A stretch of DNA of 43,988 nucleotides from an uncultured Thiotrichales bacterium (GTDB lineage Bacteria > Pseudomonadota > Gammaproteobacteria > CAIRSR01): the NCBI GenBank assembly GCA_903824965.1, contig CAIJYR010000207.1, positions 1 through 43,988 of the forward strand, in the 5' to 3' direction. A program made the position numbers and the translations under genes. The stretch's first letter is position 1; every line of letters begins with the position of its first letter. Positions 1-43,988 of the stretch are shown in pieces. The notes beneath the pieces are model-generated. The model had not been told where the DNA came from. It saw nothing but the letters and a program-made list of their open reading frames with translations, and searched no databases.

Positions 1-1
1 A

Positions 2-124
2 GAAACAGCAAATAGTATGATTACAGGCATGTTTCCGAAGACGATTCATGCAGTTACCAGTGCTGGTTTTGAATTAAAAGCAGTTCTGTTTGTCCTGGCT
101 CACAGCTTTCAATTCGCAGCCTGA
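2..124 (+). mobile_element. Possible C-terminal tail of a transposase (partial)
   Basis: An open frame enters from the left edge and ends at TGA 122-124, giving about 40 residues. The readable part includes FPKTIHAVTSAGFELK followed by a hydrophobic stretch and FQFAA. The pattern 'ET..S....FPK.IHAVT..GFELK' reminds me of the C-terminus of DDE transposases with a final E-T motif, perhaps IS982-like. This is recollection, not a search. No inverted repeat can be assigned with confidence. The next reading frame (from 140) is in the same phase directly after this stop, which would fit an insertion sequence ending just upstream of a truncated gene. Confidence 0.35.
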
Positions 125-139
125 AATATCATATTTCTT

Positions 140-673
140 ATGCGGTCTTCGTCGCCTGATAGGTGGCAACTTGGGTTAGAGTATAAACACCCTCTGCTCA
201 CAGAAGCCAATTACCTCGCAGCGGCCATTCTTTTCGCAGCACGAGAGGGCTGGTTGGGTCTTCCGCTTGGGGTGCGCCAGAGTGCGCTTGTACAAGCTGC
301 CATCTCGTACCGCATGGCGGCAATGGCACAACGCATGGCCCAAACGGGCATCGATTTGGGGCCACCACCCGCTCGTCCCCTCCCGCTCCGTGAATTGTTT
401 TTGCCGACCCAGAAGGGCTGGAACCACACGCAAAAAGAGGCCGCGCTCGCTTTGGCGCGGGAATGCAAATGGGGGTGTATTCAGACCCGCATTAGCCTTG
501 GGAAAGTGGAATACCGTATGGTGGTCGATGGGTCGGGTGTCCATGTTCTTTTGGTCGGTGAAGCGAAAGCAGTGACGACTGAAGTAGACCGTGATCCGTT
601 TTTCACTGCCTTGGCCAATACCCCTATCTCCATTTCGTTGGACGCAAAGATCCGCAATTTGTTGATGACCTAA
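140..673 (+). CDS. Hypothetical protein, possibly 5'-truncated
   Basis: I do not recognise this 177-residue protein. It is soluble-looking, with an Ala-rich helical first half and a C-terminal part rich in beta-type sequence (GVHVLLVGEAKAVTTEV). There are no signal peptide, membrane segments or obvious catalytic motifs. The ATG at 140 has no Shine-Dalgarno sequence, and the frame follows the stop of the putative transposase tail without a shift. The annotated N-terminus may therefore be insertion-sequence DNA, with the real start lost. A strong GC-rich hairpin follows the stop. Codon use looks like that of the neighbouring genes, so the body is probably a native coding region. Confidence 0.5.
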   Translation: MRSSSPDRWQLGLEYKHPLLTEANYLAAAILFAAREGWLGLPLGVRQSALVQAAISYRMAAMAQRMAQTGIDLGPPPARPLPLRELFLPTQKGWNHTQKEAALALARECKWGCIQTRISLGKVEYRMVVDGSGVHVLLVGEAKAVTTEVDRDPFFTALANTPISISLDAKIRNLLMT

Positions 674-700
674 CCATATGATTGCCTGGTTTTCCGATCA

Positions 701-730
701 AGCCCCTCTCCGATGACTCGGGGAGGGGCT
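701..730. terminator. GC-rich palindrome, probable terminator (interspersed repeat)
   Basis: Positions 701-708 (AGCCCCTC) pair with 723-730 (GAGGGGCT), giving a hairpin just after the stop at 673. A second G-rich run and a short T tract follow (ends near 750). The same CCCCTC/GAGGGG style of palindrome recurs in other gaps of the window. Confidence 0.55.
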
Positions 731-842
731 GGGGGAGGGGTTGATCTTTTGACTTATCCTCTTTTTATGTGGCTTAAGCTATATAGGATCGTGACGCAAC
801 GCAATCCCAGACGATTCCCTCTCCCCACCCTGTGGAGGTATC

Positions 843-1832
843 TTGAAACAGGACTCTTCGTTGCTGGGTACTTTGTGCGCAGCCTTCTTGCTTTTTGCAC
901 CCGATATCCAGGCTGCCACGATCCTAGAGACCTGTTGGAGTCCAGAAGCACTACGTGGCCTACCCACCGAACGAATCGTTCGCACTCTTCCCTCTCCGGA
1001 TCACACACCACCGGAGCGGAGAATTCCCAGAGAAATGCCGCTGTCGATCGAGAATCAAGCAGCCCTTTCTATACGATCCGTGGTACCGAACCAGAGTAGC
1101 AAGGTTATTGCCCTTACGTTCGATTTGTGTGAAAGTGCTCACGAAGTTTCAGGATATGACGGAGAATTGGTGGATCTTCTCCGTGCCGAAAAGGTTCATG
1201 CCACCTTTTTCGCGGGTGGAAAGTGGATGCGTTCCCATCCAGAACGGGCTATGCAACTCATGGCTGATCCTTTGTTCGAGATTGGCAATCATACCTGGAC
1301 GCATGGCAACCTGCGCGTCTTGCGTGGAACCGAGAGGGAAGAACAGATCCAATGGACACAAGTACAATACGAACTGCTTCGAGATCGATTGTTGCATTTA
1401 CCATGCGCCACAGCCCTTGCAAAGGACGAAGAGAAACGTATTCCATCCTTGCCAATGGTTTTCCGGTTTCCCTACGGTGCATGTGATACGAATGCCTTAG
1501 GTACTGTTCTGCGTGCTGGGCTTCTCCCCATCCAGTGGAGTATTGTGAGCGGTGATCCAGACAGAAACCAAACGGCCCTTCAAATTGTCCAGCAAGTGAT
1601 GGGATCCCTCCGTCCAGGTGCCATTATCGTTGCCCATGCCAATGGGCGCGGTTGGCATACCAGCGAGGCACTGCGAATAATGATTCCGCTCATACAACAA
1701 GCAGGGTATCGATTTGTCACAATCAGTGAATTACTGACCTTGGGGCATCCGGTTGCAGTGGCTTCTTGCTATGAACAGCATCCAGGGGACAATGCACGCT
1801 ATGATCGTCTCTTCGGACGAGGTACAGAATGA
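843..1832 (+). CDS. Exported polysaccharide deacetylase (NodB domain)
   Basis: This 329-residue protein carries a NodB-homology carbohydrate esterase 4 domain. Recognisable motifs in order are LTFDLCE (metal-binding region, normally TFDDG, so the second Asp is replaced), GNHTWTH (the HxxxH zinc motif), RFPYGACD (the RxPYG motif) and HANGRGWH near the end. An N-terminal hydrophobic stretch ending near QAA suggests a signal peptide and periplasmic action on a cell-wall or surface polysaccharide. The start is TTG at 843, chosen because GGAGG lies about 5 bp upstream at 834-838. Its stop overlaps the ATG of the AmpG-like permease (ATGA at 1829), so the two are co-translated. The altered first motif could mean changed metal binding. 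Confidence 0.85.
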   Translation: MKQDSSLLGTLCAAFLLFAPDIQAATILETCWSPEALRGLPTERIVRTLPSPDHTPPERRIPREMPLSIENQAALSIRSVVPNQSSKVIALTFDLCESAHEVSGYDGELVDLLRAEKVHATFFAGGKWMRSHPERAMQLMADPLFEIGNHTWTHGNLRVLRGTEREEQIQWTQVQYELLRDRLLHLPCATALAKDEEKRIPSLPMVFRFPYGACDTNALGTVLRAGLLPIQWSIVSGDPDRNQTALQIVQQVMGSLRPGAIIVAHANGRGWHTSEALRIMIPLIQQAGYRFVTISELLTLGHPVAVASCYEQHPGDNARYDRLFGRGTE

Positions 1833-3073
1833 ATCCTCCCAAATGGCTCACAGTTCTTTTTAGCCTACGCATGTTGATTGTTTTGCTGATGGGGTTTGCC
1901 TCTGGTTTGCCGTTGTTGCTGACTGGATCACTGCTCCAGGCATGGATGAAAGAATCGGGACTGAATCTTGCGACCATTGGATTGTTCAGTCTGGTAGGAT
2001 TGCCGTATACATTGAAGTTTCTTTGGGCACCTCTGTGCGATGGCATCACCCCCTTGTCTTTAGGACGTCGCAGGGGATGGCTTTTGATTGCCCAAAGTGG
2101 TTTGGTGGTGGCGCTATTATGGCTCTCTTTCAGCCATGCCCAGCAACCCCTTAGGATGGCTTTGGCAGCCCTCATGGTTGCTTTCTTTTCGGCCAGCCAG
2201 GATGTTGTCATTGATGCCTACCGCCGTGAGATATTGTCCGACGAGGAGCAAGGACTGGGTGCCTCGCTCGCGGTCAATGGCTATCGTGTGGGGATGTTGT
2301 TGGCGGGAGGAGGGGGGCTGATTCTGGCGGATCTTACTTCTTTTCAGGAGGTCTACTGGATCATGGCTGGAATGATGGCGCTGTGTCTACCCCTTGGTTT
2401 TCTCATCCCAGAACCGCCCTTATTGGCGGGTCGTCCTGGGACGCTTCGTGAGGCCGTTGTAGAACCTTTCTTGGAATATTTTCAGCGTCCCAACGCCCTT
2501 TGGCTCTTGTTGTTTATTTTGCTCTACAAACTTGGCGACGTCATGGCAAGCCAATTAACGACTCCGTTCTTTCTGGATCTCGGTTTTTCCAAGACGGAGA
2601 TCGGTGCCATTGTGAAGCTGTTTGGTTTTTGGGCAACGGTTGCGGGCGGTTTGATGGGTGGTATTTGGATTTTGCGGATCGGTATTCATCGATCGTTGTG
2701 GTGGTTTGGGATTCTTCAAGGTGTTTCGACGGCTGGTTTCTCGATATTGGCCCTATTGGGACATGTTACGCCTGCGCTCGCGTGTGCGGTAGCACTTGAA
2801 AACTTTACGAGTGGTCTTGGGACTGCGGCCTACACCGCTTTTATGGCGAGTCTTACCCATCGCTGTTTTACCGCAACGCAATATGCACTGCTTTCCGGTA
2901 TCATGGGGATACCACGGGTTTTTATTGCAGCACCGGCTGGTTTTTTCGCGCAATCCACAGGCTGGCCTGTTTTCTTTTCCCTGTGTGTAGTGGCGGCTGT
3001 ACCTGGGCTTGTGTTGCTCCAATGGCTGGATCGCCGGAAGTCACTAACCGCATGGTCGAGCGCCTCGGTGTGA
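1829..3073 (+). CDS. ampG: AmpG-like muropeptide permease (MFS)
   Basis: This is a 414-residue integral membrane protein of the major facilitator superfamily with about twelve hydrophobic segments. The N-terminal FASGLPLLLTGSLLQAWM and SASQDVVIDAYRREIL are typical of AmpG, the inner-membrane importer of GlcNAc-anhydroMurNAc peptides for peptidoglycan recycling. The cytoplasmic loop GRRRGW after the second or third helix is also usual. It overlaps the upstream polysaccharide deacetylase by 4 bp, which suggests a small cell-envelope operon. The lytic transglycosylase MltB that could make its substrate lies about 9 kb away. Length fits the family. The assignment to AmpG rather than a sister MFS family is by motif memory. 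Confidence 0.8.
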   Translation: MNPPKWLTVLFSLRMLIVLLMGFASGLPLLLTGSLLQAWMKESGLNLATIGLFSLVGLPYTLKFLWAPLCDGITPLSLGRRRGWLLIAQSGLVVALLWLSFSHAQQPLRMALAALMVAFFSASQDVVIDAYRREILSDEEQGLGASLAVNGYRVGMLLAGGGGLILADLTSFQEVYWIMAGMMALCLPLGFLIPEPPLLAGRPGTLREAVVEPFLEYFQRPNALWLLLFILLYKLGDVMASQLTTPFFLDLGFSKTEIGAIVKLFGFWATVAGGLMGGIWILRIGIHRSLWWFGILQGVSTAGFSILALLGHVTPALACAVALENFTSGLGTAAYTAFMASLTHRCFTATQYALLSGIMGIPRVFIAAPAGFFAQSTGWPVFFSLCVVAAVPGLVLLQWLDRRKSLTAWSSASV

Positions 3074-3126
3074 GCAAACCTCACAACTTTCGGAACGCAT
3101 CCTATTTTGGGACAGGGCGTTCTCGA

Positions 3127-3447
3127 TCAGAGAGATTGAATGGATGACTCAGCATTTTTCTGGACAGGTTCTAACTTCTGCACATACGGATACTCCTCGT
3201 CCCTTGGAAAGACTTCAGCACGCAGTCCATCAGCCGAGAAATCAAGATCTGAAGGCCATGATCAGCCAAGGCCACGCGGTAAAACCCACATCTCCCGCAC
3301 GAAGAAAAGAGCGTCCCTCATAGGCTCAAAGACTTTGCCACGCGCAACGAACGACGTGAAATCCACAGTACCTTGGGCACCATCCGCCCAACGAATGGTA
3401 ACCGTGTAGTCTGAGTGTGCCTCAGCGTAGAGGATCTCGTACAACAT
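3127..3447 (-). pseudogene. DUF2442 protein interrupted by an in-frame TGA
   Basis: The first 61 codons (3447 to 3262) give a DUF2442-type sequence: MLYEILYAEAHSDYTVTIRW, then a V-D-F and a 'VFEPMRD' block. A TGA at 3262-3264 follows GLG. The same frame then continues without a break through SWPSDLDFSADGLRAEVF, the expected 'W..D.D...D.LR' ending of this family, and stops at 3127-3129. The total is 107 codons. A single nonsense change therefore splits a gene that is otherwise intact. A GAGGA Shine-Dalgarno lies before the ATG. DUF2442 genes often pair with a DUF4160 gene, but none is visible here. Confidence 0.7.
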
Positions 3448-3519
3448 AGTCAGTCCTCAATCGTAACTGCTCAGGTACGAATCAAAAACAAGTTAAAACC
3501 AGCAGACTGCCCCTCCCCC

Positions 3520-3550
3520 TGCCACCCCTCTGCCTTTCAGGAGAGGGGCA
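3520..3550. repeat. GC-rich interspersed palindrome
   Basis: TGCC-A-CCCCTC pairs with GAGGGGCA around a pyrimidine-rich loop. It lies in the gap between the PfkB kinase and the DUF2442 pseudogene and may terminate the kinase transcript. It belongs to the CCCCTC/GAGGGG group found in several gaps. Confidence 0.5.
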
Positions 3551-3574
3551 AGCTGAAAGTCAAATGCTTTTCTC

Positions 3575-4507
3575 TCAGAAACCGTATCCAAAAGCCTCAC
3601 GGAATCGATCGCGAATCTCATCCAGCGTAACGTTGTGGTTTTGGGTGCCCTTGTGTTCTACTTTAATGGCCCCCATCACAGCCCCAATACGTGCGGCATT
3701 TTCCAGATCCAGTCCCCCTAGCAAGCCATACAAAAATCCAGCCCGAAAAGCATCACCGCAGCCAGTCGGATCAGCAATGGTACGCGCAGGAGCCACAGGG
3801 ATTTCAATGCATCGATCTCTGAGGTAAAGGCTTGAACCCTGACCGCCACGGGTAACAACCAAGCCCTCCACACGTTCTGCCAATTGGTACAACGACTTTC
3901 CAGTACGATCTCGCAACAAAGCAGCTTCATAGTCATTGAAAGTCGCCCAGGTCGCAAGATCAAGAAAAGAAAGCAAGTCAGCACCATCGAACATGGGCAT
4001 ACCCTGGCCCGGATCGAACACAAAGGGAATGTTGGCGCTCGCCAATTGGCGTGCGTGTTCGATCATCCCTTCTCGGCCGTCAGGAGAGACAATTGCAATC
4101 CGTATTCCCTCGACCTCATCGGCACGATTGTAGTGAGAAAAAGACATCGCCCCCGGATGAAAGGCAGTAATCTGGTTATCATCCTGATCCGTGGTAATAA
4201 ACGCCTGGGCCGTGTAGGTACGTTCGACCACTTTGATATAGCGACGGCTAATCCCACAGCGATCCATCCAGGCTGCATACGGCCCAAAATCCTCGCCCAC
4301 CGTGGCCATGGGCATCGCGGTCTCACCCAGCAGGTTTAGGTTGTATGCGATATTGCCCGCGCACCCACCGTATTCACGCCGAAGTTCAGGAACCAGAAAA
4401 GAAATGTTCAGCATATGCACTTTGTCCGGCAGAATATGATTCTTGAACCGGTCGTGAAATGCCATGATGGTATCGTACGCCATGGAACCACAGAGGAGAG
4501 CAGACAT
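3575..4507 (-). CDS. PfkB-family carbohydrate/nucleoside kinase
   Basis: This 310-residue protein belongs to the ribokinase/PfkB family of sugar and nucleoside kinases. The N-terminal GGCAGNIAYNLNLLG matches the first PfkB signature. The second signature, DPTGCGDAFRAGFLYG, holds the anion hole and the catalytic Asp of GCGDAF. The length is normal. The N-terminal part resembles bacterial adenosine-kinase-like members, but the substrate cannot be decided from the sequence. It lies just downstream of tsaD on the same strand with a gap of about 60 bp, so it may be co-transcribed. A GC-rich palindrome follows it. Confidence 0.85.
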   Translation of the reverse strand: MSALLCGSMAYDTIMAFHDRFKNHILPDKVHMLNISFLVPELRREYGGCAGNIAYNLNLLGETAMPMATVGEDFGPYAAWMDRCGISRRYIKVVERTYTAQAFITTDQDDNQITAFHPGAMSFSHYNRADEVEGIRIAIVSPDGREGMIEHARQLASANIPFVFDPGQGMPMFDGADLLSFLDLATWATFNDYEAALLRDRTGKSLYQLAERVEGLVVTRGGQGSSLYLRDRCIEIPVAPARTIADPTGCGDAFRAGFLYGLLGGLDLENAARIGAVMGAIKVEHKGTQNHNVTLDEIRDRFREAFGYGF

Positions 4508-4565
4508 AGGGACAGTGACCTGAATAGGGGAGGGGATAGGTAGTTATCGTCTATCGCAGTGATCG

Positions 4566-5609
4566 TCAAGGTTCGCTGACAGTAGACAATGTGTCCAGCG
4601 GCCAACGTGCCAAGGCCCGAATGCAGAGCGGTTCACGGACACCCGCCCGAAGACGAAGCCAGCCTGTCAAGGCAATCATGGCACCGTTGTCTGTACAGAA
4701 AGCAAGGCGTGGATAATGAACGCTCCCGCCTTCTTGTGCAACCAAGTCCGTGAGGCGTGCCCGCAAAGCATGGTTGGCACCCACCCCCCCGGCCACCACC
4801 AGACGACGCCGACCCGTTTGGCGCAACGCACGCTGGCATTTGATGGCGAGTGTATCCACGACGGCCTCCTGAAAAGCATAGGCAATGTCTGCGCGGGTCT
4901 GTGGGTCGTTGCCTTCGCGTCGCAGTGTGGTGACCGCACACGTTTTGAGGCCGCTGAAACTGAAATCGAGTCCGGGACGATCGGTCATGGGACGGGGAAA
5001 GACAAACCGAGACCGATTGCCAGACTCAGCCAACGCAGCCAAGGCAGGCCCACCCGGATACCCAAGACCCAAAAGTTTTGCGGTTTTATCAAAAGCCTCG
5101 CCCACGGCATCATCGAGCGATTCTCCCAAAATCCGGTAGCGTCCCACCCCTTCGACATCTATCAAGAGGGTGTGTCCCCCTGAAACAAGCAGTGCCAACA
5201 GGGGAAACGATGGCGGGTTTGGCTCCAAAAAGGGTGCCAGTAAGTGACCTTCCATGTGGTGTACCGCAACCGCCGGAACATCCCAGCCAAATGCCAGACT
5301 CCGTCCTACGGCTGCACCGACCAAGAGTGCACCGATGAGTCCAGGGCCTGCTGTGTAGGCCACACCGCAGAGGTCGCTGGGCGTAATGTCTGCCTGGGTC
5401 ATCACCTCTCGAACGAGGGGGAGGACGCGGCGCACATGGTCGCGTGAAGCAATTTCAGGTACTACCCCCCCGTAGACCGCATGCAATGCCACCTGGCTGT
5501 GCAGTGCATGTGCCAAGAGACCCCGTTGACCATGGTAGATCGCAACCCCTGTTTCATCACAAGACGTTTCAATACCGAGTACACACCGATCGTTGCCCAT
5601 GTCGCCCAT
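4566..5609 (-). CDS. tsaD: tRNA N6-adenosine threonylcarbamoyltransferase TsaD
   Basis: TsaD transfers the threonylcarbamoyl group onto A37 of ANN-reading tRNAs, with TsaB and TsaE. The 347-residue protein starts near [15 protein letters not shown], the ASKHA nucleotide-binding start. It has HMEGH, the iron-binding HxxxH, then VSGGHT and a C-terminal [10 protein letters not shown] glycine-rich motif. Length is normal. The start at 5609 has AGGAG about 10 bp upstream; an ATG three codons in is an alternative. It is divergent from rpsU, the common arrangement in gammaproteobacteria, and shares a gap of about 150 bp with it. Confidence 0.97.
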
Positions 5610-5756
5610 GTTGGGTCAGCTCCTGAAATTTCATCATTTGGTCTGTTCAGACAGGCTAAGTACCAGTAGAATGGGTGGACTTACGAGCGTCAAGCGGTCG
5701 TGACGGTGCTCGGTTTTGTGCGCCCACACTTTACTACTGAATAGTTGAGGAACTGC

Positions 5757-5972
5757 ATGCCTGCTGTCAATGTGAAAGAGAATGAACCCTTTGAGGTTGC
5801 CCTGCGTCGTTTCAAGCGTTCCTGCGAAAAAGCGGGTGTTCTGTCTGAGCTGCGCCGTCGTGAGTTTTACGAGAAGCCCACTTCGATCCGCAAGCGTAAA
5901 GCAGCCGCTGCTGTGAAGCGCCAGATCAAGAAGTCGATGCGTGATGTTACCCGTCGTCAGCGCCTCTATTGA
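5757..5972 (+). CDS. rpsU: 30S ribosomal protein bS21
   Basis: This is a 71-residue basic protein beginning [20 protein letters not shown], the standard bS21 sequence with RREFYEKP and the Arg/Lys-rich tail. It joins the 30S platform late in assembly and helps initiation. The start at 5757 follows GTTGAGGA at 5744-5750. An earlier ATG at 5745 would add four residues unlike the family and overlap that Shine-Dalgarno, so it is rejected. It is followed by yqeY after about 50 bp, probably in one operon. Confidence 0.97.
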
Positions 5973-6020
5973 TTTTTTGATTGCATTCTCTTTTCCTTGC
6001 GTCTGCACTGAGGGTATCCC

Positions 6021-6485
6021 GTGAGCGAGTCTGCTGTCCCTCTCAAAGATCGCATCAGTAACGATGTCAAGGTCGCGATGCGTGCCCAAGACAAGCGTAG
6101 GCTGGGAGCATTGCGTCTGATCATGGCTGCTGTCAAGCAACGTGAGGTGGACGAGCGAGTGGTGGTTGACGATCCTGCCTTGCTGTCCATCCTAGAAAAG
6201 ATGCTCAAGCAGCGCCGTGATTCGGTTGTCCAGTACCAGAATGGTGGACGCGAGGATTTGGCAGAGCAGGAGATCTACGAGATCGATCTCATCCAAAGCT
6301 ACTTGCCGATGCCCTTGACCGATGCAGAGCTGGACACTCTCCTGGAAGCTGCACTCCAACAAACGGGCGCTGCTTCCGTGAAGGACATGGGCAAGGTCAT
6401 GGCGGTTTTGCGAACAGAGGTGCAGGGAAGGGCGGACATGGGTGCAGTCAGCAGTCGTGTCAAGAGCCGTCTGTCTGGCGGGTAG
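6021..6485 (+). CDS. yqeY: YqeY/GatB-tail domain protein
   Basis: This 154-residue helical protein has the GatB/YqeY domain, which resembles the tRNA-binding tail of the amidotransferase subunit GatB. Typical parts are [35 protein letters not shown]...YLP and the final MG.V...VK.RLSGG. The start is GTG at 6021 with GAGGG upstream. It is usually found with rpsU, as here. A role in tRNA handling is plausible from the domain, but its exact function is not known to me. Confidence 0.92.
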
Positions 6486-6504
6486 ACCAAACCGGAGGAG
6501 AGAG

Positions 6505-7095
6505 ATGCGTACTGTGGTGAGCGATGCTGTTCTGAAGCAGCTTTTTTGGGATGCGCGTACTCACAACGACTGGTTGGACAAGCCAGTGAGCGATGAGCAA
6601 TTGCAGCAGCTTCATGATCTCACGGTGATGGGGCCGACTTCTGCCAATGCGCAACCTGGACGCTTTGTGTTCCTCAAGAGTGCGGAGGCCAAGGCGCGTT
6701 TGAAACCATTTTTATCCCCTAGCAACGTTGACAAAACGATGGGTGCACCGGTTACAGTCATCGTTGCAACGGATTATGCTTTTTACGAACACTTGCCTAC
6801 CTTTTTTCCCCATGCGGATGCCAAATCGTGGTTCGTAGGCAACCAGGATCTTATCAACACCACGGCGATGCGCAATGGTTCGTTGCAGGGTGCGTATTTG
6901 ATTCTTGCGGCGCGTGCGCTTGGGTTGGATACTGGCCCGATGTCTGGCTTTGATAACCTTGGGTTGGACAAAGCGTTTTTTGCTGGCACGGAAATCAGGT
7001 CGAATTTTTTGGTCAATGTGGGCTATGGCGATGAGAGCAAGCTTTTTCCACGCAGCCCACGTCCAGCGTTCTCGGCCTTCGCGAAAGTCCTCTAA
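6505..7095 (+). CDS. rutE: Nitroreductase-family, RutE-like malonic semialdehyde reductase
   Basis: This 196-residue FMN-dependent oxidoreductase starts at 6505 after GGAGGAG. It contains [17 protein letters not shown] and [16 protein letters not shown] near the N-terminus, the latter being the FMN-binding Arg/Asn region, and [14 protein letters not shown] later. This is the pattern of RutE/YdfG-type reductases that reduce malonic semialdehyde to 3-hydroxypropionate. No other rut genes are nearby, so a pyrimidine pathway role is not supported by context and a general aldehyde or nitro substrate is possible. It follows yqeY by 19 bp and is probably co-transcribed. Confidence 0.85.
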
Positions 7096-7423
7096 TCTGC
7101 GCGATTCACTGGTTTTCGATTGCCCCCCTCCAGAGGAGAGGGGGTTGAAGGAGAGGCGGCCGCTGTTTTTGACGCTGATTTTGAATGATGTGCGATCATT
7201 AAAAGATCATCAAGTAATCATTCAAGTTCAAGATTAAGTCAGAAACAGCCCACCCTGCCTCCACCAGCTCCTTCCCTCAGGGAAGGGGTTTATCAAAGGC
7301 TGAAAGCATCGCTTGCAGGTATTTTCAGATACCTGATCAGTTACATTCCATACAAAAAATCCCACACCTACAGTACATCCCATACCGTTCATCCACTGGA
7401 ACCGTAGTTTCTAGGAGGCTTGG
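7096..7423. other. 328-bp gene-free gap with GC-rich palindromes
   Basis: No plausible gene is seen. The gap holds an imperfect palindrome at 7123-7144 (CCCCCCTCC against GGAGAGGGGG), a perfect 7-bp hairpin at 7270-7286 (CCTTCCC/GGGAAGG), and the inverted repeat at 7316-7335 listed separately. The first two belong to the interspersed GC-rich palindromes of the window and may stop transcription from the upstream operon. Confidence 0.6.
7316..7335. promoter_or_regulatory. 20-bp inverted repeat upstream of the TgpA-like gene
   Basis: CAGGTAT (7316-7322) and ATACCTG (7329-7335) form a perfect 7-bp dyad with a 6-bp spacer, about 90 bp before the GTG start of the transglutaminase gene. Its AT content differs from the GC-rich repeats nearby, so it could be an operator. 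No regulator can be named. Confidence 0.3.
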
Positions 7424-9355
7424 GTGAATATCTCCTTTCCGTTGTTGTCTCTCACCCTCCTGTTCTGGGGATGGCGCGTTGATCATTTGTGGATCGCCCT
7501 CCTGATGGCCTTGCTCCTAGAAAGCAGTCGTTTTGTTTCGTGGCGTTGGCACCCAGATGATCGAGATTTATACCGAGTTACTGATCTCGGCACATTGATC
7601 TTGTTGGGCCTGTTTCTATACCCCTATCTAGCAGGATCGCACACCGCTTACTCCTCGCAACTGGACTATGCAGTACAAATCTTTCCTCTCGCCTTCTTTC
7701 CGTTGATGCTCGCGCAAGCCTATACAACCCGTGGCGATTTTCCACTCAGCGGCTTGTTCTATTCATTGCGCAAAGAAAGTGCCGGAGAGCGAAAAGCCAT
7801 TCGTCTGGATTATCCCTTTTTCGGCCTTTGTATCCTGTCCTCTGCATCCGGTGTGGTACAGTCTCCTTGGTACTTTCCTGGTGTCGTCTTGTTGATCGCC
7901 TTGGCACTGTGGCTCCATCGTCCTAAGAGATATAGCCTATTTTTATGGGTTCTGATTCTGCTCTTGGCTTTTGGTCTAGCGGATCAGGAACAAAAAGGCA
8001 TTTTGCTCCTGCACCGCACGCTCGGCGATGTACTCGTCCGGTGGGCCTCACAATGGTTCATGCCCGAACAGGATCCCTACCAACAAAATACTGCCCTTGG
8101 TGACATAGGGGTTCTGAAACTCTCGGATCGTATCCTTTTTCGGGTAGAGCAGCCATCGCCTTGGAAAGTACCATTGCTGCTGCGAAAAGCCAGCTACAAT
8201 CGACTGATTGGCAATACATGGCACAGCCCATTTGTCGCCTTAAGGGAATTGCCCCTAACAACGCCCATCGGTTCATGGCAATTGATTGACAAGGAACAAG
8301 GACACGCTTCTCTTAGCATCTACCAGCGTTTCAAAGGCACGGCCATGCTTGAAACACCGCAGGGTGCCGTTCGTCTGGAAGATTTGCCTGCCATCGCGGT
8401 GTCGATGAATGCTTATGGAGCGATTAAGGTCAAAGACTCGCCTGGTTTTGTCAGTTACCGCGTGTTTTATGATCCAGGACGATCATTCGACGCGCCACCG
8501 GACGCCACGGATCTCCTGGTGCCTGCCCAAGAGAAACCTGCCCTTGAAAAGATTACCAAACAATTGGCATTGGCCGGACTGCCGAGTGATCAGGTGCTGG
8601 CGCGTTTGGAGCAATATTTCTTAGAGAATTTTCACTACACACTGCATCTGACCGACGAAGGCAATGCCAGCACACCGATGGCTCGTTTTCTTCTCGATAC
8701 ACGGGCTGGGCACTGTGAATATTTTGCCTCTGCCACGACGCTGCTCTTGCGCCAAGCGGGGATTCCGGCACGCTACGTCGTTGGGTATTCGGTGCAGGAA
8801 ACAGAGGGGCACTTACAGATCGTGCGTGCACGTCATGCCCATGCCTGGTCATCCGCATACCGAAACGGCGTATGGCAGGACGTGGACAATACCCCGCCCG
8901 ACTGGACAAGCTTGGAAGAAAAGAATGCATCCTCTTGGAGTATTTTGACGGATCTTTGGTCTAGAGCGTGGTTCGTGTTTGATCAATATCGAAACTCCAA
9001 GGAACCGCGAGAAACGTGGCCTTGGCTCATGCTGGCTGCCCTTTTCTCTGGCATCATGATCTGGCGTACCGTCCGAGGCACGGGCACCCGCAAGCACACA
9101 GCCTCTCAATCCGATCAAGCAGCGGTTGCATTGCCACCGTTTGCACAGATCGAAGCTCACCTAGTACGTCAGGGTTGGACGCGGGGCATCGGTGAACCCC
9201 TGGGGATCTGGCTGCGTCGCATTCGACGCACGGAATTGCTTCCCTTGCTGTCACTTCATTACCGAGACTGCTATGACCCCTATGGTCTCTCACCAGAAGA
9301 GAAACAGCACCTGGCCGAGGCAGTCAATCAGTGGCTTACACAGAAGGGTGTGTGA
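7424..9355 (+). CDS. tgpA: TgpA-like membrane transglutaminase (DUF3488-Tgase-DUF4129)
   Basis: This 643-residue protein begins with several membrane segments (about residues 1-190, DUF3488 region). A periplasmic region follows with a transglutaminase core: TRAGHCEYFASATTLLLRQ contains the catalytic Cys, RARHAHAWSSAY the catalytic His, and DVDNTPPDW the Asp. A further membrane segment (LMLAALFSGIMIW) and a short cytoplasmic tail of the DUF4129 type end the protein. TgpA of Pseudomonas has this layout. The start is GTG at 7424 after CTAGGAGGC. A MoxR-type ATPase and a DUF58 protein often lie beside such genes, but neither is present here. Substrate and physiological role are unknown. Confidence 0.88.
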   Translation: MNISFPLLSLTLLFWGWRVDHLWIALLMALLLESSRFVSWRWHPDDRDLYRVTDLGTLILLGLFLYPYLAGSHTAYSSQLDYAVQIFPLAFFPLMLAQAYTTRGDFPLSGLFYSLRKESAGERKAIRLDYPFFGLCILSSASGVVQSPWYFPGVVLLIALALWLHRPKRYSLFLWVLILLLAFGLADQEQKGILLLHRTLGDVLVRWASQWFMPEQDPYQQNTALGDIGVLKLSDRILFRVEQPSPWKVPLLLRKASYNRLIGNTWHSPFVALRELPLTTPIGSWQLIDKEQGHASLSIYQRFKGTAMLETPQGAVRLEDLPAIAVSMNAYGAIKVKDSPGFVSYRVFYDPGRSFDAPPDATDLLVPAQEKPALEKITKQLALAGLPSDQVLARLEQYFLENFHYTLHLTDEGNASTPMARFLLDTRAGHCEYFASATTLLLRQAGIPARYVVGYSVQETEGHLQIVRARHAHAWSSAYRNGVWQDVDNTPPDWTSLEEKNASSWSILTDLWSRAWFVFDQYRNSKEPRETWPWLMLAALFSGIMIWRTVRGTGTRKHTASQSDQAAVALPPFAQIEAHLVRQGWTRGIGEPLGIWLRRIRRTELLPLLSLHYRDCYDPYGLSPEEKQHLAEAVNQWLTQKGV

Positions 9356-9611
9356 TGCGCGACGCAATAGACGCGAAACAAAACGAACGGAAATCAGGTT
9401 TCAGAAAACGGAGCAAGAGATACGGCAATTTGAGAAGAAATACAACATACCCTCCGATCAATTTCTTGCTGTATATACAGCGGATGACTTGGTAGGAGGA
9501 GATCAAGATTATGTCAGTTGGATGGGAGAGCTTGCACTTCGCACAGCTCTTCTTGAAGCATTACAGGCACTACATGAAATCGAATATGCTCCTCAAAGAG
9601 TACCTCTCTGA
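9356..9611 (+). pseudogene. Remnant of a small antitoxin-like protein
   Basis: An open frame directly after the TgpA stop encodes TEQEIRQFEKKYNIPSDQF, then LVGGDQDYVSWMGELALR and a helical end, stopping at 9611. The 'FE.KY.....F' and 'G.D..Y..W' layout resembles small antitoxin-like proteins that precede DUF6516-type partners. No ATG or GTG start exists in this frame after the tgpA stop, so the N-terminus is missing or lies inside tgpA in another frame. A second short frame starting with ATG at 9587 (MLLKEYLSESTERYRS) could be the first residues of a lost partner. I infer a decayed two-gene module. Confidence 0.35.
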
Positions 9612-9683
9612 GAGTACAGAAAGATACCGCTCGACACTCAACGTTGTGAGTGTATCCCAGTGCAGCACAATACCTAATGATGG

Positions 9684-10781
9684 CTAGGGAAGATCCAGGG
9701 TATCAAGCCGTAAACTGGTTTCACGGATTTTACTGCGTATTGCGCTATCCATCGGAAACACGCCCATCTTTGAGAGATAGCCACTCGGCCCGATGGCGGG
9801 TTCTCGTGTCACTTCAGTAATAAACTCCCGAAGACCAGACACCAACCCACGTCCTCTATAATTTTTAATATGCGCTTTCTTGACCAGGAAATACAATGGT
9901 CGAGTAAACGTATATTGGTGGTTCGACACCGTTTCATAGTCCGCTATCACACCCCCGAGGGCTTGAATCTTGAGAAACTCTTGGTGTTCAGTGGCAAAAC
10001 GCAGGGGCAAAATCGCCAGGGTTCCGTGAGGAGACGAAGCCAGTGTTTGTACAACATTCCGATTGTAGGGAGTATCCATTTCGAGGATGCGTCCATCATT
10101 GCGCATGGCAATACATTGCTTCACACGCTGACTGGCATCAAAAATCGATCTGATTTCTGGAATATTGCGACAAGCACCCTGTAGGATCTTGTCCTCAAAG
10201 AAAGCATGTCCCCCCAGGCTGCGAACAGGGAGAATAAAACGGATGGCTGTGTCGGGTAGTGTGTTGTCGACCTCATGCCAACGAGTAGCATGGTTAGACA
10301 CAAAGTCCCCATTCCCCGTTGGCAGCGTAGCAGCCACGGCACGGTACAGAGATACTAGATCCAAAGGGTAGTCCTGATCGTCACGGCGTGAAACCACCAC
10401 AGACGCTTCATAGCCCACTTGTATCTCGATAATATCGGTTACACCGTGCTCGTAACAGGTATTGAGTTCAGAGGAATGCACTTTGCGTGAGATTGCTAAA
10501 ATGTCCGGCGTATCCAGTCCGAGACCAGCGCAAAAGAGGTCGATGCCACGTGTAGATCCCTGATTCACAATGATGGCTGGTGGTAATGCTGCATTTTTTT
10601 CCAAATGCTCCATCACGGCGGTCGTATAGTCCTGCATCAAGGTCGAACCAACGATGTACAAAACCTGACCGCTTTCTCGATCGGGTGGTACCTCGATCTC
10701 TGCTTGCACTGTGACATACCCCAGCGAAAGCAGTGCTCCCAGTACCCAGGGGACATTGATCAATCGTCGACGCTGCTTCAT
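9684..10781 (-). CDS. PstS-like periplasmic substrate-binding protein
   Basis: A 365-residue protein starts at ATG 10781 with MKQRRRLINVPWVLGALLSLGY, a signal peptide ending near VQAEI. The mature part begins LYIVGSTLMQDY, continues with a helix and NQGSTRGIDLFCAG, and has TPDILAISR, the layout of PstS-type phosphate-binding proteins (GSGST-like loops). The long frame from TTG 10811 is rejected because the ATG has a GGGCGAGG ribosome site. No pstCAB transporter genes adjoin it, so it may serve as a free-standing binding or sensing protein. The gene upstream on the same strand is a PP-loop enzyme with a gap of about 26 bp. The ligand is unproven. Confidence 0.75.
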   Translation of the reverse strand: MKQRRRLINVPWVLGALLSLGYVTVQAEIEVPPDRESGQVLYIVGSTLMQDYTTAVMEHLEKNAALPPAIIVNQGSTRGIDLFCAGLGLDTPDILAISRKVHSSELNTCYEHGVTDIIEIQVGYEASVVVSRRDDQDYPLDLVSLYRAVAATLPTGNGDFVSNHATRWHEVDNTLPDTAIRFILPVRSLGGHAFFEDKILQGACRNIPEIRSIFDASQRVKQCIAMRNDGRILEMDTPYNRNVVQTLASSPHGTLAILPLRFATEHQEFLKIQALGGVIADYETVSNHQYTFTRPLYFLVKKAHIKNYRGRGLVSGLREFITEVTREPAIGPSGYLSKMGVFPMDSAIRSKIRETSLRLDTLDLP

Positions 10782-10807
10782 AAAAACCTCGCCCAAACTC
10801 AGACGTC

Positions 10808-11854
10808 TCAAAGATACCAGGATTCTGGCACTTCGTGTACACCCATGGGTGCGACGAACAGGCTGACAGACTCGTCGTCCAACCCCGTCAACGCTACCTC
10901 GACCTGCTCTGTCTCACGTCCTTGTGAGAATCGTGCAGAGAGACGGGCGGCCAATGCACGATCCGCATCATCCTGCAAAACACCATCCACGAGCACCAAC
11001 GGCCCCAGGTGTGTGAGGGTGCGCAAATGGACAAAACGCTTCCGGTAGCCTTCAAGGAAATGGTTTTCTCCCTCATCGCGTCCCACAATCAATTTAAAAT
11101 GGGGACTGGGTCGCAAATGGCGACCTACCTTTAATAGAACGATGTCGTCCAGATCATAATCTCGCTTGCCCCGACATGCCCACAGATCACTGAGCTTGGC
11201 AGAATACGACGCATCCGTGAGGAAGCAACACCCCCCCGCAGGTTGGGCGTACTCATGCAGGTGATACTGATCGGCCAAGGCCATCTGTGGTTTGCGCGAT
11301 CGACCATTAAAATCATGGAGACGCGCACGATCTACCCATCCTTCTCTTTCGGGTAGAGTAGGGGACAAATGTTTGGCACACAACGGACGCAACAACACAT
11401 CCTCCGCCCCGGACGCACGCGCAATGATCGACATTGTATCCTTGCGTTGTGACATCGGACGTTGTCCAATCACTTCTCCGGTGATGACAAAATCAAAACC
11501 ATGTGTACGCATCCACGCCAACGCCTGTTCTACCATAAAACACTTACAGTCGATGCAGGGATTCAGATTCGATCCGTAGCCGTGGCGCGGATGGAGGACG
11601 ATGTTCTTATAGGGTTCAGAAATATCAACCACATGCAATCGGATACCCAGCTGCTCAGCCACTCGGAGCGCCGGATTCTTTCTGGGTGTCTGATCCCCTT
11701 TGCGGCGAATGGCACGGGTATGGGACTCCACACAAAAACCAGTGTAGAAATGAATCCCCTCCACAGGGACGCCCTGATCAAGGATGACCCGTGCAGCAAG
11801 GAGCGAATCAAGACCCCCGGAGATCAGTGCAACGGCTTTGCGTGGTTGAGACAT
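10808..11854 (-). CDS. PP-loop ATPase, tRNA-thiolation-like protein
   Basis: This 348-residue protein begins VALISGGLDSLLAARVIL, a PP-loop (SGGxDS) that adenylates a substrate. NPCIDCK and QPAGGCCFLTD supply cysteines in the pattern seen in sulfur-transfer enzymes. It resembles the widespread proteins annotated as tRNA (5-methylaminomethyl-2-thiouridylate) methyltransferase-like, related to ThiI and MnmA, with a C-terminal domain of unknown function. It lacks the full MnmA or ThiI domain set, so the exact target base is unknown. The start overlaps the 3' end of mltB by 31 bp, which suggests translational coupling. Confidence 0.7.
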   Translation of the reverse strand: MSQPRKAVALISGGLDSLLAARVILDQGVPVEGIHFYTGFCVESHTRAIRRKGDQTPRKNPALRVAEQLGIRLHVVDISEPYKNIVLHPRHGYGSNLNPCIDCKCFMVEQALAWMRTHGFDFVITGEVIGQRPMSQRKDTMSIIARASGAEDVLLRPLCAKHLSPTLPEREGWVDRARLHDFNGRSRKPQMALADQYHLHEYAQPAGGCCFLTDASYSAKLSDLWACRGKRDYDLDDIVLLKVGRHLRPSPHFKLIVGRDEGENHFLEGYRKRFVHLRTLTHLGPLVLVDGVLQDDADRALAARLSARFSQGRETEQVEVALTGLDDESVSLFVAPMGVHEVPESWYL

Positions 11855-12855
11855 GTGCGGTGGGTGCCTTTGTGTTGGGTCTTCTGTTGGGGTTTAGCAA
11901 CCACGGCATCCGCCAGCAATCCCACAGCAGTTGCGAAGTAATGGGAACGATTCCAAATACGGATCACCCGATAATTAGGATAGACAGCAAAAATGCGATC
12001 ATTATGGACATCCGGCTGCACAATGGACGCACGCAAGTCCCCTGTCCATGCGTCTCCATGGACGGGAGAGACCCCCAGTTCGCGCCATTCTCGCAAGGTT
12101 TTGACCTGTTCCAAACCGAGTAGAGTTCTGTCGAATCCTGGCGGCAGATGCACCTCCGTACCCCACCCCTCGTCGGCCTGCCAACCCACGCCATGCAGGT
12201 AATTGGCTGCAGAGGCAAAAACATCCGCACGATCGCCCCACAGATCACAACGTCCATTGCCATCGTAGTCTACGCCGTATTGTAACAACACCGAAGGCAT
12301 GAACTGAACCTGACCCATGGCACCCGCCCAAGAACCTACCATCCGTTTGGGTGTTACATCTCCGCGTTGTAAGATGCGCAGTGCGTCCAACAGTTCCCCT
12401 CGGAAATAGGCAGAGCGACGACCATCATAGGCGAGTGTTGTCAGGGCAGCTACGACGGAAAAGCCACCCTGGTTTCGACCGAAGTCACTTTCGATGCCCC
12501 AAAATGCCACCAGAAAACGGGGCTGAATCCCGTACTGCGCACCAATTTTCTCTAGGATATCGTAGTATTGGCGGTATTGTGCCCGTGCTTTAGCAACGCG
12601 AGAGGCCGGTATCACATTGCGTAGGTATTGTTCTAAACCCATAGTCGTTTCTGGCTGATGGCGATCCAACACAATGATCTGGTCGATCGGGTTCACGCCA
12701 GAGAACGCCTTCTGTAAGACAGTCTCAGAAATGCCTTGTCCACGGGCTTCCTCCTGTAGGCCCGCAAGCCAGTCCTCGAAATCTTGTGTGGCCCCTCCTG
12801 CGGAGAAAGCCGCCAACAACAGGAGAGGCAGAAGGAAACAACGCATCGTACGCAT
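11824..12855 (-). CDS. mltB: Membrane-bound lytic murein transglycosylase B (MltB family)
   Basis: The protein has a hydrophobic leader (MRTMRCFLLPLLLLAAFSAG) and a lytic transglycosylase domain. FWGIESDFGRNQGGF holds the catalytic Glu of the MltB family. MVGSWAGAMGQVQFMPS and YDGNGRCDLWGDRADVFASAANYL are further hallmarks of the SLT-type MltB fold. It cleaves the MurNAc-GlcNAc bond with formation of 1,6-anhydroMurNAc. The start at 12855 was chosen because it puts the leader first; 12870 or 12918 are possible. No lipobox Cys follows the leader, so it may be soluble periplasmic. The 3' end overlaps the PP-loop gene. Confidence 0.9.
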   Translation of the reverse strand: MRTMRCFLLPLLLLAAFSAGGATQDFEDWLAGLQEEARGQGISETVLQKAFSGVNPIDQIIVLDRHQPETTMGLEQYLRNVIPASRVAKARAQYRQYYDILEKIGAQYGIQPRFLVAFWGIESDFGRNQGGFSVVAALTTLAYDGRRSAYFRGELLDALRILQRGDVTPKRMVGSWAGAMGQVQFMPSVLLQYGVDYDGNGRCDLWGDRADVFASAANYLHGVGWQADEGWGTEVHLPPGFDRTLLGLEQVKTLREWRELGVSPVHGDAWTGDLRASIVQPDVHNDRIFAVYPNYRVIRIWNRSHYFATAVGLLADAVVAKPQQKTQHKGTHRTCLNHAKPLH

Positions 12856-13031
12856 GGCAAAGAGTCCCATGAAGAGGAGCCAAAAAGCAGTTGAGAACGG
12901 CTGACAGCAACGAAGCAAGCGAGAAAATCAGCAGACTGGAGGAACTGAGAGCCAAGCAAACCGAAGCATTGCGTTGCTATGGCTTGAACGGTCAACGCAC
13001 CAATCCCAAGCGCCTTTTGAAACGTTAGACT

Positions 13032-13067
13032 ATACACAACGCCCCGCATCTAGGTGCGGGGTGTATC
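13032..13067. terminator. Strong hairpin between minE and mltB
   Basis: CCCCGCA (13042-13048) pairs perfectly with TGCGGGG (13055-13061) around TCTAGG, and flanking ATACA/TGTAT extends the stem. It lies downstream of minE and is probably a terminator or an RNA-stabilising hairpin. No T run follows on the minus strand. The TAGG at the loop edge is shared with hairpins at 23871 and 39649. Confidence 0.55.
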
Positions 13068-13083
13068 AGCAACAGCGAGACGA

Positions 13084-13371
13084 TCAGCGCCGTGTGGTGG
13101 CCCGAATGGTGGTTCCCTTGCTATCCTCGGAAAGAGGGATGTTCAGCTCCAACACTTCGTAGTCTCCCTCACGTTCCAGATTGACGCGGATATCCTCCAA
13201 ATCAATGCGGATGTACTTCGCGACAACCGCCAAGATCTCCTGCTGCAAGGCAGGTAGGTAGTCAGGTGCGTTGCGACTGGAATGCTCGTGTGCAAGGATG
13301 ATCTGCAGCCGCTCTTTGGCGACCTCTGCAGTATTGCGCCGTCTGCCCAGCAGGTAGTCCAGGAACGACAT
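13084..13371 (-). CDS. minE: Cell division topological specificity factor MinE
   Basis: This 95-residue protein starts [26 protein letters not shown], the membrane-targeting and MinD-binding N-terminus of MinE. The usual C-terminal dimer region follows ([17 protein letters not shown]). MinE drives pole-to-pole oscillation of MinCD so that the Z ring forms at mid-cell. Gap to minD is 3 bp, so minC-minD-minE form one operon on the minus strand. Confidence 0.96.
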
Positions 13372-13374
13372 AGG

Positions 13375-14190
13375 TCAACTCCCAAACAAACGTCGAAGGA
13401 TACCTCTACGTTCGGATGTGACAAAACGCAACGGACGATTTTCACCAAGAAAGCGATCCACCATGTCTGAATAGGCTACCCCAGCCTGACTCTTTTCGTC
13501 TAGGATCACGGGGGTGCCGACATTCGAGGCGTTGAGTACCGATTCTGACTCTGGAACCACACCAATCACAGGGATCCCAAGAAAATCTTTCACATGTTCT
13601 ACGCTTAGCATTTCCCCGAGTTCTACCCGTTCGGGGTTATAGCGCGTCACGAGCAGGTGGGACTTGACCGGATCCATGCTCTCGACCGCACGCCGAGACT
13701 TGGCAGAGAGAATGCCCAAAATGCGATCAGAATCACGCACAGAAGAAATTTCTGGGTTGGTGACGACAATGGCCTCATCTGCGAAGTACAACGCCATGCG
13801 AGCTCCTTTTTCGATACCTGCCGGAGAATCACAGACAATGTACTCAAAACCAAGATCCTGCTGCAACTCACGAAAGACACGATCCACCCCTTCTAGGGTC
13901 AGCACATCTTTGTCGCGAGTCTGGGAAGCAGGCAAGACGTAGAGGTGATCAACACGCTTGTCTCGGATCAACGCCTGGTTGAGCCGTGCATCCTCATTGA
14001 TCACGCTTACAAAATCGTACACCACACGGCGCTCACAACCCATGATGAGGTCAAGGTTGCGCAGCCCAATATCAAAATCAACCACAGCGGTCTTGTGTCC
14101 CCGCAGGGCAAGCCCGACGGCAAAACTCGCGCTGGTAGTCGTTTTACCAACCCCACCCTTGCCAGAGGTGATCACGATAATTTTGGCCAA
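13375..14190 (-). CDS. minD: Septum site-determining ATPase MinD
   Basis: MinD is a ParA-type ATPase that binds the membrane as an ATP dimer and recruits MinC. AKIIVITSGKGGVGKTTTSA contains the deviant Walker A (KGGVGKTT). DFDIGLRNLDLIMGCERR and CDSPAGIEKGA follow. The C-terminus RGILRRLFGS is the amphipathic membrane-targeting helix. The family consensus starts M-A-x-I-I, which points to TTG at 14190 as start, with GGGGGT a few bases upstream. The upstream TTG at 14214 overlaps the minC stop and would add eight atypical residues. The protein is then 271 residues long, the usual size. Confidence 0.96.
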   Translation of the reverse strand: MAKIIVITSGKGGVGKTTTSASFAVGLALRGHKTAVVDFDIGLRNLDLIMGCERRVVYDFVSVINEDARLNQALIRDKRVDHLYVLPASQTRDKDVLTLEGVDRVFRELQQDLGFEYIVCDSPAGIEKGARMALYFADEAIVVTNPEISSVRDSDRILGILSAKSRRAVESMDPVKSHLLVTRYNPERVELGEMLSVEHVKDFLGIPVIGVVPESESVLNASNVGTPVILDEKSQAGVAYSDMVDRFLGENRPLRFVTSERRGILRRLFGS

Positions 14191-14210
14191 AGAACACCCC
14201 CGACAAACGT

Positions 14211-14960
14211 TCAAACCGGTTCAATTATCACACGTTCACCGGACAAACAAACCTGCGCCGACCTCGATCGAACATCGGCAGGAAGGTCCTTCACATCTTC
14301 TACCACCCGGTAGTAGCCCGCAATGGAGACCAATTCTGCTTCTAGGCAAGTTGCAAAAATACGTGCCTCAACATCCCCCTTCATACCCGCCATTGCACGG
14401 CCACGCAAGGGAGCGTAGCAGTAGATGTTACCATCCGCCAATACCTCCGATCCAGCATTTACCATCCCAAGCAAGATCAGATCACCCCCAGCGGCATACA
14501 CCTGCTGCCCAGAACGAACGGGCTGTGTCCATATCTTCGGTTTGCTGCGCATCCCTGGCTGGGCTGTCAGACGGGGTTCTTCCCTTCGCAGAGCGGGAAA
14601 GACCGCAAGCGAAAGGGATCGTGCCTCTGTCTGTTGCGAGATATCCCCATGACGTACCCCTACCGGCTGGGTTCCATGCGCACGCAGGATATTTACCAAC
14701 CTAGGAAGATCCAAGGTTTGTCCCTCAATGCCATGCAGATCCAAAACCAGCGCGGTATCTTGGAAAAAGGCGGGGGCTTGCGCAACCTTGCTAGCGAGTT
14801 CGCGATCGATCTGTTCCAAGTCACTGGTATTGAGGTGCACCACGGTCAACGAGAAAGAAGAACCCTTGAAAGACAGACCAGGCTGCTCAAGAGAAACGGA
14901 CAACCGACCGCCACCACTGTCATCGTGTAGAGCATGAAGGAGAGGTCTTGGATCTGACAT
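14211..14960 (-). CDS. minC: Septum formation inhibitor MinC
   Basis: This protein of about 249 residues blocks FtsZ polymerisation away from mid-cell. The N-terminal domain (FKGSSFSLTVVHL) binds FtsZ. The C-terminal beta-helix (YAAGGDLILLGMVNAGSEVLADGNIYCYAPLRGRAMAG, here shortened in meaning to its GxV..G.E....G.I..YG pattern) binds MinD. The start at 14960 (MSDPRP) is preferred over 15029 because the extra upstream residues are hydrophobic and not family-like. It is followed directly by minD. Confidence 0.94.
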   Translation of the reverse strand: MSDPRPLLHALHDDSGGGRLSVSLEQPGLSFKGSSFSLTVVHLNTSDLEQIDRELASKVAQAPAFFQDTALVLDLHGIEGQTLDLPRLVNILRAHGTQPVGVRHGDISQQTEARSLSLAVFPALRREEPRLTAQPGMRSKPKIWTQPVRSGQQVYAAGGDLILLGMVNAGSEVLADGNIYCYAPLRGRAMAGMKGDVEARIFATCLEAELVSIAGYYRVVEDVKDLPADVRSRSAQVCLSGERVIIEPV

Positions 14961-15029
14961 GGATGATCGTCCCAACAAAGGCAGAGAGGATAAAACAGCC
15001 CCCAAAAAGTCTAGCAACGCCCTAGGCAA

Positions 15030-15341
15030 TCAGCGAGTCTCTGGATCTCGCTTACCGACATAGGCTTCTACGCGCGTTTTGAGTTTCTGTCCAGGCCGGA
15101 AGGTCACGACACGCCGCGCACAAATGGGAACTTCTTGACCGGTCTTCGGATTGCGTCCTGGGCGCTCCCCCTTGTCACGCAGGTCAAAATTGCCAAAACC
15201 AGAAAGCTTGACCTGATGCCCTCGTTCCAAGGCACTACGAATTTCTTCGAAAAACATCTCTACAATGTCTTTACCATCACGCTTGTTGATGCCGATATCT
15301 TCTAATAATTTTTCTGACATATCTGCTTTGGTCAGTGCCAT
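15030..15341 (-). CDS. ihfA: Integration host factor alpha subunit
   Basis: This 103-residue HU/IHF-family protein starts [20 protein letters not shown]. It has the [13 protein letters not shown] core and GRNPKTGQE, the beta-arm with the Pro that intercalates into DNA. IHF alpha pairs with IHF beta to bend DNA sharply at specific sites. Its place just after pheT is the classic gammaproteobacterial order. Gap to pheT is about 20 bp. Confidence 0.96.
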
Positions 15342-15362
15342 GCTTCGTCCCCACTTCGTTTT

Positions 15363-17768
15363 CTAAAGAGATTTCTCACGCAACGCTGCGCCAAAATCAG
15401 ACGCCAATCGCTGCACCACAGCAGCTACTACTGCATCCACTTCACTGTCCTTCAGGGTGCGCGAAGGTTCCTGCAAGGTCAACCCCATCGCGACACTTTT
15501 TTTACCCTGATCTCTGTTTTTTCCGACGTAGACATCAAAGGGAAGCAATTCTCGGAGCAACGGGCCAACCGTCTGTCGGACGCACTGTAAGAGTGCAGCA
15601 ACGGAAACCTCTTGTCCCACCAGAATGGCAATGTCACGGCGAATCGCAGGAAACTTGGAAAGAGGATGAAAGGCCGATACCTCGCCGCACCCAAGTGCTT
15701 CTACGTCCAACGCAAAGACCACCACCGAGGGTGCGTCTACTTCAAAGCCTTTTTGTACTACAGGGTGCAGGGTGCCGAGCCAACCCACAGGATGACCATC
15801 CCGCAGAAGCATCGCACTCTGCGCGGGATGAAGCGCAGGATGGGGGTGTGGCACACACTGAAACACGACCCGAGTACCCAGTTGATAGGCGAGGAGTGCT
15901 TCCAAATCCCCTTTTACATCAAAAAAATCGACCGATCGATGCACAGTCCCCCACTGTTCAGGATATACAGCACCAAGCGCAAGACCCGCGATGTGTGCCT
16001 TCTGCTGTACCGTGTGCTGTACCGTGGCAGGAGTAGGTAGGAACACCCGCCCCACCTCAAACAACCGTACTCTGTTTTGTTGGCGGTGTAGATTATGGCG
16101 TGCAGCTTGTAGCAAACCCTGCCAAAGGGTCGTGCGCATCACGGCCAAATCCGACGAGAGCGGATTGGACAAGGCGAGGGGCGCATGGTCAGGATCCACC
16201 AACGATTGGAGGGCGGGATCCACAAAACTGTAGGTAATGACTTCTTGGTAATCGCGGGCCACCAAAAACTGTGCCATGCCTTTCGGGGTGGCGGTGTTTT
16301 CGGGGCGAGGTGCCATTGCGGTGACGATGGTGGGCCGGGTGTGTGGCACCTGATCGTAGCCACGGATTCGCACCAGTTCTTCGATGAGATCCGCCTCTAG
16401 CCGCACATCGAAACGGAAAGCAGGGGGCGTGACCTCCCACCCTCCCTCTAGCGACGCAACGCGCATCCCCAAACGCTCCAGGATATCTACAACCCTGTCA
16501 GGCTCAATCGTCATGCCCAGCAGTCGTTCCATGCGGCTTGCACGCAATGCAATCTGGGGATGGCAAGGCAGGTACTCTGGAGAGACTATTTCGGTGATAG
16601 GCCCAGGGGTGCCACCGACGATGCTACACAGTAAAAAAGTCGCATATTCCACCGCGCTCCGCTGCAAGGTGGGATCAACGCCTCGCTCAAAACGATAAGA
16701 CGAATCCGTTTGAAGACCATACCGACGGGCACGCCCTACCACTGCCGCAGGTGCAAAAAAAGCACTTTCTAAGAACAGATCCGTGGTTTCCTCGCGGATG
16801 CCACTGCCCTCGCCGCCCATGATACCGGCGAGCGCCAGCACACTGGTCTGATCGGCGATGACCAGAGATTCGTCGTCCAACGTCAAGGGGGTGCCATCCA
16901 GCAGGGTCAGGGTTTCACCAGACACGGCCCGACGCACCACGATACCTCCCGTGAGGTTTTGGAGATCAAAAGCGTGCATCGGTTGGCCCAACGCAAGCAT
17001 CACGTAATTTGTGACATCCACCAGAGGGCCGTGGCTTCGCAAACCGCTCCGGCGTAGGCGTTCCTGCATCCACAAAGGGGTAGGGCAACGGCGATCCACG
17101 CCACGAATGACCCGCCCCACGTAGCGTGGACAATCGGCGGGGTTCATCACCTGCACAGGAAAAACATCTTCGCAAGTGGCGGATACTGGCTCCTGTGCTG
17201 GACCATGTACGGGCGCACGGTTTAATACACCCAACTCGCGTGCAATGCCCGCCACAGAAAGACAATCCCCTCGGTTCGGTGTGATGTTCACTTCCAGGGT
17301 GACGTCGTCCAAGCCCAAGAAGGCACGTAGATCCACACCAACGGGTGTATTCGGTTCTAGTTCTAAGAGACCGCTTGCTGTCGTAGAGAGTCCCAATTCT
17401 GTGGCAGAACAGAGCATCCCGTGTGACTCGACACCCCGCAACTTACTGCGTTTGATGCGGGTTCCGTCAGGGAGAACTGCGCCAATGCGGGCGCATGGGG
17501 CGGTCATGCCTACACGAACGTTCGAGGCTCCGCACACGATCGACAAGGGTTCGGTCTCTCCGACTTCGACCTGACACACCTGTAGCCGATCTGCCGCCGG
17601 GTGTGGTGCTACGGAGAGCACGCGACCCGCCACGATCCAGCTGAAGGGATTGGCGACTGGCTCAATGGCCTCGATCTCTAGTCCTGCGAGGGTCAGTTGA
17701 GAGGCCAGCGTAGCGTTATCTACGGGCAGATCAACCCACGTTCGCAACCATTGTACGCTGATTTTCAT
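15363..17768 (-). CDS. pheT: Phenylalanine-tRNA ligase beta subunit
   Basis: This 801-residue protein begins MKISVQWLRTWVDLP. An early tRNA-binding (OB-fold) region includes VCQVEVGE, GASNVRVG and HGMLCSATELGL. The B3/B4 editing domain, B5 domain (IEELVRIRGYDQVPH) and a C-terminal FDX-ACB domain (FPAIRRDIAILV) follow in the usual order. It forms the alpha2-beta2 enzyme with PheS. Length matches the family (about 795). It is normally a few bases downstream of pheS, but here about 1.5 kb of foreign DNA separates the two. Confidence 0.97.
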   Translation of the reverse strand: MKISVQWLRTWVDLPVDNATLASQLTLAGLEIEAIEPVANPFSWIVAGRVLSVAPHPAADRLQVCQVEVGETEPLSIVCGASNVRVGMTAPCARIGAVLPDGTRIKRSKLRGVESHGMLCSATELGLSTTASGLLELEPNTPVGVDLRAFLGLDDVTLEVNITPNRGDCLSVAGIARELGVLNRAPVHGPAQEPVSATCEDVFPVQVMNPADCPRYVGRVIRGVDRRCPTPLWMQERLRRSGLRSHGPLVDVTNYVMLALGQPMHAFDLQNLTGGIVVRRAVSGETLTLLDGTPLTLDDESLVIADQTSVLALAGIMGGEGSGIREETTDLFLESAFFAPAAVVGRARRYGLQTDSSYRFERGVDPTLQRSAVEYATFLLCSIVGGTPGPITEIVSPEYLPCHPQIALRASRMERLLGMTIEPDRVVDILERLGMRVASLEGGWEVTPPAFRFDVRLEADLIEELVRIRGYDQVPHTRPTIVTAMAPRPENTATPKGMAQFLVARDYQEVITYSFVDPALQSLVDPDHAPLALSNPLSSDLAVMRTTLWQGLLQAARHNLHRQQNRVRLFEVGRVFLPTPATVQHTVQQKAHIAGLALGAVYPEQWGTVHRSVDFFDVKGDLEALLAYQLGTRVVFQCVPHPHPALHPAQSAMLLRDGHPVGWLGTLHPVVQKGFEVDAPSVVVFALDVEALGCGEVSAFHPLSKFPAIRRDIAILVGQEVSVAALLQCVRQTVGPLLRELLPFDVYVGKNRDQGKKSVAMGLTLQEPSRTLKDSEVDAVVAAVVQRLASDFGAALREKSL

Positions 17769-17795
17769 GCTGGATTTTCTTGTGGCCTCTATAAA

Positions 17796-17826
17796 CCCCT
17801 TCCCCTCCAGGGGGGAGGGGAAGGGG
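17796..17826. repeat. Perfect 13-bp GC-rich palindrome upstream of pheT
   Basis: CCCCTTCCCCTCC (17796-17808) is exactly complementary to GGAGGGGAAGGGG (17814-17826) around a 5-base loop. It is the best example of the interspersed CCCCTC-type palindromes and sits at the pheT side of the inserted methyltransferase segment. Confidence 0.65.
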
Positions 17827-17933
17827 GAGACAGGGTGGTTTGATCTTGCTTCTTTCTCTTGTGCTTTGGCTTCTTGCTCTTGATGACTGTATTTTAACGT
17901 TGCTCCCTCAGTCTGTCTTTATCAGACATAAGA

Positions 17934-19055
17934 TCATTTCCTTTCTAAAAGAAACAGATACTCCGTGACATATTGGTTGCGATTCATCAGATTCCTACTA
18001 CCCCTATACGTGTTATATTTCGTCTCAAGCATTGTCAGTGTGCCGATGTTTTTGAGTCCAGATATAAATTCGTCTTTCTGAATGAATCCCTCGCTATTAT
18101 ACGATATCAAAAAGAAGCGTGCTTTAAGATTTTCTATAACAGAAAACAATTCATCCCTTGCGCTATAGGGTTTATTGAAATAGCTGCGTATCCAATCATC
18201 CGGTATCCCGCTAATTTTGCTACACGTTTCTGGTCGCTCGTAATGTGCTATTAAATTGAGCATAAAGTAATTTGACCCGTATGGATGCTGATTATATGGG
18301 GGATCTAGATAAGCAAGATCAAATTCTTCTCGGTTCGCGCAGCTAAAATCAACAGCATCCTTTTGTGTTATTTCAAAATCACATTCATAATCTGATAGTA
18401 ACGGCAAATGAACATGGATATCCCTAAGAATTCTTGTCAAAGCATTGGCACCCTCACCCCCAAATGCACCTATGCCTTATCTATTTTTGTAGAACCCTTT
18501 AAAAACACCGGCAGTATTATTGTGAATCGATGCTTTTACGAGCAATGGTGCCAAGAAATAAATTTGCAATCCATCGGGTATATCATTGATATGATGCCTT
18601 GCCGTATCGATATATTCTGCGTTCCTGCGAGTATAAAACACTCGCTCTCCCTGTTGTATATTATCATCGTGTAATGGCGAATATAATTCAGCGATGAATC
18701 CTCGTTTCCAATCATTTGCAATTTTATCTTTTAGGTGTCTCAGACAATCTTCTAGCTCATCAAAGTTGATCGCGCTTCTGTTAGACAAATAACACCCATT
18801 GATAATTTTTGCGTAATACTCGATATCGTTGGAAACAATGAAATCAGAATGTAATTTCATATAGCGTGATACAACACCACTACCAGAGAACAAGTCAATG
18901 AATGTAATTTTGTTTTTATTCAGCCTTGATTTAACGATATCGACCCCGTGCCCGATAAATGGTAACAGCCCTCTTTTATTGCCAATATAGGTAATCAACT
19001 CACTTTCAAGATACAGCGGATTTTCAGACTCAAGAATCTCGAAAGCGGGTTGCAT
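17934..19055 (-). pseudogene. D12-class N6-adenine DNA methyltransferase, split by an in-frame TAA
   Basis: Reading from 19055, the frame encodes a D12 (Dam-like) adenine methyltransferase. YIGNKRGLLPFI and FIDLFSGSGVVSRYMK form the SAM-binding motifs. NTAGVFKGFYKNR is followed by TAA at 18477-18479. The same frame continues GIGAFGGEGANALTRI, and then AYLDPPYNQHPYGSNYF carries the catalytic DPPY. The stop falls inside a normally conserved stretch, so this is a nonsense-mutated gene of 373 codons, not two genes. The DNA is clearly AT-richer than its neighbours, and no endonuclease partner is nearby. The gene sits between pheS and pheT, so it is a horizontally acquired orphan methyltransferase that interrupts a conserved operon. 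Confidence 0.85.
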
Positions 19056-19190
19056 CTCTCTTCCTGTTGTGTTTCTGATTCAGCACTAAAAAGCTTCTGA
19101 CTTTGGATCGGTTGACCTTGACTGAATTTTTGTTGTTGAACTGGTAACTGCTAAGGTACCTATCCAACGATTTTGACTTCTGGCGCAACC

Positions 19191-19212
19191 CCTCCCCGAC
19201 TCATCGGGAAGG
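19191..19212. repeat. GC-rich palindrome at the pheS side of the insertion
   Basis: CCTCCCCGA (19191-19199) pairs with TCGGGAAGG (19204-19212), eight of nine bases. It lies about 30 bp from the pheS stop. Together with the palindrome at 17796 it flanks the methyltransferase segment. Confidence 0.5.
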
Positions 19213-19244
19213 AATGTAATCCTACAGTCAAAACACTAAAAAGT

Positions 19245-20327
<1,083 letters not shown>

Positions 20328-20359
20328 TCAATGCATCCAAGCCAGTGGAAAAACGAGCC

Positions 20360-20707
20360 TCAAGCCTTGACGCGTTCCGCCAAAGCAGCAAAGGCAGGCT
20401 TATCAAAGATCGCCATATCCGACAGGATTTTACGGTCGATCTCGATGGCCAACCGCTTGAGACCTTCCATCAAGCGGCTATAGGACAGACCGCACTCTCT
20501 GGCACCCGCATTGATTCGTGCGATCCACAGGGCACGGAATTGCCGCTTCTTCTGGCGACGGTCACGGTAGGCGTATTGTCCTGCCTTGGTCACAGCCTGG
20601 ATGGCAACGCGATAGACGTTCTTACGCCGACCACGGTACCCCTTGGCCTGCTCTAATACTTGTTTGTGACGGGCGTGTGCGGTAGTACCGCGCTTCACTC
20701 GTGGCAT
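20360..20707 (-). CDS. rplT: 50S ribosomal protein bL20
   Basis: This is a 115-residue basic protein starting [18 protein letters not shown], with [14 protein letters not shown] and [16 protein letters not shown]. bL20 is needed for early 50S assembly and in enterobacteria represses its own operon by binding the mRNA. It is 13 bp downstream of rpmI. Confidence 0.98.
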
Positions 20708-20720
20708 GGGTTCAATCTCT

Positions 20721-20921
20721 TCAGAGGGTGTAGGGCATCATCTGGCGCACGGCACGTACATCGGAGGCGCTGATCATCGCGGTGGGGCGCAGGTTCCGCT
20801 TACGTTTCGTGCTCTTCTTCGTCAGGATGTGGTTCAGGTGCGAATGGGCACACTTATAGCCACCCGACGCAGTGCGACTAAAACGCTTCGCCGCACTGCT
20901 GTTCGTCTTGATCTTTGGCAT
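20721..20921 (-). CDS. rpmI: 50S ribosomal protein bL35
   Basis: This 66-residue protein starts [20 protein letters not shown]. The ATG at 20921 is chosen over 20933 because bL35 begins MPKxKT and GGAGG lies just upstream. It sits between infC and rplT as in nearly all bacteria. Confidence 0.97.
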
Positions 20922-20941
20922 TGCTTCCTCCACAGGTTCGG

Positions 20942-21472
20942 CTAATGTTGCCCAGGTTTCTTCTTGGGGGCGATCATCATCACCATCTGACGACCCTCCA
21001 TTTTTGCAGTCTGTTCCACCAAAGCCAAGTCTCCCAGATCCCCTTCCAGGCGGTCTAGGAGCTTCTTGCCGAGTTCAGGGTGAGCAAACTCTCGTCCACG
21101 AAAGCGCAACGTGATCTTCGCCTTGTCGCCTTCTTCCAGGAACCGGACAATGTTCCGAAGTTTGATCTGATAATCACCTTCGTCCGTTCCGGGACGAAAC
21201 TTGATCTCTTTGACCTGGATCTGCTTTTGCTTCTTCTTGGCGGTCGCTTTGCGCTTGTTTTCTTCAAAGACAAACTTGCCATAATCCATCACCCGACACA
21301 CGGGGGGATTGGCTTGCGGGGCAATCTCCACCAAGTCGAGGCCCGCCTCAACGGCCATGCGCTGGGCCTCAGCGATTAAGACGATACCAACCTGCTCGCC
21401 CTCTGCATCCAGTAGGCGAACCTCCGGTACGGTAATTTCTTCGTTTAATCGAACACTCTTTTCTGCGACGAT
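20942..21472 (-). CDS. infC: Translation initiation factor IF-3 with ATC start
   Basis: IF-3 keeps 30S subunits free and checks start codon and initiator tRNA. The protein begins [12 protein letters not shown], has [14 protein letters not shown] and [15 protein letters not shown], and ends PKKKPGQH, about 176 residues. No ATG or GTG fits. The only sensible start is ATC at 21470-21472, three bases after the thrS stop. GGAGG inside the end of thrS lies 8 bp upstream. Rare infC starts (ATT in Escherichia coli) let IF-3 repress its own synthesis, so the same control probably acts here. An internal ATG at 21358 would remove conserved residues. Confidence 0.93.
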
Positions 21473-21475
21473 GTC

Positions 21476-23401
21476 TCAGTCCTCCATTGCGGTTCGACCG
21501 CGACTCGCTACTTCAGCGACAAGTCGCGCTCCCAAATCCTCAAGCCCCACGGCTCCGAGGTCTTTGCCGGTGCGGGTGCGCACGGCGACGGCCTGGTTTT
21601 CCACCTCACGGTCTCCTACCACCAGCAAATAGGGGACACGCTGCAACGTGTGTTCACGGATTTTAAAACCGAGCTTTTCATTCCTCAAGTCCGAAATCAC
21701 CCGCAAACCCTGTTTTTTGAGTTGCTTCTCCGCGAAGGCGGCATAGTCGGCATGGCGATCGGTGAGACTCAAGACAACAGCCTGCACCGGAGCAAGCCAG
21801 AGCGGTAAAGCACCTGCATGTTCCTCCAGGAGGATGCCAATAAAACGCTCCATGGAACCCAAGATAGCACGGTGCAACATGACCGGCACTTGCCGCGTGC
21901 CGTCTTCTGCTACGTAGCTCGCTCCAAGGCGACCAGGCATCGAAAAATCGACCTGGATGGTGCCACATTGCCAAACGCGCTCTAGGCAATCGCGCAGGGA
22001 AAACTCAATTTTAGGCCCGTAAAAAGCCCCTTCGCCTGGTTGGAGTCCAAAAGCCAAGTCTCGATCGCGCAGGGCGCGTTCTAGGGCGTGTTCTGCTTTG
22101 TCCCAGTCTGCGTCTGTGCCCACCCGCTGAATCGGCCGCGTGGACAGTTTTACGAGCACATCCCGAAACCCAAAATCACCATACACCTTAAAAACCAAAT
22201 CAATGAACGCGCTCACTTCGGACTGAATCTGATCTTCGGTGCAAAAAATATGCGCATCATCCTGTACAAATTGACGAACCCGCATCAAACCATGCAAGGT
22301 ACCCGATGCCTCATTCCGGTGGCAGGATCCGAACTCTGCCAGACGCAAGGGCAGTTGACGATGGCTTCGTAGACCCTGGTTGTAGATCTGGATGTGGGCC
22401 GGACAATTCATGGGCTTAATGGCATAGTCGCGGTTCTCGGAGTGCGTGGTGAACATCGCCTCTCGGAATTTGTCCCAATGCCCAGACCGCTCCCACAAAG
22501 ACCGATCGATGACCTCTGGGGTATGTACCTCTTGGTAGCCATGGTCATATAGCAAATCACGGATGTACTGCTCAATCACTTTGTAGATGCGCCAGCCCTT
22601 GTCGTGCCAAAAAATCATTCCTGGCGCTTCTTCTTGGCTGTGGAAGAGGTCAAGCTGCGTCCCCAAACGGCGGTGATCGCGTTTTTCGGCTTCTTCTAGG
22701 CGGTGCAGGTATTCTTTGAGCTGTTTGCGGCTCCACCAGGCTGTGCCGTAGATCCGTTGGAGCATTGCATTGCGGGAATCGCCTCGCCAATAGGCACCTG
22801 CTACCTTCATCAACTGGAACGCACCGAGATGCCCCGTATGCGGGACATGGGGGCCGCGACAGAGATCCACAAAATCCCCCTGTCGGTACAGAGAAATCGC
22901 ATCGCTCGTCGGAATCGAGGCAATGATCTCTGCTTTGTAGTGCTCCCCCATACCTGTGAACAGGGCAACGGCCTCATCTCGGGGCAGGATGGTGCGCTCA
23001 ACAGGGACGTTCTGGGCGGCAATCGCCTCCATACGTGTCTGTATCACCGCAAGATCGTCAGGTGTAAAGGAGCGCGTGTAGGCAAAATCGTAATAAAATC
23101 CATTCTCGATGATCGGCCCAATCGTAACCTGGGCTTCCGGGAAGAGCTGTTTGACCGCGTGTGCCAACAGGTGCGCCGTAGAATGACGAACGACGGCAAG
23201 TCCCGCAGGATCGTTGCCAGTGACGATGGCGACCTGAGCATCGTGGTCAATCAGAGTCGAGGTATCGACGAGCTGCCCGTCCACCGTGCCTGCCACAGCC
23301 GCACGTGCCAAACCGCTGCCGATGGAGACAGCGATTTCTTGCACAGTCAGGGGATGGTCGAACCGACGTTCAGACCCATCGGGAAGCGTAACGACCGGCA
23401 T
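21476..23401 (-). CDS. thrS: Threonine-tRNA ligase
   Basis: This 641-residue enzyme begins [20 protein letters not shown] with the N-terminal TGS domain. The editing domain has [16 protein letters not shown] (HxxxH zinc motif). The class II core includes [10 protein letters not shown], with the zinc-binding Cys, and [13 protein letters not shown] (motif 2). The anticodon-binding domain ends with [18 protein letters not shown] 23401 is chosen because it matches the family start; the frame upstream would run into the tRNA gene region. It heads the thrS-infC-rpmI-rplT-pheS cluster and lies just downstream of tRNA-Val, with no obvious leader structure. Confidence 0.97.
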
Positions 23402-23458
23402 GATGATGTTTTCGGAAGGAAAAATAAAAAAGGCACAATCCAACAGTGCCTGGAGAGT

Positions 23459-23533
23459 TGGTAGGCGCGAGTGGGATCGAACCACCGACCACTACCATGT
23501 CAAGGTAGTGCTCTACCACTGAGCTACGCGCCT
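23459..23533 (-). tRNA. tRNA-Val (anticodon GAC), CCA encoded
   Basis: The minus strand folds as a cloverleaf. The 7-bp acceptor stem is AGGCGCG/CGCGCCT, with A and an encoded CCA at the 3' end. The D arm contains TAGCTCAGTGG. The anticodon stem is CTACC/GGTAG with loop TTGACAT, giving anticodon GAC. The T loop is TTCGATC. Length is 75 nt. GAC reads valine GUC codons. Confidence 0.95.
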
Positions 23534-23548
23534 AAGCCAGAAAGTGCT

Positions 23549-23577
23549 AGATTAGCCTTGCTTGCGCAGACACGCAA
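23549..23577 (-). promoter_or_regulatory. Sigma70-type promoter for tRNA-Val and probably thrS
   Basis: On the minus strand TTGCGT (23572-23577) and TAATCT (23549-23554) are spaced by 17 bp. The -10 box ends 15 bp before the tRNA 5' end, a good fit for a transcript starting close to the tRNA. Confidence 0.6.
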
Positions 23578-23794
23578 GCCCTGATGGAAGCGTTTCTGTG
23601 CATTTTCTCGTTCTGGCATACTGCATGGTGTATTGCCTACTATCGGGAGGAAACATCATAATAGCGAATGCAGCGTGCTGTCCATTTGTCTCGTGGTCTT
23701 TTTTTCGGCACGCCACGCGGGAACGATCGGTGAACCGAGTATTCTGCGGCAATGTAGGGTATCCTTTGTGCTCGTCAGCCACCACCGATGGGTA

Positions 23795-23874
23795 GGTGGA
23801 GAGGTCTGTGTTACGGAGCGCGTAAGCGCTTTCTGTAGAGGGGAAAGGAGGCGAAACCCGCTTCCCTCTCCACC
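23795..23874. other. Structured gene-free segment, possible RNA element
   Basis: The gap 23534-23991 (458 bp) has no convincing gene. Within it GGTGGAGAGG (23795-23804) pairs perfectly with CCTCTCCACC (23865-23874). The 60 bases between can form inner hairpins, including AGCGC-GTAA-GCGCT (23817-23830) and a GAGGGGAA/TTCCCTC stem. This is a branched fold on either strand. It could be a structured RNA leader of the downstream membrane protein, or a compound mobile palindrome. Confidence 0.35.
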
Positions 23875-23897
23875 CTCGCCCCCCTAGGGCGTGGGTT
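23871..23897. repeat. GC-rich hairpin with CTAGGGCG arm
   Basis: ACCC...GCCC pairs with GGGC..GGGT around a CCCTA loop. The 3' arm CTAGGGCGTGGG resembles those of the hairpins at 13042 and 39649 and the right-end hairpins of IS605-type elements. Confidence 0.4.
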
Positions 23898-23991
23898 GAA
23901 ACAAGCGGAGTGCTGTACGGTAGCGGGGGGCTGCATTCACGGCGGTTGTCGTGCAGCCATTGAGTTCATCAGTCATCTTCACGGTTCAGGA

Positions 23992-24582
23992 ATGTTCGAA
24001 CTGCTCTCGATCATTGCCCAAGCTGCGCTCGTTGTCAGCATCCCAACCCTCGTTGCCAATGGTGGGGAGTGGTTGACGCATGTGATTGCCAACCACGAGT
24101 TTCATGCGATTCCCATCCTGACCACCTTGGCACGGTTCCAGGGGTTGCTGGTCGGTGGTCTTCTCCTCAACGCCACCTTCGATGAGAGTTACTATGACCT
24201 GCAGGCGCTTTTCGTGCCTGCGAGTCGCTGGAATCTCACCATGGGGCAGTTCCTCTTGGAGCGGGCTAACCTCTTTGCCTACGACCCGCAACCCCTCTTG
24301 GATGTCCTGCGGGAACAGCCGACCAGCGGTCGTGGTTTGCTCATTGCCCTGGTGGTCGTGGTCATACCAACGTTGGTTGTAATGATTTGTCTGCGTATCT
24401 GGAAAGTCTGGGATGCACTACGAGGGATGGTGGCCTGTCTCGGCACGGCCTTATGGTCTGCCTGGATCACCATATACCTTGTCTGTTTGTTCTTCTGGGG
24501 GTTGTACCTCCTCAACTATTGGAGTTTGGCGCTCCTAGCGTTGTATATCCAATACCAGCGTAGTCGGGGAGGGCATCACTAA
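23992..24582 (+). CDS. Membrane protein of unknown function
   Basis: I do not recognise this protein. Starting at ATG 23992 (CAGGA just upstream) it has 196 residues. There is a hydrophobic helix at the start (LLSIIAQAALVVSIPTLVA), a second (LLVGGLLL), a loop with Asp/Tyr (FDESYYDLQALF), then three strongly hydrophobic segments in the second half and a short basic tail (QYQRSRGGHH). It is probably an inner-membrane protein with four to five helices. An upstream ATG at 23896 would add Cys-rich residues and lacks support. The next gene encodes a cyclic-nucleotide-binding domain 51 bp away, perhaps in the same operon. Confidence 0.6.
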   Translation: MFELLSIIAQAALVVSIPTLVANGGEWLTHVIANHEFHAIPILTTLARFQGLLVGGLLLNATFDESYYDLQALFVPASRWNLTMGQFLLERANLFAYDPQPLLDVLREQPTSGRGLLIALVVVVIPTLVVMICLRIWKVWDALRGMVACLGTALWSAWITIYLVCLFFWGLYLLNYWSLALLALYIQYQRSRGGHH

Positions 24583-24633
24583 CCCCACGCAGACGCTTTA
24601 GATACTTCACTGTCCCCATTCTCTGGTGCACGC

Positions 24634-25083
24634 ATGGGATATCTTCTTGACGAGTTTTTTTTGTCGGTGCCGATGTTTGCAGGTATTTCAAGGGCCGATA
24701 TACGTTACCTAGAAAGCCACATGGAATACACCTTCGTGAGCTTTGACGATGGGGAAGGGATCATCGAAGAAGGTGCGACCAGTACAGCGTTTTTCATTTT
24801 GATGCGGGGATCTGCTCACGTTACGCATAAAAGCAACCCTGAGTACGTGCTGTCTGTTTTAGGGGAAGGAGACATTTTCGGTGAGATGAGCTACCTCACC
24901 GGAAACAGTCGTTCCGCCAACGTGGTCGCTTGTGGTTACGTCATGGCCATGCGGTTGACCCACGAAGTCGTGCAACAAATGCCTGCCAGCATTCGAGAAG
25001 TCATCAAAGACAAGCTGATCGAGGTGATGACCCGTCGTATCAAACTCAGTCACTCCCCCCCGCCCAAAGCTGGATGCGTCTGA
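24634..25083 (+). CDS. Stand-alone cyclic-nucleotide-binding domain protein
   Basis: This 149-residue protein is a single cNMP-binding (CAP-effector) domain. MFAGISRADIRYLESHM starts the fold, and GEMSYLTGNSRSANVVA is the phosphate-binding cassette with Glu and Arg in the expected places. There is no helix-turn-helix or kinase part, so it is not a CRP-type regulator. It probably acts through a partner, perhaps the membrane protein just upstream. It is not clear whether it binds cAMP, cGMP or nothing. The start ATG 24634 lacks a strong ribosome site. Confidence 0.8.
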   Translation: MGYLLDEFFLSVPMFAGISRADIRYLESHMEYTFVSFDDGEGIIEEGATSTAFFILMRGSAHVTHKSNPEYVLSVLGEGDIFGEMSYLTGNSRSANVVACGYVMAMRLTHEVVQQMPASIREVIKDKLIEVMTRRIKLSHSPPPKAGCV

Positions 25084-25232
25084 AAGCAAAGGCAGGGTGT
25101 GGAAAATCGAGACATCAAGGAGACGGATACGCTATAGATGCGTTATAGTAGGGATGTTTGCGTATTCACTACGCTACAAGAAGATCAGCCCTTCCCGAAC
25201 ATCTTGTTTACTTTACACTAGAGGAATATACC

Positions 25233-25613
25233 ATGAACAAATTGTTAGTATGGTTGTCAGCCCTTCTTTTCATAGGTTTTACCAGCATGGCCCTGGCAAA
25301 GAGTGCTGCCACGGTGGACGTCAACAGCGCCGATGCGGCAACCCTCGCTAAAACGATGGTGGGCGTTGGTAAGGCGAAGGCCGATGCAATTGTGAAATAT
25401 CGAGCCGAGCATGGTGCGTTCACCAGCATCGACGACCTGGCTAAGGTCACAGGAGCCGGTGGCATCACCAAGAAGATCATAGATGATAATCGTGCCACAG
25501 TGACCTGTGGATCATCGGCACCCGCCAGTGCAGCACCCGCGAAGCCCGCCGCTGCACCAGCAGCAGCACCAGCTGCTAAGGCACCCACACCAGCGGCTGC
25601 TGCACCCAAGTAA
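25233..25613 (+). CDS. Exported helix-hairpin-helix protein (ComEA-like)
   Basis: A 126-residue protein starts at ATG 25233 after GAGGAAT. MNKLLVWLSALLFIGFTSMA is a signal peptide cleaved near ALA. The mature part has VDVNSADAATLAK and VGVGKAKADAIVKYRAEHG, then FTSIDDLAKVTGAGGITKKII, the paired HhH motifs of ComEA that bind double-stranded DNA without sequence preference in the periplasm during uptake. The tail is a low-complexity Ala/Pro-rich stretch of about 40 residues. comF and comM also occur in the window, but these competence-named genes are scattered and do not prove natural transformation. Confidence 0.85.
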   Translation: MNKLLVWLSALLFIGFTSMALAKSAATVDVNSADAATLAKTMVGVGKAKADAIVKYRAEHGAFTSIDDLAKVTGAGGITKKIIDDNRATVTCGSSAPASAAPAKPAAAPAAAPAAKAPTPAAAAPK

Positions 25614-25672
25614 TTTGCTGTCCTTCACGGCCCGGTACCCAACCCTGGGTGCTGGGTCTGTGGGCGTATGCG

Positions 25673-26587
25673 ATGGCCAAAACACGAGCGTTGCTTGGTC
25701 TGTGCTTGTACCTGCTTTGTATCGCAGCCTTCGCTGCGTCGGTCAGCGTCGATGATGTCTATACCGAAGTCCTCCGCATTGAGCGCGAAACAACCCTGAT
25801 GCAACGTGTCCTCGGCGTTTCCGCCGAAGCACGGGTGGCTGTTCCCATAGAAGCCAATCTACTGCCCCGCCACAGTTTGGCACAATCTTACGTATTGTTC
25901 AGCAAGATCAATTTTTTCAAGCACCAGAGCGGAATGCTCACCACGCCCATTGCTCTCCTGGAGCCTTATCGCGATATTGAACCCTTTCAGAGCTGGGGAG
26001 AGATGCAGCGCATCCTTGCCGAGATTGCCATTGTCAAAAGAAAGTTGGAGATCACGGAGAGCATCGATCCCGTGCCACCCACTTCCGGCAAACGTCCAGT
26101 CGACGTTTTTAATCATCTGAGACAAATTTCTGAAGCTTGGAATACGTTACTCGGTGTAGGCATTCTGCCTGCACACGTCTATGTAGAGGCCACTCGCTTG
26201 GCCGAAGAGTCACGGATACTGCTTACCTACCTTGGTATTGCGGACAATGCAGCCCCCCCCACCAAAAACCCGCAAGCCCTCCCCGCCGATTCCCTGAAAG
26301 AGGTTTTCGCAGCCCTCACTGAGATCCAGCACCTTCAGGCGCGTGCCGGCATCGCAACGGTGGATTTCAGCACCTTTCGCAAAACGAAGGATGTCTTGCC
26401 GGACGATGTGCTGACCATGCTCACCCTCACCCTGGGGGAATTGCAGACACTAAAGGCCCATGTGGGCCTACGACAGAATGTGACACCAACGCTCTCCTAC
26501 TACACGGAAAAACAACCAGCGGATGTCCAGCAAGTCGTTGGCTATGCGACCAATCGGTTGCGACTTCTTCGATCCTTAGAACGGTAA
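25673..26587 (+). CDS. Exported alpha-helical repeat protein of unknown function
   Basis: From ATG 25673 the protein has about 304 residues with a signal peptide (ALLGLCLYLLCIAAFAASVS). I do not recognise the family. The body contains four to five similar helical units. Each starts with a Pro-x-Asp motif (RPVDVFNHL, LPADSLKEV, LPDDVLTML, QPADVQQVV), followed by a leucine-rich helix ending near L-G or A-G, with the first related copy at VDDVYTEVL. Units are 60-85 residues apart. It ends 18 bp before the hybrid histidine kinase with its large extracytoplasmic region, so a role as periplasmic partner or ligand-binding accessory is plausible but is inference only. Confidence 0.65.
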   Translation: MAKTRALLGLCLYLLCIAAFAASVSVDDVYTEVLRIERETTLMQRVLGVSAEARVAVPIEANLLPRHSLAQSYVLFSKINFFKHQSGMLTTPIALLEPYRDIEPFQSWGEMQRILAEIAIVKRKLEITESIDPVPPTSGKRPVDVFNHLRQISEAWNTLLGVGILPAHVYVEATRLAEESRILLTYLGIADNAAPPTKNPQALPADSLKEVFAALTEIQHLQARAGIATVDFSTFRKTKDVLPDDVLTMLTLTLGELQTLKAHVGLRQNVTPTLSYYTEKQPADVQQVVGYATNRLRLLRSLER

Positions 26588-26605
26588 AACAGGGGAACGG
26601 TCAAC

Positions 26606-29600
26606 ATGGATACGTCTAGGAAAATACCGCCTTCTCGATCATTATCCTATAGCGAAGAAACAACGCACAATCACCATCAACAGGATGATCCTAAGAAGCG
26701 AGGATTTGTCCACCGTATTAGCATCCGCGCAAAACTTGCCATTTTGTTCTATTTGGTCACACTGACCGCATTGATCACGATTGGTTCTTACGGATACTAC
26801 CACGCCAATCAAATCTATCTAAAAAATGCCATGGAGGAATCGTTCGCTCTGACCCATGAAATCTCTGAAAGAATCCAATGGAAGTTGACCACCAGTGCTG
26901 GGAATGCACAATTTATTGCACATTTGTATGCCATGATTCGCTACGCCTACTGGCGTGACATTGGTGATGCAGAACAGATTGCTTATTGGCGCGACATTAC
27001 CAACGATATTTTGTGCAACTATGCCGAGGCGAACGCCGATATCTTCAAAATACGATTGATCGATACCCATGGCCAAGAACAGCTACTCGTACAAAAGGAA
27101 ATCTCTACTGGAAAGTCACGTATTGTGCCAGAAAATGAATTACAAAACCTGTCCAATCAGTCTTTTTTCCGTGAACTGGGAACCGTTGAGAAAAACAGCA
27201 TTCTGATTTCCTCTCTTGTGCCGAATCGCGATCATGATGAAATAGTCAGACCCATTCTCTCAGTATTTCATACCGCCAGCCCACTTTTTGGTAGCAATGG
27301 TGAACGCTACGGAACCATTGTGGTGACTAGACTGGCCTCTGGTCTTTCGGACACGCTTCGGAAAGCCAACCAGAACCCCCTAGGACGCATGGTGTATCTG
27401 CTTAACAAGGAGGGGGAGTATTTATTTCATCCTAATCCAGATCGTATTTTCGGTCGATTGCTTGGGCAAGACTCTACTTTCTCCTTCGATTTTCCGGACG
27501 AGTTCAAACAAATCACTGCTAACACACAGGGCTGGTCGAGAAGTGCTGGCCAAATGCTGACTTTTACGACGATTGAACCAAACCATCGGCACGATGATAC
27601 TGTTTGGAAGCTCGTCAGCATGATTCCTGAGGATCGTGTCTTTGCGGAGATGAACCATTTTATCTTGGTCTTTCTCCTGCTGTCTGCAGGGGTGGTCGCA
27701 GGTACCCTTTTCGCAGCTCGTTACGTAATTGCACAAATTATGCGTCCCTTGCAGTTTGTCACCGATCAATTGGAACAGTTAGAACGGGGCGAACCGACGC
27801 CACAAACCCTGCATTACACAGCACGGGATGAAGTTGGGCGGATGTTAGACAGTACGCAGCGTGTCGTAGAAAATCTCCAGCGTTTGGCCAGGCAAGCGGA
27901 TGCCATCGCAAACGGTGATTTAAGCAGCGAAGTACAACCCGTCTCCGAGCGCGATCGTCTCGGACGCTCGATTCAGCACATGACGGCCATTCTACGCAGC
28001 AACCATGCGACCACCGTAAAAGAAAATTGGCAGAAAGACGGTCTTGCACAGCTGACACATCTCCTCACAGGCAGCCTCGATCCACCGCGCCTTGCGAATC
28101 TCGCCCTCAGTCAGGTCGGGCGTTACTTAGAGGTCGGGCGTGGCGTGCTCTACGCCTGGAACCCAACGGACGAGAGGCTGGATCTTATTGGGAGTTTTAT
28201 GTACACCGAACGTGCCACCCTCGGTGCCCGTGTCCGCCTAGGAGAGGGCGCGATAGGGCAAGTGGCGCGTGAGAAACAGCCCATCGTGATCCATGTGGGT
28301 TCGGTTGGGAGCGATCCGCCGCCTCCCGCGATCACGACCGGTTCTCTCCACCTCGCAGCATGCCACACCTATACGTGGCCCTTGCTGCACGAGGGCGTTT
28401 TGTATGGTGTCCTGGAGGTAGCCACGCTAGAACGTCTGGAAGAGCCGCAGGTAGACTATCTTAGGGCTGCTGCCGATACCATTGCCTCTTTCTTCCTCAC
28501 AGCCGTGCAACACAAACGCATCCAGGATCTCCTCACAAGCAGCGATGCTTTGGCCAAAGCAGCGCAAGCACAAAGTCTGCAACTGCAAGAGACCAACGAG
28601 CAGATGAAGGAACAGCAATGGCGCCTGCAACAACAAGCAGAAGAGTTGCAGCAAACCAATGCACAAATGGAAGAACAGCAACAACAATTGCAACAACAAT
28701 CCGAAGAGCTCCGACAGGCCAACGCACAGCTAGAAGAACAACAACAACAATTGTATCAACAAGCCACCGCTCTAGAGAATCGTAACCGTATCTTGGAACA
28801 GGCCAGTCGCTATAAATCGGACTTTTTGGCCAATATGTCCCATGAATTGCGTACTCCCCTAAACTCTATCATCTTACTCTCCAAGATACTGACCCTCAAC
28901 GACACAGGCCACCTGAACGCGGAGGATCTGAAACGTGCCAAGGTCATTTACCAAGCAGGGACGGAACTGCTTCGGTTGATTGACGATATTCTGGATTTGT
29001 CCAAGGTAGAGGCCGGGCACATGGAGGTACACTTTGGTCAAGTGGCCTCTCAGTCGCTGGTTCTCGATTTCCAACGCCAATTTGAAGAAACGGCGCATGT
29101 CAAGGGCCTCACCTTTCTGTGTGAAGACCGTTTCCAAGGATCTTTCACCACAGATCCTGACAGGGTCTGCCAAATTGTTCGTAACCTGCTCTCCAATGCT
29201 TTTAAATTTACCAGCAAGGGCCGTGTGGCCCTGACGGTTGCACGCCAACAGGATCGAGCTTACCCCATTGCCCTTTCTGTCACGGACAGCGGCATTGGTA
29301 TTGCGCATGACAAGATTGGGCTTATTTTTGATACCTTCCGTCAGGCGGATGATTCTATCTCACGACAATTTGGGGGGACTGGCCTGGGATTGTCCATCAG
29401 TCGGCGTCTTGCAGAACTGCTCGGGGGTACCCTGCGCGTGGAGAGCACTGTCGGGGTTGGCAGTACCTTTACCTTGTCCCTACCGGAAAACACGAGCTTC
29501 AGCCCTACCGAATCCCAGAAACAGAAAGTCATGACGACCCCTGGAAAGGATCAGGAAGTCTTGGCGCCAGGGGAAGAGGCGATTTTGCTCATTGACGATG

Positions 29601-30769
29601 ATCCTGCGTTCCGTGCGGCAGTGACACACCTCAACCACCAACAGGGCTATAAAACGCTGGTGGCCACCACCGCCGCCGAAGGATTGTCCTTGGCGCGTAT
29701 ACACCGACCAAGCGGCATTTTGCTCGATCTTGGACTGCCCGATATGGATGGCACAGAATTGCTCAAAATCCTCAAATCGGATCGTGTCCTGCGTTCCGTG
29801 CCCGTTTATATTGTCTCCGCACGGGATCGAGATTCTTCCCTTTCCCAAGACATCGTTGGTTATTTGCGAAAGCCATTGAATGATCAACAGATTCTCTCGG
29901 CGGAAGCAAAATTGTTTGCGCAGGTCGCACAGGTACCTCGGCTTTTGGTGGTGGAAGAGGCGGGCATCACCGCAGAGTGGATACGTCAACGCTTGCCCAC
30001 GGTCGCGGTCGAGGTCTACCGTGTGCCGGAGGACAGCGAGGCGTGCGCTCCCCCCCTTCCAATGGTTCCCCATGGCTTGGCCCTGGTGGGATTGGATGCC
30101 AACGATGATCTTGTGCGTTGCGAGTTCCTTTGCAAACATCTGCGCCAATCGTTTCCAGACATGCCTCTGTTGATCTACAGCCAACGAGCTATTTCCCATG
30201 AAGAAGAATCTGTCTTACGTCGCTACACCGACACCATCGTGATCCGTACGCACCAAGCCGAGCGGCGTTTGCTCGAAAACATTGATCGGTTTCTACGGGA
30301 GGTACGCAGCCCCGACCAGAACGCATGGGACATCGTCCCCGCCTCTACGCGGGAGCACCGCCTTGCGGGTCGACGTGCGCTGGTGGTGGATGACGATCCA
30401 CGCAACCTGTTTGTGGTCACGTCCGCCTTGGAGCGAGAAGGAGCGGTGGTACAAAATGCACTCGATGGACGCAAAGCCATTGAATGGTTACAGTCTGTGT
30501 GCAAAACGACCCGGGTGGGCGAGCGTCCCGTCGACATCGTCTTTATGGACATCATGATGCCCAACATGAGCGGTTATGAAGCCATTGCCGTCCTGAAGTC
30601 TGATCCCCTGCTGCGTACCATTCCCATCGTCGCCCTTACAGCCAAGGCCATGAAAACGGATCGCGATGAAACAGTCATGGCGGGTGCAGATGATTATCTG
30701 GCCAAACCAGTAGACTATGAGATATTGATCAACATGGCCGAACTATGGTGCAGTCGGCGCATCGAGTAA
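26606..30769 (+). CDS. Hybrid sensor histidine kinase with tandem HAMP, GAF and several receiver domains
   Basis: The 1387-residue protein has a membrane helix at 44-65, a periplasmic sensor region of about 285 residues (Cache-like, by size), and a second helix near 352-374. HAMP-like segments lie around 376-425 and 428-470, and a GAF domain around 472-640. A glutamine-rich coiled coil spans about 656-735. HisKA follows with SHELRTPL (phospho-His near 747), then HATPase with NLLSNAFKF, DSGIGI and GTGLGLSI (862-930). Receiver 1 has LLIDDDP and DLGLPDMDG (Asp near 1042). A degenerate receiver without the acidic pocket (VVEEAGI) comes next, then receiver 3 with VVDDDP, FMDIMMP (Asp near 1313) and AKP. 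No separate response regulator or output domain is next to it. Confidence 0.93.
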   Translation: MDTSRKIPPSRSLSYSEETTHNHHQQDDPKKRGFVHRISIRAKLAILFYLVTLTALITIGSYGYYHANQIYLKNAMEESFALTHEISERIQWKLTTSAGNAQFIAHLYAMIRYAYWRDIGDAEQIAYWRDITNDILCNYAEANADIFKIRLIDTHGQEQLLVQKEISTGKSRIVPENELQNLSNQSFFRELGTVEKNSILISSLVPNRDHDEIVRPILSVFHTASPLFGSNGERYGTIVVTRLASGLSDTLRKANQNPLGRMVYLLNKEGEYLFHPNPDRIFGRLLGQDSTFSFDFPDEFKQITANTQGWSRSAGQMLTFTTIEPNHRHDDTVWKLVSMIPEDRVFAEMNHFILVFLLLSAGVVAGTLFAARYVIAQIMRPLQFVTDQLEQLERGEPTPQTLHYTARDEVGRMLDSTQRVVENLQRLARQADAIANGDLSSEVQPVSERDRLGRSIQHMTAILRSNHATTVKENWQKDGLAQLTHLLTGSLDPPRLANLALSQVGRYLEVGRGVLYAWNPTDERLDLIGSFMYTERATLGARVRLGEGAIGQVAREKQPIVIHVGSVGSDPPPPAITTGSLHLAACHTYTWPLLHEGVLYGVLEVATLERLEEPQVDYLRAAADTIASFFLTAVQHKRIQDLLTSSDALAKAAQAQSLQLQETNEQMKEQQWRLQQQAEELQQTNAQMEEQQQQLQQQSEELRQANAQLEEQQQQLYQQATALENRNRILEQASRYKSDFLANMSHELRTPLNSIILLSKILTLNDTGHLNAEDLKRAKVIYQAGTELLRLIDDILDLSKVEAGHMEVHFGQVASQSLVLDFQRQFEETAHVKGLTFLCEDRFQGSFTTDPDRVCQIVRNLLSNAFKFTSKGRVALTVARQQDRAYPIALSVTDSGIGIAHDKIGLIFDTFRQADDSISRQFGGTGLGLSISRRLAELLGGTLRVESTVGVGSTFTLSLPENTSFSPTESQKQKVMTTPGKDQEVLAPGEEAILLIDDDPAFRAAVTHLNHQQGYKTLVATTAAEGLSLARIHRPSGILLDLGLPDMDGTELLKILKSDRVLRSVPVYIVSARDRDSSLSQDIVGYLRKPLNDQQILSAEAKLFAQVAQVPRLLVVEEAGITAEWIRQRLPTVAVEVYRVPEDSEACAPPLPMVPHGLALVGLDANDDLVRCEFLCKHLRQSFPDMPLLIYSQRAISHEEESVLRRYTDTIVIRTHQAERRLLENIDRFLREVRSPDQNAWDIVPASTREHRLAGRRALVVDDDPRNLFVVTSALEREGAVVQNALDGRKAIEWLQSVCKTTRVGERPVDIVFMDIMMPNMSGYEAIAVLKSDPLLRTIPIVALTAKAMKTDRDETVMAGADDYLAKPVDYEILINMAELWCSRRIE

Positions 30770-30793
30770 CCACTGAAGAGGAGGTGTATAGCC

Positions 30794-31012
30794 ATGCAAA
30801 CAGAACGCTTTAGTGCCCAAAAGATCAAGTGTGCGGGTTGTGTTGGCAATGTCCGCAAGCGTCTACTGAGCTTACCTGGAGTGGACACAGTGGAAGTTGT
30901 GCTCCCCGCTGCTGCAGGTCAAGAAAGCATCGTGACCGTGCAGGGTACAGGGTTGTCCAGAGAGGACATTGGGCGCTGCTTGGTCGAACTCGGCTATCCG
31001 GTGGTGGGGTAA
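30794..31012 (+). CDS. Small heavy-metal-associated (HMA) domain protein
   Basis: This 72-residue protein has the ferredoxin-like HMA fold with KCAGCVGNVRKRL, where the CxxC would bind copper or a similar soft metal. The usual GxxxV..V and the final GY are present. GAGGAGG lies before the start. There is no metal ATPase nearby. It is squeezed between the histidine kinase (24 bp) and kdsD (stop followed directly by the kdsD GTG), which suggests co-transcription but no obvious shared function. Confidence 0.85.
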   Translation: MQTERFSAQKIKCAGCVGNVRKRLLSLPGVDTVEVVLPAAAGQESIVTVQGTGLSREDIGRCLVELGYPVVG

Positions 31013-32050
31013 GTGATCGTGCGTTGTGACCGATTCACCCAACCCATGCGTGTGACGCCAGCCGAGGACGGTGTAGGAGAGGCGGATCAGTTGCGTCGCC
31101 TGGGACTCGCCGTCATTCAAACGGAAGCGGCGGCGGTGGCGCAACTTGCACAGCGGATCGATGATGCCTTTGTGAGGGCATGTCGCTGTCTACTCGCGTG
31201 CCAAGGACGGATTGTCGTCATGGGGATTGGGAAATCGGGCCATATTGGTGGCAAAATCGCGGCGACCTTGGCCAGCACGGGCAGTCCTGCGTTTTTCGTG
31301 CACCCAGGTGAAGCGATTCACGGCGATCTTGGAATGATCACCACGAGTGACGTCGTGTTGGTGCTCTCCAATTCGGGTGATACCGAAGAAGTACTCACCC
31401 TTGTGCCGATGATCAAGCGCCTTGGTGTCCCCTTGATTGCCCTGACGGGCAACCGACATTCCCCATTGGGCCGCGCTGCGACCGTGCATATCGATGTTGG
31501 GGTAGCCTACGAAGCCTGTCCCCTTGGGCTTGCACCAACTGCCAGTACGACCGCAGCACTGGCTATGGGGGACGCGCTCGCCATTTCTCTGCTGGAGGCC
31601 CGTGGTTTTACGGCAGAGGACTTCGCACGCTCCCATCCAGGCGGTCGTTTGGGGCGAAGATTGTTGTTGTACATAAAAGATCTGATGCACACAGGCGAGG
31701 AGATTCCCCGTGTTTCGTGTGAAGCACAACTGAGCCAAGCACTGGTAGAGATGACCCGCACGGGGCTTGGAATGACTGCAGTGGTCGATGCCTCTGGAAA
31801 AACAGTGGTGGGCATTTTCACCGATGGTGATTTGCGTCGTAGCCTAGATCACAAGGTGGATGTTCATACGGTGGGGATCGCAGAGGTCATGACGCGCAAT
31901 TTTCGGCAGGTTGGGCCTGATCTCCTCGCTGCCGAAGCACTGTTACTGATGGAAACCCACAAGATTAATGCCCTATTGGTACTGGACGAGGCGGGTCTCT
32001 TGGTGGGGGCGATCAATATGCACGACCTGGTACGGGCCAGGGTGGTCTGA
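31013..32050 (+). CDS. kdsD: Arabinose-5-phosphate isomerase (KdsD)
   Basis: This enzyme converts ribulose 5-phosphate to arabinose 5-phosphate for KDO and lipopolysaccharide synthesis. The 345-residue protein has an N-terminal SIS domain (VVMGIGKSGHIGGKIAATL, LSNSGDTEEV, and EACPLGLAPTASTTAALAMG). Two CBS domains follow, with IFTDGDLRR and GAINMHDLVRA. The GTG start at 31013 directly follows the previous stop and has a GGTGGGG ribosome site; ATG 31046 is an alternative. The stop codon lies inside the first unit of a 15-bp tandem repeat. The rest of the KDO and lpt cluster usually beside kdsD is absent. Confidence 0.93.
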   Translation: MIVRCDRFTQPMRVTPAEDGVGEADQLRRLGLAVIQTEAAAVAQLAQRIDDAFVRACRCLLACQGRIVVMGIGKSGHIGGKIAATLASTGSPAFFVHPGEAIHGDLGMITTSDVVLVLSNSGDTEEVLTLVPMIKRLGVPLIALTGNRHSPLGRAATVHIDVGVAYEACPLGLAPTASTTAALAMGDALAISLLEARGFTAEDFARSHPGGRLGRRLLLYIKDLMHTGEEIPRVSCEAQLSQALVEMTRTGLGMTAVVDASGKTVVGIFTDGDLRRSLDHKVDVHTVGIAEVMTRNFRQVGPDLLAAEALLLMETHKINALLVLDEAGLLVGAINMHDLVRARVV

Positions 32051-32103
32051 TCCAGGATGATCTGATCCAGGATGGCCTCATCCAGGATGGTCTCATCCAG
32101 GGA
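32044..32103. repeat. Four-copy 15-bp tandem repeat over the kdsD stop
   Basis: Four units of GGTCTGATCCAGGAT with one to three changes each run from 32044 to 32103. The kdsD stop TGA (32048-32050) is part of the first unit. The period of 15 keeps reading frame, so the array could lengthen the protein if the stop were lost. Confidence 0.85.
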
Positions 32104-32222
32104 GTTGGAACGGGTGTAATTGGCTCGAGAAAGCACGCGCCTCGCACGGAACTCAGGCGTCGCAGGGGTGTCCACACTATGCACAAAAGTGAGGTATGCT
32201 TTTTCAGGGGGAGGTCGTGACG

Positions 32223-32654
32223 ATGTACTGTTCTATGGGTCAGGGTGTGGTTCTGTTTTTCGCTCTTTGCGTGATAGGGTCGGTTGTGTTGGCCGCCGAA
32301 GACAGAGTGACTGTTGGCGGCAAGCTGTTTGAGGAGCATTGCTCTGCTTGCCACAGTATTGAAAAAGGGATCAACGAGTTTGGCCCTAGTCTTTATGGGA
32401 TTGTGGGACGTCATGCAGCATCGATTCAGGAGTATGGTTATTCTGCTGCGATCAAAGCCTCTGGCATTGTCTGGACGGAGGAAAACATCAAACGTTATTT
32501 GAGGAATCCACAGACGGAAATTCGCTGCCATGGTGTGGTTATGGGTCGGATGAAAGAATGTTTGGGCATCAAAATGTCGTTCCGTGGGTTTGCTGATCCG
32601 AAAGAAGCAGATGCGGTGCTCAGTTACCTAAAGAGTATAGGCACAACGCCTTGA
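32223..32654 (+). CDS. Exported class I c-type cytochrome
   Basis: The 143-residue protein starts at ATG 32223 after GGGGAGG and has a signal peptide ending near VLAAED. CSACH at 40-44 binds heme covalently. GPSLYGIVGRHAAS and YSAAIKASGIVWTEENIKRYL are the usual mitochondrial-like cytochrome c segments. KMSF supplies the distal Met near 118. Unusually, between LRNP and KMSF there is an insertion with two cysteines (C102, C113) in place of the short 'x-PGTKM' loop, which could form a disulfide. It works as a small periplasmic electron carrier. No oxidase or sulfur-oxidation genes are next to it. Confidence 0.88.
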   Translation: MYCSMGQGVVLFFALCVIGSVVLAAEDRVTVGGKLFEEHCSACHSIEKGINEFGPSLYGIVGRHAASIQEYGYSAAIKASGIVWTEENIKRYLRNPQTEIRCHGVVMGRMKECLGIKMSFRGFADPKEADAVLSYLKSIGTTP

Positions 32655-32688
32655 GCTGCCGCGATGCGCACGTAACTCTGGATCAACA

Positions 32689-32714
32689 CCCTTTCCCTGT
32701 AAGCAGGGAAGGGG
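32689..32714. terminator. Hairpin between cytochrome c and comF
   Basis: CCCTTTCCCTG (32689-32699) pairs with CAGGGAAGGGG (32704-32714) around TAAG, with one G-T pair. It is 35 bp after the cytochrome stop and looks like a terminator of the interspersed GC-rich palindrome type. Confidence 0.55.
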
Positions 32715-32733
32715 CTGTGGTTTTCGCGTAGTC

Positions 32734-33459
32734 ATGCCACGTGAACTGTCAACGCTTGTCCCTCGCTGGACAAAGCATTTCCTCCATACCTCTGTTTTCC
32801 CGCCTGTCTGTCTTTTGTGTGGTGGTCGTGGCCATGCAGTGGATCTGTGTGCCGAGTGTCGTGCTGAGTTTCCCTGGCTCCGATGTAGCTGTCCCCGCTG
32901 TGGAACCCCCTTGCCTAGCTCGACCTTGTGCGATCCGTGTCAACGCAGCGTGCCGTTTTATGATCGGATCTTCACTGCATTTGTCTATGAACCGCCGATA
33001 GATGCCTTGATTGTCGGACTGAAATTTCGTGATCGTATTGCCCATGCACGTTTGTTGGGCGAATTGTTGGCCGATGCCCTGGCCACACGGACGGTTCCCT
33101 TGCCCGACTTGATTCTACCTGTGCCCCTACACCACACGCGGCTACGGAAGCGTGGCTATAACCAAGCACTGGAGCTAACCCGCCCAGTTGCACAGCGCCT
33201 GGGGATGCCTGTCGACTCGACAGTATGCCATCGTGTGCGGGCCACCAGACCTCAATCCACTCTGGAGGCCGAGCAACGACGATCCAATGTGCGCGATGCT
33301 TTCTTCATCACAAAAAACAGCAAAGTAGCAGGACGTCGTATTGCCATCCTGGATGATGTGGTCACAACGGGCCATACCGTAAACGAACTTGCCCGTGTGT
33401 TGTATCAGGCAGGGGCACGGGGGGTTGAGGTCTGGGGTGTAGCCAAAGCAGCTTGCTAA
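32734..33459 (+). CDS. comF: ComF family phosphoribosyltransferase-like protein
   Basis: This 241-residue protein has an N-terminal zinc ribbon (CLLCGG, CAEC, CPRCG, CDPC). A phosphoribosyltransferase fold follows, with LPVPLHHTRLRKRGYNQA and ILDDVVTTGHTVNELARVL, the PRPP-binding loop. ComF proteins are linked to DNA uptake in competent bacteria, though many non-competent species keep them (GntX). The start ATG at 32734 has no strong ribosome site. It marks the left border of the CRISPR-related region. Confidence 0.92.
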   Translation: MPRELSTLVPRWTKHFLHTSVFPPVCLLCGGRGHAVDLCAECRAEFPWLRCSCPRCGTPLPSSTLCDPCQRSVPFYDRIFTAFVYEPPIDALIVGLKFRDRIAHARLLGELLADALATRTVPLPDLILPVPLHHTRLRKRGYNQALELTRPVAQRLGMPVDSTVCHRVRATRPQSTLEAEQRRSNVRDAFFITKNSKVAGRRIAILDDVVTTGHTVNELARVLYQAGARGVEVWGVAKAAC

Positions 33460-33670
33460 CCTGCTCAAACCGTTCTTTAGGACTGATCTAAACCTAACCA
33501 TACGGTTTATGTGCCCGATTTCTGTTTCACAGAGGCAGCTCAGGGAAGGGTGCTTGGTTATCGCCAGTAAGATTCCCCTTGCGGAGAGCCTTACGCGATT
33601 TGCGCCGCAGCCGACGCTTTCTTCGTCTACCACGCATACCTCAGAGTCAGCGTTGAAGTCAGAGCTGGAG

Positions 33671-34468
33671 TCAGAGTTGGATCCAGAGTGGTTGTTGGAC
33701 GATCGTATGAAACCGAGTCATCTGTCTTGCCACGTAATGACTCAGTGCGCTTGAGGATTTAATTTTGTAAATCCCGTCTGTGCGTATGTGATAGTCATGT
33801 GCAAGGGCGGTACGCATGGCCTGTGGAAGGGCTGGATTGATGGTGAACCGCAGGGTTTCGTAGCTGTGCCAAGTATCATCCCCCTCTCCAGAAACCCATT
33901 CATTGGTTGATCCCATGTGTACCGAGAGAATCCGCGACAAAACGAAATCCCCGTAAAAATGATCAGCATGGCAATATGCCCGCAGGTGATAACGATTATC
34001 CGCAAAGACCATTCGGTTGGGTGAGATCACACGATTGGTATGGCGTTTTTCAGACTGGTAGACCACCCCCACAGAACATCTGCGGTAGAGCGCGGTGATC
34101 AGCAACCGCACGGTGTCATTCGGGACTTTGGATCGCGTCAAGCGATCTGCATCGGTAAAGGGGATTTCGCTCCATACTTCCTCGGACATATAGTGCGAGA
34201 CCAGCGATTGGCCGCGCAGGTAATCCAATAGGGCACCGCTGCCATCTCGCACGTAGGCCGCACGAAAGGAAGCGCCTGCTTCTTGGCGTCGTGTCGATCG
34301 GTTGAGGGAGATATTGGCCGGATGGAGGGTGCGGTAATCATCGACCACTGCTTGGGCAGATTGTCGACTCAGCCCGAAGGCGTTGCCCAATTCTTGGGCA
34401 GTAAAACCACCCCCCCAGAGTAGTCTTGTCTCAATGAAGGCGTAGCGTCGCAGAGTGTCTGGTTTCAT
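33671..34468 (-). CDS. WYL-domain transcription regulator of the CapW/BrxR type
   Basis: The 265-residue protein starts with a winged helix (RRYAFIETRLLWGGGFTAQE, then ELGNAFGLSRQSAQAVVDDY). A linker TLHPANISLNRSTRR leads to a WYL ligand-binding domain (VISPNRMVFADNRYHLRAYC) and a C-terminal extension. This order, wHTH-WYL-WCX, and the 'LHPANI' linker match CapW/BrxR, repressors placed at the head of phage-defence loci. It is divergent from the cas operon, and the 65-bp gap holds a promoter for the operon with a dyad on its -10 box. WYL regulators are also known next to type I-D loci of cyanobacteria. I infer that it represses the cas genes until an unknown signal binds. Confidence 0.82.
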   Translation of the reverse strand: MKPDTLRRYAFIETRLLWGGGFTAQELGNAFGLSRQSAQAVVDDYRTLHPANISLNRSTRRQEAGASFRAAYVRDGSGALLDYLRGQSLVSHYMSEEVWSEIPFTDADRLTRSKVPNDTVRLLITALYRRCSVGVVYQSEKRHTNRVISPNRMVFADNRYHLRAYCHADHFYGDFVLSRILSVHMGSTNEWVSGEGDDTWHSYETLRFTINPALPQAMRTALAHDYHIRTDGIYKIKSSSALSHYVARQMTRFHTIVQQPLWIQL

Positions 34469-34481
34469 GACAGGTAGATCG

Positions 34482-34510
34482 TTGCCGGGTGACGTTAGAG
34501 AGGCTATGCT
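34482..34510 (+). promoter_or_regulatory. Sigma70-type promoter of the cas operon
   Basis: TTGCCG (34482-34487) and TATGCT (34505-34510) are spaced by exactly 17 bp and face cas6. The transcript would start near 34517. This rules out the GTG at 34489 as the cas6 start. Confidence 0.65.
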
Positions 34511-34518
34511 ACTCTGAC
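34494..34518. promoter_or_regulatory. Candidate operator overlapping the cas promoter
   Basis: GTTAGAG (34494-34500) and CTCTGAC (34512-34518) form a near-perfect dyad (6 of 7 bases) with an 11-bp spacer. The -10 box lies inside the spacer. The position suits repression by the divergent WYL regulator. Confidence 0.45.
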
Positions 34519-34533
34519 TTGGTGCCTGAGGGA

Positions 34534-35266
34534 ATGCCTTTCATGTATCGCCCACGCTTAGAACGCCCTAGAAATAGGATCGTGTCTTACCGTTTTCTGG
34601 ATTTTGTACATGATGCCCTGATCCATGGCGGGTTAGCCACCGGAGTGAAAGGCACAGAAATCGTTGGTGCCCGTGCGTGTCCGGGGAATTCTGCTCTCCT
34701 TGGACATCACGTGACACAACGTCAAAACCACTGTCACACCTCGGTGGTCACAACGCCCGATCCGTACTTAGCCGATCATTTGCGGCAACTAGACCCTGCG
34801 AGCGTTGCAAACTGCCGCGCAGCGACAGGAGAACAGGGGAGCTTTGCAGAAGCGCGGGTGATTGCGAAACCTGATCCGATTGTCCCTTTTCAGCAAGAAC
34901 TCGGAGTGCTGTTGCTGTCCCCCTTAGCGATTCGTGATTCATCTACCCGTCGCTGGTGGGATTCGCTACCACAAGAGTGGTTAAGCAGCGCCATCAATGC
35001 GCGTCTTTCCCGCCTAGCAGGGCGCAGCACTTCGCTCTTCATCCATCCTGAGCCGCTCTATGGTGTGGGCCAATCCGAAGCATTCTGTTTTGGTGCCTCT
35101 CAAAGGATACCCCAATCACTAGGTTGGATTTGTGCTTGGTCTTTCTGCGCCTTTGGTGCTACGGGACACGGAGGCTGATTTGCGTCTTGCGTGGTATGCA
35201 GGGCTTGGTGAAAAAAATCGAAGCGGTTTTGGGTGCATTGGCTTATCGGAGGAGGGCGTTGGATGA
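34534..35266 (+). pseudogene. cas6: Cas6-like CRISPR RNA endonuclease, frameshifted and with an amber stop
   Basis: The first frame (start 34534 or 34543, after GAGGGA) runs MPFMYRPRLERPRN... to QELGVLLLSPLAIRD and LFIHPEPLYG, where LLLSPL is Cas6-like. Near 35045-35065 the sense shifts by one base: the next frame reads HSVLVPLKGYPNH, meets TAG at 35120-35122, and continues VGFVLGLSAPLVL to AGLGEKNRSGFG, the glycine-rich end of Cas6. It stops at TGA 35264-35266, overlapping the cas10d ATG. One extra G in the GGG near 35056 would explain the shift. Cas6 cuts pre-crRNA and often stays bound. With two lesions it is probably inactive, unless the sequence has errors. Confidence 0.72.
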
Positions 35267-37938
35267 GACATCGAAAAAGAAACACGGGACACCTGGAACG
35301 GGCTACCGATTTGGCCACGTTGGTCTATGAGGATTTCTTGGGGCGTGTGATAGAAACCCATGTCTTAACGAGACGTATCGGGGCCATCCCCGAAAAACGG
35401 CGTATCCTGATCGCGAAAGGCCAGTATGTAGATGCTCGAACGGTTCAACTAATGTCCGTCAGTGCCAAAGACGCGACAAACAAGGCGTTTTTCACCCATG
35501 TGACTTTGTTGGATCATTTGCTTTCTGTGACGCGTGGTGCCATCGTCTTGGCAGCACAGAGCTGGATTGTAGAAAATCCTGCCATGGACAGGCATTTCGT
35601 GTGTCAACAATTGGCTTTGATCGCAGTCATCGCCCTGTTGCATGAGATTGACCAAGACGCCCATTTGCCGCCAGAGGCACCCATCACAGAGCCGTTGGTT
35701 GCACATCGCTTAGAATGCTATGGCATTGCCCCTTTTTTGGAAAAGTACGGTATCCGCCTTCTGCCAGGACAGGCATTGGCGCTGATCGCCGAGACCGATC
35801 CAATCCACGCCTCTCGTTATGATCCCCAAAAACCCTTACCAGTGGCTTGGAAATCACTGGCACCCTTTGTTCGACTGGCAGAGCAATTGGAGGGTGCGTG
35901 GCTTTCTTCAGAAGGCAGTCTTGGTGTATTGCGCTGCTTAGCAGCGGCGGAATGGGGTATCCGTTCACAACGGTTAGCATGGCATCCTGTTGATATTTTC
36001 GATCCACATCATCCTTTTTTACTGGACGAATGGCAACGCTGGATCTCGATCCACAGTAGGCGTATTGCAGGGATCCCACCACTCATCGAAACACATCACG
36101 ATGGACGGTTGTTTATCCTGCTTCCCAAGCATGCGTACCAAGATATTGTGGATTCTTCCCTTGCGACGCTGCTGGACAGGCCACCCTTTGCGCTCGCAAT
36201 GCATTTGTCTCACACGGGCGTTCCCTACCTTCAGGGAAATACTGCGCAATATTCAGACATTCAGGCTCTTTTGGAGAATGCCGATCCTTCGGAGACAGTG
36301 AAATTATTCTACCTTAAGACCAGCCTAAAAGCGTCCATCACAGCCCCCTTGGAGGCTCTGCTACGACCCTTGGGTTTAGCCATACAGTGGACGACCAAAA
36401 GAGAGAGGGCCTTCCTGTCGCCATGCTCTTCCATGGCACTCCTAGAGGGCGAACCGCGCCGTATTCTGCATGGTGCAGCACTGATCGCTTTGTTGCTCAA
36501 ACTGACATGGACAGAGGGGGGTGGCCTTGTTTCGGAGAACCAGGCCCGCGAGCGCGAATTGCTAAACGTGGTCATGCAACCAAGGCCCCCATGGATATCG
36601 AATATAATCGATCCACTTTCCCGTTACAGTTTGACTGCTTTATGGGTGGCAGCCTTATGTTCGGTCAACTCGGATCGATATACAGCTCTTTTTGGTCAGG
36701 GTGGTCTCTTGCAACGTTGGATAGAAGGAGAGGGTGAACAGAGTGGGATGTCTTCGCAGATCACCTCGCAAGTCAAGATCCTACGGGCTGCCGTAGAACG
36801 GCATTGCCGTCAATTGCTACACGGTGAGCGAATAGACTCTATAGACTCTCAGGAGTGCAGTGGCTGCGTCTCCTGTGCGGAACACAAACTCCGTAGTGCA
36901 GCACAAGAGGTGCCCTCTGTGCAGCAGGGTGAGATGCCTATGGTGATTTCGTCTCCCACGACCCGTGGTCTTTTTGGGGGGTTGTTACCGTTCCCCGAAG
37001 ACCGTTTACCCTCGCTTGCCCTTCAGGATTTGGTTCATTATGCAGCAGAAAAGGGCAAAGGGGTACATACCCCCGAACTCTTCCGAAGACACTATCGGTT
37101 GGCACGAGGAGAGCAGTGTGCGGACACGATCGCGGGTCAAGTGGATCAACTACGGATGATCTTAGAATCTGCCTTACGCCTCGGACGTCCCTTTCATCTT
37201 TTCCGAGGACTCCCGACTGCGCAAAATGCATTTTTCTATTTTGATGCCATGCCAGCGTTGTTGCACGATCTGCTTGGCACGAACACACTGCGTTTGGAGC
37301 AAATCGCTCCCGCCCTACAAGCCTTACAACTGGCAAAAACGCTCTTGGAGACGCCTGGTCTGGGCGAACATGCCCTACGACTGTACGCCAGTCCCACAAC
37401 ACGATTGGCGGGTATCGCCATGGCATGGTGCGAACTCAAGCACCGCAACAGCAGTGATATTCACACCCTTACTCTCTTGGAACAAGGATTGCCTTCACAG
37501 ATGCAACAAAAGAACCTACAAAATACTGACATAGGTGCTGCACTTCGTCTTGGAAGGACAGCAGCCACCCTACAACGTCCCGTTGGCATGGAGGATTCGA
37601 TCCAGCGCCAATTGATGATTTTCACGATTGGATTGTCTGCATTAGACGCGGCCAGGCAAGCACAACAAATCGATCGTGATTCTTTGATCGCCGCCGTCGC
37701 AGGAGAATTAGAAGAACAGCTTTCCAAACGCCAAGAGGCCACACAACGAGAACAACGCGCTGGCAAATCCTTGGCAGAGGCGTGTTTAGACGTGGCCCAA
37801 CTGCTGGTCAACGACCTCTGGATCGGTGTTCTGAAAGGTCGCTCCCCCTGTGCCAGTGTTCGACGCACCCTGGGCAATATCTACCGAATGGCTTTTCTCC
37901 AAGAGCAACGCACATTCGTTTATCAAGAAAGAGAATAA
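35263..37938 (+). CDS. cas10d: Cas10d/Csc3-like large subunit of a type I-D-related effector
   Basis: The protein is 891 residues from ATG 35263, which overlaps the cas6 stop (ATGA). The size and place before csc2 and csc1 fit Cas10d (Csc3). In type I-D this subunit carries an N-terminal HD nuclease. Here the HD-like region has THVTLLDHLL (79-88) and ALLHEIDQDAH (124-134), so the usual HD pair reads His127-Glu128. A palm-like area (HHDGRLFILLPK, near 280) lacks GGDD. A short Cys cluster CSGCVSC occupies 532-538, where Cas10 proteins have a zinc finger. The helical C-terminus includes GRPFHLFRGLP. The assignment rests on context and general pattern and is less certain than that of Csc2. Nuclease activity is doubtful. 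Confidence 0.72.
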   Translation: MRHRKRNTGHLERATDLATLVYEDFLGRVIETHVLTRRIGAIPEKRRILIAKGQYVDARTVQLMSVSAKDATNKAFFTHVTLLDHLLSVTRGAIVLAAQSWIVENPAMDRHFVCQQLALIAVIALLHEIDQDAHLPPEAPITEPLVAHRLECYGIAPFLEKYGIRLLPGQALALIAETDPIHASRYDPQKPLPVAWKSLAPFVRLAEQLEGAWLSSEGSLGVLRCLAAAEWGIRSQRLAWHPVDIFDPHHPFLLDEWQRWISIHSRRIAGIPPLIETHHDGRLFILLPKHAYQDIVDSSLATLLDRPPFALAMHLSHTGVPYLQGNTAQYSDIQALLENADPSETVKLFYLKTSLKASITAPLEALLRPLGLAIQWTTKRERAFLSPCSSMALLEGEPRRILHGAALIALLLKLTWTEGGGLVSENQARERELLNVVMQPRPPWISNIIDPLSRYSLTALWVAALCSVNSDRYTALFGQGGLLQRWIEGEGEQSGMSSQITSQVKILRAAVERHCRQLLHGERIDSIDSQECSGCVSCAEHKLRSAAQEVPSVQQGEMPMVISSPTTRGLFGGLLPFPEDRLPSLALQDLVHYAAEKGKGVHTPELFRRHYRLARGEQCADTIAGQVDQLRMILESALRLGRPFHLFRGLPTAQNAFFYFDAMPALLHDLLGTNTLRLEQIAPALQALQLAKTLLETPGLGEHALRLYASPTTRLAGIAMAWCELKHRNSSDIHTLTLLEQGLPSQMQQKNLQNTDIGAALRLGRTAATLQRPVGMEDSIQRQLMIFTIGLSALDAARQAQQIDRDSLIAAVAGELEEQLSKRQEATQREQRAGKSLAEACLDVAQLLVNDLWIGVLKGRSPCASVRRTLGNIYRMAFLQEQRTFVYQERE

Positions 37939-37952
37939 AAGGAAAAACTTCC

Positions 37953-38993
37953 ATGAACCGATTTGCGAAATATCTTGGTGATATCGAACGCATGACCAAA
38001 GAAAGCACAGACGGCACAAGAAACTATATCCACCCTGCATTAAAAAACCTGGGGGTTGTTACTCTCGTTCTCCTGCGTGAAGCCATTGCTCCGGTTGTAT
38101 TCCGCAATCTGGAGCAGGAGATTACCGACATCGATATTCATGGTGAGGCGTATGTGCGAGCAACACCGAACAAATTCAAATACCCAGAAAGAGGACGTGG
38201 CCTACAACTACTACGCGCTTACCAGGTGGGTGGACGTATGCCGCAAAACAAAACAGCGATTGTAAAAGGAAGGCCCGTTTCTGATGCGTTTGACCTCAAC
38301 ACGCTGGTCTTTGGTGATTCTGCAGTACAGAGTAATCGGGTACTGTCAGTCAAGGCAGCGGTCAGTTATTCCGATGGATTGAGTCTTCAGCCGAGGTATC
38401 TCTGCGTAGACAGTTCTTTCCACAATCGTATCATGGAAGAAAACACACGCTCGGATGTCCTCGACAGAAAGAATTCAGACCCTCTGTTCACACGTCATTT
38501 TATTAAACCAGGCACGTTGCTGGTGCAAATCCTTTCTACACGAGGTCGTTTGCTGCCTGCCGAAGGAGTTGATCATTTGTTGCTCTGTTTGGGACAGGGC
38601 GGCACGTATGGTGGTCAGACCTCCCTCACAGGCGTGAATGTACGTACCCATTTGGTAGGGATCTATGCCAGCCGGTTCGAGCATTTCATCACTTCTCCCT
38701 ACGAGTTGGTCAAAGCCATTGGCAAAATCGACGGACTGGCGCTGGATAATCCAACCATGGTCAGCCACGCTCTCCACACCCTGGTGGCACCGGAACACGA
38801 AACCGTGATGGAGGGGACGACAGCCCAAGCCTACCTCAATACGTTGTTGGATCGTTTCGAGGCCGACGATAAACATCTAAAAGCCCAATACCAATACACA
38901 GCCTCCAAGGTGGCCTTTTTATTTAATCAATGGTTTGGCAGTGGCACACCCATTGAACGGGGACGCAAAACGCTGGAGGAGGACGTTGGATGA
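37953..38993 (+). CDS. csc2: Type I-D Cas7 backbone protein Csc2
   Basis: This 346-residue protein starts at ATG 37953 (AAAGGAAAAAC upstream), 14 bp after cas10d. It has VVTLVLLREAIAPVVFRN, RGLQLLRAYQVGG, FDLNTLVFGDSAV, KAAVSYSDGLS and LFTRHFIKPGTLLVQILSTR. A glycine-rich LCLGQGGTYGGQTSLTGVN is the hallmark of Csc2, the type I-D Cas7 that coats the crRNA and forms the helical backbone of the complex. The length matches the family. The well-kept sequence shows this gene is not decaying like cas6. The csc1 start overlaps its stop by 4 bp, so expression is coupled. Confidence 0.87.
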   Translation: MNRFAKYLGDIERMTKESTDGTRNYIHPALKNLGVVTLVLLREAIAPVVFRNLEQEITDIDIHGEAYVRATPNKFKYPERGRGLQLLRAYQVGGRMPQNKTAIVKGRPVSDAFDLNTLVFGDSAVQSNRVLSVKAAVSYSDGLSLQPRYLCVDSSFHNRIMEENTRSDVLDRKNSDPLFTRHFIKPGTLLVQILSTRGRLLPAEGVDHLLLCLGQGGTYGGQTSLTGVNVRTHLVGIYASRFEHFITSPYELVKAIGKIDGLALDNPTMVSHALHTLVAPEHETVMEGTTAQAYLNTLLDRFEADDKHLKAQYQYTASKVAFLFNQWFGSGTPIERGRKTLEEDVG

Positions 38994-39613
38994 GTCCCCC
39001 TCAAACTCACGTGGTTCCCCTGCGTGCCATGACCCTGACGCCTTTTGCCTACCATAGCTTTACGGTACAAAAGGGTACTGCCACGATACCAGAATGTATT
39101 AGCGACACTGCCCTGGCCTTTGGGTTGGCTGCGACGTTGGGCATGATGGCCAATCGGGTTGCGTTGCCTAAACGAGATTACCGCACCCACTTGGCAGCCA
39201 TGCCCTATCGTGCCTCTTTGCTGGTCACTGACCAACCGCGCTTATTGCCACCCCTGCTACGACAAATACAGCGAGAGGATGTGGCCAATGGCACCCATGC
39301 TGACCATGGGCCAGAGATTTTTTCCATCCAGGAAATTCCAGCAGAACAGCTATTCTTAGGGGCCGTATTCGGGTTTGATCCGTTTGCCTATACTGGCTTG
39401 TCGGAACTGGTGATCCGAGTTGGTTTGCATCGCTCAGGAATGGTATTGTTACAACGTGCGGATCCTCCCATGGGACATGTGTACCTGAATTCCGCAACGG
39501 CTCATCTTTTTGGTCGCACCCTGCCCGTGGAGCGTTATGGACTCCACACGCTACAGCGCAGTGCAGCAATGAGCCTGGAAGAGGCCGCTATGGAAGTGGC
39601 GCACTGGCAATAA
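38990..39613 (+). CDS. csc1: Type I-D Cas5-like protein Csc1
   Basis: This 207-residue protein has its ATG overlapping the csc2 stop (ATGA). Segments such as TIPECISDTALAFGLAATLG near the start and GLHRSGMVLLQR followed by VYLNSATAHLFG resemble Csc1, the Cas5 subunit that caps the 5' handle of the crRNA. Length is slightly short for Csc1. Position after csc2 supports the call. It is the last gene of the operon: a hairpin and amt (convergent) follow. No cas1, cas2, cas4 or cas3 gene comes next. Confidence 0.7.
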   Translation: MSPPQTHVVPLRAMTLTPFAYHSFTVQKGTATIPECISDTALAFGLAATLGMMANRVALPKRDYRTHLAAMPYRASLLVTDQPRLLPPLLRQIQREDVANGTHADHGPEIFSIQEIPAEQLFLGAVFGFDPFAYTGLSELVIRVGLHRSGMVLLQRADPPMGHVYLNSATAHLFGRTLPVERYGLHTLQRSAAMSLEEAAMEVAHWQ

Positions 39614-39648
39614 TCTCAGCGTTGGTTTCCTTTGTTTCCAACATCACA

Positions 39649-39673
39649 AGCCCCCGCCTTTAGGCGTGGGGCT
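39649..39673. terminator. Bidirectional hairpin between csc1 and amt
   Basis: AGCCCC-CGCC pairs with GGCG-T-GGGGCT around TTTA, one base bulged. It lies between convergent genes and suits termination from both sides. Its form (CCCCGCC-TTTA-GGCG) is like the right-end hairpins of IS605-type elements. Confidence 0.65.
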
Positions 39674-39682
39674 CTTGACTGA

Positions 39683-41056
39683 TTACAGGTTATACCCACG
39701 TTCGTCGTGTTGAGAGAGGTCAAGACCCTGCATTTCTGCTTCTTCCGTCACTCGCAATCCAATGCTGAGGTCGATGAGCTTCAGAATGATAAAGGTCATT
39801 ACTATATCGTAGGTGATGGTCGTACACACCCCGATGCCTTGGATCCCCAACTGACTGACAATATTGAAGTCTGTCTTGGATCCACCGAGGCTCGCGGCGG
39901 CAAAAACACCTGTCAACAAGGCACCGACAATGCCCGCGACGGCGTGAACACCAAACACATCCAGCGAGTCATCATATCCCATGGCACGTTTGAGCTTGGT
40001 GGAAGCGAAGAAGGCAAAGATCGCCCCAATAGCACCGATTGCAAGAGCACCCATCGGGCCAACAAAACCAGAAGCCGGGGTGATGGCGACAAGACCCGCA
40101 ACCGCGCCGCTGACAATGCCTAAGACACTGGGCTTGCCGTGCGAGATCCACTCTGCGAACATCCACGCCAAAGCAGCACTTGCGGTAGCAATCTGGGTGA
40201 CGGCCATCGCCATCCCTGCGGCACCGTTGGCCGCAACCGCACTCCCTGCATTGAAACCAAACCAGCCGACCCACAGCAAAGAGGCACCAATCACGGTAAG
40301 GCCAAGGTTGTGCGGTGGCATTGCCGTCGTCGGAAATCCCTTGCGCCGACCGATCATCAGGGCGGCAACAAGACCAGCAACACCAGCGTTGATATGCACA
40401 ACCGTACCCCCCGCGAAATCGAGTACCCCTAGATCACCCAAGAGGCTACCCGTTCCGCCCCACACCATATGTGCAATGGGGAGATACACCAGGCTCGACC
40501 AAATGCCCATGAACCACAACAAGGCCGAGAATTTCATACGCTCTGCAAATGCACCCACGATCAATGCAGGGGTGATGATGGCAAAGGTCATCTGAAACAT
40601 CATAAAGACGCTTTCAGGGATGGCATTGGCCACCGTGGTATCGGGTTGCCACAACGTATCCACCCCAACACCACGCAGAAAAGCTTTGGCCAAGCTGCCG
40701 ACAAACGTATTGAGGTTGATAGCGCCCTTCACCATGCCCGTGGTATCAAAAGCCACAGTGTACCCGTAGAGAACCCACAACACCGTCACCAAACAAGTGA
40801 CTGCAAAACATTGCATCAACACCGAGAGAACGTTTTTGGCACGCACCATGCCTGCGTAGTACAAAGCAAGTCCAGGCACAGTCATCAACAAAACCAAACC
40901 CGAGGAAGTCAGCATCCACGCAGTATCGCCCGTGTTGAGCACTGGCGCGGGTGTGGGTGGTGTATCTGCTGCAATGGAAAGCAATGGCACGGCGGAGAGC
41001 AAAAAAACATTGAGCGCCCGCAGGCCAATCTCGTGGTGACGTTGTGTCATGGTCAT
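39683..41056 (-). CDS. amt: Ammonium transporter
   Basis: This 457-residue Amt-family channel carries NH4+/NH3 across the inner membrane. It has an N-terminal signal-like helix, then GLALYYAGMVRAKNVLSVLM and AFAERMKFSALLWFMG. DFAGGTVVHINAGVAGLVAA and FGVHAVAGIVGALLTGVF contain the twin-His pore residues. About eleven membrane helices are seen. It is directly downstream of a PII gene (16 bp), the common amtB/glnK pairing, so PII probably blocks the channel when nitrogen is plentiful. A sigma54 promoter was looked for upstream of the porin gene and not found convincingly. Confidence 0.96.
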   Translation of the reverse strand: MTMTQRHHEIGLRALNVFLLSAVPLLSIAADTPPTPAPVLNTGDTAWMLTSSGLVLLMTVPGLALYYAGMVRAKNVLSVLMQCFAVTCLVTVLWVLYGYTVAFDTTGMVKGAINLNTFVGSLAKAFLRGVGVDTLWQPDTTVANAIPESVFMMFQMTFAIITPALIVGAFAERMKFSALLWFMGIWSSLVYLPIAHMVWGGTGSLLGDLGVLDFAGGTVVHINAGVAGLVAALMIGRRKGFPTTAMPPHNLGLTVIGASLLWVGWFGFNAGSAVAANGAAGMAMAVTQIATASAALAWMFAEWISHGKPSVLGIVSGAVAGLVAITPASGFVGPMGALAIGAIGAIFAFFASTKLKRAMGYDDSLDVFGVHAVAGIVGALLTGVFAAASLGGSKTDFNIVSQLGIQGIGVCTTITYDIVMTFIILKLIDLSIGLRVTEEAEMQGLDLSQHDERGYNL

Positions 41057-41072
41057 TCCTTACTGGATGGGT

Positions 41073-41414
<342 letters not shown>

Positions 41415-41472
41415 TTAACTCCTCGGTTGGTGTAAGTATCCTGTGCAGTATACTTCGCTGGCCTCACCCCGT

Positions 41473-42282
41473 TTAGAAAGATTTAGAGACCGTGAGCACG
41501 ACCGTCGACTTGCACAAGTCATGCTGCCCCTGGAACGCTTGACACTTGTTCTGGCTGATATCGGTGCCAAAGTAAGCCAGTTCCAGACCAACGCCAGCGA
41601 CCTGTTTGGAGATGCCGAGTTTCCATTCGGTATAATTTTTCGGAACATACGAGGTCACAGCGTTGACAAAGGTTTGGGATAGACCGCTTGCATTGTCGGC
41701 TTGCAACCACTGCTCACCAAGATGGGCATTGATGGCAAAATCGGAGGGCAGGGGTACATCCAACTGGGCCATAAGGTAGGTGCCGTGTTTGGCAGGGCCA
41801 AAGAAATCAGGGCTGTAGGCCAACTGAGCGGTCACTTTGGCCGAACCGAAGTCGTACACCAGGCTCGGTGATACCTCCCAAAAATCGTACTGGAAGGCGC
41901 CACTTGGGTTGGATCCCGGGTAGCCGTAGTGGGTGACGCTGACGTCCCAGGTCAGTGCGTCGCTGATTTTTCCGCCATACCCTGCGGTGATATCAAACTC
42001 TAGGCTTGCGTTGTCATTCACAACAACAACGCTGTCTTTCGGTTTGAAATTGACGTTGGATCCCCAGAAACCCCCATGGAACCCACTGCTGTGGGTGTAG
42101 GTGAGACCACCCTGTACGGCAGGTTTGTTCTGCGTCTGCGAGATGCCACGAAAGGTATAATTGCTCGTCACTCCGAGACTGCCGGTAACGGGCGATGGGG
42201 TCGCAGCGTCCTCTGCAACGGCATACGCAGCAAAAATGCTAAGAAGACCGCCGGTCCAAAATGAATTGCCCACGAATCGCAT
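41473..42282 (-). CDS. TorF-family putative outer-membrane porin
   Basis: From ATG 42282 (MRFVGNSFWTGG) a signal peptide leads to a mature chain starting EDAATPSPVTGSLGVTSNYTFRG. This 'GS.G.TSNY.FRGISQT' start and the alternating beta strands to the final VVLTVSKSF (C-terminal Phe) fit the TorF/Gcw_chp beta-barrel family. It precedes glnK-amt by about 60 bp on the same strand, an arrangement seen in other proteobacteria, and may pass nitrogen compounds through the outer membrane. That role is not established. The longer start at 42306 is less likely. Confidence 0.85.
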   Translation of the reverse strand: MRFVGNSFWTGGLLSIFAAYAVAEDAATPSPVTGSLGVTSNYTFRGISQTQNKPAVQGGLTYTHSSGFHGGFWGSNVNFKPKDSVVVVNDNASLEFDITAGYGGKISDALTWDVSVTHYGYPGSNPSGAFQYDFWEVSPSLVYDFGSAKVTAQLAYSPDFFGPAKHGTYLMAQLDVPLPSDFAINAHLGEQWLQADNASGLSQTFVNAVTSYVPKNYTEWKLGISKQVAGVGLELAYFGTDISQNKCQAFQGQHDLCKSTVVLTVSKSF

Positions 42283-42577
42283 GGAGAGGCTCCTGCACAA
42301 TGGCATATGACTGGGTTAGGGGGAGCAGCATGCAAGTGCTCAAATCCCTTGCATACTTGATTTAGCATAAACCTTGCCAATGGTTCCGAGGCTGTGGTTG
42401 CTTCGTGATTGCTGGATACGCGGTACCCTGGAAGGGCGAACTTTTGCTAAAGTGGTTCACTGCGGGCCACAAATGCACCTTTTTGGTGCATTCCGTTGCA
42501 TACACACCGAATCGACGCAACGGGTACGATTGGCGTTACACTAAGCGACTGAGCACACCTTCCTGGAGAGAGCGACC

Positions 42578-42826
42578 ATGTTCGACAACAAGACCCTAGA
42601 GGACATCACGACACACATCACCAGTATGCTGCCCACCGGTGCCGTGGAATGGCAACGCGATGTCGAAAAGAATCTACGCGCCATGCTGACTGCTGCCTTC
42701 GCAAAATTGGATTTGGTGCCACGCGAAGAATTCGAGGTACAAAAGGAACTGTTGGATCGCCTCCAAGACCGCGTAGCCACCTTGGAACGCCAACTCAGGA
42801 GAGCAGGCACAACGTCTAGCGAATAA
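42578..42826 (+). CDS. ubiK: Ubiquinone biosynthesis accessory factor UbiK
   Basis: This 82-residue BMFP-type protein (MFDNKTLEDITTHITSMLP, then RAMLTAAFAKLDLVPREEFEVQ) has a C-terminal coiled coil (LLDRLQDRVATLERQL). UbiK binds membranes and helps the aerobic ubiquinone enzymes. GGAGAGAG lies before the ATG. It is followed by comM after 33 bp, the usual order in gammaproteobacteria. Confidence 0.9.
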   Translation: MFDNKTLEDITTHITSMLPTGAVEWQRDVEKNLRAMLTAAFAKLDLVPREEFEVQKELLDRLQDRVATLERQLRRAGTTSSE

Positions 42827-42859
42827 ACGCCTAGCGAATCAACGATAGGTAGCACATAC

Positions 42860-43897
42860 ATGTCCCATGAGGCGTCTTCGATGCCTGCAGAACCGCAGCT
42901 CGCGGTGGTGTACAGCCGCGCTCGCGTGGGGGTTGAAGCCCCACTCGTCACAGTCGAGGTTCACCTGTCCGGTGGATTGCCGGGTCTCTCCATCGTGGGC
43001 TTGCCGGAAGCGGCTGTCAAAGAAGCCAAAGACCGCGTACGCAGTGCACTGCTGAACGCACACTACACCTTTCCCCAAGCACGGATTACCTTCAACCTAG
43101 CACCGGCTGACTTGCCCAAAGAAGGAGGGCGTTTTGATCTGTCCATGGCGGTGGGGATGTTGGTTGCCTCGGGCCAAGTGCCCGCCGCTGCCTTGCCGAA
43201 TCTCGAATTGTTGGGGGAATTGGCGCTCGGCGGAGCAGTCCGACCCGTTCGTGGGGTACTTCCCGCTGCATTGGCCGCACGCGCCGCAGGACGCGCCTTG
43301 GTCGTACCCGTGCACAATGCCGCAGAAGCAGCCCTCGTGCGCGGATTGACCGTGTTGCCCGTGCGACACTTGTCGGAACTGTGTCAACATCTAGAAGGCA
43401 GTGGCACGTTGTTGCCGTACCAGGGTGGCCCACCCAGCCAACCGTCTCCCCTGTTGGAGGATCTCGCTGAGGTGCGTGGCCAACACCACGCCCGCCGCGC
43501 CCTCGAGGTGGCTGCTGCAGGGGGACATTCGGCGTTGTTCATCGGGCCACCCGGTACCGGCAAAACCATGCTGGCAAGTCGTCTGCCTGGTATTTTGCCT
43601 GCTCTGACGGAAGAAGAAACCTTGGCTGTGGCTGTGGTCGCCTCGATCAGTGACGCAGGGTTTCAACTGGAGCGGTGGGGGCATCGTCCCTTTCGCTCCC
43701 CCCACCACACCGCCTCTGCCGTAGCTTTGGTGGGGGGAGGTAGCAATCCGCGTCCGGGGGAAATTTCGCTCTCCCACCATGGGGTTCTGTTTTTAGATGA
43801 ATTGCCAGAGTTTGATCGTCGCGTCCTAGAAGTGCTGCGCCAGCCGCTCGAACGAGGAGCACATGGAGCGAAGCGTAGTGCGACGAGCCCCGCGTAG
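42860..43897 (+). pseudogene. comM: ComM/YifB AAA+ helicase, broken by an insertion
   Basis: The first 331 residues are a normal ComM: an N-terminal Lon-like domain ([21 protein letters not shown]), Walker A GPPGTGKT near 230, and FRSPHHTAS with [20 protein letters not shown] (Walker B). After VLRQPLE (to 43852) the sequence stops being ComM: the family continues with 'SGxVxISRA' and a long C-terminal half. Here it reads 14 unrelated residues to TAG at 43895-43897. The missing part may lie beyond a mobile element that starts here. ComM drives branch migration in natural transformation, so this strain would lack an intact copy at this locus. Confidence 0.88.
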
Positions 43898-43903
43898 CCG
43901 TGA

Positions 43904-43988
43904 GGGCCGTACGTTTTGTCGATGTCCGCAGCCGTATCGCGGGCTGAGACAAAACGTAAGGCAACCGAGCACGGCGTAAAGCCATTTG
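43904..43988 (+). ncRNA. HEARO/omega RNA-like scaffold of an IscB element (cut by window edge)
   Basis: ACGTTTTGTC (43911-43920) pairs perfectly with GACAAAACGT (43947-43956). The loop between has CCGC and GCGG forming an inner stem. The strand then reads AAGGCAACCGAGCACGGCG. The motif GGCTGAGACA-N3-CGTAAGGC is close, from memory, to the omega RNA of OgeuIscB. The scaffold begins right after GTGA (43900-43903), and HEARO elements are reported to sit after ATGA or GTGA. The guide would be the bases before it. The iscB gene would be to the right of the window. A group II intron was considered less likely. Confidence 0.6.

Follow-up and report, generated by a model that had tools for sequence, protein, structure and literature searches.

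The stretch of DNA analysed here (43,988 nucleotides, hereafter the window, with positions in its forward-strand numbering) carries between pheS and pheT an insert that is very probably what remains of a type II restriction-modification operon acquired by horizontal transfer, in which a D12 methyltransferase gene was followed by an EcoRI-family endonuclease gene, and which has since decayed. The earlier note had read this insert as a foreign methyltransferase that was inserted and then broken. The AT-rich composition, the interrupted frame and the place in a normally tight junction all stand, but that account was incomplete, since the start of a nuclease gene is still there and points to the remnant of a two-gene restriction-modification operon rather than to a lone methyltransferase. 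The features of the locus, listed from the pheS side, are the following.

19245 to 20318, minus strand: pheS, intact, upstream flank (Pfam PF01409, E 6.8e-104, and PF02912)
19170 to 19237, minus strand: pheS-side border palindrome, one copy of a dispersed repeat, pointing inward (fold z -3.79)
17934 to 19055, minus strand: D12-class adenine methyltransferase pseudogene, 373 codons and stop (PF02086; PADLOC; 85 conserved columns unchanged)
18477 to 18479, minus strand: in-frame TAA at codon 193, absent from the aligned homologues
17894 to 17929, minus strand: remnant of an EcoRI-family endonuclease gene, with start, 11 codons and stop (profile score; position as in homologues)
17784 to 17890, plus strand: pheT-side border palindrome, one copy of a dispersed repeat, likewise pointing inward, with approximate ends (fold z of -3.52 over 17770-17850)
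15363 to 17768, minus strand: pheT, intact, downstream flank (five PheT domains by Pfam)

The insert and the pheS-pheT junction in relatives

The genes pheS and pheT, named from their Pfam matches, run in the same direction on the minus strand and are separated by 1,476 bp (17769-19244). As the earlier note had claimed, the DNA that splits them is AT-rich and holds a D12 methyltransferase (PF02086): the GC content of the middle of the insert is 0.37-0.38 (18001-19000), against 0.58 in the pheT bin 17001-17500 and 0.57 in the pheS bin 19501-20000, and the methyltransferase gene has a GC content of 0.379 and a GC3 of 0.370, against a GC3 of 0.579 in pheT and 0.659 in pheS. The GC-rich palindromes that had been described at both borders were recovered by folding at the z values listed above, with none of 200 shuffles as good.

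The gene order around the insert is thrS, infC, rpmI, rplT, pheS, pheT and ihfA (we take the neighbours of pheS and pheT to be these genes), and it is the same in G001, of the same genus, and G003, of the same family; such an order suggests a gammaproteobacterium. In these two genomes the raw gap between pheS and pheT, measured between aligned ends, is 32 bp and 76 bp, respectively. The comparison with an empty junction in relatives, which had been proposed as a check, thus gave an empty junction in both readable members of the family. The methyltransferase had no match in the three other family genomes examined (G001, G002 and G003), and among the 37 genomes searched for it, matches were found only in the genome of the window and in a distant one (G032, 31%). 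None of the genomes examined showed the condition named as refuting the insertion, in which relatives carry an intact methyltransferase at this place as part of the operon. In G002, pheT is present and pheS was not found, and, close to a contig end, a chemotaxis receptor gene (L190:357-2375) is located some 0.45 kb upstream of pheT; this genome is therefore uninformative on the insertion.

The tightness of the junction was also evident across the class. The first draw covered 143 genomes, of which 138 yielded pheS and 139 yielded pheT; the two genes share a contig in 135, where the median raw gap is 33 bp. The second draw, of 299 genomes, yielded pheS in 295 and pheT in 297; 73 further genomes were among those listed for both genes, and 69 of these have the two genes close together, with a median gap of 48 bp. 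Among the 204 paired junctions in total, namely the window and 203 others, only two are longer than 600 bp, namely those of the window (1,479 bp raw) and G247 (1,036 bp). The junction in G247 (L235:250-1280) is a 1.04 kb GC-rich stretch in which no gene could be recognised by eye.

The interrupted methyltransferase gene

When read through its stop, the methyltransferase protein matches PF02086 in Pfam with an E-value of 4.9e-18 (66.2 bits, against a cut-off of 22) and the PADLOC type II methyltransferase model with an E-value of 5.6e-114. The NCBIfam scan returned one match, far under its cut-off, and no solved structure resembled the protein at E 0.001. The in-frame TAA reported by the earlier note is real and single: it falls at codon 193, between the motif DLFSGSG at residue 54 and the motif DPPY at residue 251, and consequently no single intact frame holds both the SAM-binding and the DPPY motifs. 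At the position of codon 193, all 110 aligned homologue rows are free of stops; L137 contributes two of these rows, L010 enters as a gapped match, and five more rows fall short of the position. Reassignment of TAA in the lineage was considered and rejected; the TAA flagged inside pheT of G003 proved to be the normal end of that gene.

In spite of the stop, the remaining sequence is well preserved. The expected residue is kept at 85 of 85 conserved columns, defined as columns at least 95% conserved over 100 homologues after L010, alignments shorter than 340 residues and identical copies had been dropped. Leave-one-out tests showed no deviation at conserved columns in 61 of the 100 homologues too. 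Downstream of the stop, all 43 of the 85 columns that lie there and the DPPY motif are kept. According to a hand calculation under a neutral assumption, the probability that k random missense changes miss all 85 columns is about (1-85/373)^k, which falls below 5% from k = 12. Since no change has reached the conserved columns, either the methyltransferase lost its function recently, or a variant or an error accounts for the stop.

The second possibility, in which sequencing, assembly or variation within the population explains the stop and the methyltransferase is a working orphan, is the least improbable of the alternatives considered. It is consistent with a single stop and no deviation at the 85 conserved columns, and also with the state of the genome, a draft in 265 contigs in which a single-base difference is possible. 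However, the local sequence gives no sign of error and the flanking genes are intact, and we regard this reading as rather unlikely. As the sequence stands, the locus is not a functional type II restriction-modification system with both genes intact and adjacent, because the methyltransferase is interrupted and the nuclease gene consists of 11 codons.

Border repeats

The palindromes at the two borders belong to repeats that are dispersed in this genome, where the query from the pheT side gave 35 matches and that from the pheS side 14 (own copies are counted and the two sets may overlap). In G001, the same queries gave one and seven matches, respectively, and in G002 and G003 neither border query found a copy at E 0.001. 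Among 26 copies examined, five lie inside an ORF of at least 150 aa and 21 lie outside; the latter are placed between co-directional ORFs in 13 cases and between convergent ORFs in five, never between divergent ones, and three are unclear. Because they are dispersed in the genome and mostly outside ORFs, the border palindromes are best described as host repeats.

The two copies nevertheless lie in inverted orientation, facing each other, and bound the foreign stretch, an arrangement that would fit the ends of one mobile unit that brought the genes in. Against this, copies of the repeat are scattered through this genome and occur also in the congener G001, which is without the methyltransferase; most copies outside ORFs lie between co-directional genes; the two copies at the borders are dissimilar; and neither a target duplication nor an element end was identified at the insert. 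We therefore do not accept as established that the palindromes are the inserted element's own ends, and consider it distinctly improbable. It is at the margin of the pheT-side copy that the nuclease gene is cut short, and a role of the repeat in the deletion of the nuclease is plausible.

The nuclease remnant

Four bases past the stop of the methyltransferase gene, a start codon opens a reading frame of MSDKDRLREQR, which then stops. This N-terminus was compared with those of intact partner proteins, such as MSKKDDLRKQRAGTIIN in L041 and MAKKDELRNQREGTIIN in L045. Against a profile built from nine partner N-termini, the remnant scored 34.1, whereas the maximum in 20,000 shuffles (order-1 Markov sequences of the region) was 21.2, so that none of the 20,000 scored as high; this score spans 16 of 17 positions and hence includes residues beyond the remnant's own stop, which was penalised. 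Counting both strands, the window has 4,914 start codons, and the runner-up among them scored 19.7. Beyond the stop, the residues NTVIK look slightly family-like before the repeat tail begins; a longer remnant is not claimed.

The partner genes were identified at the homologue loci, at most 113 in number, comprising the best 80 of 530 from genomes and 33 from viral contigs. A directly downstream partner of one protein cluster was found at 22 of these at most 113 loci, with lengths of 218-271 aa in 21 cases and 145 aa in one. The three partners scanned match the EcoRI family PF02963 (E 2.1e-18 to 1.3e-16). The nearest listed methyltransferase homologue, L041 (68%), has an intact partner, which matches solved EcoRI with an E-value of 1.1e-14. 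In the three scanned partners the PF02963 match begins at residue 14 or later, and the remnant ends before that part; what assigns the remnant to an EcoRI-family partner gene is its N-terminal sequence together with its position, as its place and spacing are those of the intact partner genes in homologues.

At least 80 of the at most 113 homologue loci show no such partner within 2.5 kb, some of them through contig ends, and a solitary methyltransferase is common in this methyltransferase family. That a solitary methyltransferase, for example a phage-borne one, inserted alone and then broke, with the 11 downstream codons a coincidence, would agree with these many nuclease-free loci, with the 33 homologue loci in viral contigs and with the nearest viral homologue, L121 (66%), which has no adjoining nuclease gene, but it is highly improbable given that the remnant sits in the partner's usual place with a score above all shuffles and every other start codon of the window and that the nearest listed homologue has an intact partner.

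At L121:1542-2660, a gene of 450 aa lies about 0.3 kb downstream and looks like a replicative helicase by eye, which suggests a phage-borne solitary copy there. Truncated nuclease starts of 11-12 codons were also seen at L129 (from 2463 onward, score 32.7) and L072 (from 6092 onward, score 23.1), immediately behind methyltransferase homologues that have no stops; these two cases are only suggestive, as the shuffles were built from the window sequence. Family and protein searches for an intact nuclease elsewhere in the four-genome family, neither run with a positive control, returned no match. No avoidance of GAATTC as a trace of past restriction was seen in the window (6 sites, against 5.4 expected).

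Comparison with known systems and specificity

Both the kind of system seen here, in decayed form, and its location have known precedents. The closest parallel in location is NmeDI of Neisseria meningitidis, which the available text of one report places between pheS and pheT (PMC7973814); another, as far as its accessible part goes, describes the pheS-pheT locus of N. meningitidis as encoding a type II system, with content that varies among strains (PMC3082526). As at this minimal mobile element site, a type II system occupies the same junction in the window. However, NmeDI is a cytosine-methylating system with the target RCCGGY, whereas in the present insert an adenine methyltransferase is paired with an EcoRI-family partner and neither gene is intact. 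In terms of the minimal mobile element comparison, the junction is occupied in the window and empty in G001 and G003, with the species represented by one strain. In E. coli, a restriction system has been shown to move in association with insertion sequences, according to the portion of that study at hand (PMC3031569).

In its gene content, the insert resembles the EcoRI-family systems (PF02963), to which the partners beside homologous methyltransferases belong and whose start the remnant carries; here, only 11 codons of the nuclease gene are left. As with solitary (orphan) methyltransferases, no intact nuclease gene lies beside the methyltransferase; unlike them, the start of the nuclease gene is still visible and the two-gene origin can be read.

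A Campylobacter jejuni locus (L064:2646-6098) encodes a protein 51% identical to the methyltransferase, directly after thrS and infC. The same thrS-infC order is found at L112:2366-6074, from another Campylobacter, and four other tested Campylobacter loci are without these genes nearby; in two of six Campylobacter loci, the methyltransferase is thus preceded by thrS-infC, the translation gene group that also precedes pheS in the window. The position after thrS-infC in L064 is presumably that of Cj0208. The enzyme M.CjeNI (Cj0208) is a solitary RAm6ATTY methyltransferase of C. jejuni, intact there and interrupted here. In the part of the literature available, M.CjeNI was first reported for GAATTC and later shown to methylate RAm6ATTY (PMC3526280), and the C. 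coli homologue of cj0208 was assigned the same RAm6ATTY motif (PMC4687069, as given in the text at hand). By analogy with the EcoRI-like partner and the C. jejuni relative, the lost system may have recognised a site with an AATT core.

Proposed origin and decay

The preferred reading, a decayed methyltransferase-nuclease operon, can be set out as a sequence of steps. The operon would have entered the pheS-pheT junction by horizontal transfer, and the intact pair would have modified and cut a site with an AATT core, possibly GAATTC or RAATTY. The nuclease was probably lost first. A live nuclease without its methyltransferase cuts the host chromosome, and loss of the methyltransferase under an active nuclease would expose it; this is the reason for the proposed order. 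The stop in the methyltransferase would then have arisen later, and recently. The border repeats may have helped in the deletion of the nuclease or in the insertion. At present, the locus should make no active enzyme, and its leftover effect would be about 1.5 kb and two strong hairpins between pheS and pheT.

If this course is correct, the locus captures the decay of a restriction system at an intermediate stage that can still be read, and both genes have left visible scars. It bears on the origin of solitary methyltransferases. The available text of a study of 43 pan-genomes holds that solitary restriction-modification genes rarely derive from decaying systems (PMC4176335), and the present locus would be one contrary example in progress to the view as stated there. 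Searching for truncated starts like those at L129 and L072 could measure how often orphans are former restriction systems.

Expression of pheT

The locus also indicates that an essential two-subunit gene pair tolerates an interruption of 1.5 kb. From the layout of the genes, it is reasonable to suppose that pheT is read through the insert or from a new promoter, as the earlier note had proposed. Polarity onto pheT is a reasonable concern, because the message should be untranslated past codon 192.

A promoter scan of the right strand gave one weak promoter-like match (17919-17891), against a shuffle mean of 3.5, and one terminator-like match was found at the pheS end, against a shuffle mean of 1.4. 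The lone weak match, being below the shuffle mean, was rejected as a new pheT promoter.

The junction as a possible wider docking site

Were restriction genes to dock repeatedly at the pheS-pheT junction in genomes well outside Neisseria, the insert would be one instance of this recurrence, and steady expression together with essential flanks perhaps favours capture and exchange there. We consider this wider claim unlikely. The class survey, which covered the pheS-pheT junction alone, without a control junction, and in which gene content was inspected only for gaps of at least 327 bp, gave it little support: only one of the nine other paired junctions in that range holds a recognisable gene, which is flavin-reductase-like (G098).

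Eight genomes of the two draws were unpaired, namely G002, G035, G071 and G079 in the first and G151, G177, G260 and G290 in the second. In G079 and G290, both genes lie near contig ends, and in G151, pheS is 74 bases and pheT less than 200 bases from contig ends. Restriction genes were seen in two of the others. In G035, an Mrr-type nuclease gene follows pheS (L230:4061-4930) and a type IIG enzyme precedes pheT (L229:1079-4234), on different contigs; in G071 (L228:319-4401), a PLD-SNF2 helicase lies, together with the beginning of a type IIG enzyme, just upstream of pheT, in divergent orientation. In the family of G035, G177 and G260 likewise have pheS and pheT in separate places, where the adjoining genes appear ordinary by eye, and G327, read on the pheT side only, also has ordinary-looking neighbours. 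In G194, of the same genus as G071, ordinary-looking genes precede pheT, and pheS was not found. Since these relatives have ordinary-looking neighbours there, the splits in G035 and G071 may predate the restriction genes or be independent of them.
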